Source of the DNA: an uncultured Chitinophagaceae bacterium
GTDB lineage: Bacteria > Bacteroidota > Bacteroidia > Chitinophagales > Chitinophagaceae
Length of the DNA stretch: 64,000 nucleotides
Direction: 5' to 3'
NCBI GenBank assembly: GCA_903904335.1
Contig: CAIVCF010000151.1
Location: 1 to 64,000, forward strand
How positions within the stretch are numbered: the first letter of the stretch is position 1; each line of letters starts with the position of its first letter. Under the pieces are notes generated by a model, which did no database searches, was not told the DNA's origin, and saw only the letters and a program-made list of their open reading frames with translations. Below are positions 1-64,000 of this stretch, piece by piece. The position numbers and the translations under genes are program-made.

Positions 1-621
1 AAGATAGATCGTTTTGTTTCTGTATCTGTTTCCCTCACCCATATCGATCCCTTTCCCGAACCAGTTTAATGCACCGGTATAATCTCCGGTTTTTACAAAT
101 ACCAAACCAATGGCGGCCATAGCCCTAATCTGATTTAGTGTATCTTTTTTAAGCTCGGCAATGTTCAATGCACGATAATCATTGCTTAGTGCTTCTTTGA
201 ATTCCTGTTTTCGTATCATGCACCTTGCTTCCAACAACAAAAAGGATACAGATATAGAAGATGTAGAATCTTTTTGTAACAAAACAGGCAGATGCTGTTG
301 GATGATAGAGGTAACTGAATCAAGTTCATTTTTTCGATAGTAACTGCTTGCTTCATAATAAGAAGCCCAATGTAATGCAGGTATATTTTTTTGTTGGGCC
401 GCTATCTTTTTTGCCTGAAGCGCATAAAAATATAATGTATCCTTATTAAAGGAATCATTCTCTTCGCATAATGATAAAATGGCTGTTAACTTTTCTCCCG
501 GTGTTTTTGCGGTACGGATATTTTCTTTTAGTGCATTCACTACAACTGTTTGTGCCGAAGCAGATGCAATAGTCATGAACATGATCACATAGAGATACAA
601 TATCTGGCGCCGCCCATTCAT
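1..621 (-). CDS. Secreted TPR-like protein, 3' end outside window
   Basis: An open frame runs from ATG at 621 to the window edge (207 codons) with no stop, so the C-terminal part is missing. The N-terminus is basic and then hydrophobic, ending in ASASAQ, a good signal peptide. The rest is helical with repeats of about 35-40 residues containing small and aromatic positions (for example AMAAIGLVFVKTGDYTGALNWFGKG), typical of tetratricopeptide repeats. In Bacteroidetes such a layout often precedes a transmembrane helix and a histidine kinase or a LuxR-type domain, but that part is not visible. The family call is inference from the repeat pattern; the signal peptide is directly visible. Confidence 0.6.
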   Translation of the reverse strand, partial: MNGRRQILYLYVIMFMTIASASAQTVVVNALKENIRTAKTPGEKLTAILSLCEENDSFNKDTLYFYALQAKKIAAQQKNIPALHWASYYEASSYYRKNELDSVTSIIQQHLPVLLQKDSTSSISVSFLLLEARCMIRKQEFKEALSNDYRALNIAELKKDTLNQIRAMAAIGLVFVKTGDYTGALNWFGKGIDMGEGNRYRNKTIYL

Positions 622-833
622 CAAAAGCTGTATTAGAGGGATTTAAAAATATTTTTTTCTCTTTACTAAAAGATGGATAACTATCTTTCTTTTATTACAA
701 ACCCACAATAGCTATACTAAATGTAAAAGAATAGTTTTGAGAGTACAAGAATTTTTATATGCCGATGAAAACAAGCTTCATTTTTATTTAATTACCTTCG
801 TGTTTCCTGTTGCAAAACAGCAAATCAAAAAAC

Positions 834-1889
834 ATGAGTAATAAACCATTCGAGAAATTTATTAAGCCCGAATTCAAAGGCGCTAAAAAGAAAGAAGCCA
901 TCCGTCAGGATAAACGCAAAGCCAAAGCAGAATCCAGAGCCATCGGCGAAGAATTAAGAAGAAAAAAATTAGATAAAAAAAGAGGCATTGTTTCTGACAA
1001 ACCCGAAGAAAAAAAGTTTCATAAAAAAGACAGAAGTAATACCGGAAATAAATTCTCTGAAAGAAGACCCATCACTCCTATTTCAAAACAAAATGATATT
1101 CCTGTTCAGGATTCATTCGATCCCGTTGAATTAGATCCCAACAGTCCCTTAATGCCATTGAATAAATTTTTAGCCTATTGTGGTATCTGCGGAAGAAGAG
1201 AAGCTGCAGATATCATTAAGCTGGGCCATGTTACCGTTAATGGTGATAAGATATTTGAACCCGGTTATAAAGTGCGCGGTAATGAAGATGTGAAAGTAAA
1301 AGGCAAAAAGATCTTTCTGCAACGCAATCTTGTTTATATTCTGTTGAATAAACCTAAAGATTATATCACTACTTCAAAAGATCCCGAAGGAAGAAAAACT
1401 GTACTCGAATTAATTAAAGGTGCCACCAAAGAAAGGGTGTATCCTGTAGGAAGATTAGACAGAAATACAACCGGTGTTTTATTATTGACCAATGACGGAG
1501 AGTTAGCACAAAAATTAACGCATCCTTCTTTCCAGGTAAAAAAAATATATGAAGTACGGGTTGATAAACCTGTTACTAAAAAAGATTTTGAAGCCATCAT
1601 CAACGGTGTGACTTTGGAAGATGGTTTTGTTCAGGCAGATAATTTGGCTTATTCCGATCCAAAAGACAAAACTATTGTGGGCATTGAGATACACAGCGGC
1701 AGAAACAGGATTGTAAGAAGGATATTTGAGCATTTAGGTTATGATGTGAAGAACCTTGACAGGGTTATGTTTGCCAACCTCACCAAGAAAAATGTTGACC
1801 GCGGCAAATGGAGAATGCTGCAAGAAAAAGAAGTGCGTTTATTGAAATATATGAATCAGAGTTTTACCAAAACAAAGAAAGACGCATAA
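834..1889 (+). CDS. Pseudouridine synthase, RsuA/RluB/RluE/RluF family
   Basis: This enzyme isomerises a uridine in rRNA to pseudouridine. The first 100 residues are a Lys/Arg-rich low-complexity tail, common in Bacteroidetes members. An S4 RNA-binding domain follows (about 108-155, with LAYCGICGRREA), then the catalytic domain with GRLDRNTTG near residue 206, where the second Asp of the RLD motif is the nucleophile. The open frame extends upstream to a TTG at 810, but ATG at 834 gives a better start (MSNKPFEK). It abuts a second pseudouridine synthase whose ATG follows its stop codon directly, so the two are probably co-transcribed. The exact rRNA target (RluB-like 23S site) cannot be decided here. 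Confidence 0.9.
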   Translation: MSNKPFEKFIKPEFKGAKKKEAIRQDKRKAKAESRAIGEELRRKKLDKKRGIVSDKPEEKKFHKKDRSNTGNKFSERRPITPISKQNDIPVQDSFDPVELDPNSPLMPLNKFLAYCGICGRREAADIIKLGHVTVNGDKIFEPGYKVRGNEDVKVKGKKIFLQRNLVYILLNKPKDYITTSKDPEGRKTVLELIKGATKERVYPVGRLDRNTTGVLLLTNDGELAQKLTHPSFQVKKIYEVRVDKPVTKKDFEAIINGVTLEDGFVQADNLAYSDPKDKTIVGIEIHSGRNRIVRRIFEHLGYDVKNLDRVMFANLTKKNVDRGKWRMLQEKEVRLLKYMNQSFTKTKKDA

Positions 1890-2600
1890 ATGAAATTGGA
1901 TATTATTTTCGAGAACGATCAATTTGCTGCAGTTAATAAACCTTCCGGATTATTTTCCATTCCTGATAGATTCGGTAAAGAAATTTCTTTGAAAGATATT
2001 TTGAAAGAAAAATATGGCGAGATATTTACCGTTCATCGTTTGGATAAAGACACCAGCGGTGTAATTGTTTTTGCAAAGAATGAAACCGCACACAAACAAT
2101 TATCGCAATTATTTGAAGGAAGAGAAGTTGAAAAGTTTTATCTCGGTCTGGTGTACGGCAATTTAATGACGCCGAAAGGAACGATCGATATGCCGATTAT
2201 GGAACATCCCGGAAAGCAGGGTCTGATGCTTACACATGAAAAAGGAAAAGTTTCTGTAACGGATTATGAAGTGTTAGAATCATTCCGTTTGTATTCGTGG
2301 ATGCAGTTTCAAATTCATACAGGTCGCACACATCAGATCCGTGTGCACATGAAACATATCGGTCACAGCATTGTTTGCGATGATGTGTATGGTGATGGCA
2401 ACCCTGTATTGCTTTCTTCCATCAAAAAAAGATTCAAACTTTCTAAAACATCTGAAGAAGAAAGAGCCATCCTGTCGAGATTAGCATTGCATTCCTGGAA
2501 ATTAAAATTCACATTAAATAATGAAATGTTTTCTTTAGAAGCTGAGCCACCAAAGGATCTGCGGGCTTTGTTGCAACAGTTGAGAAAATGGAAAGGATAG
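1890..2600 (+). CDS. Pseudouridine synthase, RluA family
   Basis: A 236-residue enzyme with the RluA-type motif VHRLDKDTSG around residue 48-57, in which the Asp of HRLD is the catalytic residue. It also has the downstream HTGRTHQIRVHM motif, typical of RluA/RluC/RluD/TruC enzymes. No S4 domain is present, as in RluA and TruC. The start codon follows the stop of the upstream RsuA-type gene with no gap, so the two modification enzymes form a two-gene operon. The substrate (tRNA or 23S rRNA) is not predictable from sequence alone. The family assignment is secure. Confidence 0.9.
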   Translation: MKLDIIFENDQFAAVNKPSGLFSIPDRFGKEISLKDILKEKYGEIFTVHRLDKDTSGVIVFAKNETAHKQLSQLFEGREVEKFYLGLVYGNLMTPKGTIDMPIMEHPGKQGLMLTHEKGKVSVTDYEVLESFRLYSWMQFQIHTGRTHQIRVHMKHIGHSIVCDDVYGDGNPVLLSSIKKRFKLSKTSEEERAILSRLALHSWKLKFTLNNEMFSLEAEPPKDLRALLQQLRKWKG

Positions 2601-2601
2601 G

Positions 2602-2702
2602 ATCGCAGATTACACAGATTTTAATATGATTTTCGCCAAAAATAAGCTCTGAGCTATGAGCTGCGAGTATTTGCTCGAAGCTCATAGCTCAGAAAGCACA
2701 AT
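2602..2702. repeat. Long perfect hairpin with flanking repeat tail
   Basis: The gap after the pseudouridine synthase genes contains a 14-bp perfect inverted repeat, 2649-2662 against 2679-2692, continued inward by CGAG/CTCG. It is preceded by a degenerate 'cagattacacagatttt' tract. The right side runs on into cagaaagcacaa, the same bases that precede the dispersed AAGTGTGCGACGCAAC core at 26071-26082. It has no clear T tract, so it looks more like one half of a palindromic intergenic element than a simple terminator. Confidence 0.6.
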
Positions 2703-2753
2703 TAGAAGACAAAACAAAATCCAACTAGAATTACATTAGTTTCTTACAAGACT

Positions 2754-4022
2754 TTACTCGTTCTTATAAACAGTTCCTGCTTTCATTACAAATTTTACAT
2801 TGCCCATTACTTTTATATCTTTAATCGGATCGCCATCAACAGCAACAACGTCAGCTAATTTTCCTTTTTCAATACTGCCGATAGAAGTATTACCCAACAG
2901 ATCGGCCGCACTTACCGTTGCCGCTTTGATACATTCAATGGCCGGCATGCCTGCTTCATTCATATACACAAATTCCATCCAGTTTTTGCCGTGTGCATAT
3001 ACACCGGCATCTGTTCCGAATGCAATTTTTACACCTGCTTTATAAGTTCTTGCAAATGCATCCTGAATCACACTGCCCACTGCAATCGCTTTTGCAGCAA
3101 TGATCTCAGGAAAATAACCGGGTTTATTTTTTGCAGAATCCGCAACTGATTTCCCTGCAATGATGGTAGGCACATGATAGGTTCCCATCTTTTTCATTAA
3201 TTCAATCGCTTCATCATCTACATAGGTACCATGTTCGATAGATGCAACACCAGCACGCACCGCACGTTTGATACCTTCAGCACCATGTGCATGTGCAGCT
3301 ACTTTCATTCCGTAATCCTTAGCAGTTAATACGATCGTTCTTATTTCTTCTTCTGTAAACTGTGCACCTGCACCGTCTTTTTCCAAACTTAACACACCGC
3401 CTGTAGATGCTATCTTGATCAGATCTGCGCCGTCTTTATAACGCTGACGAACTGCCTTTCTGCATTCATCCACTCCGTTCACCACATCACTGTTCAATTC
3501 AGGAATATGCATCAGGTCTTCACGTAAACCATTTGTTGCATCGCCATGACCACCGGTAGAAGACAAAGCTTTACCTGAAGTGAAAATTCGCGGGCCAACA
3601 ATCAATCCCTTATTAATTGCATTTCTGATGGCAATATTTACACTGCCGCCAACATCACGAACGGTTGTAAAGCCTGTCATCAAAGTTATTTTCGCATATT
3701 GAATCGAGCCAAATGCAATATCAGCCTCATTTTGAGAGAACCGTAATGTTCTATCAGGATTTGTTTCATGATCCATATGCACATGACAATCGATCAATCC
3801 AGGCATCACAGTTCTATTCTTCAGATCAATGACCTTGTCATTGGCAGATGCAGCTACATATCCTTTCTGTACATCGGTAATTTTATTTCCTTCAATGATG
3901 ATACTCATTTCTGTCTGCACCTGCATCTGTTTTATATCGATCAGTTTTCCGCAATAAATAACCGTGCGTTGAGCAAATGAAGCCTGTGCAAACAATAAAG
4001 CAATCAGTATTAATTTTTTCAT
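2754..4022 (-). CDS. Secreted metal-dependent amidohydrolase
   Basis: A 422-residue amidohydrolase-superfamily protein (imidazolonepropionase or prolidase-like branch). The signal peptide ends in ASFAQ, so it acts outside the cytoplasm. Metal ligands visible are the HVH of DCHVHMDHE (residues 80-82), the Lys of LIKIASTGG, AAHAHG, SIEHG and the final Asp in FGTDAG, so the site appears complete. Secreted members of this branch cleave Xaa-Pro or acyl-amino-acid substrates, but the substrate here is unknown. A close paralogue lies at 61130-62422. A terminator belonging to the peroxiredoxin gene lies just upstream, so it has its own promoter. Confidence 0.85.
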   Translation of the reverse strand: MKKLILIALLFAQASFAQRTVIYCGKLIDIKQMQVQTEMSIIIEGNKITDVQKGYVAASANDKVIDLKNRTVMPGLIDCHVHMDHETNPDRTLRFSQNEADIAFGSIQYAKITLMTGFTTVRDVGGSVNIAIRNAINKGLIVGPRIFTSGKALSSTGGHGDATNGLREDLMHIPELNSDVVNGVDECRKAVRQRYKDGADLIKIASTGGVLSLEKDGAGAQFTEEEIRTIVLTAKDYGMKVAAHAHGAEGIKRAVRAGVASIEHGTYVDDEAIELMKKMGTYHVPTIIAGKSVADSAKNKPGYFPEIIAAKAIAVGSVIQDAFARTYKAGVKIAFGTDAGVYAHGKNWMEFVYMNEAGMPAIECIKAATVSAADLLGNTSIGSIEKGKLADVVAVDGDPIKDIKVMGNVKFVMKAGTVYKNE

Positions 4023-4073
4023 GGCTGAAATATTTTTTGAAAGATATAAAAAGCAAACAATTTAGCCATAGAA

Positions 4074-4104
4074 AATAAAAAGCCGGAATAAGAATATCCC
4101 GGCT
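4074..4104 (-). terminator. Intrinsic terminator of the peroxiredoxin gene
   Basis: Read on the minus strand, AGCCGG and CCGGCT (4104-4081) form a stem around a short loop and are followed by TTTTTATTTT. It lies directly downstream of the peroxiredoxin stop codon at 4141 and upstream of the amidohydrolase start. Confidence 0.8.
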
Positions 4105-4140
4105 ACCAAAAAACAAGTACAACGAAAACAGACTTTGTAA

Positions 4141-4776
4141 TTATTTATTAGGCTGTGGCGTATAACGCAAATAAGGTTTTACGATCTTCACGCCTTTTGG
4201 AAATTTTTTAATAGCATCTTCAGTCGTAAGAGCAGGAACAACGATCACATCTTCTCCTTCTACCCAATTGGCTGGAGTTGCCACACTGAAATTGGCTGTT
4301 AGTTGTAACGAATCCACCACACGCAATATTTCATTGAAGTTGCGGCCTGTTGATGCAGGATAAGTAATGATCAATTTCACTGCTTTATCCGGACCAAGTA
4401 TAATCAATGAACGAACTGTTGCGGTTGCAGAAGCATTGGGATGGATGAAATCAAACAATTTAGAAACTTTTCTGTCATCATCAGCGATGATGGGAAAGTT
4501 TACAGATGTTTTTTGTGTTTCATTGATATCACTGATCCAGCCCAAATGTTTTTCAACAGGATCAACACTTAATGCCAGCACTTTTACATTTCTTTTGTCA
4601 AACTCGGCTTTCAGCAATGCAGTTTTTCCCAATTCTGTCGTACATACTGGTGTATAATCTGCAGGATGCGAAAATAAAATGCCCCATGAATTGCCGAGAT
4701 ATTCATAGAAGTCGATATCGCCAATGGATGTTTTAGCCTGAAAGTTTGGAGCGATGTCCCCGAGACGTAAACTCAT
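4141..4776 (-). CDS. 1-Cys peroxiredoxin, Prx6 family
   Basis: A thiol peroxidase that reduces hydrogen peroxide and organic peroxides in the cytoplasm. The peroxidatic cysteine is in HPADYTPVCTTE (Cys45, the TxxC motif). The conserved Arg lies in TVRSLIIL, and the long C-terminal domain (211 residues in all) is typical of the Prx6 branch; no resolving cysteine was noticed. The gene is single, with its own terminator (4074-4104) and a promoter region carrying a TATATTTG box and a sharp palindrome just upstream (4833-4847), which suggests regulation by a dimeric repressor or activator. Confidence 0.92.
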   Translation of the reverse strand: MSLRLGDIAPNFQAKTSIGDIDFYEYLGNSWGILFSHPADYTPVCTTELGKTALLKAEFDKRNVKVLALSVDPVEKHLGWISDINETQKTSVNFPIIADDDRKVSKLFDFIHPNASATATVRSLIILGPDKAVKLIITYPASTGRNFNEILRVVDSLQLTANFSVATPANWVEGEDVIVVPALTTEDAIKKFPKGVKIVKPYLRYTPQPNK

Positions 4777-4816
4777 TTTGTTAGATTTTTGTTGAATTGA
4801 AAAAATAAAATTTAAG

Positions 4817-4847
4817 CAAATATAATATTATCCTACTAAATTAGTAG
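4817..4847 (-). promoter_or_regulatory. Peroxiredoxin promoter with palindromic operator candidate
   Basis: On the minus strand TATATTTG (4824-4817) matches the Bacteroidetes -7 element TAnnTTTG. Eight bases upstream is an inverted repeat, CTACTAA and TTAGTAG around one central base (4833-4847). This lies in the promoter spacer, where a bound dimer would interfere with sigma contact. No -33 TTG at the usual 19-21 bp spacing was found. Confidence 0.5.
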
Positions 4848-4905
4848 AGTACAAATAAATAACTTTTAAATTTAACAATCACCAAAATTTTACGAATAAA
4901 GAAAT

Positions 4906-6066
4906 TTATTTTTTGTTTTGTACGGTTCTCGCTTTTTGCAATGCCGATCTGCCGTATTTATCTTTTACATGATCGATGGCCTTGTAAAGATTTGATTTTT
5001 TTTCTGCATCATCAAACAAACTGCCCTGTGTGGCGTGGTTGGTCAGTTCACTCAAACGCACACCCAGTAAGCGAATAGGCCGCCCTTTTTTATACAATTT
5101 ATGAAAGAGGTCAATAGCAACAGGAATCAGTTCATCATCCCTGAAAGTATAATCGATCGTGGTTTGGCGTGATGTTGTTTCAAAATCAGGATACCTGATT
5201 TTAACTGCGATACAACCCGCCAATTTTTCATCTTTGCGCAATTCATACGTGATCTTTTCCGTCATGCGAACTAATTCACTTAACAAAAAAGTAATATCAG
5301 TTTTATTTTCTTCAAAAGTGTTTTCGGTAGAAATGGATTTAGCTTCATGATAAGAATGCACTTCGCCATAATGAATGCCCTGTGCTTTTTTGTACAGATC
5401 AGTTCCCCATTTGCCCAATCTTTCTTCTAATTCTTGTTCGGATTTTTTTAAAATATCTCCTATCAAAAAAATGCCCATAGATTTTAAAATAGTAAAAGTA
5501 TGTTCACCCACTCCTGAAAATTTATTGACGGGCAATGGTGCTAAAAATTCTTTTTCCATTCCCGGTTGTACAAATAAATATCCATTTGGTTTTGCTTCAT
5601 CGGTTGCGATCTTCGCAACCATTTTATTACTTGCCAAACCAAATGAAATAGGCAACTTGGTCTCATCAATAATTTTATTTCTTAAATCGATCGTCCATTG
5701 ATAAGGATCAAAATATTTATCCATCCCTGTGAGGTCGATATAAAATTCATCAATACTTGCTTTTTCAAATAAAGGTGCTTTCGATGCAATGATATCTGTA
5801 ACCCAACGTGAGTAACGGCTGTATTCTCCTCTTGTGCCATGCGTAATAATTGCATGCGGACAAAGCTGCATAGCTTTCTTCATCGGCATGGCACTGTGCA
5901 CACCAAATTTTCTCGCTTCATAACTGCAAGTAGTAACAACACCTCGTTCTTTACTTCCACCAACAATAACTGCTTTCCCTTTCAATGAGGGATCGCTTAA
6001 CACTGCCACGCTTACAAAAAAAGAGTCGAGGTCAAAATGAGCAATATATCGTTGCGGTTCGTTCAT
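4906..6066 (-). CDS. dinB: DNA polymerase IV (Y-family)
   Basis: A Y-family translesion polymerase of 386 residues. The palm motif HFDLDSFFVSV is at the N-terminus (residues 10-20) and the second catalytic motif ASIDEFYIDL is near residue 105. A helix-hairpin-helix-like region (VNKFSGVGEHTF) and a little-finger domain follow. The end is polar and basic (KARTVQNKK), and no classical clamp-binding QxxLF peptide is obvious there, although GSLFDD near residue 355 is a candidate. It stands as a single minus-strand gene between the peroxiredoxin and thioesterase genes. Confidence 0.93.
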   Translation of the reverse strand: MNEPQRYIAHFDLDSFFVSVAVLSDPSLKGKAVIVGGSKERGVVTTCSYEARKFGVHSAMPMKKAMQLCPHAIITHGTRGEYSRYSRWVTDIIASKAPLFEKASIDEFYIDLTGMDKYFDPYQWTIDLRNKIIDETKLPISFGLASNKMVAKIATDEAKPNGYLFVQPGMEKEFLAPLPVNKFSGVGEHTFTILKSMGIFLIGDILKKSEQELEERLGKWGTDLYKKAQGIHYGEVHSYHEAKSISTENTFEENKTDITFLLSELVRMTEKITYELRKDEKLAGCIAVKIRYPDFETTSRQTTIDYTFRDDELIPVAIDLFHKLYKKGRPIRLLGVRLSELTNHATQGSLFDDAEKKSNLYKAIDHVKDKYGRSALQKARTVQNKK

Positions 6067-6155
6067 GCAACTTCTAAATTAACGAAGATTTTCAATAGCC
6101 CTGAGTTCAGCGCTATGAACAGAGAGAAAGCTCGTGGTTCACAGCTAATAGTTTC

Positions 6156-6548
6156 TTATCTAAGAACATTCAATACTTCTTCATCAACACGTTTTGGTTT
6201 GAACGTTTTTTTATCCAATAAGATCCAAACACTTTTTGCAGAAATTATTTTTTTATTGTCGCTCTTGCGGATAATCTCATAATGCCTGTCCCATGCAACA
6301 CCTGAATAATCACCTGTCCAGGTTTTCATCAATAAGGCATCATGCAGAAAAGATTGAGCGAGATAATCAATTTCATGATGACGTGCAACCCATAAAACCT
6401 TTTCATTCATTTCAGCAGAAGAGTAACTGTTCCAATGTTTTGAAGCAATATCCTGCATCCATTGCACATACACCACACTGTTCACATGCTGCAAAGCATC
6501 TAAATGCTCAGGCAACACAATAAATTCTATTTCAAAAATATTTTTCAT
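6156..6548 (-). CDS. Acyl-CoA thioesterase, hotdog fold
   Basis: A 130-residue 4-hydroxybenzoyl-CoA thioesterase-type protein. The motif PEHLDALQHVNSVVYVQWM near the N-terminus matches the family signature around the catalytic Asp (D-x-x-x-H-V-N). It would hydrolyse short or medium acyl-CoA in the cytoplasm. The start overlaps the 3' end of rimM by 4 bp on the same strand, so the two are translationally coupled. The substrate is unknown. Confidence 0.85.
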   Translation of the reverse strand: MKNIFEIEFIVLPEHLDALQHVNSVVYVQWMQDIASKHWNSYSSAEMNEKVLWVARHHEIDYLAQSFLHDALLMKTWTGDYSGVAWDRHYEIIRKSDNKKIISAKSVWILLDKKTFKPKRVDEEVLNVLR

Positions 6549-7060
6549 CTGTAAATTTCCAATAAGCCATCAGGTAATACAACATGCACTTCTTTTTTCT
6601 TTCGATCGATCTTATGTAATGTTTCTTCATGCAAAGGGATGAGCGCTTCATTGCCGTTTAATGTTATCCGCAATAAAACCTGATGCGGTTGTTCCATTAC
6701 TTCTTCAATCGGCCCTAAATTTTCTCCTTCATTAATGATCGAATATCCCAAAAGCGAGATGGGAGCTGTTTTTCCGGCTATTTTTCTAAAATCATCATCT
6801 AATAACCAAACATTTTTTTGTATCAACCGATGGGCTGATTCTTTACTTTCGATACCTTCTATCTGCACATACATTTCTTCTGTATCTTTTGCTTTGGATG
6901 ATTGAACGAAATAAGGTAAGTAAGAATTTTTTTGTTGTTCAATAAAAATAGCTTCCACACCTTTCAATGTTGTTTTTTTACCCAATGCATGTTTCAGGAT
7001 CACTTCTCCCTTCACACCAAATGTGGCAACCAGTTTTCCGATGTTGATGTATTCATTCAT
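6545..7060 (-). CDS. rimM: 16S rRNA processing protein RimM
   Basis: A 30S assembly factor of 171 residues. The N-terminal RimM domain starts NIGKLVATFGVKGE and a PRC-barrel-like C-terminal domain ends VHVVLPDGLLEIYR. The frame is open to 7102, but ATG at 7060 (MNEYINIGKL) matches the family, and the region above it is a terminator hairpin (7085-7115), which rules out the longer form. It follows rpsP as in many bacteria, but with that hairpin between them. It overlaps the downstream thioesterase gene by 4 bp. Confidence 0.92.
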   Translation of the reverse strand: MNEYINIGKLVATFGVKGEVILKHALGKKTTLKGVEAIFIEQQKNSYLPYFVQSSKAKDTEEMYVQIEGIESKESAHRLIQKNVWLLDDDFRKIAGKTAPISLLGYSIINEGENLGPIEEVMEQPHQVLLRITLNGNEALIPLHEETLHKIDRKKKEVHVVLPDGLLEIYR

Positions 7061-7084
7061 ATCTGCTGCAAGATAATCGCAAAC

Positions 7085-7115
7085 AAAAAAAGTCCCGAAC
7101 AAATTTGTTCAGGAC
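7085..7115 (-). terminator. Intrinsic terminator between rpsP and rimM
   Basis: On the minus strand GTCCTGAACA pairs with TGTTCGGGAC (7115-7092, one G-U pair) around AATT and is followed by seven Ts (7091-7085). It lies between the rpsP stop and the rimM start and should limit or attenuate read-through into rimM. Confidence 0.8.
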
Positions 7116-7146
7116 CTTTATAAGAAACTATTTCAAAAAATTTTGA

Positions 7147-7608
7147 TTAAGCTTCACTTGCACCTTCAGCTTCTTTTGGAGCTGCTGTTTCTTCCACTTT
7201 CTTTACAGCAGGTTTGTATTCACGGCGCTGACGCTGTTGATTACGGTGTTTATCACTGCGTTGTTTGATCTGCGTTTCATGTTCATCATGCCATTGCTGG
7301 AATTTGACCATTGCTGCAGTTTCATCAAACAAGCCCAATTTAACACCACGTAATAAGTGCTTCAAATACAATACTCCTTTGAAAGAAAGGATTCTGCGAA
7401 CGGTATCTGTGGGTTGAGCCCCTTTGTGTAACCAGTCCAATGCTTTTTGACGATCTAATTGAACGGTTGCCGGAACAGTTAATGGATTGTAAGTTCCTAA
7501 TTTTTGGATAAACTTACCATCTCTCGGTGCACGGGCATCGGCCACTACTATAAAGTAGAAAGGGCGTTTCTTGCTGCCGTGTCTTTGTAGTCTCATTTTT
7601 ACTGCCAT
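7147..7608 (-). CDS. rpsP: 30S ribosomal protein S16
   Basis: The first 80 residues are a standard S16 ([20 protein letters not shown], then [21 protein letters not shown]). Length is 153 residues against about 80-90 in Escherichia coli. The extra C-terminal half is charged and ends in an Ala/Glu-rich tail ([10 protein letters not shown]), an extension common in Bacteroidetes. rimM follows on the same strand after a terminator. ffh is upstream, separated by 231 bp that contain a copy of the dispersed intergenic repeat. Confidence 0.97.
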
Positions 7609-7767
7609 TGTAAATAAAAATTTATAGGCTTATTAAATAGGGTTTAACTGACTATGACTAATCAGGACGGCGAAAATAGTGTGAAATCTCTTTTCTACCA
7701 AGTTTGTATGATAAGGAATTGTTAGAAATTTTTTGTACCGGGCTTTTGTAGTAGAATTTGGCTGTGA

Positions 7768-7786
7768 TTGCGTCGCACTCTTGTAC
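7768..7786 (-). repeat. Dispersed repeat core, variant AAGAGTGCGACGCAA
   Basis: On the minus strand this reads GTACAAGAGTGCGACGCAA, a copy of the dispersed intergenic core found also at 13672, 26076, 31646, 44155 and elsewhere. It lies in the ffh-rpsP gap. Small open frames that cross it are not convincing genes. Confidence 0.65.
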
Positions 7787-7839
7787 AATATAGCCTTGTG
7801 CAGCAAGTATTTCCAATATTTTTCCGTTATCCGCAATTT

Positions 7840-9168
7840 TTATTTTCTCATTCCCTTCATTCCCGGGAACCCGCCCATCGGCATTTTATTCATCATGCTC
7901 ATCATTTTTTTCATCTGCTCAAATTGTTTCATAAAAGCATTCACTTCATTCATGTCTTTGCCGCTTCCTTTTGCAATACGTAGTTTTCTTTTTGCATCCA
8001 ACAAATCGGGATTACTTCTTTCCTGTGGTGTCATACTTTGAATGATTGCTTCCACACCCTTAAACGCATCGTCTTTTATATCAATATCTTTTACGGCTTT
8101 GCCCACACCCGGGATCATCCCCATCAGATCTTTCAAGTTGCCCATCTTTTTTATCTGCTGTAACTGTTCTAAAAAATCCTGAAAATCAAATTGATTTTTT
8201 TTGATCTTCTTTTCTAATTTCTTTGCCTGTTCTTCATCAAACTGATCCTGCGCTTTTTCAACCAATGAAGCAATATCACCCATTCCCAAAATACGCTGTG
8301 CCATACGATCGGGATAGAACACATCCAATGTGTCCATCTTCTCGCCGCTGCTCATGAACTTGATGGGTTTGTTAACGGTGTATTTAATGGAAAGCGCAGC
8401 ACCACCTCTTGTATCACCATCTAATTTGGTCAGCACAACGCCTGTAAAATCTAATTTATCATTAAATGCTTTCGCTGTGTTTACGGCATCCTGCCCTGTC
8501 ATTGCATCCACCACAAATAAGATCTCCGCAGGATTCACAGCTGATTTAATGTTAGCCACTTCCGTCATCATCACTTCATCGATCGCTAAACGACCGGCAG
8601 TATCAATAATGACAACATTTTTATTTTTTGATTTTGCCTCTTTTATCGCGTTCTGAACAATTTCAACTGCGTTTTTATTTTCTCTTTCTGCATAAATATC
8701 AACACCTATTTGTTCTGACAAAACAGTTAACTGATCTATTGCTGCGGGACGATAAATATCAGCAGCAACCACCAATGGAGATTTCCCTTTTTTTGTTTTT
8801 AAATAATTAGCAAGCTTTCCGGTGAAAGTTGTTTTACCACTACCTTGCAGGCCTGCGATCAATATTACAGCCGGGTTTCCTGTGATATTAAATTCGGACG
8901 CAGTGCCACCCATTAATTCCGTTAATTCATCCTGAACGATTTTCACCATCAATTGTCCGGGACTGATGGCATTCAATACTTTTTCACCAACGGCTTTGTC
9001 TTTTACTTTATCGGTAAACTCTTTGGCAATTTTAAAGTTCACATCGGCATCGATCAATGCACGGCGAATATCTTTTACCGTATTCGCAATATTGAGATCA
9101 TTAATGCGTGCCTCGCCTTTAAGATTCTTAAACGCTGATTCTAATTTTTCACTGAGTGAATTAAACAT
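7840..9168 (-). CDS. ffh: Signal recognition particle protein Ffh (SRP54)
   Basis: The GTPase subunit of the signal recognition particle, which targets nascent membrane proteins to FtsY and the Sec translocon. It has the N domain, then a G domain with LQGSGKTTFTGKL near residue 108, DTAGRLAID near 190 and TKLDGDTRGG near 248. The methionine-rich M domain ends MNKMPMGGFPGMKGMRK. Length (442) is normal. It is bordered by the rpoD terminator upstream and by the repeat-bearing gap before rpsP downstream; no terminator is obvious at its own 3' end. Confidence 0.98.
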   Translation of the reverse strand: MFNSLSEKLESAFKNLKGEARINDLNIANTVKDIRRALIDADVNFKIAKEFTDKVKDKAVGEKVLNAISPGQLMVKIVQDELTELMGGTASEFNITGNPAVILIAGLQGSGKTTFTGKLANYLKTKKGKSPLVVAADIYRPAAIDQLTVLSEQIGVDIYAERENKNAVEIVQNAIKEAKSKNKNVVIIDTAGRLAIDEVMMTEVANIKSAVNPAEILFVVDAMTGQDAVNTAKAFNDKLDFTGVVLTKLDGDTRGGAALSIKYTVNKPIKFMSSGEKMDTLDVFYPDRMAQRILGMGDIASLVEKAQDQFDEEQAKKLEKKIKKNQFDFQDFLEQLQQIKKMGNLKDLMGMIPGVGKAVKDIDIKDDAFKGVEAIIQSMTPQERSNPDLLDAKRKLRIAKGSGKDMNEVNAFMKQFEQMKKMMSMMNKMPMGGFPGMKGMRK

Positions 9169-9194
9169 AAAACTCGATTTTCAATCTTTCACAA

Positions 9195-9222
9195 ATAAAA
9201 AAGTGAACCAACCAGTTCACTT
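9195..9222 (-). terminator. Intrinsic terminator of rpoD
   Basis: On the minus strand AAGTGAAC and GTTCACTT (9222-9201) form a perfect 8-bp stem with a six-base loop, followed by TTTTTTATTTG. It lies between the rpoD stop codon and the ffh start. Confidence 0.8.
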
Positions 9223-9256
9223 AATATGAGGTGCAAATATAATCGCTGATTTTGTT

Positions 9257-10123
9257 TTAGCCGAGATAAACCTTTAAATGCTTGCATCTGCTGGTCGTTC
9301 GCAGTTTATTGATGGCTTTATCTTTTATTTGGCGAACTCTTTCACGGGTTAAATTAAACCTGGCACCGATGTCTTCCAAACTTAATGCATTATCAATTCC
9401 AATTCCAAAGAAATAGCAAAGCACTGCTTTTTGTCTTTCGGTCAATGACAACATGCTGCGCTCGATTTCGGTCCGTAAAGATTCATGGTATTCTAATTTT
9501 TCATCGGTCTTTTCGGCGTTAGGATTGATCATCACGTCCATTAAAGTACTATCCTCTCCTTCGGACATAGGAGAATCCATACTGATATGACGAATGCCGA
9601 CATTGATGGTGGCAGTAATTTCTTCCAGATCCATATCCAACAAAACTGCTAATTCTTCCGGTGTCGGTTCTCTTTCAAATTCCTGTTCGAGTTGTTGATA
9701 TGCTTTACTGATGCGGTTGGTCAATCCTACTTTATTCAAAGGCAAACGCACAATACGGCTTTGTTCGGCCAGTGCCTGTAAAATACTCTGGCGAATCCAC
9801 CATACGGCATAAGAAATAAATTTAAATCCTCTTGTTTCGTCAAAACGCAATGCAGCTTTGATCAAACCGAGGTTTCCTTCGTTGATCAGATCGGGTAATG
9901 TTAATCCCTGATTCTGGTATTGCTTAGCAACAGATACTACAAAACGAAGGTTTGCTTTTACCAAACGATCTAATGCACGCTGATCACCATTCTTGATACG
10001 TAAAGCAAGTATCACTTCTTCTTCGGCAGTAATGAGATCTACTTTCCCGATTTCCTGTAAATACTTTTCTAGGCTTTGGCTCTCACGATTAGTGATAGAT
10101 TTTGAAATCTTGAGTTGACGCAT
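9257..10123 (-). CDS. rpoD: Primary RNA polymerase sigma factor (RpoD/SigA)
   Basis: The housekeeping sigma factor, 288 residues, without the long region 1.1 of proteobacterial RpoD, as is normal in Bacteroidetes. Region 1.2 ([14 protein letters not shown]) is followed by regions 2.1-2.4 ([43 protein letters not shown]), region 3, and region 4.2 ([24 protein letters not shown]). The start is placed at the second ATG, giving the conserved [11 protein letters not shown]. The first ATG is two codons upstream. Its promoter specificity (TAnnTTTG at -7) fits the boxes seen in this window. It ends at a strong terminator. Confidence 0.97.
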
Positions 10124-10376
10124 ACTCATATGCAGTTTTAGGTTTTGTTAGGTTTGAGTGTTTTTTCAACGAAAAAATCAATCTCCTCGGCGTCATATTG
10201 TTTTAGCAATTTAATAAAGTTAAATTATACATTCCAAAAAAATCTTGCTGAATCATTGAATACAGGCACTTTAGGTCATTTTTATTTCTTAAAAAGACAT
10301 GATTTTAGTCAGGATATTGTCCCCATCTGAAAAAAAACATTGGGATGCTCTGGATTATTTAATATTATTGCAGCCC

Positions 10377-10384
10377 TACGTTTG
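10377..10384 (+). promoter_or_regulatory. -7 promoter box of the START-like gene
   Basis: TACGTTTG is an exact TAnnTTTG match, 23 bases upstream of the ATG at 10408. No TTG at the usual -33 spacing was found. The rest of the gap from rpoD (10130-10376) shows no other feature I can support. Confidence 0.45.
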
Positions 10385-10407
10385 TAGTTTAGACCAATTA
10401 GACAGTA

Positions 10408-10794
10408 ATGAGTAAGAAGCAATTATTTACTTTGGAGTTTCCGGTGCGTTGCTCACCGAGCATCTTGTATGAGTTCTTAAGCACCCCTGCGGGATTGCAG
10501 GAATGGTTTGCCGATAAGGTAGATGAATGGGAAGGTGTTTACAGTTTTACCTGGAATGGCGGCACACCCGATAAAGCAGAAATTAAAGAAAAGGAAGAAG
10601 ATAAGTTTATCCGTTTCAGATGGCTGCATACTGAGAAGAACGAATATTTTGAATTCAGGATCGAGAAAACGGAGATATCCAATCAAACGATTTTAGTGAT
10701 CAAAGATTTTGCTGAAAAGAATGAGATTAAAGATCAGAGCCAGTTATGGGGTTATCAGATCAAAGAATTATTTCATCGGTTGGGAAGCAGTTAA
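10408..10794 (+). CDS. START-like domain protein
   Basis: A 128-residue cytoplasmic protein of the SRPBCC/START-like helix-grip fold. It begins FPVRCSPSILYEFLSTPAGLQEWFADKV, the usual first strand, helix and ligand-pocket entry, and ends with a long C-terminal helix (QLWGYQIKELFHRLG). Related proteins are single-copy and widespread in Bacteroidetes but have no agreed role; they may bind a hydrophobic ligand. Its stop overlaps the stop of the convergent gene 10791-11366 by 4 bp. Confidence 0.75.
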   Translation: MSKKQLFTLEFPVRCSPSILYEFLSTPAGLQEWFADKVDEWEGVYSFTWNGGTPDKAEIKEKEEDKFIRFRWLHTEKNEYFEFRIEKTEISNQTILVIKDFAEKNEIKDQSQLWGYQIKELFHRLGSS

Positions 10795-11366
10795 TCTTTA
10801 TTGAAGCCATTCAATATTGTTACAAAAGCTTTTTTTAAAAATGTTTCAACGTCATCCCACTGATTCAGCGGGATTTTTTTTGCGAGTTTGATGAATATTA
10901 ATTTTCTTATCTCTTCATCAGAAAACTCATTCAGTAGTTTAAAATTGTTTTCTCTGAAATGATGTTGCCACTCTACTTCATTACAACACAAGTACCAATC
11001 AGAATTTTCTGATTTGAAATTGTTGATTTGAAATTGCTGTTGAAATTTTCCTTTCACATGAAGCGTGATACTGAAAAAATTGCCCCACCAGAAATAAGTA
11101 CGAATGGCAAAAACATCATTTGCAGTAAAATATCTCGGATAATCGAGCATCACCCAGGGCAAGCCTTCATAATTTTCTCCTTTTGAAATCTTTGGAGAAA
11201 TGTTCTTTATTTCCTCAGTTAAAAATTGATCTGCTGTACTTACATTATATTCACTCAACGAACCGAATAAATCATATACTTTGGCAATAATATTGTTCTT
11301 TGTTAAAATAAGATCGGCATTGCATACGATATCCAATTCTCTTGGTGAAAGTTTTACATTTGCCAT
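10791..11366 (-). CDS. Conserved hypothetical protein
   Basis: I do not recognise a named family. It is 191 residues, with no signal peptide or membrane segment. It begins with a short helical segment (ELDIVCNADLILTKNNIIAKV) and has an aromatic-rich middle (YFWWGNFFSITLHVKG). It overlaps the convergent START-like gene by four bases, and its start is 24 bp from the start of the divergent LptF/LptG gene. The N-terminal ALILTKNNII-type wording is typical of cytosolic helper proteins found beside envelope genes in Bacteroidetes, but no function can be assigned. Confidence 0.6.
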   Translation of the reverse strand: MANVKLSPRELDIVCNADLILTKNNIIAKVYDLFGSLSEYNVSTADQFLTEEIKNISPKISKGENYEGLPWVMLDYPRYFTANDVFAIRTYFWWGNFFSITLHVKGKFQQQFQINNFKSENSDWYLCCNEVEWQHHFRENNFKLLNEFSDEEIRKLIFIKLAKKIPLNQWDDVETFLKKAFVTILNGFNKD

Positions 11367-11390
11367 TCAACAATAGTAAGAAAGCCTGCG

Positions 11391-12836
11391 GTGATAAAAA
11401 AATTAGACATACTCATTATTCGCGCATTCATCGGTCCATTTCTGGCTACCTTCTTAATTTCATTGTTCGTGTTAGTGATGCAGTTCTTTTGGCTGTATAT
11501 TGATGATCTTGTTGGCAAAGGCCTTGATTTCGGGACTTTGGCTTATTTGACAGGCATGGTTGCCATTACATGGGTGCCGTTGGCATTACCCTTGGCATTA
11601 TTGCTTTCTTCCATCATGACCTTTGGTAATTTGGGCGAATCATTCGAGATCGTAGCCATCAAAGCAGCAGGTATCCCGCTTCTGCGTTTTATGCGCCCTT
11701 TGTTGATCGTTACACTTTTTATCAGTGGTATCGCATTTCTTTTTGCCAATAATATTATTCCCGTTGCTCAATTAAAACTGGCGGCAGTTAAATATGATAT
11801 CATTGTTTCCAAACCTGCATTCGATATTAAAGAAGGTATTTTTTATAATAAGATAGAAGGATACATCATCAAGTTCGGCAAGAAAGATAAGGATGACAGT
11901 ACCATTCATAATGTGGTGATCTATAAAAAAACCTATAACCTCCAGGACAATCTTTTGATAGCAGAAAGTGGTATCATGCGTGTAACGTCTGATAAGAAAT
12001 TTTTAGAGTTTACATTGAAGAACGGATTCAATTACGAAGAGAAAGGTCCGAGAATGTCTGTAAACACCGACTTTCAGAAAACAGGTTTTAAAGAATATAA
12101 AAAAATATTTGACCTGAACAGTTTTAAGTTGAATAGATCGGAAGACAGTTCTTTTAAATATGATCCAAAAATGTTAAGTGTGCGTCAGCTCAACACAACG
12201 ATTGATTCACTTGAAACCATGGGCATATATTACAAGAAAAGAGCTGATATTGAAGTAAACCCTTATCTGCCATTTGCGAAATATGCAGATTCTATATGGC
12301 CGAAATCTGATAACGCTTCTTTTAAAAAAATAAAAAAGTTCACAGCAATGATACCCGATTCTCTTCGTGGTGCCGTGAGTGATAAAAGCATCAATCAGGT
12401 CAATATCTCGAAAAGTAATATTGCCATCCTTGAACAGGACTATTTACAAAAAGTGCAATCATTGCGTAACCATGAGATCGAATGGCATCGCAAGTTTACA
12501 TTAAGTGTGGCCTGTCTTGTTTTGTTTTTAATAGGGGCACCATTAGGTGCCATTATCCGAAAAGGCGGTTTGGGAATGCCTTTGGTTTTTGCCATTATTT
12601 TCTTTGTTGTTTTTCATTTGCTGAACACATTCGGAGAAAAATTTGCAAAAGCATTTGAATTAACTGCCCTTCAGGGTATGTGGTTGTCGACGCTTGTACT
12701 GATTCCCATCGGCGCATTTCTCACCTATAAAGCCATGAAAGATTCACAATTATTTAATCAGGAATACTATTACAGAACCTTTAAAAGATTCCGACTCTTT
12801 TTGGCTAACTTTAGTTTTTCCAAACGTTCATCCTAA
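11391..12836 (+). CDS. LptF/LptG-family lipopolysaccharide export permease
   Basis: An inner-membrane subunit of the Lpt machine that extracts lipopolysaccharide from the membrane for transport to the outer membrane. Three transmembrane helices occur in the first 120 residues (RAFIGPFLATFLISLFVLVMQFFWLYIDDLVGKG is the family N-terminus), a periplasmic beta-jellyroll occupies the middle, and three more helices follow after residue 370. At 481 residues it is longer than the roughly 360 of E. coli, because of an enlarged periplasmic section typical of Bacteroidetes. The start is GTG. The SOD gene follows after 11 bp, probably in the same transcript. Confidence 0.88.
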   Translation: MIKKLDILIIRAFIGPFLATFLISLFVLVMQFFWLYIDDLVGKGLDFGTLAYLTGMVAITWVPLALPLALLLSSIMTFGNLGESFEIVAIKAAGIPLLRFMRPLLIVTLFISGIAFLFANNIIPVAQLKLAAVKYDIIVSKPAFDIKEGIFYNKIEGYIIKFGKKDKDDSTIHNVVIYKKTYNLQDNLLIAESGIMRVTSDKKFLEFTLKNGFNYEEKGPRMSVNTDFQKTGFKEYKKIFDLNSFKLNRSEDSSFKYDPKMLSVRQLNTTIDSLETMGIYYKKRADIEVNPYLPFAKYADSIWPKSDNASFKKIKKFTAMIPDSLRGAVSDKSINQVNISKSNIAILEQDYLQKVQSLRNHEIEWHRKFTLSVACLVLFLIGAPLGAIIRKGGLGMPLVFAIIFFVVFHLLNTFGEKFAKAFELTALQGMWLSTLVLIPIGAFLTYKAMKDSQLFNQEYYYRTFKRFRLFLANFSFSKRSS

Positions 12837-12847
12837 AATTTTACATC

Positions 12848-13591
12848 ATGAAAAATAAAAATACAAGCCGCAGGGATTTTATAAAGACCAGCGGCAAAGC
12901 CGGCATTTCCATTGGTTTAGCTGCAACAGTTTTACCATCACTCGCCAATCATTTTACTGCTGCCACTGCATCAGGAATTCCATACACGCAGCAACCATTG
13001 TTATATGCTTATAAAGATCTGGAAGCGGCAATTGATGCTATGACGATGGAGATTCATTACAGCAAACATGCTGCAGCTTATGCAAAAAATTTAAATGAAG
13101 CTGTTGTTGCAGAAAAAATAGACACAAAAGCAATTTCGCTGGAAGACTTGATGGCAAAGGTTTCTAAATACTCTCCTAAAGTGAGGAACAATGGTGGCGG
13201 GCATTATAATCATGAATTATTCTGGCAAAGTATGAGCCCGAAATCTTCTGCTAAACCTGATGGAAAATTATTATCATCCATTGAGAAAGACTTTGGTTCT
13301 TTCGATGCATTTAAAACACAATTTACTGATGCAGGAAAAAATAGATTCGGAAGCGGATGGGCATGGTTAGTGATCAACAATGATAAAAAATTGATTATCG
13401 GTTCTACTCCTAATCAGGATAATCCATTGATGGATGTAAGTGACCTGAAAGGAACACCATTATTAGGATTGGATGTTTGGGAACATGCTTATTATTTACG
13501 TTACCAAAATAAACGGTCCGATTATATCAATGCCTGGTGGAATGTAGTGAACTGGGAAGTGGTTCAAAAAAGATTTGATGCAGCCAGTTAG
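12848..13591 (+). CDS. Exported Fe/Mn superoxide dismutase with Tat signal
   Basis: It converts superoxide to oxygen and peroxide. The first 35 residues form a twin-arginine signal (SRRDFIKTSGKAG followed by a hydrophobic stretch), so the enzyme is predicted to be folded and metallated before export. The SOD domain is complete: first ligand His in IHYSKHAAAY, second in GGHYNHELFW, and Asp and His ligands in LGLDVWEHAYY. FGSGWAWLV is also present. Fe versus Mn cannot be told. It lies 11 bp after the Lpt permease gene, so envelope stress may control both. Confidence 0.92.
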   Translation: MKNKNTSRRDFIKTSGKAGISIGLAATVLPSLANHFTAATASGIPYTQQPLLYAYKDLEAAIDAMTMEIHYSKHAAAYAKNLNEAVVAEKIDTKAISLEDLMAKVSKYSPKVRNNGGGHYNHELFWQSMSPKSSAKPDGKLLSSIEKDFGSFDAFKTQFTDAGKNRFGSGWAWLVINNDKKLIIGSTPNQDNPLMDVSDLKGTPLLGLDVWEHAYYLRYQNKRSDYINAWWNVVNWEVVQKRFDAAS

Positions 13592-13709
13592 AGGTTTAAA
13601 AAGTTCAAGAAGTTGAAAAGGTTTAAGAAGTTTTGTAGTAGGGTTGGGTCAAGTTGCATAAAGAACAAAACGTACAAGTGTGCGACGCAACGATGATGAC
13701 ATGAAAAAC
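13592..13709 (+). repeat. 9-bp repeats followed by dispersed repeat core
   Basis: Just after the SOD stop, GTTTAAAAA, GTTCAAGAA, GTTGAAAAG and GTTTAAGAA follow each other with a 9-base period. After about 35 bases the dispersed core GTACAAGTGTGCGACGCAAC appears (13672-13691), with the tail GATGATGACATGAAAAAC. The tail resembles those at 44325-44340 and, inverted, at 51770. Confidence 0.65.
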
Positions 13710-13734
13710 TAAAGTTCGTTTCAAATAAATATTC

Positions 13735-13776
13735 ATAACAGCACAAAGCATCTTAGTTTTGTGCTGTTATTTTTTA
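13735..13776 (+). terminator. Intrinsic terminator overlapping the osmC promoter
   Basis: ATAACAGCACAAA (13735-13747) pairs perfectly with TTTGTGCTGTTAT (13758-13770), followed by five Ts. It ends the LptF/SOD transcript but lies only about 11 bases before the ATG of the OsmC gene. TAGTTTTG (13754-13761), an exact -7 match, sits in its loop and right arm, so promoter and terminator share bases. Confidence 0.75.
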
Positions 13777-13786
13777 AATAAAAAGT

Positions 13787-14197
13787 ATGAAAGCAACAGC
13801 AAAATGGGTGAGCGACCTTGCATTTGATGCAGTAAGCGATAATGATCACAGCATACGGTTGGATACAACCATTGCAAACGGAAGCATCAACAGCGGAATG
13901 AGTCCGAAACAATTATTATTAGCATCATTATGCGGTTGCAGCGGAATGGATGTGGTAGATATTTTAACGAAAATGCGCATTCCGTTTTCTACAATTGAAA
14001 TTGAAGCAGAAGCGGAGCAAACAGAAACACAACCTAAAGTCTTTAAAGACATTTCTATGATCTACAAAGCAGATGTGAAACCTGCAGATATCGATAAATT
14101 AAACCGCGCTGTTGAATTATCTCATGAAAAATACTGCGGTGTTTCTGCCATGCTGAAAAAGCATTGCGACATTACATACACCGTTGAGTTGATATAA
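13787..14197 (+). CDS. OsmC family peroxide-defence protein
   Basis: A 136-residue OsmC/Ohr-type protein that would reduce organic hydroperoxides in the cytoplasm. The first redox cysteine is in LLASLCGCSGMDVV (Cys49, with an extra Cys51) and the second in HEKYCGVSAM (about Cys116); both active cysteines are present. It belongs to the YhfA-like rather than the Ohr branch, judging by the LCGCSGMD motif. It lies after the superoxide dismutase gene but behind a terminator, with a likely own promoter inside that hairpin. Confidence 0.88.
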   Translation: MKATAKWVSDLAFDAVSDNDHSIRLDTTIANGSINSGMSPKQLLLASLCGCSGMDVVDILTKMRIPFSTIEIEAEAEQTETQPKVFKDISMIYKADVKPADIDKLNRAVELSHEKYCGVSAMLKKHCDITYTVELI

Positions 14198-14226
14198 GTT
14201 CTACATTTGATTCTCAAAATTTTTTC

Positions 14227-15225
14227 TTGCAAAAAGCACAACAAAATTTTCGGTTGCAGGCATGGATCACCACCTTAAGTGTGGTTCTATTTGTTGCGAA
14301 GATCATTGCATATTATCTCACTCATTCTTTATCCATTTTAACCGATGCATTGGAAAGTATCGTTAATGTATTAGCAGGATTTATTGGATTATTTTCTTTG
14401 TATGTTGCTGCAAAGCCAAGAGACGCCGATCATCCATACGGTCATGGTAAAGCCGAATTTGTTTCTGCCGCAGCCGAGGGCGCATTGATCGTAGCTGCCG
14501 GTTTTTTTGTGATCTATGAAACCGTTCAAAACATCATCACTAAAAATCCTATTGAAAAATTAGATACAGGACTGATCCTTGTTGCAATAACCGGCGCTGT
14601 AAATTATGTGGCAGGTTCGCTTTGCATTAAGCTGGGAAAGAAAAATAACTCTCTGGCATTGCAGGCAAGCGGTAAACATTTGCATATTGATACCTATTCA
14701 ACCATTGGTGTAATTGCAGGGTTGCTTGTGATATATTTTACGCATTTATATTGGTTAGATAAATTAATTGCAGGTTTATTAAGCATCATCATTATTTACA
14801 ATGGTTATAAGATCCTTAGGTCTTCTTTGGCTGGCATCATGGATGAGGCTGATATGGATCTCATTAAACAATTTGTTGCAGTGCTGAACATGAACCGCAG
14901 AGAAAATTGGATCGATATTCATAATCTCCGCGTAATAAAATATGGAAGCACTTTGCATATCGATTGTCACTTGACAGTACCGTGGTTCATGAATATTCAT
15001 GAAGCACATGATGAAGTAGAAGCATTGGGAAAGATCATCAGCAAAACATTCGGAGATGCTATTGAATTCTTTGTGCATACCGATGGCTGCCTGCCATTCA
15101 GTTGTACTATCTGTACAAAAACCGATTGTGAAAAAAGGCAGCATCCTTTCACGCATCAGGTAGACTGGTCCTTTAAAAATATAATCGCCAATAAAAAACA
15201 CAATTCTGAAACAGGGAATAATTAA
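14227..15225 (+). CDS. Cation diffusion facilitator family transporter
   Basis: A divalent metal/proton antiporter (Zn, Co, Fe, Mn or Cd). Several transmembrane helices begin at residue 12. The first metal-site motif is in LTDALESIVNVLAG and the partner motif is HPYGHGKAEFV; the third is in HIDTYSTIGVIAG. A cytosolic ferredoxin-like C-terminal domain holds more His residues (LHIDCHLTVPW), and a Cys/His tail (CLPFSCTICTKTDC) may bind metal. No ATG precedes the first helix in frame, so TTG at 14227 is the likely start. The preceding OsmC gene ends 29 bp upstream. The metal specificity is unknown. Confidence 0.88.
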   Translation: MQKAQQNFRLQAWITTLSVVLFVAKIIAYYLTHSLSILTDALESIVNVLAGFIGLFSLYVAAKPRDADHPYGHGKAEFVSAAAEGALIVAAGFFVIYETVQNIITKNPIEKLDTGLILVAITGAVNYVAGSLCIKLGKKNNSLALQASGKHLHIDTYSTIGVIAGLLVIYFTHLYWLDKLIAGLLSIIIIYNGYKILRSSLAGIMDEADMDLIKQFVAVLNMNRRENWIDIHNLRVIKYGSTLHIDCHLTVPWFMNIHEAHDEVEALGKIISKTFGDAIEFFVHTDGCLPFSCTICTKTDCEKRQHPFTHQVDWSFKNIIANKKHNSETGNN

Positions 15226-15285
15226 TGCTGAATAAAATAATTGACTGAAACAATTTTATCTTCGTTCATCAATAAAAATACCATC

Positions 15286-16656
15286 ATGCAAGTTTGGAAA
15301 GATTATCAGGAAAAAAATAAGGAAAGATTTTTAAATGAATTATTGGAATTACTCCGCATTCCGAGTGTGAGCGCCAGAAGCGAACACAAAGATGATATGA
15401 TTCGCTGCGCTGAATCAGTTAAACAACATTTTCTCGCTGCGGGTGCAGATAGTGTAACTGTTTATCCAACAGAAGGGCATCCTGTTGTGTTTGGCGAAAA
15501 AATAATTGATGCGAATAAGCCAACAGTTTTAGTATACGGACATTATGATGTGCAACCTGCCGATCCGCTGGAACTCTGGCACAGCGGACCTTTCGAGCCG
15601 GTGATCAAAGATGGAAAAATATATGCAAGAGGTTCGGCAGATGATAAAGGACAGTTCTTCATGCATGTAAAAGCATTGGAAACATTGGTAAAAACAAATA
15701 CACTTTCAACAAACATCAAATTCATTATTGAAGGAGAAGAAGAAATTGGAAGTCCTAATCTTGCAAAATTTGTTTCAGCCAATAAAGAATTATTAAAAGC
15801 TGATGTTATTTTGATCAGCGATACTTCCATGTTAAGCATGGAAAATCCTTCCATAGATGTTGGTGTTCGCGGATTAAGTTATATTGAAGTGGAAGTTACA
15901 GGAGCCAATCGCGATCTGCACAGTGGTGTTTACGGCGGTGCTGTTGCAAACCCGATCACTATTTTAGCACAGATGATCGCTTCTTGTCACGATGAAAATA
16001 ATCACATCACTATCCCCGGATTTTATGATGACGTTGTAAATGCAAGTGCAGAAGAAAGAGTAAAAATGGCAAAAGCGCCATTCAATGAAAATGAATACAA
16101 AAAAGATTTGGGTGTTGCAGAATTGTGGGGCGAAAAAGGTTTTACAACAAATGAAAGAACAGGCATTCGTCCAACGATCGAAGTTAACGGTATCTGGGGC
16201 GGTTATACAGGTGAAGGTGCTAAAACAGTTTTGCCCGGAAAAGCATTTGCAAAAATTTCAGCAAGATTGGTTCCCAATCAATCATCTTCTAACATCACAG
16301 AAAAATTATTGAATTATTTTACAAGCATTGCTCCAAAAGGTGTGACCGTAAAAGCTTCGGAACACCATGGCGGCGAGCCTTACATGACACCAATTGATTC
16401 GAACGAATATCGAGCAGCCGCAAAAGCAGTGGCAGCAACATTTGGCAAAGAACCTATTCCTGTTCGCGGTGGCGGAAGCATTCCTATCTGTGCTTTGTTT
16501 GAAAAAGAATTGGGAATAAAAATTGTTTTCATGGGCTTTGGTTTGGACAGCGATAACCTGCATTCACCCAATGAAAAATTCGATCTCGTTAATTTTTATA
16601 AAGGCATCGAAACCATTCCTTATTTCCATCAGTTCTATGCAGAAATGAAGAAATAA
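15286..16656 (+). CDS. M20 family dipeptidase
   Basis: A zinc dipeptidase of the ArgE/DapE/CPG2/carnosinase branch, 456 residues, cytoplasmic. The metal and catalytic motifs are VYGHYDVQPAD (His and Asp), ARGSADDKGQ (bridging Asp), EGEEEIGSPN (catalytic Glu and metal Glu) and a distal His in NLHSPNEKF. A dimerisation domain with SARLVPNQSS lies in the middle. The open frame extends upstream to a TTG, but ATG at 15286 (MQVWKDYQEK) is the family-like start. A strong terminator follows the gene. Confidence 0.92.
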   Translation: MQVWKDYQEKNKERFLNELLELLRIPSVSARSEHKDDMIRCAESVKQHFLAAGADSVTVYPTEGHPVVFGEKIIDANKPTVLVYGHYDVQPADPLELWHSGPFEPVIKDGKIYARGSADDKGQFFMHVKALETLVKTNTLSTNIKFIIEGEEEIGSPNLAKFVSANKELLKADVILISDTSMLSMENPSIDVGVRGLSYIEVEVTGANRDLHSGVYGGAVANPITILAQMIASCHDENNHITIPGFYDDVVNASAEERVKMAKAPFNENEYKKDLGVAELWGEKGFTTNERTGIRPTIEVNGIWGGYTGEGAKTVLPGKAFAKISARLVPNQSSSNITEKLLNYFTSIAPKGVTVKASEHHGGEPYMTPIDSNEYRAAAKAVAATFGKEPIPVRGGGSIPICALFEKELGIKIVFMGFGLDSDNLHSPNEKFDLVNFYKGIETIPYFHQFYAEMKK

Positions 16657-16681
16657 AAAACTACTATTTAAAAACTAAAAG

Positions 16682-16712
16682 CCGGCAATTAAAATAATTG
16701 TCGGTTTTTTTT
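16682..16712 (+). terminator. Intrinsic terminator of the dipeptidase gene
   Basis: CCGGCAATTA (16682-16691) pairs with TAATTGTCGG (16695-16704, one G-T pair) around AAA, followed by eight Ts. Confidence 0.85.
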
Positions 16713-16734
16713 GTTACCAACTGCAAATCATTAA

Positions 16735-16871
16735 TCATCGTCTGTTGTGTCACTCACTTGTACGTCCTGTACTTCATTAAACATTTTTTTCTGAACCACA
16801 AAGTCACGAAGACACGAAGTTACACTAAGGGTTTTCTTTGTGGTTCTTAGTGCCTTTGTGTCTTCGTGGTT
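16735..16871 (-). repeat. Repeat core plus imperfect palindrome
   Basis: Minus-strand GTACAAGTGAGTGACACAAC (16763-16744) is the variant form of the dispersed core. Thirty bases to its right is a large imperfect inverted repeat, 16794-16871, with arms reading AACCAC...CGAAGACAC and GTGTCTTCGTGGTT. The layout matches the left half of the elements at 25949-26114 and 44155-44346, but no right-hand core copy is present. Confidence 0.6.
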
Positions 16872-16911
16872 TAAATATCGATTCGCATAAATCAGTGTTA
16901 TATCATTTCAT

Positions 16912-16919
16912 TACTTTTG
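16912..16919 (+). promoter_or_regulatory. -7 promoter box of the S4-domain gene
   Basis: TACTTTTG is an exact TAnnTTTG match ending only 4 bases before the ATG at 16924, so the transcript would be leaderless or nearly so. No TTG lies at the usual -33 position. Confidence 0.4.
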
Positions 16920-16923
16920 AAAC

Positions 16924-17313
16924 ATGAGCGAAGCGAAAGAAAAATTGCGAATTGATAAATATCTCTGGGCTATTCGTTTATTTAAAACAAGAAGTCAGGC
17001 AGGTGATGCATGCAGCAAAGGCAAAGTAAAATTAAATGGCGAAAATATCAAAGCTTCAAAAATTGTAAATATCGGCGATGAATATGAAGTAAAGACCGAA
17101 CACAAAAAATGGGTGGTAAAAGTTACAGGTTTATTGGAAAAACGTGTTCAATTTGTTGAAGCAATAAAATTTTATACTGACATCACTCCTCCTGAAGAGC
17201 TTGACAGGATCGCATTTCAGGCTGCAACATTCAATACCGGCAAACGCCAAAGTAAAATTGGAAGACCCACTAAAAAAGAAAGGCGAGATATTGATGGGTT
17301 TATGGAAATTTAA
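16924..17313 (+). CDS. S4-domain RNA-binding heat-shock protein (Hsp15-like)
   Basis: A 129-residue protein with an S4 domain at residues 7-60 (LRIDKYLWAIRLFKTRSQAGDACSKGKVKLNG) followed by a charged helix-rich tail ending in a basic stretch (GKRQSKIGRPTKKERRD). This matches Hsp15/HslR, which binds stalled 50S subunits carrying a nascent tRNA and helps recycle them. It ends exactly where the convergent FAD oxidoreductase gene ends, so the 3' ends are shared or overlapping. A -7 box lies 4 bp before its ATG. Confidence 0.88.
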   Translation: MSEAKEKLRIDKYLWAIRLFKTRSQAGDACSKGKVKLNGENIKASKIVNIGDEYEVKTEHKKWVVKVTGLLEKRVQFVEAIKFYTDITPPEELDRIAFQAATFNTGKRQSKIGRPTKKERRDIDGFMEI

Positions 17314-20238
17314 TTATTTGATCAACCCATCATACAATAACTCCACAGGATGCAATGCTTTTGTATGCGTGCCATCTTTGATTTGGTGACGGCATGAAGT
17401 TCCTGATGCTACCACAATTTTATCTTTTGCTTCTCTTACAGCAGGAAATAAAACCAACTCTCCTACCTGCTGCGAAACATCATAATGCTCTTTTTCATAC
17501 CCGAATGCGCCGGCCATTCCGCAACAGCCGGATGGAATTAATTGCGAAGTATAATTTTCAGGTATTTCAACAAATGAGCTGATGAATTTTTGTGATGACA
17601 ATGCTTTTTGGTAACAATGCCCGTGTATTAAAATTTCTTTCTTCTCTTTTGTAAATAAATTTTTATCGATCAATCCTGCAGCAAATTGATCGGCAATAAA
17701 TTCTTCAACGGTAAAACAATGCTTTGCTAAATCATTTGCTTTCTCCATATTTTCTTCGCTTGCCAAATCGATATACTCATCTCTGAAAGTCAATATACCT
17801 GAGGGTTCTACGCCAATCAAAGGTGTTTTTTCTGAAATCAATCCTGATAACAATTGAATATTTTTATTGGCAATCCCCGCAGCTTTTTTTACCAACCCTT
17901 TTGATAAATAAGTTCTTCCGCTTTCGATATGTTCAGGAATAATTACCTGATAACCCAAAGCTTCTAATAATAAAATTGTTTTCTTGCCTATCTCAACATC
18001 ATTGTAGTTGGTGAACTCATCGCAAAACAAGTAGACAGTTGACGATTGACGGTTGACGATTGACGATTGACGATTATTAAACCAATGAAGCAAAGTTTCG
18101 TTCGCTAATTTCGGCATTGTTCTGTCGGGATGAAAACCAACTAAATTGTTAGCCATTTTTCTCAGCGCATCAACACCATAAAACCAATTGAATGCCCATG
18201 GTGCCAATGAAACCAATTTCATCTGTTTGCTGAAATTGGCGATCAGATTGGCTCTGAAAGGAACACCATGTTTATCATAATACTGTTGCAAAAATTCTGA
18301 TTTCATCTTTGCGACATCAACACCGGAAGGACATTCAGTCTTACAACCTTTGCAACTCAAACAGAGATCCATGATCTCTTTAATCTCCTGATGATCGAAT
18401 GGATATTCATCCAATTCATCACTCAAAAATTGGCGCAGCATATTTGCTCTTGCACGAGTGGTATCTTTTTCCAAACGCGTTGCCATATAACTCGGACACA
18501 TCACACCTCCTGACACATGTGTCTTTCTGCAATCACCGGAGCCGGAACATTTTTCAGCGAGTTTTAATATTCCGTCATTCTCTGAAAAATTAAAAGTTGT
18601 TTTTATTTTTCTTTCATGCGGTTTTTGTTGTACACGCAAATGCGTATCCATAGCAGGCGTTGCAGTGATCTTTCCGGCATTGAAAATATTATTGGGATCG
18701 AAAATATTTTTTACCTGCTTGAACAATTCATACGTTTCATTACCCACAACACTCGAAATATATTCGCCACGCAAACGCCCATCTCCATGTTCACCGGATA
18801 AAGAGCCTTTATATTTTTTTACCAATTCAACGGTATCAGCTAAAATATTCCGAAACGTTTTTAATCCTTCTTCCGATTTCAGATCGATCATCGGCTCAAC
18901 ATGTAATTCACCTGCTGCAGCATGGGCATAATAAGATGCATTCACTTTATGTTTTGCCAAAACCTGTTGCAGATCTGCTATATAATCAGGAAGTTCATCT
19001 GTACTCACTGCGCAATCTTCAATCAAATTAACTGGCTGTTTGTTTCCTTTCAGATTTCTTAATAAACCCAATCCTGCTTTACGCACTTCCCAAGCAAATT
19101 TTGTTTGCTCATTGTATAAAACAGGGTATGCATAGCCCAAATTATTCTCTTTGAGAGAAACAATTAATTGTTCTGCTTTTTGTTTAACAACTGTTGCATC
19201 ATCTTCCATAAATTCAACCATTAAAATGGCAGCAGGATCACCTTCAATAAAAAATCTGTTCTTTCTGTATTCGGGATGATGGATGGTGAAATCCATGATG
19301 TATTTATCTACCAACTCACCTGCCATTGGCCGATGTTTCATCGCAACAATATTTGCTTTTAATGATTCGATGATGCTGTTGCAATGAATACAAACCACTG
19401 CAATTTCTTTTGGCGGCAGATCGATCAATCCTATTTTTATTTCTGTAACAAATGCCAATGTTCCTTCTGATCCTGCCAATAATTTACAGAGATTGAATGA
19501 TCCTGCATTCACATTATATGGATGCATTTTCAACAAGCTATCTAATGCATAGCCACTGTTTCTGCGGCTTACAGAAGCTTTGGGGAAATTATCTTCGATC
19601 AGTGCTTGATTTCTTTCATCACTCAATAACTTATTCAATTCATCATAAATCTTTTCTTTGAATGAATTTGAGTGATGGGTATTTCGAATATCTTCTGCTT
19701 TAAAAACAACTTCTGATCCATCGCTCAACAATGCATTTACTTCCAAAATATGATCACGGACAGAGCCCCAAACAATACTATGCAATCCGCAGGAATTATT
19801 TCCCAACATGCCACCGATCATGGCTCTGTTGGCTGTTGATGTTTCAGGACCAAACATCAATCCAAATGGTTGCAAATAATTATTCAAATCATCTCTGATC
19901 ACACCGGGTTGTACCCGAACCCATTTTTCTTTCGCGTTGACCTCTAGTATTTGAGTGAAAAATTTAGAAATATCTACAATGATGCCATTACCAACAACCT
20001 GTCCTGCCAAAGAAGTTCCGGCTGCCCTTGGAACCAAGGTTACTTTATGTTCTAAAGCAAAGCTTATCAGCTTTTTGATGTCTAAAATATTTTTAGGGAT
20101 GGCAACCGCTAAAGGTTTTTCCTGATAGACCGATGCATCTGTGGAATAAGCTCTTAATTGTGCCTGATGTATGGCTGAATCATCAAAAAAAAACAGCCCC
20201 TCAATAATTTCGTTTAACTGCGCTAAATAAGTTTTCAT
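17314..20238 (-). CDS. FAD-binding and 4Fe-4S oxidoreductase (D-lactate/glycolate dehydrogenase-like)
   Basis: A fused enzyme of 974 residues: an FAD-binding PCMH domain (LVPRAAGTSLAGQVVGNG) and FAD-oxidase C-terminal domain, then a GlpC/LutA-like part. That part has a partial cluster site (CSGSGDCR), a 4Fe-4S site CLSCKGCKTECPSGVD and CCG-domain motifs GCCGMAGAFGYE. The family oxidises D-2-hydroxyacids at the cytoplasmic membrane face and passes electrons on. ATG at 20238 gives MKTYLAQLNE; ATG at 20250 and GTG at 20256 are alternatives. An in-frame 7-bp-period repeat (18035-18077) adds NRQSSIVNRQSSTV around residue 725 of the protein. A -7 box TAATTTTG lies at 20268-20261. Confidence 0.88.
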   Translation of the reverse strand: MKTYLAQLNEIIEGLFFFDDSAIHQAQLRAYSTDASVYQEKPLAVAIPKNILDIKKLISFALEHKVTLVPRAAGTSLAGQVVGNGIIVDISKFFTQILEVNAKEKWVRVQPGVIRDDLNNYLQPFGLMFGPETSTANRAMIGGMLGNNSCGLHSIVWGSVRDHILEVNALLSDGSEVVFKAEDIRNTHHSNSFKEKIYDELNKLLSDERNQALIEDNFPKASVSRRNSGYALDSLLKMHPYNVNAGSFNLCKLLAGSEGTLAFVTEIKIGLIDLPPKEIAVVCIHCNSIIESLKANIVAMKHRPMAGELVDKYIMDFTIHHPEYRKNRFFIEGDPAAILMVEFMEDDATVVKQKAEQLIVSLKENNLGYAYPVLYNEQTKFAWEVRKAGLGLLRNLKGNKQPVNLIEDCAVSTDELPDYIADLQQVLAKHKVNASYYAHAAAGELHVEPMIDLKSEEGLKTFRNILADTVELVKKYKGSLSGEHGDGRLRGEYISSVVGNETYELFKQVKNIFDPNNIFNAGKITATPAMDTHLRVQQKPHERKIKTTFNFSENDGILKLAEKCSGSGDCRKTHVSGGVMCPSYMATRLEKDTTRARANMLRQFLSDELDEYPFDHQEIKEIMDLCLSCKGCKTECPSGVDVAKMKSEFLQQYYDKHGVPFRANLIANFSKQMKLVSLAPWAFNWFYGVDALRKMANNLVGFHPDRTMPKLANETLLHWFNNRQSSIVNRQSSTVYLFCDEFTNYNDVEIGKKTILLLEALGYQVIIPEHIESGRTYLSKGLVKKAAGIANKNIQLLSGLISEKTPLIGVEPSGILTFRDEYIDLASEENMEKANDLAKHCFTVEEFIADQFAAGLIDKNLFTKEKKEILIHGHCYQKALSSQKFISSFVEIPENYTSQLIPSGCCGMAGAFGYEKEHYDVSQQVGELVLFPAVREAKDKIVVASGTSCRHQIKDGTHTKALHPVELLYDGLIK
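18035..18077. repeat. In-frame 7-bp tandem repeat in the FAD oxidoreductase gene
   Basis: Units GTTGAC-GA, GATTGAC, GGTTGAC, GATTGAC and GATTGAC follow one another with a 7-base period. Because 7 is not a multiple of 3, the peptide repeats every 21 bases: NRQSSIV then NRQSSTV. The reading frame is kept through it. Confidence 0.8.
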
Positions 20239-20260
20239 AAAATCAATCATTAACACAGCA

Positions 20261-20268
20261 CAAAATTA
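20261..20268 (-). promoter_or_regulatory. -7 promoter box of the FAD oxidoreductase gene
   Basis: On the minus strand TAATTTTG (20268-20261) matches TAnnTTTG exactly and lies 10 bases before ATG 20250 and 22 before ATG 20238, favouring the latter as start. No -33 TTG at normal spacing is seen. Confidence 0.4.
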
Positions 20269-20337
20269 ACTGCTTTATTTTGAGTTGAAAATATTAAGTG
20301 CGCCAGGAGATTGCTTTTTATTCTTCATATTTGCAGT

Positions 20338-21021
20338 ATGAACATTGATATTATTACGGTTGTTCCCGAATTATTGGAAGGTCCTTTCTCCCACAGCATC
20401 ATGAAACGAGCACAGGAAAAGGGTTTGCTCACTGTTCAATTACATAATCTTAGGAAATGGGCGATCAACAAACATGGTCAGGTGGACGACTATCAATACG
20501 GGTCAGGTGCCGGAATGGTGATGATGTGTGAGCCTTTGTTTAACGCGATTCAAGAATTACAACAGGATAAAAAATTCGATGAAATTATTTTTATGACACC
20601 CGATGGCGATCTTTTCAATCAAAGCACGGCCAATCAAATGTCGATGAAAGAAAATATTTTAATTATTTGCGGGCACTATAAAGGAATTGATCAACGTATC
20701 CGTGATGCATATGTTACCAAAGAAATTTCAATCGGAGATTATGTATTGAGTGGTGGTGAATTGGCTGCTGCAGTCGTTGTTGACGCGATCGGAAGATTGA
20801 TCCCGGGTGTGTTGAATGATGAGACTTCTGCCTTGTTCGATTCTTTTCAGGATAATTTATTGGCACCGCCTGTTTATACGCGTCCCGCTGATTTTAAAGG
20901 AATGAAAGTACCTGAAATTTTATTACAGGGCGATCCTAAAAAAGTAGAAGAATGGCGTTACGAACAGGCATTGTTGCATACAAAAGAAAGAAGGCCTGAT
21001 TTGTTAAAAGGTGATGAATAA
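20338..21021 (+). CDS. trmD: tRNA (guanine37-N1)-methyltransferase
   Basis: It methylates G37 of tRNAs for Leu, Pro and Arg, preventing frameshifts. It is a SPOUT-fold enzyme of 227 residues. Family motifs are IITVVPELLEGPFSHSI at the start, YGSGAGMVM, the knot ICGHYKGIDQRI and SIGDYVLSGGELAA, and the C-terminal PPVYTRPADF. The frame opens at 20311, but ATG 20338 (MNIDIITVVPE) is the family start. In many bacteria it sits with rpsP and rimM; here it is 13 kb away. It converges on the GH31 gene with 17 bp between. Confidence 0.96.
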   Translation: MNIDIITVVPELLEGPFSHSIMKRAQEKGLLTVQLHNLRKWAINKHGQVDDYQYGSGAGMVMMCEPLFNAIQELQQDKKFDEIIFMTPDGDLFNQSTANQMSMKENILIICGHYKGIDQRIRDAYVTKEISIGDYVLSGGELAAAVVVDAIGRLIPGVLNDETSALFDSFQDNLLAPPVYTRPADFKGMKVPEILLQGDPKKVEEWRYEQALLHTKERRPDLLKGDE

Positions 21022-21038
21022 ATTATTTTAATTGTGTA

Positions 21039-23384
21039 CTACAATTTTATTTGAACCAAGATCGGTGTTCCAGTATAAACAGTTTTGATCACCAATAGAT
21101 GATTCTCTCCGAGTAAAAAAAGATTCCCCTCACTATTATCAATGTCAAACGCTTTACCATTCAGTGTTACAGTAGTTGGCTTTTTTTCAAACGGAATAAT
21201 CAGATCAAATTCTTGTTGCGCTGATTTATTTTTATAATTACCGTTATTGCTGATGATGATGGAAATTTCATCATTCACCAATCCTGATGAAATAAAATTC
21301 GTTAACGCAAATTGTTTTTGTGCGATGGCATTTTTTGATTCGCCATCATCTTCATACAATTCATAAGATGATTTATTTTTTGAAGGAACAAAGAACACCA
21401 TCATTTTACTGTTCACTATTTCTTTGGTATTTCCTTCGCCCTGATACATCGGCACAAAACTTCCTTCTTTAATAAAGTATGGCATTTTGAATAAGTTCAC
21501 CTCATAATCGATCCATTGACCGCCATTGAAGAATTTATTGTCTGCTGGGTCATACCATTTTTCTTTTGGCAAATAAATTTTTCTCACAACAGCATTCTTC
21601 TGTAATACAGGTGCCACCAATATTTCATCGCCCCACATAAATTCATCTTCGGTTTTTACTGCGCTAGAATCATTTGCAAATTGATAATACAATGGCCTTA
21701 CCAATGGTTCTCCGTATTTCGCCTGACGATAACTTAATGTATAATTATAAGGCAACATCTGGTATCTGCGTTTGATAGTTTGTTTGGCTGCTTGTTTGTA
21801 TGATTCATCCATTAGTGCGGGTTCACTTGGAAAACTGAATGCATTTGGATCGATCTCATACAAAGCTGTTCCATGCGGACGAAAGATGGGTGTGAAACTT
21901 GCAAATTGCAACCAACGTACATATAATTCCTTATCGCCTTCACCACCGGCAAAACCACCGGCATCAGCATGTGTGTAAGGAATTCCGCTCATGCTCATTC
22001 CCAACATCACAGGTAATTGTGCACGAAAACCGCTCCAGCTACGGCTTACGTCACCGCTCCATGGGAAAATACTGTAACGCTGACTTCCTGAAAATCCGGA
22101 ACGATTCAAATGAAACAATCTTGCATTGGGATAATCTTTTGCATACTGTTCATACAAATTTTTATTCCAGTAATGCCCGTAAATATTATGTACTTCATCT
22201 GCTTTTAATGATCGTTGTACTCCTTCATCTTTTAAATTATGCATCATTGCAGCCGGATGTTTTTCGGGTTCACTGAGATCTGTCCACCAACCCGCAACTC
22301 CATTTGCAATTTGCTTTTTATAATGATCGTTCCATATCCATTGCTGTGCATCTTTTCTGAAAATATCCAACAAGCCGCCTAATCCAAAATAAAAATCAGG
22401 AATAATAAAAGGTTTGCCAATACTATCTGTTGCTAAATATTTTTGAGAAGCACTGAACATTTTAGTATTCTCTAAAAAGAAAGGCTCTGTGATTAGTATA
22501 GTGTTGATATTTTGTTTTTTAAAATCAGCGATCATCTCTTGCGGGTTTGGCCATTTAGTATGATTGACCCAATCCAGATTACCCAGTGTTCCCTTGATGC
22601 TGTCGCCAAACCAAAACAGATCGAAGATAATGGCGTCAAAAGGGATTTTTTCTGCTTTCATTTTTGCAGCGATCTCTTTTACCTGTGCTTCACTGCTATA
22701 ACCGAAGCGGCTCATAAAATTCCCCAAAGCCCAACGCGGTGGCAAAGGTTGTGTGCCTGTTAATTTTTGATAAGAAGTGAGTATCTCTTTATAATCTTTT
22801 CCGAGAATAACAAAAAAATTGAGTTCCCCACTTGTAAAACCTGCTTCAAAAATATTGCGTGATGTTTTCCCGATATCGGCATATCCTTTTGAAGGATTAT
22901 CAAAAAATAATCCATAACCATTTGAGGAAGTAAAGAAAGGAACAGAGAAGTTCAAATTATCAGCACCTTCGCCATATCCATACCAGGGGTTATTATACAA
23001 GTTTAATCTGTATCCTCTGCGATTTAATGGCAGTGCACGTTCGCCGCCACCAAATATTTTTTCATCCCCATTTAATAAAAAAGAAAAATTGTGGTATTCA
23101 TTGGTTTGGTTCGTGCTGATCAATCGCAGATTACCAATTACAACCGTATCTCCTTTGATTTTTATAGCATTTGAAATAACTGAAGAAGGTTTTAGCACAA
23201 CGGCATCTGTATAATTTTCATTGTTTGTATAATCCTTTGGCTGAAAACTGAGTTTAAAAATATTAGGGGCATATTGCAGATAAGTAAGTGTTCCTCCCTG
23301 ATAAGTGATTTTATTTTTTACATTCGTTTGCGCATTTGCAATCATCACAAAGAAAACAAACACGATAACAAGCTTTTGTTTCAT
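21039..23384 (-). CDS. Secreted glycoside hydrolase family 31 (alpha-glucosidase-like)
   Basis: A 781-residue exported alpha-glycosidase with signal peptide ending VMIANAQ. An N-terminal beta-domain precedes the GH31 barrel. The nucleophile region reads GWWTDLSEPEKHP (Asp of WTD) near residue 365, and FPWSGDVSRSW near 440 carries the acid/base Asp. C-terminal beta-domains with a DUF5110-like end (YELYEDDGES) follow. The family releases glucose or xylose from oligosaccharides; the actual sugar is unknown. It is not flanked by SusC/SusD genes, so this is not a standard polysaccharide utilisation locus. Confidence 0.93.
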   Translation of the reverse strand: MKQKLVIVFVFFVMIANAQTNVKNKITYQGGTLTYLQYAPNIFKLSFQPKDYTNNENYTDAVVLKPSSVISNAIKIKGDTVVIGNLRLISTNQTNEYHNFSFLLNGDEKIFGGGERALPLNRRGYRLNLYNNPWYGYGEGADNLNFSVPFFTSSNGYGLFFDNPSKGYADIGKTSRNIFEAGFTSGELNFFVILGKDYKEILTSYQKLTGTQPLPPRWALGNFMSRFGYSSEAQVKEIAAKMKAEKIPFDAIIFDLFWFGDSIKGTLGNLDWVNHTKWPNPQEMIADFKKQNINTILITEPFFLENTKMFSASQKYLATDSIGKPFIIPDFYFGLGGLLDIFRKDAQQWIWNDHYKKQIANGVAGWWTDLSEPEKHPAAMMHNLKDEGVQRSLKADEVHNIYGHYWNKNLYEQYAKDYPNARLFHLNRSGFSGSQRYSIFPWSGDVSRSWSGFRAQLPVMLGMSMSGIPYTHADAGGFAGGEGDKELYVRWLQFASFTPIFRPHGTALYEIDPNAFSFPSEPALMDESYKQAAKQTIKRRYQMLPYNYTLSYRQAKYGEPLVRPLYYQFANDSSAVKTEDEFMWGDEILVAPVLQKNAVVRKIYLPKEKWYDPADNKFFNGGQWIDYEVNLFKMPYFIKEGSFVPMYQGEGNTKEIVNSKMMVFFVPSKNKSSYELYEDDGESKNAIAQKQFALTNFISSGLVNDEISIIISNNGNYKNKSAQQEFDLIIPFEKKPTTVTLNGKAFDIDNSEGNLFLLGENHLLVIKTVYTGTPILVQIKL

Positions 23385-23443
23385 ATCATTACATTATCAA
23401 ACAAAGTTAGCATAACAATAAAATCATCTTGAAATAAAAATAA

Positions 23444-25111
23444 ATGGCAACTTCATTCAAAATAGAAGGCAATTTGGTAGATGTTTGGAAAAAAGAAATT
23501 TATCCTGTGGAGATAAGCGTTGAAAACGGGAAAATAAAATCCATCACTCCCATTCAACATCTAACATCCAACATTCAACATTATATTCTTCCGGGTTTTG
23601 TGGATAGTCATGTGCATGTTGAAAGCAGCATGCTGGTTCCAAGTGAATTTGCAAGATTGGCGGTAGTGCACGGCAGCGTAGGCAGTGTGAATGATCCGCA
23701 CGAAATTGCCAATGTATGCGGATTGGAGGGTGTTGAGTTCATGATCGAAAACGGTAAAAAAGTAAACTTCAAATTTAATTTCGGTGCGCCGAGTTGTGTG
23801 CCTGCAACAATCTTTGAAACAGCAGGTGCCGCATTGAACAGTGATGTCGTAAAAAAATTATTGGAAAAAGATGAGATTAAATACCTAAGTGAGATGATGA
23901 ATTTTCCTGGCGTTTTGTTCAAGGATGATGAGGTGATGAAGAAAATAAAATATGCGCATCAATTAAATAAACCTGTTGATGGTCATGCACCCGGATTGCG
24001 GGGAGATGATGCTAAAAAATATATCGAAGCAGGAATTTCTACCGATCACGAATGTTTCACTGAAGCTGAAGCATTGGATAAATTAAAATACGGGATGAAG
24101 ATTTTAATTCGTGAAGGAAGTGCAGCAAAAAATTTTGATGCATTAATTGATTTGATGCATGAACATTATGAGAATATGATGTTTTGCAGTGATGATAAGC
24201 ATCCCGATAGTTTGGCAGTCGGTCATATCAATGAACTCTGCGCAAGAGCTATTGCAAAAGGCATTGATATTTTTAAAATATTACAAGCAGCTTGTATCAA
24301 TCCTGTATTGCATTACAAATTAGATATTGGTTTGTTGAGAGAGGGTGATGATGCAGATTTTATCGTTGCAGAAGATTTAATCAATTTCAAAATCAAACAA
24401 ACATATATTAATGGAGAACTGGTTGCAGAAAATGGCAAATCATTTATTGAATCTGTGCCGGTAACAGCTATCAATAATTTTCATTGTGATGAGATCACAA
24501 AAGAACAAATACAATTCTCTTTACAACGCTGGGGGCATCATGAACAGGAAAATATTGAACAAGTGCATGTGATAGAAGCATTGGAAGGGCAACTCATCAC
24601 CAATAAATTAATTTATCCTATCACAGATTTCAATGTAGAAGATGGATGTATTTTTTCCAATACAGAAAAGGATCTTTTAAAAATGGTTGTAGTGAACCGT
24701 TATTTCAATGCGCCGATTGCAAAAACATTCATTAAAAAATTTGGGTTACAGCAGGGTGCCATTGCATCGTCTGTTGCGCACGACAGCCATAATATTGTTG
24801 CCGTTGGTGTAGATGATCTGAGTTTGACAAGAGCCATTAACTTAGTGATTCAACAAAAAGGCGGCGTTAGTGCAGTCAGCATCAACAACGAAAAAGTATT
24901 GGGTTTACCCGTTGCAGGATTGATGAGTGCTGATGATGGTTATAAAGTGGCAGCTGCATACACTGCGATTGATAATATGGTGAAGCAGGAGCTAAAAAGC
25001 ACACTGGCAGCACCTTTCATGACATTAAGCTTTATGGCATTATTAGTGATTCCCCATTTGAAATTGAGTGATATGGGATTATTTGATGGTGATAGTTTTT
25101 CTTTTGTATAA
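23444..25111 (+). CDS. ade: Adenine deaminase
   Basis: It converts adenine to hypoxanthine and ammonia in purine salvage. The protein has 555 residues, near the usual length. The metal site HVHVESSM is near residue 59, and [19 protein letters not shown] and CSDDKHPD supply the remaining ligands. A C-terminal domain with [14 protein letters not shown] completes the family layout. Codons 37-48 are made of a 7-bp repeat (23552-23586), giving [11 protein letters not shown] where relatives usually have a short strand before the LPGFVDSH motif. A CHY zinc-finger gene follows 18 bp later. Confidence 0.93.
23552..23586. repeat. In-frame 7-bp tandem repeat in ade
   Basis: Units ATTCAAC, ATCTAAC, ATCCAAC, ATTCAAC and ATTATAT give a 7-base period inside the coding sequence, just before the conserved [12 protein letters not shown] segment. 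The frame is maintained. Confidence 0.75.
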
Positions 25112-25129
25112 AAAATAAATGAAAAATAA

Positions 25130-25444
25130 ATGATCATTAAAGGCAAAACAATTGATGAACAAACACGTTGCGTACATTATAACAGTTCATTGGATATTAT
25201 TGCCATTAAGATAAAATGCTGTAAAGAATATTATCCTTGCATTCATTGTCACGAAGAAGAAGCGGGGCATACACCAGAAGTCTGGAGTAAAAAAGAATTT
25301 GATACCAAAGCCATTTTATGCGGCAATTGTCACAATGAACTAACGATCTCACAGTATTTAGAAAGTAATTATAAATGCCCGTTTTGCAAAGCTGCTTTTA
25401 ATCCGGGTTGCAAAAATCACGATCATTTTTATTTTGAAACCTGA
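25130..25444 (+). CDS. CHY zinc-finger protein
   Basis: A 104-residue cytoplasmic protein with a CHY-type zinc finger. Cys/His pairs occur as CVHYN, KCCKEYYPCIHCHEE, ILCGNCHNEL and CPFCKAAFNPGCKNH, enough for two or three zinc sites. In eukaryotes such fingers are part of ubiquitin ligases; in bacteria the role is unknown. It follows ade by 18 bp and probably shares its transcript. It ends 2 bp from the end of the convergent lipoprotein gene. Confidence 0.85.
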   Translation: MIIKGKTIDEQTRCVHYNSSLDIIAIKIKCCKEYYPCIHCHEEEAGHTPEVWSKKEFDTKAILCGNCHNELTISQYLESNYKCPFCKAAFNPGCKNHDHFYFET

Positions 25445-25446
25445 TC

Positions 25447-25857
25447 TTATTTTACAGCTTTCGCACTCATGATATAAGCAGCGATACTATCAGTTCCCTT
25501 AGGTGTTTTATATTTTGCTTTAAAACTGAAATCATCATTTGGAGCTATTGAGTTTTCAAATAATTCTTCATGATTGGCAACCTGCACCCCATTTTTAAAA
25601 TATAATAATTTAACACGTACCTCATTATATGCTACTACAGTGGCGGTGTTTTTGATCACACCTTTGTACACTGTTTTACCAAAAAAATTACGATGATCAT
25701 CACCGCTTAATTGCAGAAATTGTTTCGGATTGCTTCTTTCTTTTTCTGCAAGTGTAATTTTTGTTTCCTGATAAGAATGATCGTCAAATTTCTTGTCTTT
25801 GTTTTGGCAGGAAAATAAACCTGATGCAAGTATTAAAAAAAGAATAACGGATTTCAT
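25447..25857 (-). CDS. Small lipoprotein, unknown function
   Basis: A 136-residue protein with a lipoprotein signal (MKSVILFLILASGLFSC, Cys at residue 17). The mature part has a beta-rich segment with KGVIKNTATVVAYNEVRVKLLYFKNG, reminiscent of FxLYD/immunoglobulin-like domains that decorate surface lipoproteins. I can give no substrate. It is a single gene facing the ade-CHY pair and has a repeat-rich intergenic region upstream. Confidence 0.7.
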   Translation of the reverse strand: MKSVILFLILASGLFSCQNKDKKFDDHSYQETKITLAEKERSNPKQFLQLSGDDHRNFFGKTVYKGVIKNTATVVAYNEVRVKLLYFKNGVQVANHEELFENSIAPNDDFSFKAKYKTPKGTDSIAAYIMSAKAVK

Positions 25858-25948
25858 ACTATTATTTTGAAGAATAAAAATAAAGAAGCTGTTTGAGTTG
25901 TGGTATTATTTTTTGTTAATGAACTGCATTACTACTATGATGCTTTTG

Positions 25949-26114
25949 TTGTGTCACTCACTTGTACATTCGGAACATATCTGAACATTAAAATCGCAGA
26001 GGCACAAAGCCGCAAAGAAAAAAACTTTGTGCCTCTCTGTCTCCGCGGTAAAAAAGCCCGCTCATAATTCAGAAAGCACAAGTGTGCGACGCAAGGAACG
26101 ACGCCATAAAAAAC
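25949..26114. repeat. Composite element: inverted core copies around a palindrome
   Basis: A minus-oriented core copy (25967-25949, variant AAGTGAGTGACACAA) and a plus-oriented copy (26076-26094, AAGTGTGCGACGCAA) face away from a palindrome whose perfect 12-bp arms, AGAGGCACAAAG (25998-26009) and CTTTGTGCCTCT (26025-26036), lie between. The right-hand tail reads ACGACGCCATAAAAAAC. The layout resembles a miniature or REP-type repeat. Confidence 0.65.
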
Positions 26115-26168
26115 AACTGTTGGCAACAAAAATATTTACTAAAGAGAAAGCGACTGTGCAACAATTTG

Positions 26169-26176
26169 TATTTTTG
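26169..26176 (+). promoter_or_regulatory. -7 promoter box of upp
   Basis: TATTTTTG is an exact TAnnTTTG match, 61 bases before the upp ATG at 26238 and 1 base before an upstream in-frame ATG at 26178. This supports use of the later start with a leader of about 55 bases. Confidence 0.4.
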
Positions 26177-26237
26177 AATGCAATTTGAGGATTTGTATTA
26201 CTTTTCGGGCGAAATCAATCAATTCAAAACCCTTACA

Positions 26238-26891
26238 ATGATCGTTAATTTAAGTGACCAGCACAGTTTAGTCAGTAATTGGATTGCAGAAATCAGAGAT
26301 GTGAATATTCAGAATGACCGTTTGCGTTTTCGCCGCAACTTAGAACGTATCGGCGAAGTAGCAGCTTATGAAATCAGTAAAGAGTTAGCATGGACGGAAG
26401 TGGAAACTCAAACACCATTGGGCATCCATAACAGTAAAGTGTTGGAACAGCAACCTGTATTGGCAACTATTTTACGTGCAGGTTTACCATTACATGCCGG
26501 TATGCTGAATTATTTTGATAAAGCGGATAATGCATTTATCTCTGCTTACCGCAAACATCATCACGACGGAAGTTTTGAGATCAGTTTAGAATATATGAGT
26601 TGCCCTTCATTAAATAACAGAGTTGTTATCATTAGTGATCCGATGCTGGCAACTGGAGCTTCGGTCGTAAAAACGATTCAATACATGAAAGAAGAAAATG
26701 CACCCACCACTTTTCATGTAGTTGTTGCCATTGCTTGCACGGTAGGAATTGAATATGTAATGAGAGAATGCGGAAAAAATATTAAGATCTGGTGCGGTGA
26801 TATTGATGATGAATTAACCGCCAAAGGATATATTGTTCCGGGCTTGGGCGATGCAGGAGATCTGGCATTCGGCAGCAAAATGCAGGCATAA
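26238..26891 (+). CDS. upp: Uracil phosphoribosyltransferase
   Basis: It makes UMP from uracil and PRPP in pyrimidine salvage. The PRPP-binding loop is ISDPMLATGASVVKT, and the uracil site is in the C-terminal YIVPGLGDAGDLAFG. At 217 residues it is a normal length. The frame extends to 26178, but ATG 26238 (MIVNLSDQHS) is the family start. Preceding bases hold a probable promoter and the composite repeat. It is followed by a PorP/SprF-like gene, 81 bp away. Confidence 0.96.
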   Translation: MIVNLSDQHSLVSNWIAEIRDVNIQNDRLRFRRNLERIGEVAAYEISKELAWTEVETQTPLGIHNSKVLEQQPVLATILRAGLPLHAGMLNYFDKADNAFISAYRKHHHDGSFEISLEYMSCPSLNNRVVIISDPMLATGASVVKTIQYMKEENAPTTFHVVVAIACTVGIEYVMRECGKNIKIWCGDIDDELTAKGYIVPGLGDAGDLAFGSKMQA

Positions 26892-26972
26892 CAAGGATAT
26901 TATTTGTTAAAAAGTGTTTTAATCATTTCTTCTTACAGCATTTCATTTATTTTAGGAGTCTTAATCTCTGTG

Positions 26973-27977
26973 ATGCGAAGAATTGCACTGTTTTATTTTT
27001 TTCTTTTATTGTTGGGAAAAGCCTCAGCACAGGATCCGCATTTTTCGCAGTTCTTTTCTTCGCCACTTACATTGAACCCTGCATTTACAGGAAAATTTGA
27101 CGGCAATTTTCGTGTTGCAGGTGATTACCGCAATCAATGGCCCACCATCAACAATGCTTTTACTACTGCAACCGCTTCTGTTGATTTTCATATCATGAAA
27201 GATCGCATTCCTTCTAACGATGCATGGGGTTTGGGTTTTATGGCTTATAATGATAACAGTGCTGCAGGTGCGGTTAACTTTAATTATGCCACCATTTCAA
27301 CAGCGTATCATAAAGGCTTGGATGAAGAAGGTTATCATCAATTAAGTGCAGGTTTTCAGATTACTTATGCGAATATGCTGATCAATACTGCAGATCTTAA
27401 ATTTGAAGACCAATTAACCACAAATGGTTTTACCGGTGTTACCAATGAGATATTCAATAACGCCACTTTAAAATCAAATTATGTTGACTTCAATGCAGGT
27501 GTTTTATACAATGGCAGTACTACCGACAGAAATAATTTTTATTTTGGTTTGAGCTTGTATCATATCACAAGACCCAAGCAACAATTTACAGGTGGTTATT
27601 TTGCATTACCATCACGAGCAACCATACATGCCGGAACTTATTTTCCCATTGGCGAAAACAGTACTTTGCATTTAAGCGGGTTGCAAAGTTTTCAGGGAGG
27701 ATCTTCCGAAACCGTTTTGGGTGGTGCTTTTCAGTTTGTTGCAAATAATGGTGTTGACCAACCTGCGAGTGTTTATGTAGGAAGTTGGGTTCGTTTAAAT
27801 GATGCCATCATTCCTTATGTAGGATTGGAATTTTCAGGTATGCGATTGGGTGCCACTTATGATATCAATACTTCTTCTTTAAAAACTGCAACACAGGGTC
27901 AAGGTGGTTTTGAGATCTCACTCATTTATGTTTATAAACCTTCCTCTGAAAGAGTTTTAAATTGCCCCAAGTTTTAG
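26973..27977 (+). CDS. PorP/SprF family outer-membrane protein (type IX secretion)
   Basis: A 334-residue beta-barrel protein with signal peptide (LLLLGKASAQDP). The N-terminal motif DPHFSQFFSSPLTLNPAFTGKF and later PYVGLEFSGMRLGATYDINTSSL are hallmarks of the PorP/SprF family. Members partner with SprB-like or C-terminal-anchored proteins in type IX secretion and gliding. The frame opens at 26904, but ATG 26973 gives a proper signal. No partner surface protein is adjacent. A small lipoprotein gene follows 10 bp later. Confidence 0.9.
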   Translation: MRRIALFYFFLLLLGKASAQDPHFSQFFSSPLTLNPAFTGKFDGNFRVAGDYRNQWPTINNAFTTATASVDFHIMKDRIPSNDAWGLGFMAYNDNSAAGAVNFNYATISTAYHKGLDEEGYHQLSAGFQITYANMLINTADLKFEDQLTTNGFTGVTNEIFNNATLKSNYVDFNAGVLYNGSTTDRNNFYFGLSLYHITRPKQQFTGGYFALPSRATIHAGTYFPIGENSTLHLSGLQSFQGGSSETVLGGAFQFVANNGVDQPASVYVGSWVRLNDAIIPYVGLEFSGMRLGATYDINTSSLKTATQGQGGFEISLIYVYKPSSERVLNCPKF

Positions 27978-27987
27978 TAACTGTTTT

Positions 27988-28449
27988 ATGAAAAAATTAA
28001 GCATCTTTTTTCTGTCAGCCATAATTTTATCCTGTAACAATCAGGAATCAGTTGAAAAAGAAATAACCATTGTTAATAATGATACTATTCCGCAAATCAG
28101 GACAGTCGTGAGTTCCAGGCCTGTTGCAGATTTTACACAAAATGCAGGCGATGCATTGAATACTAATTGGGTATTCTCTGTTAAAATTTTTGAAACAGAA
28201 AAAACTTTCCGTTTCGTGATGAAAATAAAATTTGAAGAATTAACCGCAGCAGATACTTCGATATTGCCAGATCTTCACATCCAGCCTGTTGTTGAATTGC
28301 AACCCGGCAAAGAAAAATTCAGTTGTATTGTCGGTTTTAAAGACAGGGAACAAAAATTCCGTGAGTATAAAAAAGTGAGCGTGGAAAATAATCAATTAAA
28401 AATAACAACACTCAAGAGATATGGGGTTTATACAAAAACGGTTCAATAA
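27988..28449 (+). CDS. Small lipoprotein, unknown function
   Basis: A 153-residue protein with lipobox IILSC (Cys near residue 16). The mature part is beta-rich and charged with no recognised domain (for example VFSVKIFETEKTFRFVMKIKFEEL). It lies 10 bp after the PorP/SprF gene on the same strand, so it may be co-transcribed and act in the envelope beside it. It converges on a NTF2-like gene with 5 bp between. Confidence 0.65.
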   Translation: MKKLSIFFLSAIILSCNNQESVEKEITIVNNDTIPQIRTVVSSRPVADFTQNAGDALNTNWVFSVKIFETEKTFRFVMKIKFEELTAADTSILPDLHIQPVVELQPGKEKFSCIVGFKDREQKFREYKKVSVENNQLKITTLKRYGVYTKTVQ

Positions 28450-28454
28450 AACAA

Positions 28455-28946
28455 TCATCTTTTTTGTTCGAAGAAACCTACCTGTCTCAAAAATGCCACT
28501 TGATCGAAATAAGAAACTGATTCAACTATTTTACCTTCCTTTATTTCAAACCTTGTACTGTTTTTCAGTTTGTAACGTTTGCCATGCATGTATTTTGAAG
28601 CATCGTCTTCTGTATGAACCATCGTTCCTTCAGAAGTATATTCAACAATGGCCGTATTGACGGTGAACACAATATGCGTGATCGTATATTTCAGATCAGG
28701 TGATGAAATGAAATATCTTGAATACACTTCTCTTACGCCAGCCTGTCCAATTTTATTCCCTTCCCAATTGGGTGATTGAAGTTTTGCAGTATCAGCATAC
28801 AATTCGGATAATGCCAATGTATCGTGTTGATTTAATAATGAAAAATGCTGTTCAATTATTTTTTGAAGTGATTGGTTTTTGTTTTGACTGAATCCAACAG
28901 TCAATAACAACACAAAACTGATGACAAAAACGATTTTAAATTTCAT
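28455..28946 (-). CDS. Secreted SnoaL/NTF2-like protein
   Basis: A 163-residue protein with signal peptide ending TVGFSQN. The body has the NTF2-like layout: helices (LQKIIEQHFSLLNQHDTLALSELYADTAKLQSP), then strands (YTITHIVFTVNTAIVEYTSEGTM). The cone-shaped fold binds small ligands or acts as an isomerase in relatives. No catalytic set can be named. The 3-methyladenine glycosylase gene lies just upstream, with 20 bp between. Confidence 0.75.
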   Translation of the reverse strand: MKFKIVFVISFVLLLTVGFSQNKNQSLQKIIEQHFSLLNQHDTLALSELYADTAKLQSPNWEGNKIGQAGVREVYSRYFISSPDLKYTITHIVFTVNTAIVEYTSEGTMVHTEDDASKYMHGKRYKLKNSTRFEIKEGKIVESVSYFDQVAFLRQVGFFEQKR

Positions 28947-28966
28947 ATTACTTATTTATGATTTGA

Positions 28967-29596
28967 CTAACTTTTCTTTCCGCTCACATACGGATTTCCT
29001 TTCATGATAAAACGATAAGGAAGCAATGCATCTTCTTCCGCATAGATCACTCCTATCCTCGGTGTGGCAAGAATCATATTCCTTTTTACTGCAAAACCAT
29101 CATCAGCAATAAACAATTCATCTTTCAACAGACTCATTCCTGTGTGATTCGTTGTAATGCCTAAAGCTTTAGAAACATTGCCCGGACCTTTTGTTATCGA
29201 ATGATCGAGTTTATTTTTTTTAGTCCGCAATAACATGGTTTCCATTCCAACAAGCGGCTCAATAGCACGAATCAAAACAGCATGTGGAATTTCGGCAGTA
29301 TTGGTGACCACATTAAACAAGTGATGCATACCGTAACATAAATAAACATAAGCGCTGCCGCCGTTAGCAAACATTATTTCTGTTCGCCGTGTTCTTCTGT
29401 TGCCGAATGCATGAGACGCCTTATCAACAGCGCCATTGTATGCTTCTGTTTCCACGATCCTTCCTGCTGTAACAATACCATCAAATCTTGTCACCAAAAG
29501 CTTTCCCAGCAAGTCTTTTGCGATGGTCATCACATTTTTTCTTGTATAAAATTCAGTAGGCAATTGCTGCCAATTTTGTTTAACGTTTCTTTGCAT
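28967..29596 (-). CDS. DNA-3-methyladenine glycosylase (AAG/MPG family)
   Basis: A monofunctional base-excision repair glycosylase that removes alkylated purines. Motifs are AKDLLGKLLV, GRIVETEAYNG (catalytic Glu), KASHAFGNRRTRRTEIMF (intercalating-loop side) and VYLCYGMHHLFNVV. Length is 209 residues, as in the family. The start (MQRNVKQNW) is the only good ATG near the 5' end. It could be co-transcribed with the NTF2-like gene downstream, which starts 20 bp after its stop. Confidence 0.92.
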   Translation of the reverse strand: MQRNVKQNWQQLPTEFYTRKNVMTIAKDLLGKLLVTRFDGIVTAGRIVETEAYNGAVDKASHAFGNRRTRRTEIMFANGGSAYVYLCYGMHHLFNVVTNTAEIPHAVLIRAIEPLVGMETMLLRTKKNKLDHSITKGPGNVSKALGITTNHTGMSLLKDELFIADDGFAVKRNMILATPRIGVIYAEEDALLPYRFIMKGNPYVSGKKS

Positions 29597-29648
29597 GTTG
29601 AATTCCGTTATGAAACAACTATTTTCGTGTTCCTAAATATAAAAACCT

Positions 29649-30419
29649 TTGCTTAAAGAAATCATTATAGCTATACAATCCTATTTTCAGGCTCATGAAT
29701 TTATAAAAAAACATAAGCTTTGGAAATGGATATTGATACCCGGCATTCTCTACAGTATTCTTTTCATGATCTGTATGTATTATTTCGGTCATACTGCCAA
29801 TAATTTTATTGAATGGCTGAGTTTAAAAACAGGTTTAAAAAAATGGTTGGACAGCATCGACAGCGGTTGGCTCGGATTCTTCTTCACATTAGGCAGTTTG
29901 ATGTTGTGGATGGTGATGATGCTGTTTTATTTTTCTTTGTTCAAATATTTATTTTTGATCGTCGGCTCTCCTGTGTTTGCTTATCTGAGCGAAAAAACAG
30001 AAGCCATCATTGAAGGAAAAGATTTCCCTTTCAGTTTTATACAATTGTCTAAAGATATTATACGCGGCATCAGCATTGCCGGCAGAAACAGTTTATGGCA
30101 AACAGTTTATTGCATCGCCATTTTATTTGCATCAGCGATTCCGGTAGCAGGAATGGTCACTCCTATATTAGCATTATTGATTGAATGCTATTATTACGGT
30201 TTCTCTATGCTTGATTACAGTATGGAGCGTCATAATAAATCTGCCGCAGAAAGTATCGTCTACATCACGCATCACAAAGGATTGGCGATTGGTAACGGAA
30301 TGGTTTTTTATACTATGCATTGGCTGCCTTTTGTAGGGTGGGTGCTGGCGCCGGCATATGCAGTTGTTGCTGCCACGTTAAGTATTCATTCTTTAAAAGA
30401 AAGTTCCCCGTCAAATTGA
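29649..30419 (+). CDS. EI24/CysZ-like membrane protein
   Basis: A 256-residue protein with about four to six transmembrane segments, beginning IQSYFQAHEFIKKHKLWKWILIPGILYS, typical of the EI24 domain family that includes the CysZ sulfate permease. Other segments are SLMLWMVMMLFYFSLFKYL and FVGWVLAPAYAVVAA. The start appears to be TTG (no ATG before the first helix). Its role in Bacteroidetes is unknown. It precedes an RsmI-like gene by 13 bp and is likely in the same transcript. Confidence 0.8.
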   Translation: MLKEIIIAIQSYFQAHEFIKKHKLWKWILIPGILYSILFMICMYYFGHTANNFIEWLSLKTGLKKWLDSIDSGWLGFFFTLGSLMLWMVMMLFYFSLFKYLFLIVGSPVFAYLSEKTEAIIEGKDFPFSFIQLSKDIIRGISIAGRNSLWQTVYCIAILFASAIPVAGMVTPILALLIECYYYGFSMLDYSMERHNKSAAESIVYITHHKGLAIGNGMVFYTMHWLPFVGWVLAPAYAVVAATLSIHSLKESSPSN

Positions 30420-30432
30420 TTATTTTAGTGCA

Positions 30433-31137
30433 ATGAGTGCAGGTAAAGTTTATTTGATACCAACCGTATTGCATGAAGATGCATTGGAAACTATTCCCAC
30501 TTATATTCTCGATGCTGTAAAAGATTGCCAGATTTTTTTTACGGAGAATGAAAAGACTGCAAGGCGTTTTTTAAAAAAATTATGGAAAGAAATGGTGATA
30601 GATGATTATCAATGGTTCACTATTCACAAAGCGGAGCAGGAAGTAAAACAACAATTCGTTCAAATATTAAAGCAAGGAAAAAATATTGGTATCATCAGCG
30701 AGGCCGGTTGTCCGGGTGTTGCTGATCCCGGACAAATATTAGTGGATGCAGCGCAACAAATCAAAGCAACCGTGAAACCTTTAGTGGGGCCAAGTTCTAT
30801 TCTCTTGTCATTAATGGCGAGCGGCATGAACGGACAATGTTTTCAATTCGTTGGTTATTTGCCGATCGATAATCTGGAAAGAAAAAATACCATCAAACAA
30901 TTGGAGGCAGATTCGCATAAAAGAAGCTGCACACAAATATTCATTGAAACACCTTATCGAAATAATCCGCTCATCAAAGAATTACTGCAATCTTGCAGGG
31001 AAGAAACCAAACTCTGTATTGCTGTTGATATTACTGCATCTTCAGAAACCATCATCACAAAAACAATAAAAGAGTGGAAACAATCTGTTCCCGATATTCA
31101 TAAAAGATTGGCCATTTTTTTACTCCACGCAGGTTAA
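30433..31137 (+). CDS. Tetrapyrrole-methylase-type SAM methyltransferase (RsmI-like)
   Basis: A 234-residue SAM-dependent methyltransferase with the tetrapyrrole methylase fold. It starts GKVYLIPTVLHE, and IGIISEAGCPGVADPGQ is the RsmI-type motif in its middle. The last third has IFIETPYRNNPLIKEL. RsmI methylates the 2'-O of C1402 in 16S rRNA; the short Bacteroidetes form probably does the same or a related job, but this is inference. It follows the EI24 gene by 13 bp. Confidence 0.8.
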   Translation: MSAGKVYLIPTVLHEDALETIPTYILDAVKDCQIFFTENEKTARRFLKKLWKEMVIDDYQWFTIHKAEQEVKQQFVQILKQGKNIGIISEAGCPGVADPGQILVDAAQQIKATVKPLVGPSSILLSLMASGMNGQCFQFVGYLPIDNLERKNTIKQLEADSHKRSCTQIFIETPYRNNPLIKELLQSCREETKLCIAVDITASSETIITKTIKEWKQSVPDIHKRLAIFLLHAG

Positions 31138-31161
31138 CAATCCGTTTTGCTTTCAAACTAC

Positions 31162-31169
31162 TATCTTCG
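31162..31169 (+). promoter_or_regulatory. -7 promoter box of the J-KTSC gene
   Basis: TATCTTCG resembles the -7 element and ends 8 bases before ATG 31178. No matching -33 TTG. It would give a very short leader. Confidence 0.35.
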
Positions 31170-31177
31170 CCGCCATT

Positions 31178-31624
31178 ATGAAAAAAATTGAGGCACATAG
31201 AAAGTTGCTCGGTGTAACAAAAGACACTGCATTAAGTGAACTGAAATCTATTTATAGAAACATGATGAAAGAATGGCATCCCGATAAATTTCAGGATGAT
31301 CATGAAGCCAAAACTATTGCCGAAACAAAAAGTAAAACAATCATTGAAGCATATCATCTTTTGGTAAGCATTGCCCCCGAAACCATTGCCGCAACTGCAG
31401 AGCAATACAACCAAACTATCAATCAGGCAGGTATTGAAGATTTCGAATACAAAAACGAAAAATTAAGTATCGATTTTTCTGATAGTTGCAGTTATGAATA
31501 TTTCGGTGTCCCAAAAGCAACTTATATAAAATTTGTAAATGCTCCTTCACAAGCAAGATTTGCACGCAGGCATATCTGTAATTCTTTTGTGTACAGAAGT
31601 GTAAATAAATTGGTGGCTGCCTAA
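31178..31624 (+). CDS. J-domain and KTSC-domain fusion protein
   Basis: A 148-residue protein with two domains. Residues 5-65 are a DnaJ J domain, including the Hsp70-contacting HPD in MKEWHPDKF. Residues about 100-145 are a KTSC domain (EYFGVPKATYIKFVNAPSQARFARRHICNSF), a small module found at the C-terminus of some lysyl-tRNA synthetases and phage proteins. It should recruit DnaK to whatever the KTSC part binds, probably a nucleic acid or RNA-protein target. No zinc finger or C-terminal DnaJ parts are present. A dispersed repeat lies 22 bp downstream. Confidence 0.85.
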   Translation: MKKIEAHRKLLGVTKDTALSELKSIYRNMMKEWHPDKFQDDHEAKTIAETKSKTIIEAYHLLVSIAPETIAATAEQYNQTINQAGIEDFEYKNEKLSIDFSDSCSYEYFGVPKATYIKFVNAPSQARFARRHICNSFVYRSVNKLVAA

Positions 31625-31645
31625 AAAGTCCCACAAAGAAATTAA

Positions 31646-31700
31646 GTACAAGTGTGCGACGCAAGAAAAGTTTCATCAAAGAATCAACTGCCGGCTAAAT
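31646..31700 (+). repeat. Dispersed repeat core with CAACTGCCGGCT tail
   Basis: GTACAAGTGTGCGACGCAA (31646-31664), then GAAAAGTTTCATCAAAG and AATCAACTGCCGGCTAAA. The tail matches those at 48415-48450 and 57687-57715, so this is a second tail type of the family. Confidence 0.65.
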
Positions 31701-31706
31701 AATAAA

Positions 31707-32480
31707 TTATGGTATCAGCACTTTTTTACGCTGACTTGTATGTGCACTGAAATAACCCAAGCAACCACCGCTGATATTACTTGTTGGGTTTGCAGGTGTG
31801 GTGGCATTTTGTTGCAGATCGGCCAATGAAGTAAAATAAGTGTAGATATTTTTATCAATACACCGCATTTCTACTTTTACAGTATCACCTGTTTTAATAG
31901 TGCTGTCAGATTGTATCAAAGGTCTTGTGCTGATGCCTCCATCATTGAAGCGATCGTCCCAAACAAAAATCTTCGGGTTAACCGTATTATTGATGGTCTC
32001 AATAAAACTATAATAGTTACCAAAGCCTTTCGGATCGGTGTACTGCGGTTGTACGATCGTGATATATTTGTTACCGAAAGGAATTTGATCCAATAATAAA
32101 GTATCGAGATTAACTTGTTGCGGCATCGTTGATGTTGCGGTATAATTGATTCCCCCTGCTGTTACTGATAAACTATATGTTCTCCCAGGCACACCCGTAA
32201 GTGAACTATTGCTGTAATTGCCCGGTGTTTTTTCTGTTAAAATAAACTTGTTATTGAGATTATCTGTTATGGTAACAGTTGCTCCGGTTACAGCGGGAAA
32301 AGTATTGCTACTGCTGAATGTAACAGATTTAGTAATATTTACTTGCGCAGTCGATGAATTAGTAACGATGCCTTCTATCACTACCTGCGAAGGCGCATTA
32401 TTCAAATCAACATTGATTATTTTTTTGCACGCAGTGAATGTAATGATGATCAAAAATGTTATGTTGAAATATTTTTTCAC
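31707..32480 (-). CDS. DUF4249 lipoprotein
   Basis: A 257-residue lipoprotein with lipobox TFTACKK (Cys near residue 18). The N-terminal KKIINVDLNNAPSQVVIEGIVTNSST and VTGATVTITDN motifs match DUF4249, a family that forms a pair with a TonB-dependent receptor in many Bacteroidetes. It is believed to sit on the receptor at the cell surface as a lid or capture protein. It follows the TonB receptor gene by 18 bp, as expected. Confidence 0.88.
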   Translation of the reverse strand: MKKYFNITFLIIITFTACKKIINVDLNNAPSQVVIEGIVTNSSTAQVNITKSVTFSSSNTFPAVTGATVTITDNLNNKFILTEKTPGNYSNSSLTGVPGRTYSLSVTAGGINYTATSTMPQQVNLDTLLLDQIPFGNKYITIVQPQYTDPKGFGNYYSFIETINNTVNPKIFVWDDRFNDGGISTRPLIQSDSTIKTGDTVKVEMRCIDKNIYTYFTSLADLQQNATTPANPTSNISGGCLGYFSAHTSQRKKVLIP

Positions 32481-32498
32481 GTTATTACGATTTCAAAA

Positions 32499-34850
32499 TT
32501 AAAATTTAAAATTCCAGGTGATGCTTGGCACAAAACGGAATAAGGATGTTTGTTCTGCAACTGTTTTGGTTGGATCATTCGGATCATCTTTAAACTGAAT
32601 GATGTACGCATTTTCACGTCCGTAAGCATTGTACAAACCGTAAGTCCAACTGCTTTGATATTTTCTGTTCTTGTTTCGCGGACTTTCCCAAGTAGCGGCA
32701 AGATCCAACCGATGATATGCCGGCATTCTGTAACCATTACGTTCTGTGTACAAAAAAACAGTTTGTCCGTTCACATGATATTTTCCGCTGGGAAATGTAA
32801 CTGCATTACCTGTATTATAAACCCAAGTGCCCGATAAAGTCCATCGTTCATTCAACTTATAAATTCCAACCAAAGAAATATTATGTGTTTGATCTTGTTT
32901 TGCCGGGAAATAATTTCCGTTATTGATCTCAGCAAAACGCTTTTCTGTTCTTGATAAAGTATAACCAACCCAACCGTTGAATTTTCCGAATTTTTTCTTC
33001 AGGTAAAATTCAATACCATAAGCTCTTCCGCTGCCATACAATAATTCGCTTTCTACATTATCATTGGCTTGGAGGTCTGCCCCATTGCGGTAATCAATTT
33101 GATTCTGGATCCATTTATAATACGTTTCTACGCTGAATTCAAATTGACCTTCTTTGAAATTTTTATAATATCCTAATGATACCTGATCAGCAATTTCGGG
33201 TTTGATATTATTGGTACTCGGTAACCACAAATCAGTTGGAGTGGATGTTGTTGAATTGGTGAGCAAATGAAGGTTCTGTATATTCCTGTTATATGAAAAT
33301 TTTATTGAACTGATCTCGTTCAACTGATAACTTGCAGAAAACCGTGGTTCTAGATTCCAGTAACTTGCAACAGTTTGTCCTTTGTTATAATGAATGGTAT
33401 CAATTGCATTTCCACTTTGGTCGTATTGATAAAAATTGCCCGGGCCAACAGCTGATAAATTCGACATACGCAAACCATACACAATGTTGAGATTATTATT
33501 CACTGTTAATTCGTGTGAAACATAGACAGCACTTTCATAAGAATATCTTTTCTGCACTTCACTGCTTTGAATATTGGATGAAGCATCTGCAGTGATCGTT
33601 CCGGGTGCAACTGTGTGATGAATGATATTTGCACCGAATTTTATTTTATTATTATTATTGATGTAAAAATCAAAATCCTGTTTGAGATTGATATCCTGAA
33701 TTTGAGATGTGATCTTAAAATTATCAGTACCCGATTTAATTTGAATTTTATAACTGTAATCGCTGTAGATCAAAGAGGTGTTTGAAAATATTTTATTGTT
33801 CACAATATGATTCCACCGCAACGTTCCGGTGAGATTGCCCCAATCTGTGCCGAAAGAATTGCCAAAACCTAATACATCTCTTCCAAAATATCCTGATAGA
33901 AACAATCGGTCTTTCTTTCCCAATTTATAATTTGCTTTTGCATTCAGGTCGTAGAAATACAGTGTATTATTCCGCATGATTGAATCATGCGATAATTTCA
34001 AAAACATATCTGCATAACTTCTTCTTGCGCTGATGATAAAAGAGCCGTTATCTTTTACGATCGGGCCCTCGATATTGATACGGGAAGATATCAAACCCAA
34101 TCCGCCACTCACATCATAATCTTTGTTGTTACCATCTTTCATTTTTATATCTACCACTGAAGATAAACGACCGCCGTATTGTGCAGGCATTCCACCTTTG
34201 TACAAGGTTACATCTTTGATGGCATCAGAATTAAAAGTGGAAAAAAAGCCAAGCAGGTGCGACGCATTATAAACCGGCGCTTCATCCAATAAAATTAAAT
34301 TCTGATCGGCCCCACCACCGCGAACATAGAATCCGCTGTTACCATCGCCAGCTGATTTAATACCGGGCAATAATTGAATACTTTTCAAAACATCTTTTTC
34401 GCCTAACAATACGGGTAGGTTATTGAGATCTTTCATGTTCAGTTTTTCCACGCCCATCAAAGGCTTGGCGATATTCTCATTTTTTCTTTTGGTAGAAACA
34501 ACAACCTCATCCAATAAAGTTGATATGGGTTCTAATTCGATAACCAATTGAATATTATTATCGAGGTTTATTTTTTTTGAATCGGTTCGGTATCCTGCAT
34601 AATTTATCGAAACCGTATAATTGCCCTGTGGTATAGTGATGGAATAAAAGCCGTATCCGTTTGTAACGGCATTGATCTTGGTTTCTTCCAATCGTATTGA
34701 AGCACCGATCAATGATTCGCCGCTTTTCTTATCTTTTACACTACCACTAAGTGTGAATTTATTTTGTGCTGAAAGATTAAAATTGATCAAAAAGGAAATG
34801 AAAAATATACAACTTCTTATTGATGCAAATTTTTTGAATTGATATGCCAT
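32499..34850 (-). CDS. TonB-dependent outer-membrane receptor
   Basis: A 783-residue receptor: signal peptide (LINFNLSAQ), a carboxypeptidase-regulatory-like domain (SGSVKDKKSGESLIGASIRL), a plug domain (LGEKDVLKSIQLLPGIKSAGDGNSG, YVRGGGADQNLILLDEAPVYN) and a long beta-barrel ending WNFKF with a terminal aromatic. It lacks the long SusC-type features and its partner is a DUF4249 lipoprotein rather than SusD. The ligand is unknown. The ATG at 34850 (MAYQFKKF) is chosen over a TTG at 34880. Confidence 0.93.
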   Translation of the reverse strand: MAYQFKKFASIRSCIFFISFLINFNLSAQNKFTLSGSVKDKKSGESLIGASIRLEETKINAVTNGYGFYSITIPQGNYTVSINYAGYRTDSKKINLDNNIQLVIELEPISTLLDEVVVSTKRKNENIAKPLMGVEKLNMKDLNNLPVLLGEKDVLKSIQLLPGIKSAGDGNSGFYVRGGGADQNLILLDEAPVYNASHLLGFFSTFNSDAIKDVTLYKGGMPAQYGGRLSSVVDIKMKDGNNKDYDVSGGLGLISSRINIEGPIVKDNGSFIISARRSYADMFLKLSHDSIMRNNTLYFYDLNAKANYKLGKKDRLFLSGYFGRDVLGFGNSFGTDWGNLTGTLRWNHIVNNKIFSNTSLIYSDYSYKIQIKSGTDNFKITSQIQDINLKQDFDFYINNNNKIKFGANIIHHTVAPGTITADASSNIQSSEVQKRYSYESAVYVSHELTVNNNLNIVYGLRMSNLSAVGPGNFYQYDQSGNAIDTIHYNKGQTVASYWNLEPRFSASYQLNEISSIKFSYNRNIQNLHLLTNSTTSTPTDLWLPSTNNIKPEIADQVSLGYYKNFKEGQFEFSVETYYKWIQNQIDYRNGADLQANDNVESELLYGSGRAYGIEFYLKKKFGKFNGWVGYTLSRTEKRFAEINNGNYFPAKQDQTHNISLVGIYKLNERWTLSGTWVYNTGNAVTFPSGKYHVNGQTVFLYTERNGYRMPAYHRLDLAATWESPRNKNRKYQSSWTYGLYNAYGRENAYIIQFKDDPNDPTKTVAEQTSLFRFVPSITWNFKF

Positions 34851-34970
34851 ATTTTTTAATACTAAGCAGTTATGAAACATTTTTGAATAATGGCAAACAA
34901 GGCAAAGATATTGATGATTGCATTGCGGGATATATTATTTATAAAATAATGAAATACTTAACCATAACAA

Positions 34971-35006
34971 TAAAAAACCTGTAAGGTTTTACAACACTTA
35001 CAGGTT
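34971..35006 (-). terminator. Intrinsic terminator after the M28 peptidase operon
   Basis: AACCTGTAAG and CTTACAGGTT (34976-34985 and 34997-35006) form a perfect 10-bp stem. Read on the minus strand it is followed by TTTTTATT. It ends the 36788-35027 operon. Confidence 0.8.
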
Positions 35007-35026
35007 AACAAATTTTTAATAAGTTA

Positions 35027-35419
35027 CTATTTAGGTTTGATGATCGTTTCGCCATTTACACCGCGGACTTCATACACACTGTCAACTATATAAGATTGCA
35101 TACCGCGCCATGGCAATGCACCAAGATAACGGCTGTAATGTAACTGCACTTCTCTGCCGGAATTTTCCAATAATATTTTCGCGACTCTTTCTTCGGTAAC
35201 ACTGAATTCAAATTCATTACTCTGCACATTTGCCTGAAAACCGCTTTGGATCAGTTTGCCTTCATAAGTTTTTAAGACAAACCCTTTTTTCTGAAATGTA
35301 TTTAATACGCCGGCTTTTGTTCCCGTTGCAAATACAAAATAAAATTTCCAGTAAATAAATCCTGCCAATGCAAGAACAAGAATTAAAACGATAGTTCGTG
35401 ATATTTTTTTCCAACTCAT
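35027..35419 (-). CDS. Single-span membrane protein, unknown
   Basis: A 130-residue protein with an N-terminal membrane helix (TIVLILVLALAGFIYWKFYFVF) and a soluble domain with WRGMQSYIVDSVYEVRG at its end. I do not recognise a named family. Similar short proteins occur widely in Bacteroidetes with no known function. It starts 1 bp after the M28 peptidase stop, so the two are one transcript, ended by the hairpin at 34971-35006. Confidence 0.6.
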   Translation of the reverse strand: MSWKKISRTIVLILVLALAGFIYWKFYFVFATGTKAGVLNTFQKKGFVLKTYEGKLIQSGFQANVQSNEFEFSVTEERVAKILLENSGREVQLHYSRYLGALPWRGMQSYIVDSVYEVRGVNGETIIKPK

Positions 35420-35420
35420 A

Positions 35421-36788
35421 TTATAAACCGTATTTATCTACAAGGTAAATCAATGCCGCGATATTTACAGCGCCTAACAATAGTTCTCTTTTGTTTACAC
35501 TCTCAAACACATCACTTCTTGCATGATGTATGTCGAAGTAACGTTGATTATCCGGGTTTAGTCCTGCCATGGGTGTTTTAAAATTTCTTGCCAGCGGACC
35601 AATATCAGCGCCACCACCACCATTTGCAAAATCCCCGCCACCATAGGGTTTCAGCAAAGATTGCCAAGTCAATACTTTTTGATATTGAGCAGGGCTAACA
35701 CTAAAGCCAAAACCACGTGGTGTAAATCCGCCCTCATCACTTTCCAATGCAAAAATGTGTTTTTCATTTTTTATTTTTGCTTCCTCAGCATATTTTTCGC
35801 CACCACGCAATCCATTTTCTTCATTGGCAAATAATACAAAACGGATACTGTGTTTGGGGTGATAGCCAGCTGCTTTTAATGCACGCAAGACTTCAATGGT
35901 ATGTACCACTCCTGCGCCATCATCATGTGCACCTTCATTTACATCCCAACTATCTAAATGTCCGCCAATTGTAATGTATTCATCAGGGAATGTTGTTCCT
36001 TTTAATTCTGCTATAACATTATAACCGATGGTATCGGGCATTTGCTTCCCATGCATTGCTATAGACAACTTTACAACCGATGATTTTGTTTCTTTCCATA
36101 ATTTATCTGCATCTTTTAATCCCAATGCCGCTGCAGGAATCTTTGGATAGGCACTATCGTATTGCATTGCTCCTGTATGCGGATTATTATCTGTTGCTTC
36201 AGTTAATGAACGGATCACAACTGCCACCGCACCGTATTTTGCAGCACGACTTGCACCACTATGTCGGTAAATTCCTGATTCGCCATACGCTCTTCCGGGA
36301 ACTACATAAGTTGTATTAAATGGATAATTATAAAAAATGATCTTGCCCTTTACTTCATCTTTTCTTTTTTCCAATTCTGTAAAATCTTTCACAGCAAGCA
36401 CTTCAGCAGTTACTGTTTTGCCATTGCCCAATGCATTGCCAAGAGCCAAAGCATCAAGTGTAATATTTACAGGTTTGTTATTAATACTTGTAATGGACAC
36501 TTTATCGCCTTTGCCACGCACCCAGTGCGGCACCATGCATTGCTGCAGATACACTTTATCAGCACCTATTTCGTCCATAGTTGCTTTACCCCATTTTACT
36601 GCTTGTGCGAATTGAGGTGAGCCGGCCAATCTTCCCCCCACATTCTTAGTAAGCTGGTACAAAAGATCGTAAGCTTTTCCATTGGTCAAAATATCATCTG
36701 ACAATTTTTTAATGAAGGCAGAATCTTCATTGCTTTGTGCCGTTGCAATGATTGGTAATGCAGCCAGCAGGAATAATAATTTTCTCAT
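35421..36788 (-). CDS. Secreted M28 family aminopeptidase
   Basis: A 455-residue zinc metallopeptidase with signal peptide ending IIATAQS. A PA domain spans about residues 120-240. The metallopeptidase core shows ligands in GGHLDSWDVNEGAHDDGAGV (His, Asp), FANEENGLRGG (catalytic Glu), LESDEGGF and a C-terminal DIHHARSDVFE. It probably trims peptides outside the cytoplasm. It forms an operon with the small membrane protein gene directly after it. Confidence 0.92.
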   Translation of the reverse strand: MRKLLFLLAALPIIATAQSNEDSAFIKKLSDDILTNGKAYDLLYQLTKNVGGRLAGSPQFAQAVKWGKATMDEIGADKVYLQQCMVPHWVRGKGDKVSITSINNKPVNITLDALALGNALGNGKTVTAEVLAVKDFTELEKRKDEVKGKIIFYNYPFNTTYVVPGRAYGESGIYRHSGASRAAKYGAVAVVIRSLTEATDNNPHTGAMQYDSAYPKIPAAALGLKDADKLWKETKSSVVKLSIAMHGKQMPDTIGYNVIAELKGTTFPDEYITIGGHLDSWDVNEGAHDDGAGVVHTIEVLRALKAAGYHPKHSIRFVLFANEENGLRGGEKYAEEAKIKNEKHIFALESDEGGFTPRGFGFSVSPAQYQKVLTWQSLLKPYGGGDFANGGGGADIGPLARNFKTPMAGLNPDNQRYFDIHHARSDVFESVNKRELLLGAVNIAALIYLVDKYGL

Positions 36789-36881
36789 AGAAATAAAGAT
36801 ATTGAATTAAAGAAACAATTTGCTCACTTTATTATAAGAAAAGGAATTGAAAAACTATGTCTAACTTAGATTAGAAATAAG

Positions 36882-37301
36882 ATGAGAATATCTTCACGCC
36901 ATATAATTCTGGTCTTACTTGCATTGATTTGCTTATTTATCGGTCTCATTAATTATCTCTTATTTCAACAGAATATTATTTTATTCAGGTTATTGCATAT
37001 TGAAAATATTGGAAATCCCCTTGTCATTTACAATCCAATTCTCAAACATTTTTTTACTGGGTACTTTTCTGATACCATGTGGTGCATTGCTCTTTGTTTG
37101 GTTACTGTTGTATTATCCGAACTAAAATATTTGAATACTGCCGGTAAAGTGCTTACCTTACAGTTACCATTTACTTTGGAAGCAGCTCAATATTTTGGCA
37201 TTATCCAGGGAACTTTTGATTGGCTTGACATACTAACCTACGCAATTATCGTAACGGCTTTTTCACTGCTTTTTAAAATTTTTAAAAAAGTAAGAGTATG
37301 A
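36882..37301 (+). CDS. Membrane protein, VanZ-like
   Basis: A 139-residue protein with about four transmembrane helices (IILVLLALICLFIGLINYLLF, WCIALCLVTVVLS). The end FDWLDILTYAIIVTAFSLLFKIFKK is VanZ-like (the family has a 'D-I-L-A-N' type helix). The function is unknown. It overlaps the next gene by four bases, so the two are translationally coupled. Confidence 0.6.
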   Translation: MRISSRHIILVLLALICLFIGLINYLLFQQNIILFRLLHIENIGNPLVIYNPILKHFFTGYFSDTMWCIALCLVTVVLSELKYLNTAGKVLTLQLPFTLEAAQYFGIIQGTFDWLDILTYAIIVTAFSLLFKIFKKVRV

Positions 37302-38110
37302 AAAATATCAAACCGTTTATCGCAAGTATCAGCACAGTTACAGTTTTTATCTTATTAGCATTAGCAAGTAGTCCGCCACCTGCCCCTACTTCACAAGTCT
37401 ATAATGGCGTATTTAATTATGCTGCTGAAAAAAATGATGTAGTTAAAAATGCCAATAAGCTGAAATTCCTGACAGATAATCCAAATCCAACAATTGTGCT
37501 GCGTGTGCCGCATGCAACACAACAAGTTTTGGAAGAAGACAAGAACGTTAAATCGGATAAGATAAGCACTAATACAAATACATTATACGATGTTAACGTT
37601 TACAATATCATAGAAAAAGAATTATTAAAAGGGGGCTTTACCGTTCGCGACCGCGCTTTATTTGGAAAAGTTCTGGAAGATAAAAGTGTAAACGATTATT
37701 CCAAAATAACTGAATTAACACAAACAGATTTTATTTTAGAACTGAGTAATTTCCAATATGTTCCCTATGCTTTTAATTCTTTTGAGTACACAACATCCGG
37801 CAAAAAGGGAACAGTAAATACCTATACCCATAACTGTTCTCATTCCATTTTCTTATATGGATTAAAGCTTGAGTTTAAATTAATAAAAGTTAAGGAAAAT
37901 GATTTTATCGGATCATTTACCTATAATTATTCACCGTGCAGTAATAATGCCTGTAACTATTTGGTCAGCTGCTTGGGTGAAAATTGCAGCGAACCTTATA
38001 TTTTACAGGGCAATGTTAAAATTAACTCTGAAAGACTAATTACGCAGGATATCATTGCTCATTTTGTTAAGTCATCTTCTGAAAGTCTAGTGAAAGAAAT
38101 CATGAAATAA
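37298..38110 (+). CDS. Exported Cys-rich hypothetical protein
   Basis: A 270-residue protein with an N-terminal hydrophobic signal or anchor (VTVFILLALASSPPP), no lipobox, and an N-terminal domain that contains VYNIIEKELLKGGFTVRDRALFGKVL. That stretch resembles LpoB/CsgG-like or FlgO-type modules. The C-terminal third has a cysteine cluster (NCSHS, SPCSNNACNYLVSCLGENCSEP). The four-base overlap with the VanZ-like membrane gene implies coupled translation. Function not assigned. Confidence 0.6.
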   Translation: MKNIKPFIASISTVTVFILLALASSPPPAPTSQVYNGVFNYAAEKNDVVKNANKLKFLTDNPNPTIVLRVPHATQQVLEEDKNVKSDKISTNTNTLYDVNVYNIIEKELLKGGFTVRDRALFGKVLEDKSVNDYSKITELTQTDFILELSNFQYVPYAFNSFEYTTSGKKGTVNTYTHNCSHSIFLYGLKLEFKLIKVKENDFIGSFTYNYSPCSNNACNYLVSCLGENCSEPYILQGNVKINSERLITQDIIAHFVKSSSESLVKEIMK

Positions 38111-38254
38111 CTTTTTTCGCATATCATTTCACATAAGGCCGATCGCAGAAAAGTTTGCAAAAGATATTTATTGTCTTTAGCACTTATTAAGGAATGGTTA
38201 ATACGAAATCAAGTGAAGAAATAGTTGTTACTTCGCTGAATAAAGTACAAACCG

Positions 38255-38280
38255 CTGAAGTGTGCGACGCAACTGCTGTT
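38255..38280 (+). repeat. Dispersed repeat core upstream of bshA
   Basis: CTGAAGTGTGCGACGCAACT, preceded by GAATAAAGTACAAACCG. The same left context (GAATAAAGAA.AAACCG) occurs at 48380-48395 and, inverted, at 44175-44190. Confidence 0.6.
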
Positions 38281-38320
38281 GAGCAGCATTACTGAAGCTG
38301 ATAACAAAAAAAACAAGTAT

Positions 38321-39463
38321 ATGCGTATTGGGATTGTTTGCTACCCTACTTTTGGTGGTAGCGGTGTTTTGGCGACTGAGTTGGGCAAGGCATTGGCAGA
38401 TGAAGGGCATCAAGTTCATTTTATTACTTATCAGCAACCGGTAAGGTTGAATGTTTTTAATACCAATATTTTTTATCACGAAGTTCGTGTGCCAACTTAT
38501 CCTTTATTCGATTATCCACCTTATGAAGTAGCGTTGGCAAGTACGATGGTTGATGTGATCATTAACCATGACCTTGATCTGCTGCACGTACATTATGCCA
38601 TTCCACATGCATCGGCTGCTTACATGGCAAAGCAAATTGTAAAAAGCAAGAACGGAAGAAATATTCCTGTGATCACAACTTTACATGGAACCGATATTAC
38701 ATTAGTTGGAAAAGATAAAACCTACGAACCCGTTGTTACATTCTCCATCAATGAAAGTGATGCGATTACCGCTGTTTCACAAAATTTAAAAGAAGAAACG
38801 TATAGAAGTTTTCCAATCACCAAACAAATAGAAGTGATCACCAATTTTGTGGATGTATCACGTTTTAATAAAAAACCGTTTGATGCATTCAAAAAAGTGA
38901 TTGCACCGGAGGGTGAAAAAATATTGGTACATGCTTCCAATTTCAGAAAAGTAAAACGCGTGGATGATGTTGTGAAAATTTTTGCTGAAGTAAGAAAAGT
39001 GATGCCTGCAAAATTATTAATGGTAGGCGATGGTCCTGAAAGACCCGCTACAGAAGAATTAGCAAGAGAATTGGGTGTGATCGATGATATACGTTTTGTG
39101 GGTAAGCAGGAACAGATGGAAGAAATTTTAGCAGTTAGTGATCTGTTTTTATTACCGAGTGAATACGAAAGTTTTGGATTGGCAGCGTTAGAAGCAATGG
39201 CAGCGAGGGTGGTTGTGATCAGCAGTAATGCAGGCGGTTTGCCTGAAATTGTTATTCAGGGAAAGACAGGCTTCATGGCTAATGTAGGTGATGTTGCTGC
39301 AATGAGCCGAGATGCCATCAATATTTTAAAAGATAACGACCGATTAGAACAAATGAAGCAAGCTGCATTTGAACATGCCTGTACATTCGATATCCAGCAT
39401 ATCATTCCGCAATATGAAAAATTATATAGCCGTTTTTGCAGAATGGAAGTACCCTGTATTTAA
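38321..39463 (+). CDS. bshA: N-acetyl-alpha-D-glucosaminyl L-malate synthase BshA
   Basis: The first enzyme of bacillithiol synthesis: it joins UDP-GlcNAc and L-malate. It is a GT4 glycosyltransferase of 380 residues. Motifs are CYPTFGGSGVLATELGKALA at the N-terminus, HVHYAIPHA near residue 88, ITTLHGTDITLVG and the donor-site PSEYESFGLAALEAMA. The frame opens at 38279 inside a repeat, but ATG 38321 (MRIGIVCYP) is the family start. Other bacillithiol genes (bshB, bshC) are not in the window. It converges with the bactofilin gene, 4 bp between stops. Confidence 0.93.
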   Translation: MRIGIVCYPTFGGSGVLATELGKALADEGHQVHFITYQQPVRLNVFNTNIFYHEVRVPTYPLFDYPPYEVALASTMVDVIINHDLDLLHVHYAIPHASAAYMAKQIVKSKNGRNIPVITTLHGTDITLVGKDKTYEPVVTFSINESDAITAVSQNLKEETYRSFPITKQIEVITNFVDVSRFNKKPFDAFKKVIAPEGEKILVHASNFRKVKRVDDVVKIFAEVRKVMPAKLLMVGDGPERPATEELARELGVIDDIRFVGKQEQMEEILAVSDLFLLPSEYESFGLAALEAMAARVVVISSNAGGLPEIVIQGKTGFMANVGDVAAMSRDAINILKDNDRLEQMKQAAFEHACTFDIQHIIPQYEKLYSRFCRMEVPCI

Positions 39464-39467
39464 AAAA

Positions 39468-39965
39468 TTAAAACCAACCATCGGTTGATGGGGGCTCTGA
39501 TGAAATTGTTTTTCTTACTTCAATCGCAGGAATTGCATTATTGGTTGCAGTATTCTTTTTAGGTTGCGGCGTTTTCTCCATTCCCGATATTCTTGGTTTT
39601 TCCTCCAACGGTTTATAACGGTTCTTGGTCATGGAACCTTCTATCACAGCGCCTTCTTCAATCTCTAAAGTAGTGGCGATGATGCCGCCTTTGATCACTG
39701 CATTATTACAAATAACCGCTTTGGTCTTGCATTCAATATTTCCTTCCACACGACCATATACAATTAAATGAACGGCAGTAATATCGCCATTAATAACGGC
39801 TTCTTCTCCGATCACTAATTTAGATTCAACATTGATATTACCTGCTACATTTCCGTCTATGCGGCCCGGTATTTTAGATTCAATATCGCCTTGTATCAAG
39901 ATGCCCTTTGGTAATAGAAAGCTGTCGTGGGGCTTGTTTCCAATAAGTTGGTTTAACTTAAACAC
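39468..39965 (-). CDS. Bactofilin (polymer-forming cytoskeletal protein)
   Basis: A 165-residue protein that self-assembles into filaments without nucleotides. The beta-helix repeats every 17-18 residues (KIPGRIDGNVAGNINVESKLVIGEEAVINGDITAVHLIVYGRVEGNIECKTKAVI) are the DUF583 pattern. N- and C-terminal tails are proline- and lysine-rich. Bactofilins act in cell shape, stalk or polar scaffolds. The actin-like gene lies directly upstream (21 bp), so the two filament-type proteins are encoded together. Confidence 0.93.
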   Translation of the reverse strand: MFKLNQLIGNKPHDSFLLPKGILIQGDIESKIPGRIDGNVAGNINVESKLVIGEEAVINGDITAVHLIVYGRVEGNIECKTKAVICNNAVIKGGIIATTLEIEEGAVIEGSMTKNRYKPLEEKPRISGMEKTPQPKKNTATNNAIPAIEVRKTISSEPPSTDGWF

Positions 39966-39986
39966 ATCAAATGATAATTAATGAAT

Positions 39987-40946
39987 TTATCTTTTTTCAT
40001 TCTCGAAGGTAGATACAATAGTAGTTGCATTACCCAGATCAATACCAATGGCACTTTCAAATTTTTCGTCAGATATACGAAGTGAATTATATAAATAACC
40101 GATGCTTGCCAATTTATCAGCATCAGGTGCAATCTCAACCGGCATCACATCTTTAAATTCTTCCTGAAATGCTTCCTGTAGTTCTGTATAAAATGCACCG
40201 CCTCCCAATAAATAGATCTTTTCACAATTCTCAAAATCAGAATCTGTAAAATATCTTTTGAATAATGGAGAGATGATCTCTTTATAATATTGGTGCAGAA
40301 TCTCTTTACGCAATTGTTTAAGATCGATATTTTTTCTGTTGATGAAGATGAACCCTTTTACGAATGCATCATCCAGTTGATGTTCATTCTTCATTTCCAG
40401 ATAATATTTCTTATTCAATTCTCTTTTCAGGTTATTGATCGCATAACGCAGTCCATGAGAACTGAAAACTGTACGTTGTACCAAACCATCCGCTGTTGCC
40501 ATGGCACCTTCAATGGTTCCGAAACCAAGACTGATCGCAATAAAACTCTTTGGTTGCTGTGGTCCCAATACTTTTTTCAAACCAATGATACCGCCAACTA
40601 TTTCGGGGATAACATCAAATCTTTCAATATCGAATAACGCTTTTTTAACGGCGCCCCTGTTGTGAAAAGTTTGTGTATCGTATTCCACTAAGAAATTCTT
40701 TCTGGCTAAAAAACGTTCAGCAGCTTCTTTGTAAACATTATAAGTTGAAAAAGGGAAACCAACTGTAACAAACATGGGTTGTTGAATGGTTTCTGCAACA
40801 GTGATCAATGCTGCTTTGAACAACACTTCATAATCTTCTTCCTGCGGAGAAGCATTCACTACCTTATTTGGATTGATGCCGCCTCTTTTTGCAAGATTTC
40901 CTGCCAAATACCAGATGTTTTCATTCTTGATCTTTAAGCCGTTCAA
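39987..40946 (-). CDS. Actin-like (ParM/Ta0583-type) ATPase with permuted phosphate-1 motif
   Basis: Residues numbered from TTG 40946 (319 aa). Actin-fold motifs appear as: TVGFPFSTYN (61-70), PEIVGGIIG (114-122), phosphate-2 loop AISLGFGTIEGA (137-148, first Asp replaced by Ser), and adenosine loop YLLGGGAFY (245-253). APDADKLASIGYLYNSL is the normal C-terminal helix. The phosphate-1 motif AIGIDLGNATT, normally N-terminal in this fold, comes afterwards (299-309) just before the stop. In frame upstream, codons 41024 to 40949 encode IKVSTITFPSVFESAFGN, the segment that normally follows phosphate-1, but with no ATG; ATA at 41024 or TTG at 40946 may start. Cotranscribed with bactofilin. Confidence 0.7.
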   Translation of the reverse strand: MNGLKIKNENIWYLAGNLAKRGGINPNKVVNASPQEEDYEVLFKAALITVAETIQQPMFVTVGFPFSTYNVYKEAAERFLARKNFLVEYDTQTFHNRGAVKKALFDIERFDVIPEIVGGIIGLKKVLGPQQPKSFIAISLGFGTIEGAMATADGLVQRTVFSSHGLRYAINNLKRELNKKYYLEMKNEHQLDDAFVKGFIFINRKNIDLKQLRKEILHQYYKEIISPLFKRYFTDSDFENCEKIYLLGGGAFYTELQEAFQEEFKDVMPVEIAPDADKLASIGYLYNSLRISDEKFESAIGIDLGNATTIVSTFENEKR

Positions 40947-41115
40947 TAGATCTCTTGAAGAATTTTCTGTATTGCCAAATGCTGATTCAAAAACACTCGG
41001 AAAAGTAATAGTTGATACTTTTATTGCTAATTAGATTGGATATGGCGAAAATAATTAAATTTTCGTCAAAATGATATTTTGATTGATTTTTAATGCTTTG
41101 ACAATATTACACCCC

Positions 41116-42309
41116 CTAATCGAGTACAGCAAGACTTTGAGATATTATTCGGCAAATATCTACCAATTCATTTTCTTTTGTAATTAATGGAGGGGCAATT
41201 CGCATGCAATTGGGCGCAAATAAAAACCAGTCAGTGATCAATCCTTTCGAAATACATTTTTGAATAAAGGCATGATTGGTCTCGAAAGAATCAAACTCAA
41301 CTGCCATCCATAAGCCGGCAGAACGTACCGCCTTTATTTTCGGATGATGAATATGTTGTAACAGAAACTGCTCTTTTTGTTTGACTGTTGCAATATAATT
41401 CTCATCCAATAAAACTCGCAAAGCCGCTTTACCTGCTGCACAGGAAACAGGATGACCGCCAAATGTGGTGATATGCCCTAATACAGGATCATGCGTTAAT
41501 GTATTCATCAATTTTTTGTCGGCAATAAATGCGCCGAGCGGCATTCCGCCACCTAAAGCTTTACCTAATAATAAAATATCGGGAACAATATCAAATTGCT
41601 CAAATGCCCATAAAGACCCTGTTCTGCCAAAGCCCGCCTGTATCTCATCCAATATCAATAACACACAATTCTCATCACATTTTTTTCTGATCGCCTGCAA
41701 CCATTCTTTACTTGGTTTATTAATTCCAGCTTCTGCCTGCACTGTTTCAGCAATTACACAACAAGTGTTTTTATCGATGGCATCAATAGCTTCATTACTT
41801 CCGTAATCAAAATGATGCACATCAGGCAATAGCGGACGAAAAGCATTGCGCCAGTATTCATCACCCATCACACTCAATGCACCTTGCGTACTGCCATGAT
41901 AGGATCTGTTGAATGAAATTATTTTTGAGCGATTGGTTACTCGTTTTGCTAATTTCATCGCACCTTCCGTTGCTTCAGTTCCGCTGTTGGTAAAATAAAC
42001 TGAATTAAGTGAGGGTGGAAGATGATCGGTCAGCAGCTTGGCATACGTTACCTGCGGCTGTTCAATAAATTCGCCGTACACGATCAAATGCATGTATTGT
42101 GCAGCCTGCTTTTGAACAGCTTCAACAACTTTTGGATGACTGTGACCGATATTAGCCACGCTAAAACCTGAAATGGCATCAATGTATTTTTTCCCTTCTA
42201 TATCATACAAATAAATACCGTCTGCCTTCACCATTTCGATGCCGATGGGTGCAGGCGAAGTTTGCGCAACGTGATTCAAAAAAAGTTGTCTGTTAGAAAT
42301 TCCACTCAT
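41116..42309 (-). CDS. Class III aminotransferase
   Basis: A PLP-dependent aminotransferase of 397 residues, of the acetylornithine/ornithine/4-aminobutyrate branch. The PLP-lysine is in LLLGKALGGGMPLGAF and the preceding LILDEIQAGFGRTG carries the PLP-contacting Asp. YFTNSGTEATEGAMKLAKRV and SYHGSTQGALSVMG are also present. The substrate is not predictable. It diverges from the gamma-carbonic anhydrase gene; the gap holds a 7-bp-period repeat. Confidence 0.9.
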   Translation of the reverse strand: MSGISNRQLFLNHVAQTSPAPIGIEMVKADGIYLYDIEGKKYIDAISGFSVANIGHSHPKVVEAVQKQAAQYMHLIVYGEFIEQPQVTYAKLLTDHLPPSLNSVYFTNSGTEATEGAMKLAKRVTNRSKIISFNRSYHGSTQGALSVMGDEYWRNAFRPLLPDVHHFDYGSNEAIDAIDKNTCCVIAETVQAEAGINKPSKEWLQAIRKKCDENCVLLILDEIQAGFGRTGSLWAFEQFDIVPDILLLGKALGGGMPLGAFIADKKLMNTLTHDPVLGHITTFGGHPVSCAAGKAALRVLLDENYIATVKQKEQFLLQHIHHPKIKAVRSAGLWMAVEFDSFETNHAFIQKCISKGLITDWFLFAPNCMRIAPPLITKENELVDICRIISQSLAVLD

Positions 42310-42320
42310 TTATTTCCAAT

Positions 42321-42360
42321 GCTCGATTTAATGTTCGAAATTCGAGATTCGAAATTCGTC
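42321..42360. repeat. 7-bp repeat tract in the aminotransferase-carbonic anhydrase gap
   Basis: TTCGAAA, TTCGAGA, TTCGAAA and TTCGTCT follow each other with a 7-base period, after a degenerate GCTCGAT-TTAATG start. It sits between two divergent starts, so it may overlap their promoters. Confidence 0.6.
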
Positions 42361-42365
42361 TTTTT

Positions 42366-42902
42366 ATGGCAACAATACTTTCTGTTCTTGATAAACATCC
42401 GCAGTTTGGTGAAAAATGTTTTGTAGCACCCAATGCAACCATTGTTGGTGATGTGGTGATGGGCGATAATTGCAGCATCTGGTTCAATGCTGTAATAAGA
42501 GGTGATGTGAATTATATAAAGATGGGCAGTAAAGTAAATGTGCAGGATGGTGCCGTGATTCATTGCACGTATCAAAAAAATCCAACCAATATCGGCAACA
42601 ATGTTTCAATCGGTCATAATGCATTGGTGCATGGATGTAACATTCACGATAATGTTTTGATCGGTATGGGTGCCATTGTGATGGATCGCTGCGAAATACA
42701 GAGTAATGCTATTATTGCTGCCGGTGCAGTTGTATTGGAAGGAACGATCGTTGAATCGGGAAGTATTTACGCCGGTGTTCCTGCAAAAAAAGTTAAGGAA
42801 ATGCCGATGAATACCGTGCATTCAGAAATTGAAAGAATTTCCAATAATTATGTAAAATACGCTTCCTGGTTTGAAGATAATAATGATGCACCAAAAATAT
42901 AA
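42366..42902 (+). CDS. Gamma-class carbonic anhydrase family protein
   Basis: A 178-residue left-handed beta-helix (hexapeptide repeat) protein. Zinc ligands expected for the gamma class are visible in QDGAVIHCTYQ and NVSIGHNALVHGCNIHDN (three His on neighbouring turns). It has the usual short C-terminal helix (SEIERISNNYVKYASWF). The enzyme hydrates CO2, or the protein may be a transferase-like paralogue (YrdA/PaaY). The following 10-bp gap leads to a small lipoprotein gene. Confidence 0.9.
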   Translation: MATILSVLDKHPQFGEKCFVAPNATIVGDVVMGDNCSIWFNAVIRGDVNYIKMGSKVNVQDGAVIHCTYQKNPTNIGNNVSIGHNALVHGCNIHDNVLIGMGAIVMDRCEIQSNAIIAAGAVVLEGTIVESGSIYAGVPAKKVKEMPMNTVHSEIERISNNYVKYASWFEDNNDAPKI

Positions 42903-42921
42903 TTAACGCAAAATGGCTTTC

Positions 42922-43170
42922 ATGAAAAAAATATTGATTCTTCCTGCTGCTGTGATGATTTTTATTTCCTGCAATGTTTTCAAAAAAACAGATCAGAATG
43001 GTTGCCCGCCGAATGTGAAAAATTTGGGTGCTGAAAAATTAATGATGTATCAACAGGAAGGTTATCATCCAAAAACTGCCAAAGAAAAAAAAGAATATGA
43101 AATGGCAATGAAAGAATTGAAAAGCAATAATAAATCAATCACAAAAGAAGCGGTGAATACCAAAGACTAA
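42922..43170 (+). CDS. Small lipoprotein, unknown
   Basis: An 82-residue protein with lipobox FISC (Cys near residue 17 of MKKILILPAAVMIFISCN). The mature part is Lys-rich and short (GCPPNVKNLGAEKLMMYQQEGYHPK). ATG 42913 adds three residues and is possible. It follows the carbonic anhydrase gene and its stop overlaps that of the convergent rsgA gene by 4 bp. Function unknown. Confidence 0.6.
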   Translation: MKKILILPAAVMIFISCNVFKKTDQNGCPPNVKNLGAEKLMMYQQEGYHPKTAKEKKEYEMAMKELKSNNKSITKEAVNTKD

Positions 43171-44096
43171 CTCCAACTGTTTTCTTCCATCGTTTCCATG
43201 ATGGTGAGATAACTGATATATCTTTCTTCCGAAATCGTTCCTGCATTCACTGCAGCTTTTACCGCACAACCGGGTTCATTGTAATGTTTGCAATTATTGA
43301 ACTGGCAATCATTCACCAACTTTCGCATCTCAGGAAAATAACCGCTTAATTCTTCTTTCTTCAGATCAACCAACCCCAATTCTCTGATGCCCGGGGTATC
43401 AATGATTCTTCCACCAAAAGGGAGGTCGAACATTTCTGCAAAAGTGGTGCTGTGCATTCCCTTGCCGCTCCAACCACTCACTTCTAAAATCTTTAAATCC
43501 AATTCAGGAAAAATATTATTGATTAATGTTGATTTACCCACACCGCTATGTCCGCTTAACAATGTTGTTTTATTTTTTAATACTTCTTTTACTTCCTCTA
43601 CACCCTGATGTTGTATAACACTTGCCAGCACTACTTTGTAGCCTACAGTTTCATAAATGGATTTCAGCAATTCAAACTTTTCATTCTCTTTCTTTTTATA
43701 AATATCTGCTTTATTAAAAACAATAATTGCCGGAACATGATACATTTCACAAGCCACTAAAAATCGATCAATAAACCCCTGTGAAGTTTTTGGGTCTTTT
43801 AATGTTGCAAATAAAATACTCTGATCTAAATTGGATGCAACAATATGATGATGGTGTTTATTATGCGGACTAACCCTTGCCACATAATTTCTTCTGTCTA
43901 AAATTTCAGAGATTGTTGCAGTGTCTTCCAATTCATTTTCCATTTCCATTTCCACTTCATCACCAACTGCAATAGGATTGGTAGAAGTAATGCCATCGAT
44001 CTTCAACACACCTTTAATGCGTGCATTAAAAAGCCTGCCATCATTGGCTTTCACCACATACCAACTGCCGGTAGATTTATAAACAAGTCCTTTCAT
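43167..44096 (-). CDS. rsgA: Ribosome small-subunit GTPase RsgA
   Basis: A late 30S assembly GTPase of 309 residues. The OB fold (GLVYKSTGSWYVVKANDGRLFNARIKG) precedes the circularly permuted GTPase: FNKADIYKK (G4), LSGHSGVGKSTLIN (G1) and IDTPGIREL (G3). A zinc-knuckle tail follows (CQFNNCKHYNEPGCAV). The open frame extends to 44195, but that part is a translated repeat (TLQECDATDDATC); ATG at 44096 (MKGLVYKS) is the family start. Confidence 0.93.
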   Translation of the reverse strand: MKGLVYKSTGSWYVVKANDGRLFNARIKGVLKIDGITSTNPIAVGDEVEMEMENELEDTATISEILDRRNYVARVSPHNKHHHHIVASNLDQSILFATLKDPKTSQGFIDRFLVACEMYHVPAIIVFNKADIYKKKENEKFELLKSIYETVGYKVVLASVIQHQGVEEVKEVLKNKTTLLSGHSGVGKSTLINNIFPELDLKILEVSGWSGKGMHSTTFAEMFDLPFGGRIIDTPGIRELGLVDLKKEELSGYFPEMRKLVNDCQFNNCKHYNEPGCAVKAAVNAGTISEERYISYLTIMETMEENSWS

Positions 44097-44154
44097 TGCC
44101 TTACGAAGATAAGAGGATTGTTTGTTACGAGCTGAAGTGCATGTGGCATCGTCT

Positions 44155-44346
44155 GTTGCGTCGCACTCTTGTAGGGTTTGTTCTTTATTCAACAAGTTTG
44201 ATGGCTAAAGCCCGAATATCTTTTCTCAATTGCCCCGCCATTAATGGCGGGGCAATTCAATAAATCAACATATGACTAACTACAATTTTCAGTATTGCTT
44301 TAAAAGCACAAGTGAGTGACACAACCGACGATGCCATGAAATGCAG
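44155..44346. repeat. Composite element: inverted core copies around a 30-bp palindrome
   Basis: The left copy (44174-44155, minus, CTACAAGAGTGCGACGCAAC) and right copy (44306-44324, plus, GCACAAGTGAGTGACACAA) flank a perfect 30-base palindrome at 44228-44257 (arms AATTGCCCCGCCATT). Arms lie about 50 bases from each core copy. The right tail reads CCGACGATGCCATGAAA and the left tail, on the minus strand, AGACGATGCCACATG. Confidence 0.7.
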
Positions 44347-44362
44347 AAGTTCGCTAAAAAAA

Positions 44363-45370
44363 TTAGGGAAACTTTTTAAACAAAGTAAAACGCAGCATCA
44401 TTTCAATAACAATGCAAATCAATCCTGCCAATAAAAAAGGAAAGAATTCTTCGGTGTAACGATTGTAGGTTGATATTTCTACTTTATTTTTTTCGAGCAG
44501 ATTAATGCTGTCGTAAATTTTCTTCAATGCAGCATTATCTGTTGCATGAAAATATTGTCCGCCTGTTTCGGTAGCCAATTCTTTTAACAATCCTTCATTG
44601 AATTCCATTTTTCTTGTTTGTGTGGTTGTACCAAATTGCGATTGCACCTGCACATTCATTTCTTTTTCACTTCCTACACCGATCGTATAAACTTTTATGC
44701 CGTAGAGTTTCGCCATTTCTTTGGCTTTATCCGGCGGGATAAAACCACCAAAGTCAACACCATCCGTTAACAAAATAATGACTTTACTTTTTGAAGTGCT
44801 GCTTTTTAATCTGTCAACACTTGTCGCCAAACCCGAACCAATTGCAGTTCCGTCTTCGGGCAAATATCCGTTCTCGATATTATTGATCTGTGCAAGTACT
44901 GTGTTATGATCCGTTGTGATGGGACATAATGTAAAACTCTGACTACTGAAAATAACAATGCCAATTCTGTCACCGGGTCGATTACGTACAAACTCCGCTG
45001 CCACAGCTTTTGAGGCCTCTAATCGATTCGGAGAAAAGTCTTGCTCCGTCATGCTACCGCTGATATCAAAACACAACACGATATCAATTCCTTCTCCATC
45101 GGTTTGTTGTTCGGTAAATTTTTGTTGTGGCCTTGCTAATGCAATGATCAATGCAATCAAACCCAAGCATCTCAAAGCAAAAGGAAGATGGCGCAAGCTT
45201 GTTTTCCAATTGCTCACATGCTGCAAAAAATAAGTAGTAGTTATTTTGAATGATGCTGTTTGTTGTTGTAAACTTTTCACATACCAAAAGATCATGTAAG
45301 GCACAACCAATAATACCGGTAATAACCAGGGACACGCAAAGCTTGTATGTTGTAACCAGTTACTCAGCAT
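44363..45370 (-). CDS. BatA-like VWA-domain membrane protein
   Basis: A 335-residue inner-membrane protein with an N-terminal transmembrane pair (CPWLLPVLLVVPYMIFWYV, LRCLGLIALIIALARPQ), a VWA domain with an intact MIDAS (VLCFDISGSMTEQDFSPNRLEA, then DGTAIGSGLATSV and LLTDGVDFGG) and a final helix (FPFLLAGLICIVIEMMLRF). This is the BatA/BatB type of the Bacteroides aerotolerance cluster. Its start overlaps the stop of the BatD-like gene by one base (TGATG). Confidence 0.85.
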   Translation of the reverse strand: MLSNWLQHTSFACPWLLPVLLVVPYMIFWYVKSLQQQTASFKITTTYFLQHVSNWKTSLRHLPFALRCLGLIALIIALARPQQKFTEQQTDGEGIDIVLCFDISGSMTEQDFSPNRLEASKAVAAEFVRNRPGDRIGIVIFSSQSFTLCPITTDHNTVLAQINNIENGYLPEDGTAIGSGLATSVDRLKSSTSKSKVIILLTDGVDFGGFIPPDKAKEMAKLYGIKVYTIGVGSEKEMNVQVQSQFGTTTQTRKMEFNEGLLKELATETGGQYFHATDNAALKKIYDSINLLEKNKVEISTYNRYTEEFFPFLLAGLICIVIEMMLRFTLFKKFP

Positions 45371-46359
45371 CAGTCTTTCTTAGTAAATTGAAAATTATAA
45401 ATGGTTTGTACAAATGTCCTGGCATCAAAGATCGCATCTTCGCAATCTGTATTCGGTGGAATGAATTTTGCAAATTTCACTGCATCTGCCAATTGCAATA
45501 ATTGAAAAAAATGAATCAGCTTGGGCTCATTGCCTATTTTGTTTTTCAATAGGATCATGTATTCGTCTGTTGTTTTATTGGCAGAATAAATATTCAGTTG
45601 ATGATCTGAATAAGTTCTACAGATATCGATCAATTCAGTAAAAAATAATTTATGTTGATTTTTTTCGATCAATCCTTTTGCATATAAAGCATCTAATTGA
45701 TGCAAAACATCTTTGATACTGTAAACTTTTGAAACAGGTTTAGGTTTTAATTTTCTTTTCCTGAAATACCTTACTACTAAGAAAATAATAATTGCCAAAA
45801 CAATTACTGCCGCTGCAATTTCGCCAATGAATAACCAATCCGTTTCCGGTTTTACTTCAATGATCTCTTTAAAATCGTGATAGTCTTTTAAATTTGAAAC
45901 ATCGACAGGCAACACCGAAATGCTGATGGGCATTGCATTGATGCTTAACTTATCTCTGAATGAAACAGTAATGGCCGGAATTTGCCATACACCGGAATCG
46001 AAAGAAGTGAGTATTATTTTTTGCGAATAATTAGTAGCACCTTCTGCAGAAATAGTATCGATCGGAAATCTTTTTACAACTTCTATATGATTAAAAGAAT
46101 CCGGCAAATCGAACCAATGTGAAATATCCGCATTAGCTTGATCGATATCAGTGACCAATACTTTTAATTCGATCTGTTCCCCAATCAATATCTTATCGCG
46201 GTCAACAGTGGCAGATATTTTTTGTGAAAATAAATTTGTTGAGAAGGTCAGAAATAAAATCAGAAAATAGATGACAAATGACGGATGACGGATGACAAGA
46301 ACTCTATCAACCCTTGGCTCCTGACTCTTGATTCTTGACTCTTGACTCATCTTCCTCAT
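45370..46359 (-). CDS. BatD-like membrane protein with repeat-derived N-terminus
   Basis: A 329-residue exported membrane protein. A signal segment (FVIYFLILFLTFSTNLFSQK) is followed by an Ig-like domain (ILIGEQIELKVLVTDIDQ, the BatD/oxygen-tolerance pattern), a transmembrane helix (GEIAAAVIVLAIIIFLVVRYF) and a cytosolic tail (VYSIKDVLHQLDALYAKGLIEKN). Its first 35 codons are made of 7-bp repeats (46270-46351), so the signal's n-region is odd. Its ATG overlaps the upstream DUF58 stop by 4 bp, and it ends over the VWA start, so all four genes are coupled. Confidence 0.8.
   Translation of the reverse strand: MRKMSQESRIKSQEPRVDRVLVIRHPSFVIYFLILFLTFSTNLFSQKISATVDRDKILIGEQIELKVLVTDIDQANADISHWFDLPDSFNHIEVVKRFPIDTISAEGATNYSQKIILTSFDSGVWQIPAITVSFRDKLSINAMPISISVLPVDVSNLKDYHDFKEIIEVKPETDWLFIGEIAAAVIVLAIIIFLVVRYFRKRKLKPKPVSKVYSIKDVLHQLDALYAKGLIEKNQHKLFFTELIDICRTYSDHQLNIYSANKTTDEYMILLKNKIGNEPKLIHFFQLLQLADAVKFAKFIPPNTDCEDAIFDARTFVQTIYNFQFTKKD
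46270..46351. repeat. Two 7-bp repeat tracts in the 5' end of the BatD-like gene
   Basis: On the minus strand, units GAGTCAA, GAGTCAA, GAATCAA, GAGTCAG and GAGCCAA occupy about 46351-46314. A second set of TTGTCAT, CCGTCAT, CCGTCAT and TTGTCAT lies at about 46299-46270. Both are translated as the N-terminal stretch. Confidence 0.75.
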
Positions 46360-47222
46360 GCTCTTTTAATAAAAAATTGTTGCAATGTTTTTACGTAATA
46401 CTCTCCGGTGGCTATTTGCAGCAGATCAGCGCCTGCAGTCCTAAAAACATTTTTTGTATCATTTTGAATTTTTGCAAACTGCATTTGGTAATTATATTTT
46501 GTGATGGTATCACTCGTATCTAACCAAACTGACTTCCCTGTTTCTGCATCCTGCACTTGAATCAATCCGATATCCGGAAGTGTATGATCATTTTTATCAT
46601 ACACCTGGATTCCGATCACATCATGTTTTTTAGCAGCCACTCGTAATGATTCATGATACCCTTCATCTGCAAAATCACTCAGTACGAAAACAATACTTTT
46701 ATGTCGCGTGATATTATTTAAGAACTGCAATGCTTTTACAATATTGGTTTGTTTGGCTTTCGCTTCAAAAGTCAATAATTCGCGAACCATATACAACACA
46801 TGATCCCGGCCTTTTGAAGATGGGATATATTTCTCAACAGTATCAGTAAAAAATATCAACCCGGTTTTATCATTATTGCTTAAGGCGCTGAATGCAAGCA
46901 CAGCACATATTTCAGTGATCAGATCTTTTTTGCTTTGCGACTGTGTGCCGAATAAATTACTGGCACTTGCATCTACTAACAAGAACACACTCAACTCTCT
47001 TTCTTCTTCAAACACTTTGCTGTATGTTCCATTCATTCTTGCACTTACATTCCAATCGATGAAACGGATATCATCGCCTGCACTATATTCTTTCACTTCT
47101 TTAAAAGCCATACCCTGTCCTTTGAACGCCGTATGATATTCACCGGTGAACAAATGATTGGTGAGCTTCTTACTTTTTATTTGCAGCTCACGAACTTTTT
47201 TTAATATTTCTGATGCCGTCAT
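46356..47222 (-). CDS. DUF58 domain protein
   Basis: A 288-residue cytosolic protein with the DUF58/VWA-like motif GDDIRFIDWNVSAR near residue 50 and a VWA-type core (SVFLLVDASASNLFG). It belongs to the MoxR-DUF58-VWA chaperone-like set in which MoxR drives conformational change or metal insertion in a partner. Its ATG overlaps the MoxR stop by one base and its stop overlaps the BatD-like ATG by four, a sign of tight coupling. Confidence 0.88.
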   Translation of the reverse strand: MTASEILKKVRELQIKSKKLTNHLFTGEYHTAFKGQGMAFKEVKEYSAGDDIRFIDWNVSARMNGTYSKVFEEERELSVFLLVDASASNLFGTQSQSKKDLITEICAVLAFSALSNNDKTGLIFFTDTVEKYIPSSKGRDHVLYMVRELLTFEAKAKQTNIVKALQFLNNITRHKSIVFVLSDFADEGYHESLRVAAKKHDVIGIQVYDKNDHTLPDIGLIQVQDAETGKSVWLDTSDTITKYNYQMQFAKIQNDTKNVFRTAGADLLQIATGEYYVKTLQQFFIKRA

Positions 47223-48220
47223 TATGGTACCTGAATGGTGCGAAGAATATCATCAATTAAAATTTCTGTTGTTACATTTTCTGCTTCTGCTTCATAAGTC
47301 AAACCGATACGATGACGCAACACATCTTTCGCTATCGCTTTAATATCATCCGGAATAACATAACCTCTTTTATTCATGAATGCATAAGCTTTTGCTGCCA
47401 ATGCCAAATTGATACTGGCTCTCGGCGATCCGCCATAACTGATCATGTTCTTCATCTTAGCTAACCCATATTGATCGGGGTAACGTGTTGCGAAAACAAT
47501 ATCAATAATGTACTGTTCAATCTTTTCATCCATATAAACTTGTCGAACTAAGTCTCTGCTTTCAATAATTTCTTTTGTCGTCACCACTTTTGAAACAGTT
47601 GGTAAAACAAATCCCTGTACTTGTTGACGGATGATTAATTGTTCTTCTTTTTTATCCGGATAACCCACTATAACTTTCAGCATAAAACGATCAACTTGTG
47701 CCTCAGGTAATGGGTATGTTCCTTCCTGTTCCAAAGGGTTTTGAGTAGCGAGTACTAAAAAAGGTTCTTCCAATTTATACGTGTGTTCACTGATGGTTAC
47801 TTGTTTTTCTTGCATGGCTTCAAGCAAAGCACTTTGCACTTTTGCAGGAGCACGATTGATCTCATCAGCTAAAATAAAATTGGCGAAGATGGGACCACGG
47901 CGAACTACAAATTCATTTTTAGATTGATTGTAGATCATGGTACCGATCACATCTGCAGGCAACAGATCCGGCGTGAATTGAATTCGGCTGAATTTACCGT
48001 CAACTGCCTGTGCCAATGATTTGATGGTAAGTGTTTTTGCCAATCCCGGCACGCCCTCCAACAATACATGACCGTTGCTTAATAAACCGATCAATAATCG
48101 GTCAACCATGTATTGCTGACCGATGATAACTTTTGCCAATTCGTTTCTTAAACGATCCACAAACTTAGAAGTATATTGGATGCGTTGATTCAATTCCTGA
48201 ATATCGGGTGCTGTTTGCAT
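47222..48220 (-). CDS. MoxR family AAA+ ATPase
   Basis: A 332-residue ATPase with Walker A GVPGLAKTLTIK near residue 57, Walker B ILADEINRAPAK and a sensor 1 motif VLATQNPLEQEGTYPLPEAQ. The C-terminal lid (ISYGGSPRASINLALAAKAYAF) is present. It is the first gene of the four-gene Bat-type operon: ATPase, DUF58, BatD-like and VWA. MoxR proteins are thought to mature VWA-bearing complexes. The gap to ubiE is 283 bp with a repeat. Confidence 0.93.
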   Translation of the reverse strand: MQTAPDIQELNQRIQYTSKFVDRLRNELAKVIIGQQYMVDRLLIGLLSNGHVLLEGVPGLAKTLTIKSLAQAVDGKFSRIQFTPDLLPADVIGTMIYNQSKNEFVVRRGPIFANFILADEINRAPAKVQSALLEAMQEKQVTISEHTYKLEEPFLVLATQNPLEQEGTYPLPEAQVDRFMLKVIVGYPDKKEEQLIIRQQVQGFVLPTVSKVVTTKEIIESRDLVRQVYMDEKIEQYIIDIVFATRYPDQYGLAKMKNMISYGGSPRASINLALAAKAYAFMNKRGYVIPDDIKAIAKDVLRHRIGLTYEAEAENVTTEILIDDILRTIQVP

Positions 48221-48369
48221 GAAGAAAATTTATTTTAGAATGGTGAATGTACAAAGTTGAGAGGATTGATTGGCATTGAAATGGATGAATTGGGAAATTT
48301 TTAATGATGCAAAGGTTTGAAACACATTGCCGCTGATAGATAGGAAAACACGGAACGATACTTAAATGT

Positions 48370-48450
48370 TCAAAAAGTTGAATAAAGAATAAACCGTTGA
48401 AGTGTGCGACGCAACTAAGTCTAATACTTGATCAACTGCCTGGCTCAAAA
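48370..48450 (+). repeat. Dispersed repeat core before ubiE
   Basis: AATAAAGAATAAACCG and then TTGAAGTGTGCGACGCAACT (core 48396-48414), followed by ACTTGATCAACTGCCTGGCT. The left part resembles that at 38238-38254, and the right tail resembles those at 31671 and 57690. A GTTCAAAAAGTTGAATAAAG tract just before it recalls the 9-bp repeats at 13592. Confidence 0.6.
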
Positions 48451-48467
48451 CAATTGTTTTTATTTTA

Positions 48468-48497
48468 TTGAAGTTGATGTAATAAAAAATATCTTCG
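48468..48497 (+). promoter_or_regulatory. ubiE promoter, -33 and -7 boxes
   Basis: TTG at 48468-48470 and TATCTTCG at 48490-48497 are separated by 19 bases, the normal Bacteroidetes spacing. The -7 box ends 6 bases before ATG 48504, so the transcript would be nearly leaderless. Confidence 0.55.
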
Positions 48498-48503
48498 CGG
48501 CTT

Positions 48504-49247
48504 ATGACAGAATTTGCTCATGACAAGGTAATACCGGATAAAGACAGTAACCTGAGTAAAAAACAACAGGTGGCTGAAATGTTTGATAGTATTGCGTTTC
48601 GCTATGATTTTTTGAACCGTTTCCTCAGCGTTGGAATTGATGTCAGCTGGCGCAAAAAAGCCATCAATCAATTAAAAGCGATTGAACCTAAAAAAGTATT
48701 AGATGTGGCAACCGGGACAGCTGATGTGGCATTGATGACTTTTAAAATGCTGCATGCCGAAAAGATCATCGGCATTGATATCAGCGAAGGAATGCTGGAT
48801 TTGGGCAGACAAAAAATCGAAAAGCTAGGGCTAACAAAGAATATTGAATTATTGAAAGGTGATAGTGAGAATATCCATTTTGAAGACAATAGTTTTGATG
48901 CCATCACTGTTGCATTTGGTGTTCGCAATTTTGAAAATCTGGAAATGGGTTTGAAAGAAATGCATCGCGTTTTAAGACCCGGCGGGAAATTAGTGGTGCT
49001 TGAATTTTCAAAACCAAAAAATGCTGCATTCAAGGTTTTTTATAATCTGTATATGAATCAGATCGCACCATCATTCGGAAAATTATTCTCTAAAAATAAT
49101 AATGCTTATCAATATTTGAATGATAGTGTTCAGGCATTTCCTGAAGGCGAAACATTTCTGAATATCATGAAGCAGGCAGGTTTTAGAGAGGCTTATGTAA
49201 AACCACTCACATTAGGCATTTGCAGCATTTATTGCGGAAGCAAATGA
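48504..49247 (+). CDS. ubiE: Demethylmenaquinone methyltransferase
   Basis: It methylates demethylmenaquinol to menaquinol, the last step of menaquinone synthesis (MenG/UbiE). The SAM-binding motif is VLDVATGTADVALM and the family signature RYDFLNRFLSVGIDVSWRKKAI lies at residues 30-55. VAFGVRNFENLEMGL and FLNIMKQAGF are also typical. Length 247. In many Bacteroidetes a PorT gene is next to it; here two minus-strand genes lie between. Confidence 0.95.
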   Translation: MTEFAHDKVIPDKDSNLSKKQQVAEMFDSIAFRYDFLNRFLSVGIDVSWRKKAINQLKAIEPKKVLDVATGTADVALMTFKMLHAEKIIGIDISEGMLDLGRQKIEKLGLTKNIELLKGDSENIHFEDNSFDAITVAFGVRNFENLEMGLKEMHRVLRPGGKLVVLEFSKPKNAAFKVFYNLYMNQIAPSFGKLFSKNNNAYQYLNDSVQAFPEGETFLNIMKQAGFREAYVKPLTLGICSIYCGSK

Positions 49248-49252
49248 TCAAA

Positions 49253-49858
49253 TCATCTGAATCGAGCTGAAATGGTATAACATACCTTATCATTGATGCG
49301 CCAAAAAATTTCGCCATTGATCTTTCTGGTCCTTTTCATTTGTTTCTTTACCAACAACTTTCCTTCATTGTCGAAATATTGTGGTTGTGAAAAATAAGTG
49401 ATGATATAATATTTTTTATTAGTAAAGGGCTTACTTAACTCTACCGGCCGCATAGAAATAAAGACCAACGAATGCTTTTCCTGATCAACATAATAATCCA
49501 GATTGTTGATCCATGTACACTGAATGGAACGCATTTGTGTGATGATATCAAGAATGCCTTCTTCATTTAAAGCATATTTCAGTAAAGTATCTTTTATCCT
49601 CTTTTCATTGATACCGAATTCATAAATATATTTAAGAGAGTCTGTCATGATCTCTATAGAAAAAAAATTGAAAGAACGATCTGTAAACTCAATGGAGAAA
49701 GGCCTTTGACGGTACAATGTTTTAAAAGACTGTTCAATATTGTTCAACACTTGTTCATTCTCGGCATAATATGTTGTCACTATTTTTTGCGTTGAGTTAC
49801 AACCCCAAAAAATAACAGCAGCAAATAGTATTTGATATAAATTTCTATGGCGCATCAT
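49253..49858 (-). CDS. Lipoprotein, unknown; partner of the cysteine-peptidase-like gene
   Basis: A 201-residue protein with lipobox FWGC (Cys near residue 20). The mature part has no recognised domain. It contains alternating strands (HSLVFISMRPVELS, KKYYIITYFSQPQYFDNEGKLL) and ends in RRFR-like basic text. Its start overlaps the 3' end of the preceding gene by 14 bp, so translation is coupled. The pairing with a secreted peptidase-like protein hints at an inhibitor, immunity or accessory role, which is inference only. Confidence 0.6.
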   Translation of the reverse strand: MMRHRNLYQILFAAVIFWGCNSTQKIVTTYYAENEQVLNNIEQSFKTLYRQRPFSIEFTDRSFNFFSIEIMTDSLKYIYEFGINEKRIKDTLLKYALNEEGILDIITQMRSIQCTWINNLDYYVDQEKHSLVFISMRPVELSKPFTNKKYYIITYFSQPQYFDNEGKLLVKKQMKRTRKINGEIFWRINDKVCYTISARFR

Positions 49859-50774
49859 TCATTTTTTTAGTGCAATGACTAATGCCGTATGTAATTCTTT
49901 TCAAGAATTTGGGGGTTAATTGTCTCAGTGATCTTCCGCCATAATCCCAGTAAACTATTGTTATGGTATCATCAATTTTAGAAATTCTCTCGAGAATGAT
50001 ATAATGTGTGGGTATCGCTAATTTTAAGGCTGAATGTGTTTTTTTATAAAGGAATGTATTGTTAATATACAGCACCATTGTACCTTTTTTCATCTTACTG
50101 CTGATATATTCATACAAATCATTTATTGCAGGATGAATCAGATCTGAACCAATTGCATCAACCTTTTCATTAAATAATTCCCTCACCATCCGGTTGAATT
50201 TTGCATAGTTCACCGATGCCCATAATTTATCTTCATCCCCGGCATCATAATGTTTGTCAAATACATTTAGATATCCTTTGAAATGATCAGCAAGTGACAA
50301 GAACCATATTTGGTCGGCAGGACTTATGTCCAATTTACCTTTAAATTTCATGGCTCCTGCAGCTTGTTCTATTTCAGGTGAAGGATGAAAGAAAACCTTA
50401 CCCATTGTTGCCTCCCCATGTTCGTATAATTCGATCATAAACTTGGCATACTGCAAAGGATCATCGTGCAACAAAATATAAGAGAGTGCCGCATATCCGC
50501 AAAAGTTGGTGCTTACACCTTCATAAATGCTCAGTGGTTTGTAAATGTTCAGCCTTATGTTTTCAAGAAATGTTTTGGGTCTTATATGGGGCCAGTAATC
50601 GCTTTTTATTAGAGTATCTATCTTTTTGATAAAGTCTATGGCTTGTTGTTGCGTAGATACAGGTGTGGTGTCATTTTTAAGATGGATCTCATCTGAAGCA
50701 CTTACAACATCTATTACCAAAAAGCATCCGCTGATAAGAAAAAAAATATGGCAATATATTCTCAGAAACCTCAA
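49845..50774 (-). CDS. Secreted cysteine-peptidase-like protein
   Basis: A 309-residue protein with an N-terminal signal (HIFFLISGCFLVIDVVSASDE). The core shows a papain/C39-like layout: TNFCGYAALSYILL with Cys92 preceded by an Asn, then PTHYIILERI with His257 and VYWDYGG with Asp277. These form a plausible C-H-D triad. The middle is helical. I do not recognise the exact family. It overlaps its lipoprotein neighbour by 14 bp. The role could be peptidoglycan or protein cleavage outside the cytoplasm; this is inference. Confidence 0.55.
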   Translation of the reverse strand: MRFLRIYCHIFFLISGCFLVIDVVSASDEIHLKNDTTPVSTQQQAIDFIKKIDTLIKSDYWPHIRPKTFLENIRLNIYKPLSIYEGVSTNFCGYAALSYILLHDDPLQYAKFMIELYEHGEATMGKVFFHPSPEIEQAAGAMKFKGKLDISPADQIWFLSLADHFKGYLNVFDKHYDAGDEDKLWASVNYAKFNRMVRELFNEKVDAIGSDLIHPAINDLYEYISSKMKKGTMVLYINNTFLYKKTHSALKLAIPTHYIILERISKIDDTITIVYWDYGGRSLRQLTPKFLKRITYGISHCTKKMNDAP

Positions 50775-51019
50775 ATCATAAGAGCATTAATAAACTTCAA
50801 CAAAGATACCAATATGCTCTTCCTGTTCGTTTTAAAAAAATAAATCCAACACGAAATGGCATTTGACGGAGTTCTCTAACCATATTTTAAGAAATTTTAA
50901 AGGTTAAACTGTATTATATTGCAACTTTAATCGAAGCATATTTCATCAACTAAATACAATAATTATTCTTTATCTCTACACGCTGATTTTATTTAAAAAC
51001 CCAAAAGCAGATTTTTACA
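50775..51019. other. AT-rich gap before porT
   Basis: A 245-bp AT-rich region between divergent genes. I see no repeat, RNA gene or clear promoter box in it. Confidence 0.4.
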
Positions 51020-51748
51020 TTGCTTAATCATCATCATTTGTTGTACAACAGAATAATTATTCTTGTGTTTATTTTTTTTGCAGGCAAAAATTGCCTTGCA
51101 CAAACAGAGATATATCGATCTGAACATGATGATGTGCCTTATTATTTCGGAGCAACATTCGGTTATAATTCTTCTTCCTTAAAAGCAACAAAATCTTCTA
51201 AATTTATACAAGACGACAGTGTACTCGTTGCATTGCCTGGCAGCAGCGGCGGTGTTTCCATCGGGTTATTAGCAACGGGTAGATTAAGCGATCATTGGCA
51301 AGTATGTTTTAATCCGCAAGTCATCATCGGCAGTGCACGTTACTTTACATATACATTAAAAAATCCTGCACCCGGCGAACCGGTCAATCAAACAAAAGTA
51401 TTACCGGCCATGATCGTCAGCTTTCCACTCCATTTTAAATTCAATTCAGACCGGATAGATAATTTCAGGGTGTATTTGTTGGGCGGCATCAAATATGATA
51501 TTCATTTTGCTAGCAATGCCTCAGATGCAAATACAGGCACTGATATTAAATTCAAAGCACATGATTTTGGAATTGAAGGCGGCATCGGTTTTAATTTCTT
51601 CTTCCCTTATTTTACTTTATCTCCCGAATTAAAATTCAGTAACGGATTGACTGACCTTTTACAAAGAGATCCTACTGTAAAATATTCCAGTGTGTTTGAT
51701 AAAATTCAAACGCGAATGATCATGTTCTCGCTACATTTCGAGTATTGA
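51020..51748 (+). CDS. PorT-like outer-membrane barrel protein
   Basis: A 242-residue outer-membrane protein with a signal peptide (IILVFIFFAGKNCLAQ). The barrel pattern includes GATFGYNSSSLKA, HWQVCFNPQVIIGSARYF, FPLHFKFNSDRIDNFRVYLLGGIKYDIHF and a final FSLHFEY. It matches PorT/SprT, an essential type IX secretion component. The start is TTG at 51020; no ATG is available. It lies near ubiE, as in other Bacteroidetes, but with two inserted genes in between. Confidence 0.85.
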   Translation: MLNHHHLLYNRIIILVFIFFAGKNCLAQTEIYRSEHDDVPYYFGATFGYNSSSLKATKSSKFIQDDSVLVALPGSSGGVSIGLLATGRLSDHWQVCFNPQVIIGSARYFTYTLKNPAPGEPVNQTKVLPAMIVSFPLHFKFNSDRIDNFRVYLLGGIKYDIHFASNASDANTGTDIKFKAHDFGIEGGIGFNFFFPYFTLSPELKFSNGLTDLLQRDPTVKYSSVFDKIQTRMIMFSLHFEY

Positions 51749-51773
51749 TTTTTTTAAGCAACCATTTGTTTTT

Positions 51774-51803
51774 TATGGCATCGCCTGTTGCCACGCTCGT
51801 TTC
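51774..51803 (-). repeat. Degenerate copy of the dispersed repeat
   Basis: On the minus strand AACGAGCGTGGCAACAGGCGATGCCATAAAAAAC, read here as a changed core followed by the intact tail GGCGATGCCATAAAAAAC. It lies between the PorT-like gene and the Wzi-like gene. Confidence 0.45.
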
Positions 51804-51826
51804 ACAGTTCCATTTTCATGGCAGCA

Positions 51827-53527
51827 TTAAAACTCAAAATTCCTTCTGGCAATATTCCATCTGAAACCGAAAGTATAAATAAGATCATGTTTATCTATCT
51901 GTTCCTGTGGCACAGTATATTTTCTATAAGTAACATTTCCTTCCACAAATAAATTCGGTATCACTTCATACGAAGCAGTGAAAGAACCGGTGATCGTTTG
52001 TGCCAGAATGCCCGAACCAATTTTAAAGCCATAATCTCTCGGCCTTGTTAAATAACTTCTGAAAACATTGGAACCGAAATTCACACCGGCAGAATCTAAT
52101 CCCTGTTCAACATAAAATATTTTGGCAAGCAGGTATAATTTAGGCAAAGGTTGTGCTTTTGCAATAGCAATAAATTCTCTCAAATTAGCGCCCAGCGGAT
52201 GCGCCAGCGGTTGATTATAGTGTGTGAAATTGATCAGACTGTCATTAGCGGTATAGGTGTATGGACGAATCAAATTAGCTTCAAACTGCAGATCGAAATT
52301 ATAAATACTGAATGCATCAATATATTTCACACCCAATTGTGCGCCTTGTTTGTTTTCCCAGCTTCCTCTGCTGTAATGCGTTACTTCATTAAATAAAAAT
52401 TCATTGAATATTAATTGCCCGTAAAACTGAACATTCTTAAATGCATTGTACTTAAAATCGATTCCGATATTTGTTTTGCCATTATTGCCATTATCCTGTT
52501 CAATTGATTTATAAAAAATAAATGGGTTGAGATAATTTATTTTAAAACCATCTTTTCCGTTCTCGGTGGAATTCTCATACAATCCCAGATTAAATCTTTT
52601 CGAAACCTGCCAGCTTAAATGATGAAAGCCGATATAATTATTAGGTAATGATTGGCGTGTTCCCTGAGTTAACAGTTGAAAAGGCTGCGTTGTTTCTGCA
52701 ACGATCGTTTCATAATTGACCTTTCCGATATGTATCCTGAAACGGAGATACAAACAATTGGCACTGAAATCACTCAAGAATAAACTTCGATATCCGTTGC
52801 CGATAAATAATTTATCGTAAGCAAATTGAAGGTCAATATATTTACCTGTGTTAACGGTCATACCACCAGATGCATCAAAATGATCATATCCTGTTGTTTG
52901 AAAAGGTTTGAAAAAACCTGCACCCGGTAATGCCCTATACTTGGTTACAAAATCTTGAACATATTGCGGATCTTTTTCCTGACTGTCGGCCAAATAACTG
53001 TAAAATCCGATCTTGTTATCAATCGAGCCGCGCATCAATACACCTCTTGTATTTAAGAATAGAGTTTTATCACCATCAGAACTTTTTCCTGACTGCAATG
53101 CAAAAACAGGATCGATCACAAAAGAAAAAGCTTTTTGTTTGACCGCAAATAAATGCGAAGCTGTGGCAAATATGCCCGAATAATTTTTTTTACGTTTTGA
53201 TAAAAGATAACTTGAATCTTTTGTCCAGTCGCCATTGCTTTCCATCAATTTGCTGATATTGTATTCGTCCACATCCGTTAATTCCAAATCAGGATAGCCG
53301 CCGCTTTTGTATTTGCTGTAAACATTTTCCACCCTTTCTGTGATTGCCTTTCTGAAATAAGGCTTTACGGTTGAGAAACGGAGGATCGAATCGTTCGTTA
53401 ATTTTATTTCTAATCTGTTCAAAAGGTCATATTGCTTATCATTCAATCCGATCACATCCGATTGCGCTGCAGCCTGCATCGTCATAAAACTTATCCCGAA
53501 TAAAATCGCCGAACGCAAACATTTCAT
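51827..53527 (-). CDS. Wzi/RemB-like outer-membrane barrel protein
   Basis: A 566-residue protein with signal peptide (TMQAAAQSD) and a beta-barrel of about 18 strands from residue 120. It matches the capsule-assembly Wzi family (FAYDKLFIGNGYRSLFLSDF, the W-type GNGYRSLFL motif) that also includes the gliding protein RemB. It could anchor exopolysaccharide or help motility. It diverges from the dihydroorotase gene by 35 bp. Confidence 0.8.
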   Translation of the reverse strand: MKCLRSAILFGISFMTMQAAAQSDVIGLNDKQYDLLNRLEIKLTNDSILRFSTVKPYFRKAITERVENVYSKYKSGGYPDLELTDVDEYNISKLMESNGDWTKDSSYLLSKRKKNYSGIFATASHLFAVKQKAFSFVIDPVFALQSGKSSDGDKTLFLNTRGVLMRGSIDNKIGFYSYLADSQEKDPQYVQDFVTKYRALPGAGFFKPFQTTGYDHFDASGGMTVNTGKYIDLQFAYDKLFIGNGYRSLFLSDFSANCLYLRFRIHIGKVNYETIVAETTQPFQLLTQGTRQSLPNNYIGFHHLSWQVSKRFNLGLYENSTENGKDGFKINYLNPFIFYKSIEQDNGNNGKTNIGIDFKYNAFKNVQFYGQLIFNEFLFNEVTHYSRGSWENKQGAQLGVKYIDAFSIYNFDLQFEANLIRPYTYTANDSLINFTHYNQPLAHPLGANLREFIAIAKAQPLPKLYLLAKIFYVEQGLDSAGVNFGSNVFRSYLTRPRDYGFKIGSGILAQTITGSFTASYEVIPNLFVEGNVTYRKYTVPQEQIDKHDLIYTFGFRWNIARRNFEF

Positions 53528-53562
53528 AATCTTGCTGTATTGATTTTCAAAAATAAGATAAG

Positions 53563-54903
53563 ATGAAGACTTACCTCATAAAAGATGCATGTATTATCAA
53601 TGATTCCAAAAGAACCTATGGTGACGTCCTGATCAAAAATAAAAGAATTGAAAAGATCGGCAATAATATCAATGTCAAAGGATCTGCTATTGAAATCGAT
53701 GCACATCATCAATTCTTATTGCCGGGTGTAATCGATGATCAGGTTCATTTCCGTGAACCCGGGTTAACACATAAAGCCACCATTTATACCGAAGCAAAAG
53801 CAGCAGTTGCCGGCGGCACAACAAGTTTTATGGAAATGCCCAATACTAATCCGCCTGCATTTACGCAGGAGCTATTGGAAAATAAATACGAGATCGCAAA
53901 AAGATCGGCATTGGCCAATTATTCATTCTTCATGGGCACTTCGAATGATAATTATGAAGAAGTGATGAAAACCAACAAAAAGAAAAATGATGTTTGCGGT
54001 GTAAAGATATTCATGGGTTCATCCACCGGAAATTTATTGGTGGATAATCCTTTGGTCTTGGATAAGATTTTTGCGGGGACTGAGTTGTTGATTGCAACAC
54101 ATTGTGAAGAAGAAAGAATGATCAGAGAAAATTTTGAAAAAAGAAAAAAAGAAAACCCAAACTTAACTGCTGCTGATCATCCCATCATCCGCAATGAAGA
54201 AGTATGTTTTGAATCTTCTTTCAAAGCCATTCAATTCGCAAAAAAGCATAACAGCCGTTTACATATTCTGCATATCAGTACCGAAAAAGAATTGCAGTTA
54301 TTCGGTAATATGATTCCGATAAAAGACAAACGTATTACTGCTGAAGTTTGTGTACATCATTTACATTTTACTGCTGATGATTATGAAAGATTGGGTAATC
54401 TTATCAAATGCAATCCTGCCATCAAATCACCCAATAATAAAGAGGCTTTGTGGAAAGCTTTGCTGGATGACCGTTTGGATGTGATCGCAACCGATCATGC
54501 TCCCCATACATGGGAAGAAAAAAATGAACCTTATGAAAAAGCGCATGCAGGTTTACCGTTAGTGCAGCATTCATTATCATTAATGCTTCACTATGTAAAA
54601 GAAGGAAGAATCAATTTGGAGAAAGTAGTGGAGAAAATGAGTCATGCAGTTGCTGATTGTTTTCAGATAAAAGATCGTGGTTATATTCATGAAGGTTATT
54701 TTGCCGATCTTGTTTTGGTTGATATGAACGAGTCGCAAATAGTTTCCAAACAAAATATTTTATATAAATGCGGATGGAGCCCGTTAGAAGGCTTCACTTT
54801 TCCCGCAACAATCAAAAATACTTTTGTAAACGGGCATTTGGTTTATGGAAACGGGGTCTTTGATGAATCTCAGTTCGGAGAAAGATTACAATTCAGCAGA
54901 TGA
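53563..54903 (+). CDS. Dihydroorotase
   Basis: It closes carbamoyl-aspartate to dihydroorotate in pyrimidine synthesis, or acts as a closely related cyclic amidohydrolase. The zinc site is GVIDDQVHFREPGL near residue 55, KIFMGSSTGN follows near 145 (the usual carboxylated Lys in type I), THCEEE and HILHIST give more ligands and ATDHAPHTWEEK the catalytic Asp. 446 residues. It lies with upp and ade in a window rich in nucleotide metabolism. The next gene is MutS-like, 26 bp later. Confidence 0.9.
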   Translation: MKTYLIKDACIINDSKRTYGDVLIKNKRIEKIGNNINVKGSAIEIDAHHQFLLPGVIDDQVHFREPGLTHKATIYTEAKAAVAGGTTSFMEMPNTNPPAFTQELLENKYEIAKRSALANYSFFMGTSNDNYEEVMKTNKKKNDVCGVKIFMGSSTGNLLVDNPLVLDKIFAGTELLIATHCEEERMIRENFEKRKKENPNLTAADHPIIRNEEVCFESSFKAIQFAKKHNSRLHILHISTEKELQLFGNMIPIKDKRITAEVCVHHLHFTADDYERLGNLIKCNPAIKSPNNKEALWKALLDDRLDVIATDHAPHTWEEKNEPYEKAHAGLPLVQHSLSLMLHYVKEGRINLEKVVEKMSHAVADCFQIKDRGYIHEGYFADLVLVDMNESQIVSKQNILYKCGWSPLEGFTFPATIKNTFVNGHLVYGNGVFDESQFGERLQFSR

Positions 54904-54929
54904 AAATTTTAATTTATTGAACTTACAGA

Positions 54930-56243
54930 ATGCGCGTAGATAAAACAACTTTACAGGATCTTTCTATTTTTCATCATGATGAAGAACAATCTGTTTTTCA
55001 TCACCTCAATTTTACGCAAACAAATGGAGGAAGGGAACAACTACGTATCATACTCAGCAATCCTTTAGATTCTATCAAAGCTATAAAGGATGTGCAGCAA
55101 ACCATCACTCAATTAATTTCGATTGCAGACCAATGGCCGATTATCATCACGAACGGAACTGTAATGGTATTGGAAAAATTTTATGATACACCTGTTGAAT
55201 CTTTTCCGCATCATCCAACTGCTGCGCACAGTCATTTCTATAAAATATTCAATGCACCTGATTTTTCACTCACCAAATATTCTGTTGAACATTTTATTGC
55301 TTTTGTAAAAGGATTGGAACAGATCACATCATTGATCGATCAATCCAATAGCCAACAATTAAAGATCTGGAAAGAGCGGGTCGAAATGCTTTTACGCAAA
55401 TCATTGATTGAAACTATGCTTCAAGTGGAGAAAGGAAAAAAGCTGTCTCCGGTTGAAGTTTTATCATTCGGTAATTTTATTCGTTATCATTTCAAACATG
55501 AAACATTTGAACTGATTCATATTTACAGTAAGCTCGATGCTTATTTAAGTTTGGCAGTTGCTTGCAAAAAATTTAATTATCATTTTCCGGTAATTGAAGA
55601 AACAACTACACCTTATTTGGAAGCAACAGATTTATTTCATGTTCAATTAACAACGCCTGTCTCGTATAATGTTCACCTGAATAATGAAAAGAATTTTTTA
55701 TTCCTGACCGGCGCCAACATGGGCGGCAAAAGCACTTTCATCAAGGCGATGGGTGTTGCGGTTTATTTGGCGCATTTGGGAATGGGCGTTCCTGCAACAA
55801 CAATGAAGCTGAGTTTGTTCGATGGCATCTTGAGCAATATTCAGGTAGTGGATAATATTGTGAAAAGAGAAAGCTTTTTTTACAATGAAGTGAAACGTAT
55901 CAAAAGCACCGTTGAAAAAATAAGCGATGGAAAAAAATGGTTGATATTAATTGATGAACTGTTTAAAGGCACTAATCAACAAGATGCCATTAAATGCAGC
56001 ATTACGGTTATTGAAGGGCTACGCAAAATGAATAATGCCATTTTTGTTTTATCAACACATTTATATGAGATCGGAGAAGCATTGAAAGAATATCCAAATA
56101 TCCAGTTCCGATATTTTGAGACAAGCATTATTGATGATCAGTTGGTTTTCAGTTATCAGCTTAAAGAAGGTATCAGCAATGATCGTTTGGGCTATCTCAT
56201 CTTAAAAAAAGAAGGCGTAGTTGATATGCTCAATAAATTGTAG
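54930..56243 (+). CDS. MutS-like ATPase without mismatch-recognition domain
   Basis: A 437-residue protein with the MutS core and ATPase domains only. The Walker A is TGANMGGKSTFIKA near residue 258, followed by IQVVDNIVKRESFFYNEVKRIK and Walker B ILIDELFKGTNQQDA. N-terminal mismatch-recognition and connector domains are absent, so it is not the canonical MutS. Such MutS-related proteins are common in Bacteroidetes and their role is unknown (recombination or repair). Confidence 0.88.
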   Translation: MRVDKTTLQDLSIFHHDEEQSVFHHLNFTQTNGGREQLRIILSNPLDSIKAIKDVQQTITQLISIADQWPIIITNGTVMVLEKFYDTPVESFPHHPTAAHSHFYKIFNAPDFSLTKYSVEHFIAFVKGLEQITSLIDQSNSQQLKIWKERVEMLLRKSLIETMLQVEKGKKLSPVEVLSFGNFIRYHFKHETFELIHIYSKLDAYLSLAVACKKFNYHFPVIEETTTPYLEATDLFHVQLTTPVSYNVHLNNEKNFLFLTGANMGGKSTFIKAMGVAVYLAHLGMGVPATTMKLSLFDGILSNIQVVDNIVKRESFFYNEVKRIKSTVEKISDGKKWLILIDELFKGTNQQDAIKCSITVIEGLRKMNNAIFVLSTHLYEIGEALKEYPNIQFRYFETSIIDDQLVFSYQLKEGISNDRLGYLILKKEGVVDMLNKL

Positions 56244-56332
56244 CAACTTATTTACAATTCAATTTTTTTGACGCAGCACTTGCAATTTTCCTTTTTTTAT
56301 TTTATTCTTACAGCATTCATCTGAATACCACC

Positions 56333-57520
56333 ATGAAAAAAACTACAATTACCATCATCATTTTGCTGTTGCTTATTGCAACTGAAATATTGAAAGTATA
56401 TTTTATCATGCCCTTTCCGGGTAGTCAAAAAAATGATACAGTCAATATTGCTTATTTCATACACAACAGTATTTGGTCGATCAGAATCTTTTTGGTTGCT
56501 ATTCTTATCTATCCATTATTTCAACAGATCAGAAAAGGAAAACTTTGGGAGAAAATAGTGCTTTACATTTTGATCGCATTTTATGCAGTGATCGTTTATG
56601 CATTCAATTTTAAATTTTTGGCAGATAAGATATTTGAACAACCCAAAGAAAAATCATTTGCAAAAACAGAACATTATTCATTCGGTTCAAATAAATTAAT
56701 TATTGGTGTGACTTTGAATGGCGAATCGAAAGCCTATCCCATCGAGATCATAGGTTACCATCATCAAATAAAAGATACTTTGGGTCATCAGCCCATCATG
56801 GTTACATACTGCACTGTTTGCAGAACAGGTCGTGTGTACAGTCCATTTATTAACGGGAAATATGAAACATTCAGATTGGTTGGCATGGATCATTTCAATG
56901 CCATGTTTGAAGATGCAACAACAAAAAGCTGGTGGCAACAGGCAACAGGTATTGCTATTGCAGGAAAATTAAAAGGAACTGCATTGAAAGAAATCCCCTC
57001 CGCGCAAATGAGTTTGAATGATTGGACATTCCTCCATCCCAACACATTGGTATTAGAGCCTGATCATAATTTTAAAGATGAGTACGACAGTTTAAAAGGT
57101 TTTGATGAAGGAACAGTAAAAAGCAAATTGGAAAAAAGAGATAGCGCTTCCTGGAAAAATAAATCCTGGGTGGTAGGTGTTGTGATCGATAATAAAGCAA
57201 AAGCTTATGACTGGAATGTTTTACAACAGAAAAAATTTATTCAGGACTCAGTTGGCAAAACCAATTTATTACTGACCATAGATTCTACCGGAAGATCATT
57301 CTTTATGTTGAACAGAAGTGTGGATGGCAAAATTTTGCACTTTCATGATAATGCTGCGACAAAATATTTTACAGATGATGAAACACATTCATTATGGAAT
57401 GCAAATGGTTCTTGTTTTGAAGGCTCATTAAAAGGAAAAGAATTGGCAACGATCCAAGCTTATCAGGAATTCTGGCATTCATGGAAAAATTTTCATCCTG
57501 ATACAGAAACGAATAAATAA
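56333..57520 (+). CDS. DUF3179 membrane-anchored protein
   Basis: A 395-residue protein with three N-terminal transmembrane helices (ITIIILLLLIATEILKVYF, IRIFLVAILIYPLF, IVLYILIAFYAVIVYAF). An extracytoplasmic DUF3179 domain follows, with YPIEIIGYHHQIKDTLG and TYCTVCRTGRVY, whose two Cys may bind a cofactor or metal. Function unknown; related proteins are single and secreted. It is transcribed with the same polarity as the MutS-like gene, 89 bp later. Confidence 0.85.
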   Translation: MKKTTITIIILLLLIATEILKVYFIMPFPGSQKNDTVNIAYFIHNSIWSIRIFLVAILIYPLFQQIRKGKLWEKIVLYILIAFYAVIVYAFNFKFLADKIFEQPKEKSFAKTEHYSFGSNKLIIGVTLNGESKAYPIEIIGYHHQIKDTLGHQPIMVTYCTVCRTGRVYSPFINGKYETFRLVGMDHFNAMFEDATTKSWWQQATGIAIAGKLKGTALKEIPSAQMSLNDWTFLHPNTLVLEPDHNFKDEYDSLKGFDEGTVKSKLEKRDSASWKNKSWVVGVVIDNKAKAYDWNVLQQKKFIQDSVGKTNLLLTIDSTGRSFFMLNRSVDGKILHFHDNAATKYFTDDETHSLWNANGSCFEGSLKGKELATIQAYQEFWHSWKNFHPDTETNK

Positions 57521-57577
57521 TAATGTAATTCCATAATTTTCGTATTTTCATAATTGCATATACATCGTATGTTCTTT

Positions 57578-57715
57578 CGCAGAAAGCTATAGAACACAAA
57601 ATGCGATTTTCTCCAAGATGAATGATGTGCTGAACGTACAATTGCTCCGTCGCAAAAAGCTATAGAGCACAAGTGTGCGACGCAACAGTTGCTTCATTAT
57701 TAATCAAAAGCCGGT
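57578..57715 (+). repeat. Tandem direct repeat ending in the dispersed core
   Basis: CGCAGAAAGCTATAGAACAC (57578-57597) recurs as CGCAAAAAGCTATAGAGCAC (57651-57670), 73 bases apart. The second copy runs into AAGTGTGCGACGCAAC (57671-57686) and then TTCATTATTAATCAAAAGCCGG. The first copy ends AAAATGCGA where the second has AAGTGTGCGA. Confidence 0.6.
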
Positions 57716-57727
57716 AACAAAAATCTT

Positions 57728-59272
57728 ATGCTCGTCAAAACCTTTGGCAGTGCGGTTTACGGCGTGGAAGCTATTGCCATCACAATTGAAGTGAATGTTA
57801 GCAATGGCCAAGGCTATCATATTGTTGGCCTGCCCGATAACGCCGTAAAAGAAAGTCTGCAACGCATTGAAGCTGCCATTAAAACCAATCACTACGAAAT
57901 GCCACGCACAAAGATTGTAGTGAACATGGCGCCGGCAGATATTAAAAAAAGCGGTTCAGCTTTTGATCTGCCCATTGCAGTAGGTGTATTGGGTGCAAGT
58001 GAACAGATCGAAGAACCTGAACGGTTGAGAGATTATGTGATCATGGGTGAATTGAGTTTGGATGGAACGGTTCAACCCATCAAAGGTGCATTACCCATTG
58101 CGATACAGGCAAGGCGTGATGGATTTAAAGGATTGATCGTTCCGAAAGTAAATGCCAGAGAGGCAGCAATGGTGAATCAATTAAATGTGTATGGTGTAGA
58201 ACATTTAAATGATGTAGTTGAATTTTTAAAAGAGGAAAATTATTTGCAACCATTAATTATTAATACTCGAGAAGAATTTTTTTCGAACCAATATGAATTT
58301 GAGTTTGATTTCAGTGATGTAAAAGGTCAGGAAAATATCAAACGCGCTTTGGAGATAGCCGCTGCAGGCGGACATAATGCCATATTAATTGGCCCGCCCG
58401 GTGCCGGAAAAACGATGCTGGCTAAGCGTTTACCAACGATATTACCTCCTTTGAGTTTGCATGAAGCATTAGAAACAACAAAGATTCACAGCGTTGCTGG
58501 CAAGTTACCTGAGAATGCATCATTGATTTCCAAGCGACCATTTCGTTCGCCGCATCATACTATTTCTGATGCAGGATTAATTGGTGGCGGAAGTATTCCG
58601 CAGCCCGGAGAAATTTCATTGGCACATAACGGTGTTTTGTTTTTGGATGAATTACCGGAATTTAAAAGAACGGTTTTGGAAGTGATGCGTCAACCGATGG
58701 AAGAAAGAAAAGTAACCATCAGCCGTGCAAAAGTGGCATTGGATTTTCCTGCAAATTTTATGTTGATCGCATCCATGAATCCTTGCCCCTGCGGTTTTTA
58801 TAATCATCCCGAGAAAGAATGTACTTGTCCGCCGGGTGCAGTTCAAAAATCTTTAAATAAAATTTCGGGACCGTTGTTAGACAGAATCGATCTGCACGTA
58901 GAAGTAACCCCTGTTGCGTTAAGTGAATTAAGTAATAATAATGTCAAAGGAGAAAATTCTGAAAACATTCGTGAGCGTGTGATGAAAGCAAGAGAGATTC
59001 AAACCGAACGTTATCAAAACAGCGAAGGCATTTATGCTAATGCGCAGATCACCAGCAAACAACTGCGTGAAATATGTGTGATCGACACTGTTGGCGAAAC
59101 TTTATTGAAGAAAGCAATGGAAAGATTGAATCTTTCTGCCCGTGCTTATGACCGCATCTTAAAAGTAAGCAGAACCATTGCTGATCTGTCTTTCAGCGAA
59201 AATATCAAACCCGAACATTTGGCTGAAGCCATACATTACAGAAGCTTAGACAGGGAAGGTTGGGCAGGATGA
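57728..59272 (+). CDS. YifB/ComM family Mg-chelatase-like AAA+ ATPase
   Basis: A 514-residue helicase/ATPase. It starts with a Lon-like fold (KTFGSAVYGVEAIAITIEVNV, then NMAPADIKKSGSAFDLPIAVG) and continues with Walker A GPPGAGKTMLAKR, Walker B VLFLDELPEF and a zinc-finger-like CPCGFYNHPEKECTC. ComM promotes branch migration in natural transformation, so a role in DNA uptake or recombination is likely. The start (MLVKTFGSAVYG) fits the family. Confidence 0.93.
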   Translation: MLVKTFGSAVYGVEAIAITIEVNVSNGQGYHIVGLPDNAVKESLQRIEAAIKTNHYEMPRTKIVVNMAPADIKKSGSAFDLPIAVGVLGASEQIEEPERLRDYVIMGELSLDGTVQPIKGALPIAIQARRDGFKGLIVPKVNAREAAMVNQLNVYGVEHLNDVVEFLKEENYLQPLIINTREEFFSNQYEFEFDFSDVKGQENIKRALEIAAAGGHNAILIGPPGAGKTMLAKRLPTILPPLSLHEALETTKIHSVAGKLPENASLISKRPFRSPHHTISDAGLIGGGSIPQPGEISLAHNGVLFLDELPEFKRTVLEVMRQPMEERKVTISRAKVALDFPANFMLIASMNPCPCGFYNHPEKECTCPPGAVQKSLNKISGPLLDRIDLHVEVTPVALSELSNNNVKGENSENIRERVMKAREIQTERYQNSEGIYANAQITSKQLREICVIDTVGETLLKKAMERLNLSARAYDRILKVSRTIADLSFSENIKPEHLAEAIHYRSLDREGWAG

Positions 59273-59380
59273 TTCAATATCTTATTTGCCCATCCCTTTT
59301 TTATTTCGCATCTTTACATCTTCGTTCTTTCTTTTTCGGCATGCGATTGTCGTCATATTTATCTTTTATAAAATCTTTGC

Positions 59381-59746
59381 ATGTACGTAGCTATCTGGAA
59401 TAAATATTTACCCATCATCAGAATCTTATTAAAAAGAGCTGTAACTGCCGAGCAAGTGCTTGACCTGAACCGTATTGACTTTGAACGCGCCGGCAGCGGA
59501 CGAAAAGCAGGCTATAAATTCACAATAGAATTTAACAAAGGCAGGGTAAGTAATATCATCAGCGGCATTCCTTTAGCTGCCGATCTGGCTCAGGTATTGA
59601 TGGAAGACAGTGCTGCAAAAGCTATTTTACAAGCTAATAATTTCTCTATCGGATTAAACACAAAGTTTAAAGTGACCATTATCTGCACCGGCCCGGGCGA
59701 AGTGGCGATAGAAGAAAAAGGTGTTGAAGTGAGCGACACTCTGTAG
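59381..59746 (+). CDS. Conserved hypothetical protein
   Basis: A 121-residue cytoplasmic protein beginning MYVAIWNKYLPIIRILLKRA. Positively charged text follows (FERAGSGRKAGYKFTIEFNKGRVSNI). No named family is recognised. The last codons read GTTGAAGTGAGCGACAC, close to the dispersed-repeat core, but this may be coincidence. It precedes an ECF sigma factor by 133 bp, or 7 bp if the longest sigma frame is used, so it may share its promoter. Confidence 0.55.
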   Translation: MYVAIWNKYLPIIRILLKRAVTAEQVLDLNRIDFERAGSGRKAGYKFTIEFNKGRVSNIISGIPLAADLAQVLMEDSAAKAILQANNFSIGLNTKFKVTIICTGPGEVAIEEKGVEVSDTL

Positions 59747-59879
59747 AAGTACTTTGGCAATTTCTCCTGATAATGACTCATTGGTTCATCCCAAAAAAAT
59801 AATTTTTCTTTCTTACAATATCCGTATTAGCCGTTCGTCTTTCATAATAATGAACGGAGCAGCTATCTTAGAGGTATCA

Positions 59880-60419
59880 ATGGCGGACAATCAAAAACGC
59901 AATATCACCGCAGTAATTAATGATTACAGCAAGCGCTTGCTGGGCTTCATTCGCAAACGTGTGAAGAATAATGCCGATGCAGAAGATATTCTGCAGGATG
60001 TTTTCTATCAATTGGTCGGCAACACAGAACCCATTGAACAACTAACGGGCTGGTTGTTTACAGTTGCACGCAACAAGATCACAGATAAAAAACGTAAACA
60101 TAAACCCGAACTATTGGATGATGTTTATGCTGATGAAGAGATGCTGAACTGGACCGAATTATTTTTTGACAGCAATAATAATCCGGAGACAGACTATCTG
60201 CGTTCATTGTTTTGGGAAGCGCTGAACAATGCATTGAATGAATTACCCGAAGAACAAAAAACTGTTTTTGTATTGAATGAACTGGAAGGCATTCCTTTCA
60301 AAGAGATCAGTGAACGAACAGGTGCATCTGTAAATACATTGTTGTCACGCAAACGTTATGCTGTACTGCATTTGAGAGAAAGATTGCAAACATTGCGTGA
60401 CGAATTAATTAACTACTAA
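59880..60419 (+). CDS. ECF-type RNA polymerase sigma factor
   Basis: A 179-residue ECF sigma. Region 2 shows FIRKRVKNNADAEDILQDVFYQLVG and the linker ends GWLFTVARNKITDKKR; region 4 is LPEEQKTVFVLNELEGIPFKEISERTGASVNTLLSRKRYAV. The frame opens at 59754; ATG 59880 (MADNQKRN) and 59850 (MNGAAILEVS) are both possible starts. It is followed 10 bp later by a small membrane protein, a likely regulator or target, but no anti-sigma domain is recognised there. Confidence 0.9.
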   Translation: MADNQKRNITAVINDYSKRLLGFIRKRVKNNADAEDILQDVFYQLVGNTEPIEQLTGWLFTVARNKITDKKRKHKPELLDDVYADEEMLNWTELFFDSNNNPETDYLRSLFWEALNNALNELPEEQKTVFVLNELEGIPFKEISERTGASVNTLLSRKRYAVLHLRERLQTLRDELINY

Positions 60420-60429
60420 AAATTAAAAG

Positions 60430-60807
60430 ATGAAAAGATTTTGGAAGAAAAACCCAATACTGTTTATTGGCATAGCTATCGGTATTATCATTTTAGCAAT
60501 CGCAGCGATTGCAGCGTTGACATATATCTTGATGAGCTTATGGAATGGTATTCTGGTTTCTGTATTAACTGTAAAAGCCATTACCTTCTGGCAGGCATTA
60601 GGCATATTGGTGCTGAGTAAAATTTTATTCGGCGGATTTGGCAAAGGTTGCCGCTGTCATCGTCACCAAGGCGGATGGAACAACAAAATGATGGAAAAAT
60701 GGGAAAAAATGAGTCCCGAAGAAAGAGAAGAATTCAAACAACGTTGGCGCAATAAATGCCGCACCTGGAAAGGGTTTGATGAAACTGCTGAAAAAAGTGT
60801 TGAATAA
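60430..60807 (+). CDS. Small two-helix membrane protein with charged tail
   Basis: A 125-residue protein with two transmembrane helices (LFIGIAIGIIILAIAAIAAL and ILVSVLTVKAITFWQALGILVL) and a soluble tail with CRCHRHQGGWNN and MSPEEREEFKQRWRNKC. The first is a possible metal site; the second resembles a Spy/CpxP-type or DUF3106 helix (SPEEREEF). It is 10 bp after the ECF sigma gene. A role as metal or stress sensor, or anti-sigma partner, is inference. Confidence 0.6.
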   Translation: MKRFWKKNPILFIGIAIGIIILAIAAIAALTYILMSLWNGILVSVLTVKAITFWQALGILVLSKILFGGFGKGCRCHRHQGGWNNKMMEKWEKMSPEEREEFKQRWRNKCRTWKGFDETAEKSVE

Positions 60808-60823
60808 ATTTTAATCATTGCTT

Positions 60824-61036
60824 ATGGATATTTTAGTTTTTAAAACAAATGTGAAAGATATAAATCAGGTGCGTAAAATTTCACCGCATATCAGAAATAT
60901 CAATGGCGTTTTAAAGTGGAATATCGATCTGCATGATTGTGATAAAGTGCTGCGTGTTGAAGCAGACGGATTATCTCCGCATTCAATCGAAGAAATTATA
61001 CAACGTGCCGGCTATTTTTGCAAAGAGTTGGATTAA
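60824..61036 (+). CDS. Small HMA-like protein
   Basis: A 70-residue protein (MDILVFKTNVKDINQVRKISPHIRNINGVLKWNIDLHD...). The beta-alpha-beta pattern resembles a heavy-metal-associated ferredoxin-like domain but lacks the CxxC metal motif; a lone Cys is at CDKVLRV and another at the C-terminus. TTG 60818 is an alternative start. It ends the sigma operon before a strong hairpin. Confidence 0.6.
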   Translation: MDILVFKTNVKDINQVRKISPHIRNINGVLKWNIDLHDCDKVLRVEADGLSPHSIEEIIQRAGYFCKELD

Positions 61037-61038
61037 AC

Positions 61039-61065
61039 AATACCCCGTTTTCGAAACGGGGTATT
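61039..61065 (+). terminator. Terminator of the ECF sigma operon
   Basis: AATACCCCGTTT (61039-61050) pairs perfectly with AAACGGGGTATT (61054-61065) around TCG. The following T-run is weak (TTTCATTTAA). Confidence 0.7.
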
Positions 61066-61129
61066 TCATTTAAAAACAGTCTTGTATTTTAACTGATAGT
61101 TGTATCTTGTTCAATCCAAAATAACAAGT

Positions 61130-62422
61130 ATGAGAAAAATATTTTTATGGTTTATTTTTTCTGTTTGCATTGCTTCACAAACTGATGCACAAAAAACAAT
61201 TGCTATCAAATGCGGGCAACTATTGGATACCAAGAGTGGGCAAATACTCAGCAATCAGATCATCTTAGTAAAAGACAACAAAATTGATGGCATAGTTTCA
61301 GCCAATGCATTCAACCAAAAAACAGATTCTTTCATTGATCTTTCCAATTATTTTGTTTTACCCGGATTGATTGACACACACACGCATGTTCTGTTGCAGG
61401 GTGATATTACCAGCGATGATTATGCAGTACAATTATTTAAAGAATCTATTCCTTACAGAACATTACGTGCTGTTAGAAGCGCAAAGATTTCTTTAGAAAA
61501 CGGGTTCACTACTATTCGTGATCTTGAAACAGAAGGTGCAATGTATGCAGATGCAGATATAAAAAAAGCGATCAATAACGGTGTGATTCCCGGTCCGAGA
61601 ATGTTTGTTGCAACAAGAGCCATCAATACTGTTGGTCATTATCCTATCAGCCCGAAAGAATTTAACTGGGAATTGGATCTGCCCAAAGGCATTCAGGAAA
61701 TCAATGGTGCAGATGAAGCAAGGCGTGCTGTTCGTGAACAGATCGCACATGGTGCAGACTGGATAAAGATTTATGCCGACAGAGGTTATTATCAATTACC
61801 CGACGGCAGTTTCAGAAGCTTACCCAATTTTACTGCAGAAGAAATAAATGCAGTGGCTGATGAAACAATTAAGAGTAGAAAAAAATTAGCAGCACATGCG
61901 ATGACAAGAGATGGAATTCTGGCAGCAATCAATGCAGGCGCTATCAGCATTGAACATGGTAGTGGTATGGATGACGAATGCATAAAACTGATGGTTCAAA
62001 AAAATGTGTACTGGTGCCCTACCATTTTTGTGAATGAATATGTGGCCGAAGGACGAGCAAAAGCAGGAAGCATCATCAACATGCAGTTTAAACAGGCCGC
62101 TCCTGCTTTATTTAAAAAAGCATTGACTGCCGGAGTTAAAATCGTGTACGGAACTGATATCGGAGGTTATGACTGGAACTTACCGCAGGCAAAAGATTTT
62201 GAATACATGGTGCAATGGGGAATGAATAATATAAAAGCTATACAAACAGCAACTATTGTGGCTGCACAATTATTGGATCAGGAAGGATTGATCGGTGAAA
62301 TTAAATCCGGTGCTTTTGCTGATATCATTGCCGTAAAAGGTGATCCAACTAAAGACATCACATTATTACAACAAGTGCAATGGGTGATGAAAGACGGTAT
62401 CGTTTATAAAACATCAAAATAA
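61130..62422 (+). CDS. Secreted metal-dependent amidohydrolase (paralogue)
   Basis: A 430-residue amidohydrolase with signal peptide (FSVCIASQTDAQK). It is homologous to the product of 2754-4022. The motifs are LIDTHTHVLL (HxH), GADWIKIYADRG (Lys), LAAHAMTRDG, SIEHGSG and VYGTDIGGYDW (final Asp). The frame opens at 61100; ATG at 61130 gives the signal peptide. The substrate is unknown. The ABC exporter gene follows 83 bp later. Confidence 0.88.
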   Translation: MRKIFLWFIFSVCIASQTDAQKTIAIKCGQLLDTKSGQILSNQIILVKDNKIDGIVSANAFNQKTDSFIDLSNYFVLPGLIDTHTHVLLQGDITSDDYAVQLFKESIPYRTLRAVRSAKISLENGFTTIRDLETEGAMYADADIKKAINNGVIPGPRMFVATRAINTVGHYPISPKEFNWELDLPKGIQEINGADEARRAVREQIAHGADWIKIYADRGYYQLPDGSFRSLPNFTAEEINAVADETIKSRKKLAAHAMTRDGILAAINAGAISIEHGSGMDDECIKLMVQKNVYWCPTIFVNEYVAEGRAKAGSIINMQFKQAAPALFKKALTAGVKIVYGTDIGGYDWNLPQAKDFEYMVQWGMNNIKAIQTATIVAAQLLDQEGLIGEIKSGAFADIIAVKGDPTKDITLLQQVQWVMKDGIVYKTSK

Positions 62423-62505
62423 AATAACCAAATTCAAAAAAAATAACTGCCTGTTAATTAACATTGCCAGGCAACTTTAATTGATACAACAGCAACAAAA
62501 ACACT

Positions 62506-64000
62506 ATGAAAATATTACTGGGATATTTGAAACCGTATAAATGGATGATTGCATTGGCATTATTACTCGCTTCCATCAATCAGGTATTTTCCATGCTCGA
62601 TCCGTATATCTTCGGAAAGATGATCGATAAATACGCCTATCATCCGCATCATGTGGATGCAGCAAAAACAATTGCCCGCAACCAGGGTGAATTTACTTTT
62701 GGTGTATTGGGGTTTTTAGGATTGATGATCGGCACAGCCATGATAAGCCGCATTGCCAAAGCATTTCAGGATTATTCAGTGAATGTGATCATACAAAAAT
62801 TCGGCGCTTCTGTTTTTACAGACGGATTAAAACACAGCATGAAATTACCGTATCAGGATTTTGAAGATCAGCGCAGCGGTGAAACATTATCCATCCTCAC
62901 AAAAGTTCGTGCCGATACAGAAAAATTCATCGGCTATTTTATTAATGTATTGTTCGGGATTTTGGTGGGTGTTGTTTTTGTTTCCGTTTATGCATTCAGT
63001 AAACACTGGAGCATCATGCCAACTTATATCATTGGTATTGCTTTATTATCATGGTTAACAAATGTATTGAGCAGAAAAATAAAAACCATCCAGAAAACAA
63101 TCGTTAAAGAAACAACGATGTTGGCGGGAACAACAACTGAAAGTCTGCGAAATATCGAATTAGTAAAAAGTTTGGGGTTGACGAATCAGGAAATAAAACG
63201 ATTAAATAATAATACGTATAAGATTCTCGGATTAGAATTACGCAAAGTAAAAAGCATACGTGCATTGAGTTTTGTGCAGGGAACATTTGTAAATCTGCTG
63301 CGCCAGATCATCATGTTTACTTTGATGTGGCTTATTTTCAGAGACATACTTACAACAGGGCAGCTCATTACTTTGCAGTTTTACAGTTTCTTCATTTTTG
63401 GTCCGCTGCAGGAAATAGGCAATATCATTTTAAGCTATCGCGAAGCTGAAGCATCTATCAATAATTTCCATAACCTGATGAACAGGGAAATTGATCATAC
63501 GCCCGAACATCCCAAACATGTTGGCATTATTGAAGAACTAGAATTCAATCGCATTTCTTTTAAACATCAAACCGCACAATTCAAAGCATTGGATGATATT
63601 TCATTTGATGTGAAGAAAGGCGAAACCATTGCGTTTGTTGGACCAAGCGGTGCCGGCAAAAGCTCTTTGGTGAAATTATTGGTGGGATTATATCGTCCCC
63701 AGGAAGGAAAAATATTTTATAATACGATTGATGGAAATGAATTGAATTTTGATGAGATCCGCAACCAGATCGGTTTTGTAACTCAGGATACACAATTGTT
63801 TGCAGGCACCATCAAAGAAAATTTATTATTTGTAAAACCGGATGCAACGGAAGAAGATTTGCTCGAAGCATTGGATAAAGCAAGTTGCAATAAATTATTA
63901 TCAAGAGCAGAAAATGGCATTGATACGATGATCGGCGAAGGGGGATTAAAATTAAGTGGTGGCGAAAAACAACGCATTTCAATTGCACGTGCATTGTTAC
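62506..64000 (+). CDS. ABC exporter, fused membrane and ATPase domains (3' end missing)
   Basis: The gene runs off the window edge after 498 codons. It begins MKILLGYLKPYKWMIALALL, a type-I ABC exporter transmembrane domain of six helices (for example LFGILVGVVFVSVYAF and LRQIIMFTLMWLIF). The ATPase domain has Walker A FVGPSGAGKSSLVKLL, Q-loop IGFVTQDTQLF and signature LKLSGGEKQRIS. Walker B and the H-loop lie beyond the end. The transported substrate is unknown (lipid, peptide or drug). Confidence 0.88.
   Translation, partial: MKILLGYLKPYKWMIALALLLASINQVFSMLDPYIFGKMIDKYAYHPHHVDAAKTIARNQGEFTFGVLGFLGLMIGTAMISRIAKAFQDYSVNVIIQKFGASVFTDGLKHSMKLPYQDFEDQRSGETLSILTKVRADTEKFIGYFINVLFGILVGVVFVSVYAFSKHWSIMPTYIIGIALLSWLTNVLSRKIKTIQKTIVKETTMLAGTTTESLRNIELVKSLGLTNQEIKRLNNNTYKILGLELRKVKSIRALSFVQGTFVNLLRQIIMFTLMWLIFRDILTTGQLITLQFYSFFIFGPLQEIGNIILSYREAEASINNFHNLMNREIDHTPEHPKHVGIIEELEFNRISFKHQTAQFKALDDISFDVKKGETIAFVGPSGAGKSSLVKLLVGLYRPQEGKIFYNTIDGNELNFDEIRNQIGFVTQDTQLFAGTIKENLLFVKPDATEEDLLEALDKASCNKLLSRAENGIDTMIGEGGLKLSGGEKQRISIARALL

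Follow-up and report, generated by a model that had tools for sequence, protein, structure and literature searches.

To our knowledge, the topology of the actin fold is usually taken as fixed, from bacteria to humans. Among the described systems, FcmB of filamentous cyanobacteria is a chromosomal, ParM-derived actin acting in cell shape (PMC12645912), and a bactofilin with an M23 peptidase (BacA-LmdC) constitutes an established morphogenesis module (PMC10945521). The locus presented here belongs to an uncultured Chitinophagaceae bacterium and was analysed within the window, i.e., a stretch of 64,000 nucleotides. An earlier note, made from the letters of this stretch, had read it as an actin-like ATPase with its phosphate-1 motif at the C-terminus, beside a bactofilin. 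This core reading, in the form of a circular permutation, has strong support and holds for an entire family (features in Table 1). As far as we found, a rearranged actin of this swapped-end kind is apparently undescribed, since the open-licence literature yielded no previous account of a permuted actin, subscription papers and bioRxiv lying outside the search.

Table 1. Features of the permuted actin-bactofilin locus, with positions counted along the window.
Feature	Positions	Strand	Remarks
Permuted actin-like ATPase, 345 aa	39987..41024	-	probable start ATA 41024, ATG in relatives
New N-terminus IKVSTITFPSVFESA, residues 1-15; strand canonically after the phosphate-1 hairpin	40980..41024	-	
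Phosphate-1 hairpin AIGIDLGNATTIVSTF, residues 325-340, C-terminal	40005..40052	-	
Phosphate-2 loop IAISLGFGTIE, residues 162-172, Ser165 for Asp	40509..40541	-	
Glu141 (VIPEI), candidate equivalent of the ParM catalytic Glu	40602..40604	-	equivalence inferred
Adenosine motif GGG, residues 274-276	40197..40205	-	78/78
Bactofilin, GTG start	39468..39965	-	Pfam PF04519 E 2.5e-24
Bactofilin C-terminal Trp motif DGWF	39471..39482	-	
Upstream region with conserved core, probable promoter/leader	41025..41115	-	

The layout of the gene is as the earlier note had described it. An in-frame stop (41033-41031) is followed by LAIKVSTITFPSVFESAFGN, and IKVSTITFPSVFESAFGN forms the N-terminal edge of the frame. 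At the other end, the last helix, APDADKLASIGYLYNSL (H302-317 in the AlphaFold model), is followed by AIGIDLGNATT, then by ten residues, IVSTFENEKR, after which comes the stop (39989-39987). No ATG opens the frame, its first ATG, GTG or TTG codon being the TTG at 40946, and an ATA stands at 41024. A gap of 21 bp separates the gene from the GTG of the bactofilin, which is identified by its Pfam domain (85.8 bits for a cut-off of 27.9). This bactofilin is the only one found in a search of the window's genome, which also has MreB and an FtsA-size match. RsgA-like GTPases are a circularly permuted GTPase family; one is encoded a few genes away (43167-44195, minus strand), probably by coincidence.

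The AlphaFold model of the protein, computed with 28 aligned relatives as input, is a confident, two-lobed actin fold (pLDDT 89.3, pTM 0.90), and its chain ends with two strands (E325-330 and E334-340) in a block of pLDDT 91-95. A second model, made for a 36%-identical member, has the same elements, including the two C-terminal strands (pTM 0.87). In order-preserving structural alignments, the fold is similar to ParM, Ta0583, MreB and actin (Z 20-28), residues 1-317 of the model being aligned to residues 20-349 of pCBH ParM (Z 27.2, rmsd 2.6, 299 residues), 18-325 of Ta0583 (Z 24.9) and 28-334 of MreB (Z 20.9). When the alignments are repeated with the second model, ParM, Ta0583 and MreB again align only from residue ~18-28 onward. 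The canonical N-terminal hairpin thus has no counterpart at the N-terminus of the model, and the C-terminal strands of the model have none at the canonical C-terminus. The earlier note had expected the C-terminal strand pair to fill the place of the N-terminal hairpin upon superposition on ParM and Ta0583: the actin fold and the lack of an N-terminal counterpart are borne out, and the hairpin would lie in that very place.

The same gap is found at the sequence level. The Pfam profile ALP_N matches the protein (E 9e-9, 36.1 bits for a cut-off of 26.3), the match beginning at residue 4 with profile position 17, i.e., without the phosphate-1 hairpin. When the C-terminal 20-22 residues of three divergent members are put in front in silico, the match starts at position 1 instead of 17 (18 in one of them) and gains 8.1, 7.7 and 6.2 bits, the moved hairpin (residues 325-340) filling ALP_N positions 1-16. 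Shuffled tails, used as a control, gain 0.7-0.8 bits and extend the match only to position 15-16. Taken at the level of sequences and models, these results argue, with near certainty in our view, that the actin fold has been circularly permuted in nature and that this arrangement is conserved across Bacteroidota. The cut in the chain would fall after the phosphate-1 hairpin (strands 1-2) and before strand 3 of subdomain IA, and the hairpin would be joined via a linker of ~7 residues to the old C-terminal helix, which is close by in the canonical fold. The usual two-lobed actin, a fold predicted at high confidence, would result, and its phosphate-1, phosphate-2 and adenosine loops would surround one nucleotide site.

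The permuted order, as sought in relatives, is shared by 92 loci encoding 78 distinct proteins, all of them from Bacteroidota (spread beyond this phylum was probed by two short peptide patterns in genome contigs only), with a range that runs from type strains of Chitinophaga to families belonging to other classes of the phylum. In all 78 proteins, at identities down to 36% or less, the phosphate-1 motif G-x-D-x-G-N comes after the last helix; the presence of this order in every relative found indicates more than chance. Throughout the 92 loci, the chain starts 6-8 residues before the conserved Pro (P9) of FPS (FPSVFE) and continues for 12-107 residues beyond the phosphate-1 Asp. None of these loci has phosphate-1 at the N-terminus, and the combination of an N-terminal phosphate-1 with the same C-terminal hairpin, also sought, is not found among them. 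Close relatives in other genomes keep the order at 61-99% identity. Scanning of GTDB genomes yielded 55 named loci, with identities down to 36%; most belong to Chitinophaga, the rest to Sediminibacterium, Foetidibacter, Parafilimonas, Segetibacter and others. Further members, from other Bacteroidota families and classes, came from sampling at the level of the class, the phylum and the order. The family is widespread but patchy, as 24 of the 395 genomes of the phylum sample (~6%) hold a permuted actin. In the tree, the Chitinophagaceae members form a clade (100/99) and those from elsewhere are mostly grouped family by family, the deep joins being unsure because of long branches. Two copies are present in each of three genomes (G561, G601 and G900), both copies of G561 being near a bactofilin. 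The family profile, run against the sequences of solved structures, has no match even at E 10, and the fold matches in BFVD are the phage G protein Gp506, unnamed proteins and Hsp70-like proteins.

The absence of an ATG at the expected start in the window could also indicate a sequencing, assembly or pseudogene artefact, whereby an ordinary actin gene would be split, frame-broken or rearranged. Independent isolate genomes and MAGs however show the same order, there with ATG starts, and the gene differs from that of two sister species by 3-4 amino-acid changes per 345 at a dS of 0.57-0.77 (dN/dS 0.006). The probability of an artefact is thus negligible, and a read error splitting one gene, which the earlier note had named as an alternative, is excluded by the conservation of the order across relatives; the ATA alone may be an error. 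As sister species of 99% protein identity have ATG where the window reads ATA, the missing ATG is local to the window's assembly or species, and this codon would be either an assembly error or a rare AUA start in an otherwise intact gene. The 60 bp before the start (41025-41084, minus strand) differ at 0-1 positions among these species despite their dS of 0.57-0.77, which suggests a promoter or leader. One claim of the earlier note has to be given up, namely that the overlap of IVST and KVST at the two ends is the trace of a tandem duplication. Compared without gaps, the two 6-residue ends are identical at a family-wide mean of 0.56 of 6 residues, the overlap is not conserved, and the permutation dates much too far back for a nucleotide trace to survive.

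None of the 78 proteins departs from the phosphate-1 Asp, from Glu141, from the GGG adenosine motif or from the phosphate-2 Gly residues, and they presumably bind ATP or a relative. The phosphate-2 loop of the window reads ISLGFGT, with the claimed replacement of Asp by Ser, and the replacement is a family trait: this position is Ser in 76 proteins, Asn in one and Gly in one, and the metal-binding Asp is present in 0/78. With Ser instead of the metal-coordinating Asp, hydrolysis would be slow or would proceed by a different chemistry, and this could give stable, not dynamically unstable, filaments or a nucleotide switch. We take residue D170 of ParM to be the phosphate-2 Asp. The D170A change in ParM suppresses filament dynamics and leaves static filaments; with AlpC D301A and Alp7A D212A, filaments do not form at all (PMC5539076). 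Loss of an Asp therefore need not yield static filaments, and to stable filaments, which are a guess, we give slightly less than an even chance.

The permuted actin might alternatively not polymerise at all and be a nucleotide-dependent adaptor or switch, with an FtsA- or PilM-like role, that regulates or anchors a bactofilin filament. Loss of the phosphate-2 Asp throughout the family is consistent with such a role, as are weak matches to PilM (best E 0.0042, 6/7 members) and the fact that the neighbour bactofilin already supplies a filament. The closest folds nevertheless include the filament formers pCBH ParM, CorM and BeeR, even though this likeness does not settle polymerisation, and we see in the adaptor a serious possibility on which we lean to the doubtful side.

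The bactofilin neighbour, for its part, was sought in the relatives and follows the permuted actin immediately, in the same orientation, in 54/54 Chitinophagaceae loci. A bactofilin is also present within about 1.2 kb in families f36, f103, f108, f121, f122 and part of f110; some bactofilins were called by a home-made profile, and those tested were confirmed by Pfam. The adjacency is not universal, since in f71, f105 and one genus of f110 the only bactofilin detected lies elsewhere. Three f103 genomes (L107, L111 and L115) display a run composed of an M23 peptidase, the permuted actin, a TPR protein, a bactofilin and ATP synthase genes, the full order being Pfam-named in L107 and the M23 peptidase in all three. 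A reading of f103 neighbours as parA/parB was rejected, Pfam giving glycosyltransferase 9 and M23 peptidase.

The bactofilin of the window is divergent and has a C-terminal Trp. This tail recurs in adjacent bactofilins, 66 of the 68 distinct ones ending with Trp or Trp plus one residue (SWF, DGWF, KLW, NIW; loci L063, L075, L078, L082, L084, L085, L088 and others) and the remaining two with LLF/LIF; as the sequences are related, these are not 66 independent events. The tail persists across fast-evolving, long-branched bactofilins, the tree of which is poorly resolved (15/55 inner branches well supported). It is found in 0/30 unpaired bactofilins (18 from genomes without permuted actin and 12 unlinked), and the nearby bactofilin of the f103 TPR loci is also without it. 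In f71 (L064-L066), where no bactofilin is adjacent, it is the permuted actin that carries a tail of ~90 residues past phosphate-1, ending with FLKTGMW or FLISGTW; small open frames downstream of bactofilin-less permuted actins contain no Trp-tailed partner. The likeness of these endings points to a shared docking motif on bactofilin and on the f71 actin. The permutation would set free a C-terminal tail at a new site of subdomain I, able to carry a linear motif as in f71.

The co-occurrence could also result from a shared operon history, the role of the permuted actin being unrelated to its neighbour, and f71, f105 and part of f110, where the two genes are not adjacent, would agree with this. 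Adjacency recurs, however, in six or more families, the flanking genes of which differ, adjacent bactofilins keep their common Trp tail despite fast divergence, and the f71 actin bears a similar one. A passive neighbourhood is thus unlikely, and a functional link between the permuted actin and the Trp-tailed bactofilin is likely. The two-filament module proposed in the earlier note gains from the conserved gene order and from the co-conserved Trp tail, its filaments being putative.

All our results lead us to favour, with good confidence, an actin-like ATPase that is circularly permuted and acts together with a Trp-tailed bactofilin; its polymerisation and function are putative. As gene order and the Trp tail suggest, the two proteins would form a chromosomal cytoskeletal or envelope-organising module beside the ordinary MreB. 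A more ambitious and quite tentative scheme is that the permutation was fixed early in Bacteroidota and led to a hydrolysis-altered filament actin co-assembling with the bactofilin, in which the Trp tail would be an exchangeable docking peptide, borne mostly by bactofilin and by the actin in f71, the whole being a two-polymer cytoskeleton distinct from MreB. A conserved family with a C-terminal phosphate-1 shows that the actin fold tolerates permutation in evolution, parts of the nucleotide site being supplied from opposite ends of the chain, and the absence of the phosphate-2 Asp amounts to a natural experiment on the job of that residue. An undescribed actin-bactofilin partnership is also indicated in culturable Chitinophaga, whose filamentous cells turn into spherical bodies on ageing (PMC2744240). 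The part of this partnership in cell shape can thus be tested directly.

Among known systems, ParM-type proteins (ALP_N; Dh-cParM1 8x1i, pCBH ParM 6ixw and plasmid R1 ParM) share the actin fold over 300 residues (Z up to 27.8), phosphate-1, the adenosine motif and a Glu at the connect region. The permuted actin differs from them by its C-terminal phosphate-1 hairpin and its Ser at phosphate-2, and also by being chromosomal and paired with a bactofilin; in the representative loci looked at, no ParR-like gene stands next to it. It could be argued from the ParM-like fold and the ALP_N match, as well as from a distant match to the plasmid-borne PRTRC protein D, that a plasmid-partition ParM sits in the chromosome by chance. 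The conserved bactofilin neighbour and the lack of a ParR-like one in those representative loci speak against this, 72,556 plasmids gave one match, of 24% identity, and viral contigs encode no relative, which makes such an origin very improbable. PRTRC system protein D is the closest sequence match outside the family (23.7% over 41-296; TIGR03739 matched at E 1.6e-5 by one member), but it has an N-terminal phosphate-1, AIDVGYGNTK, and a phosphate-2 reading IDAGYGTLD. Ta0583 of Thermoplasma (2fsj), the best Foldseek match (E 5e-16) and of similar compact size, has the canonical order, the alignment starting at its residue 18. CorM (9rmi; fold Z 24.9) likewise aligns in canonical order, from residue 60. 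The MreB_Mbl profile reaches 13.5 bits, under its cut-off of 27, and the genome has a separate MreB. The FcmB profile (NCBIfam NF052678) matches weakly, in 2/7 members (best E 0.012), which does not amount to membership; FcmB differs in having FcmC, not a bactofilin, as its partner, and its ParM-like domain is reported to have conserved nucleotide-site residues. Finally, the BacA-LmdC module resembles the three f103 genomes holding a permuted actin, where a bactofilin is clustered with an M23 peptidase, but the known module contains no actin, whereas the direct partner of the bactofilin in Chitinophagaceae is the permuted actin.
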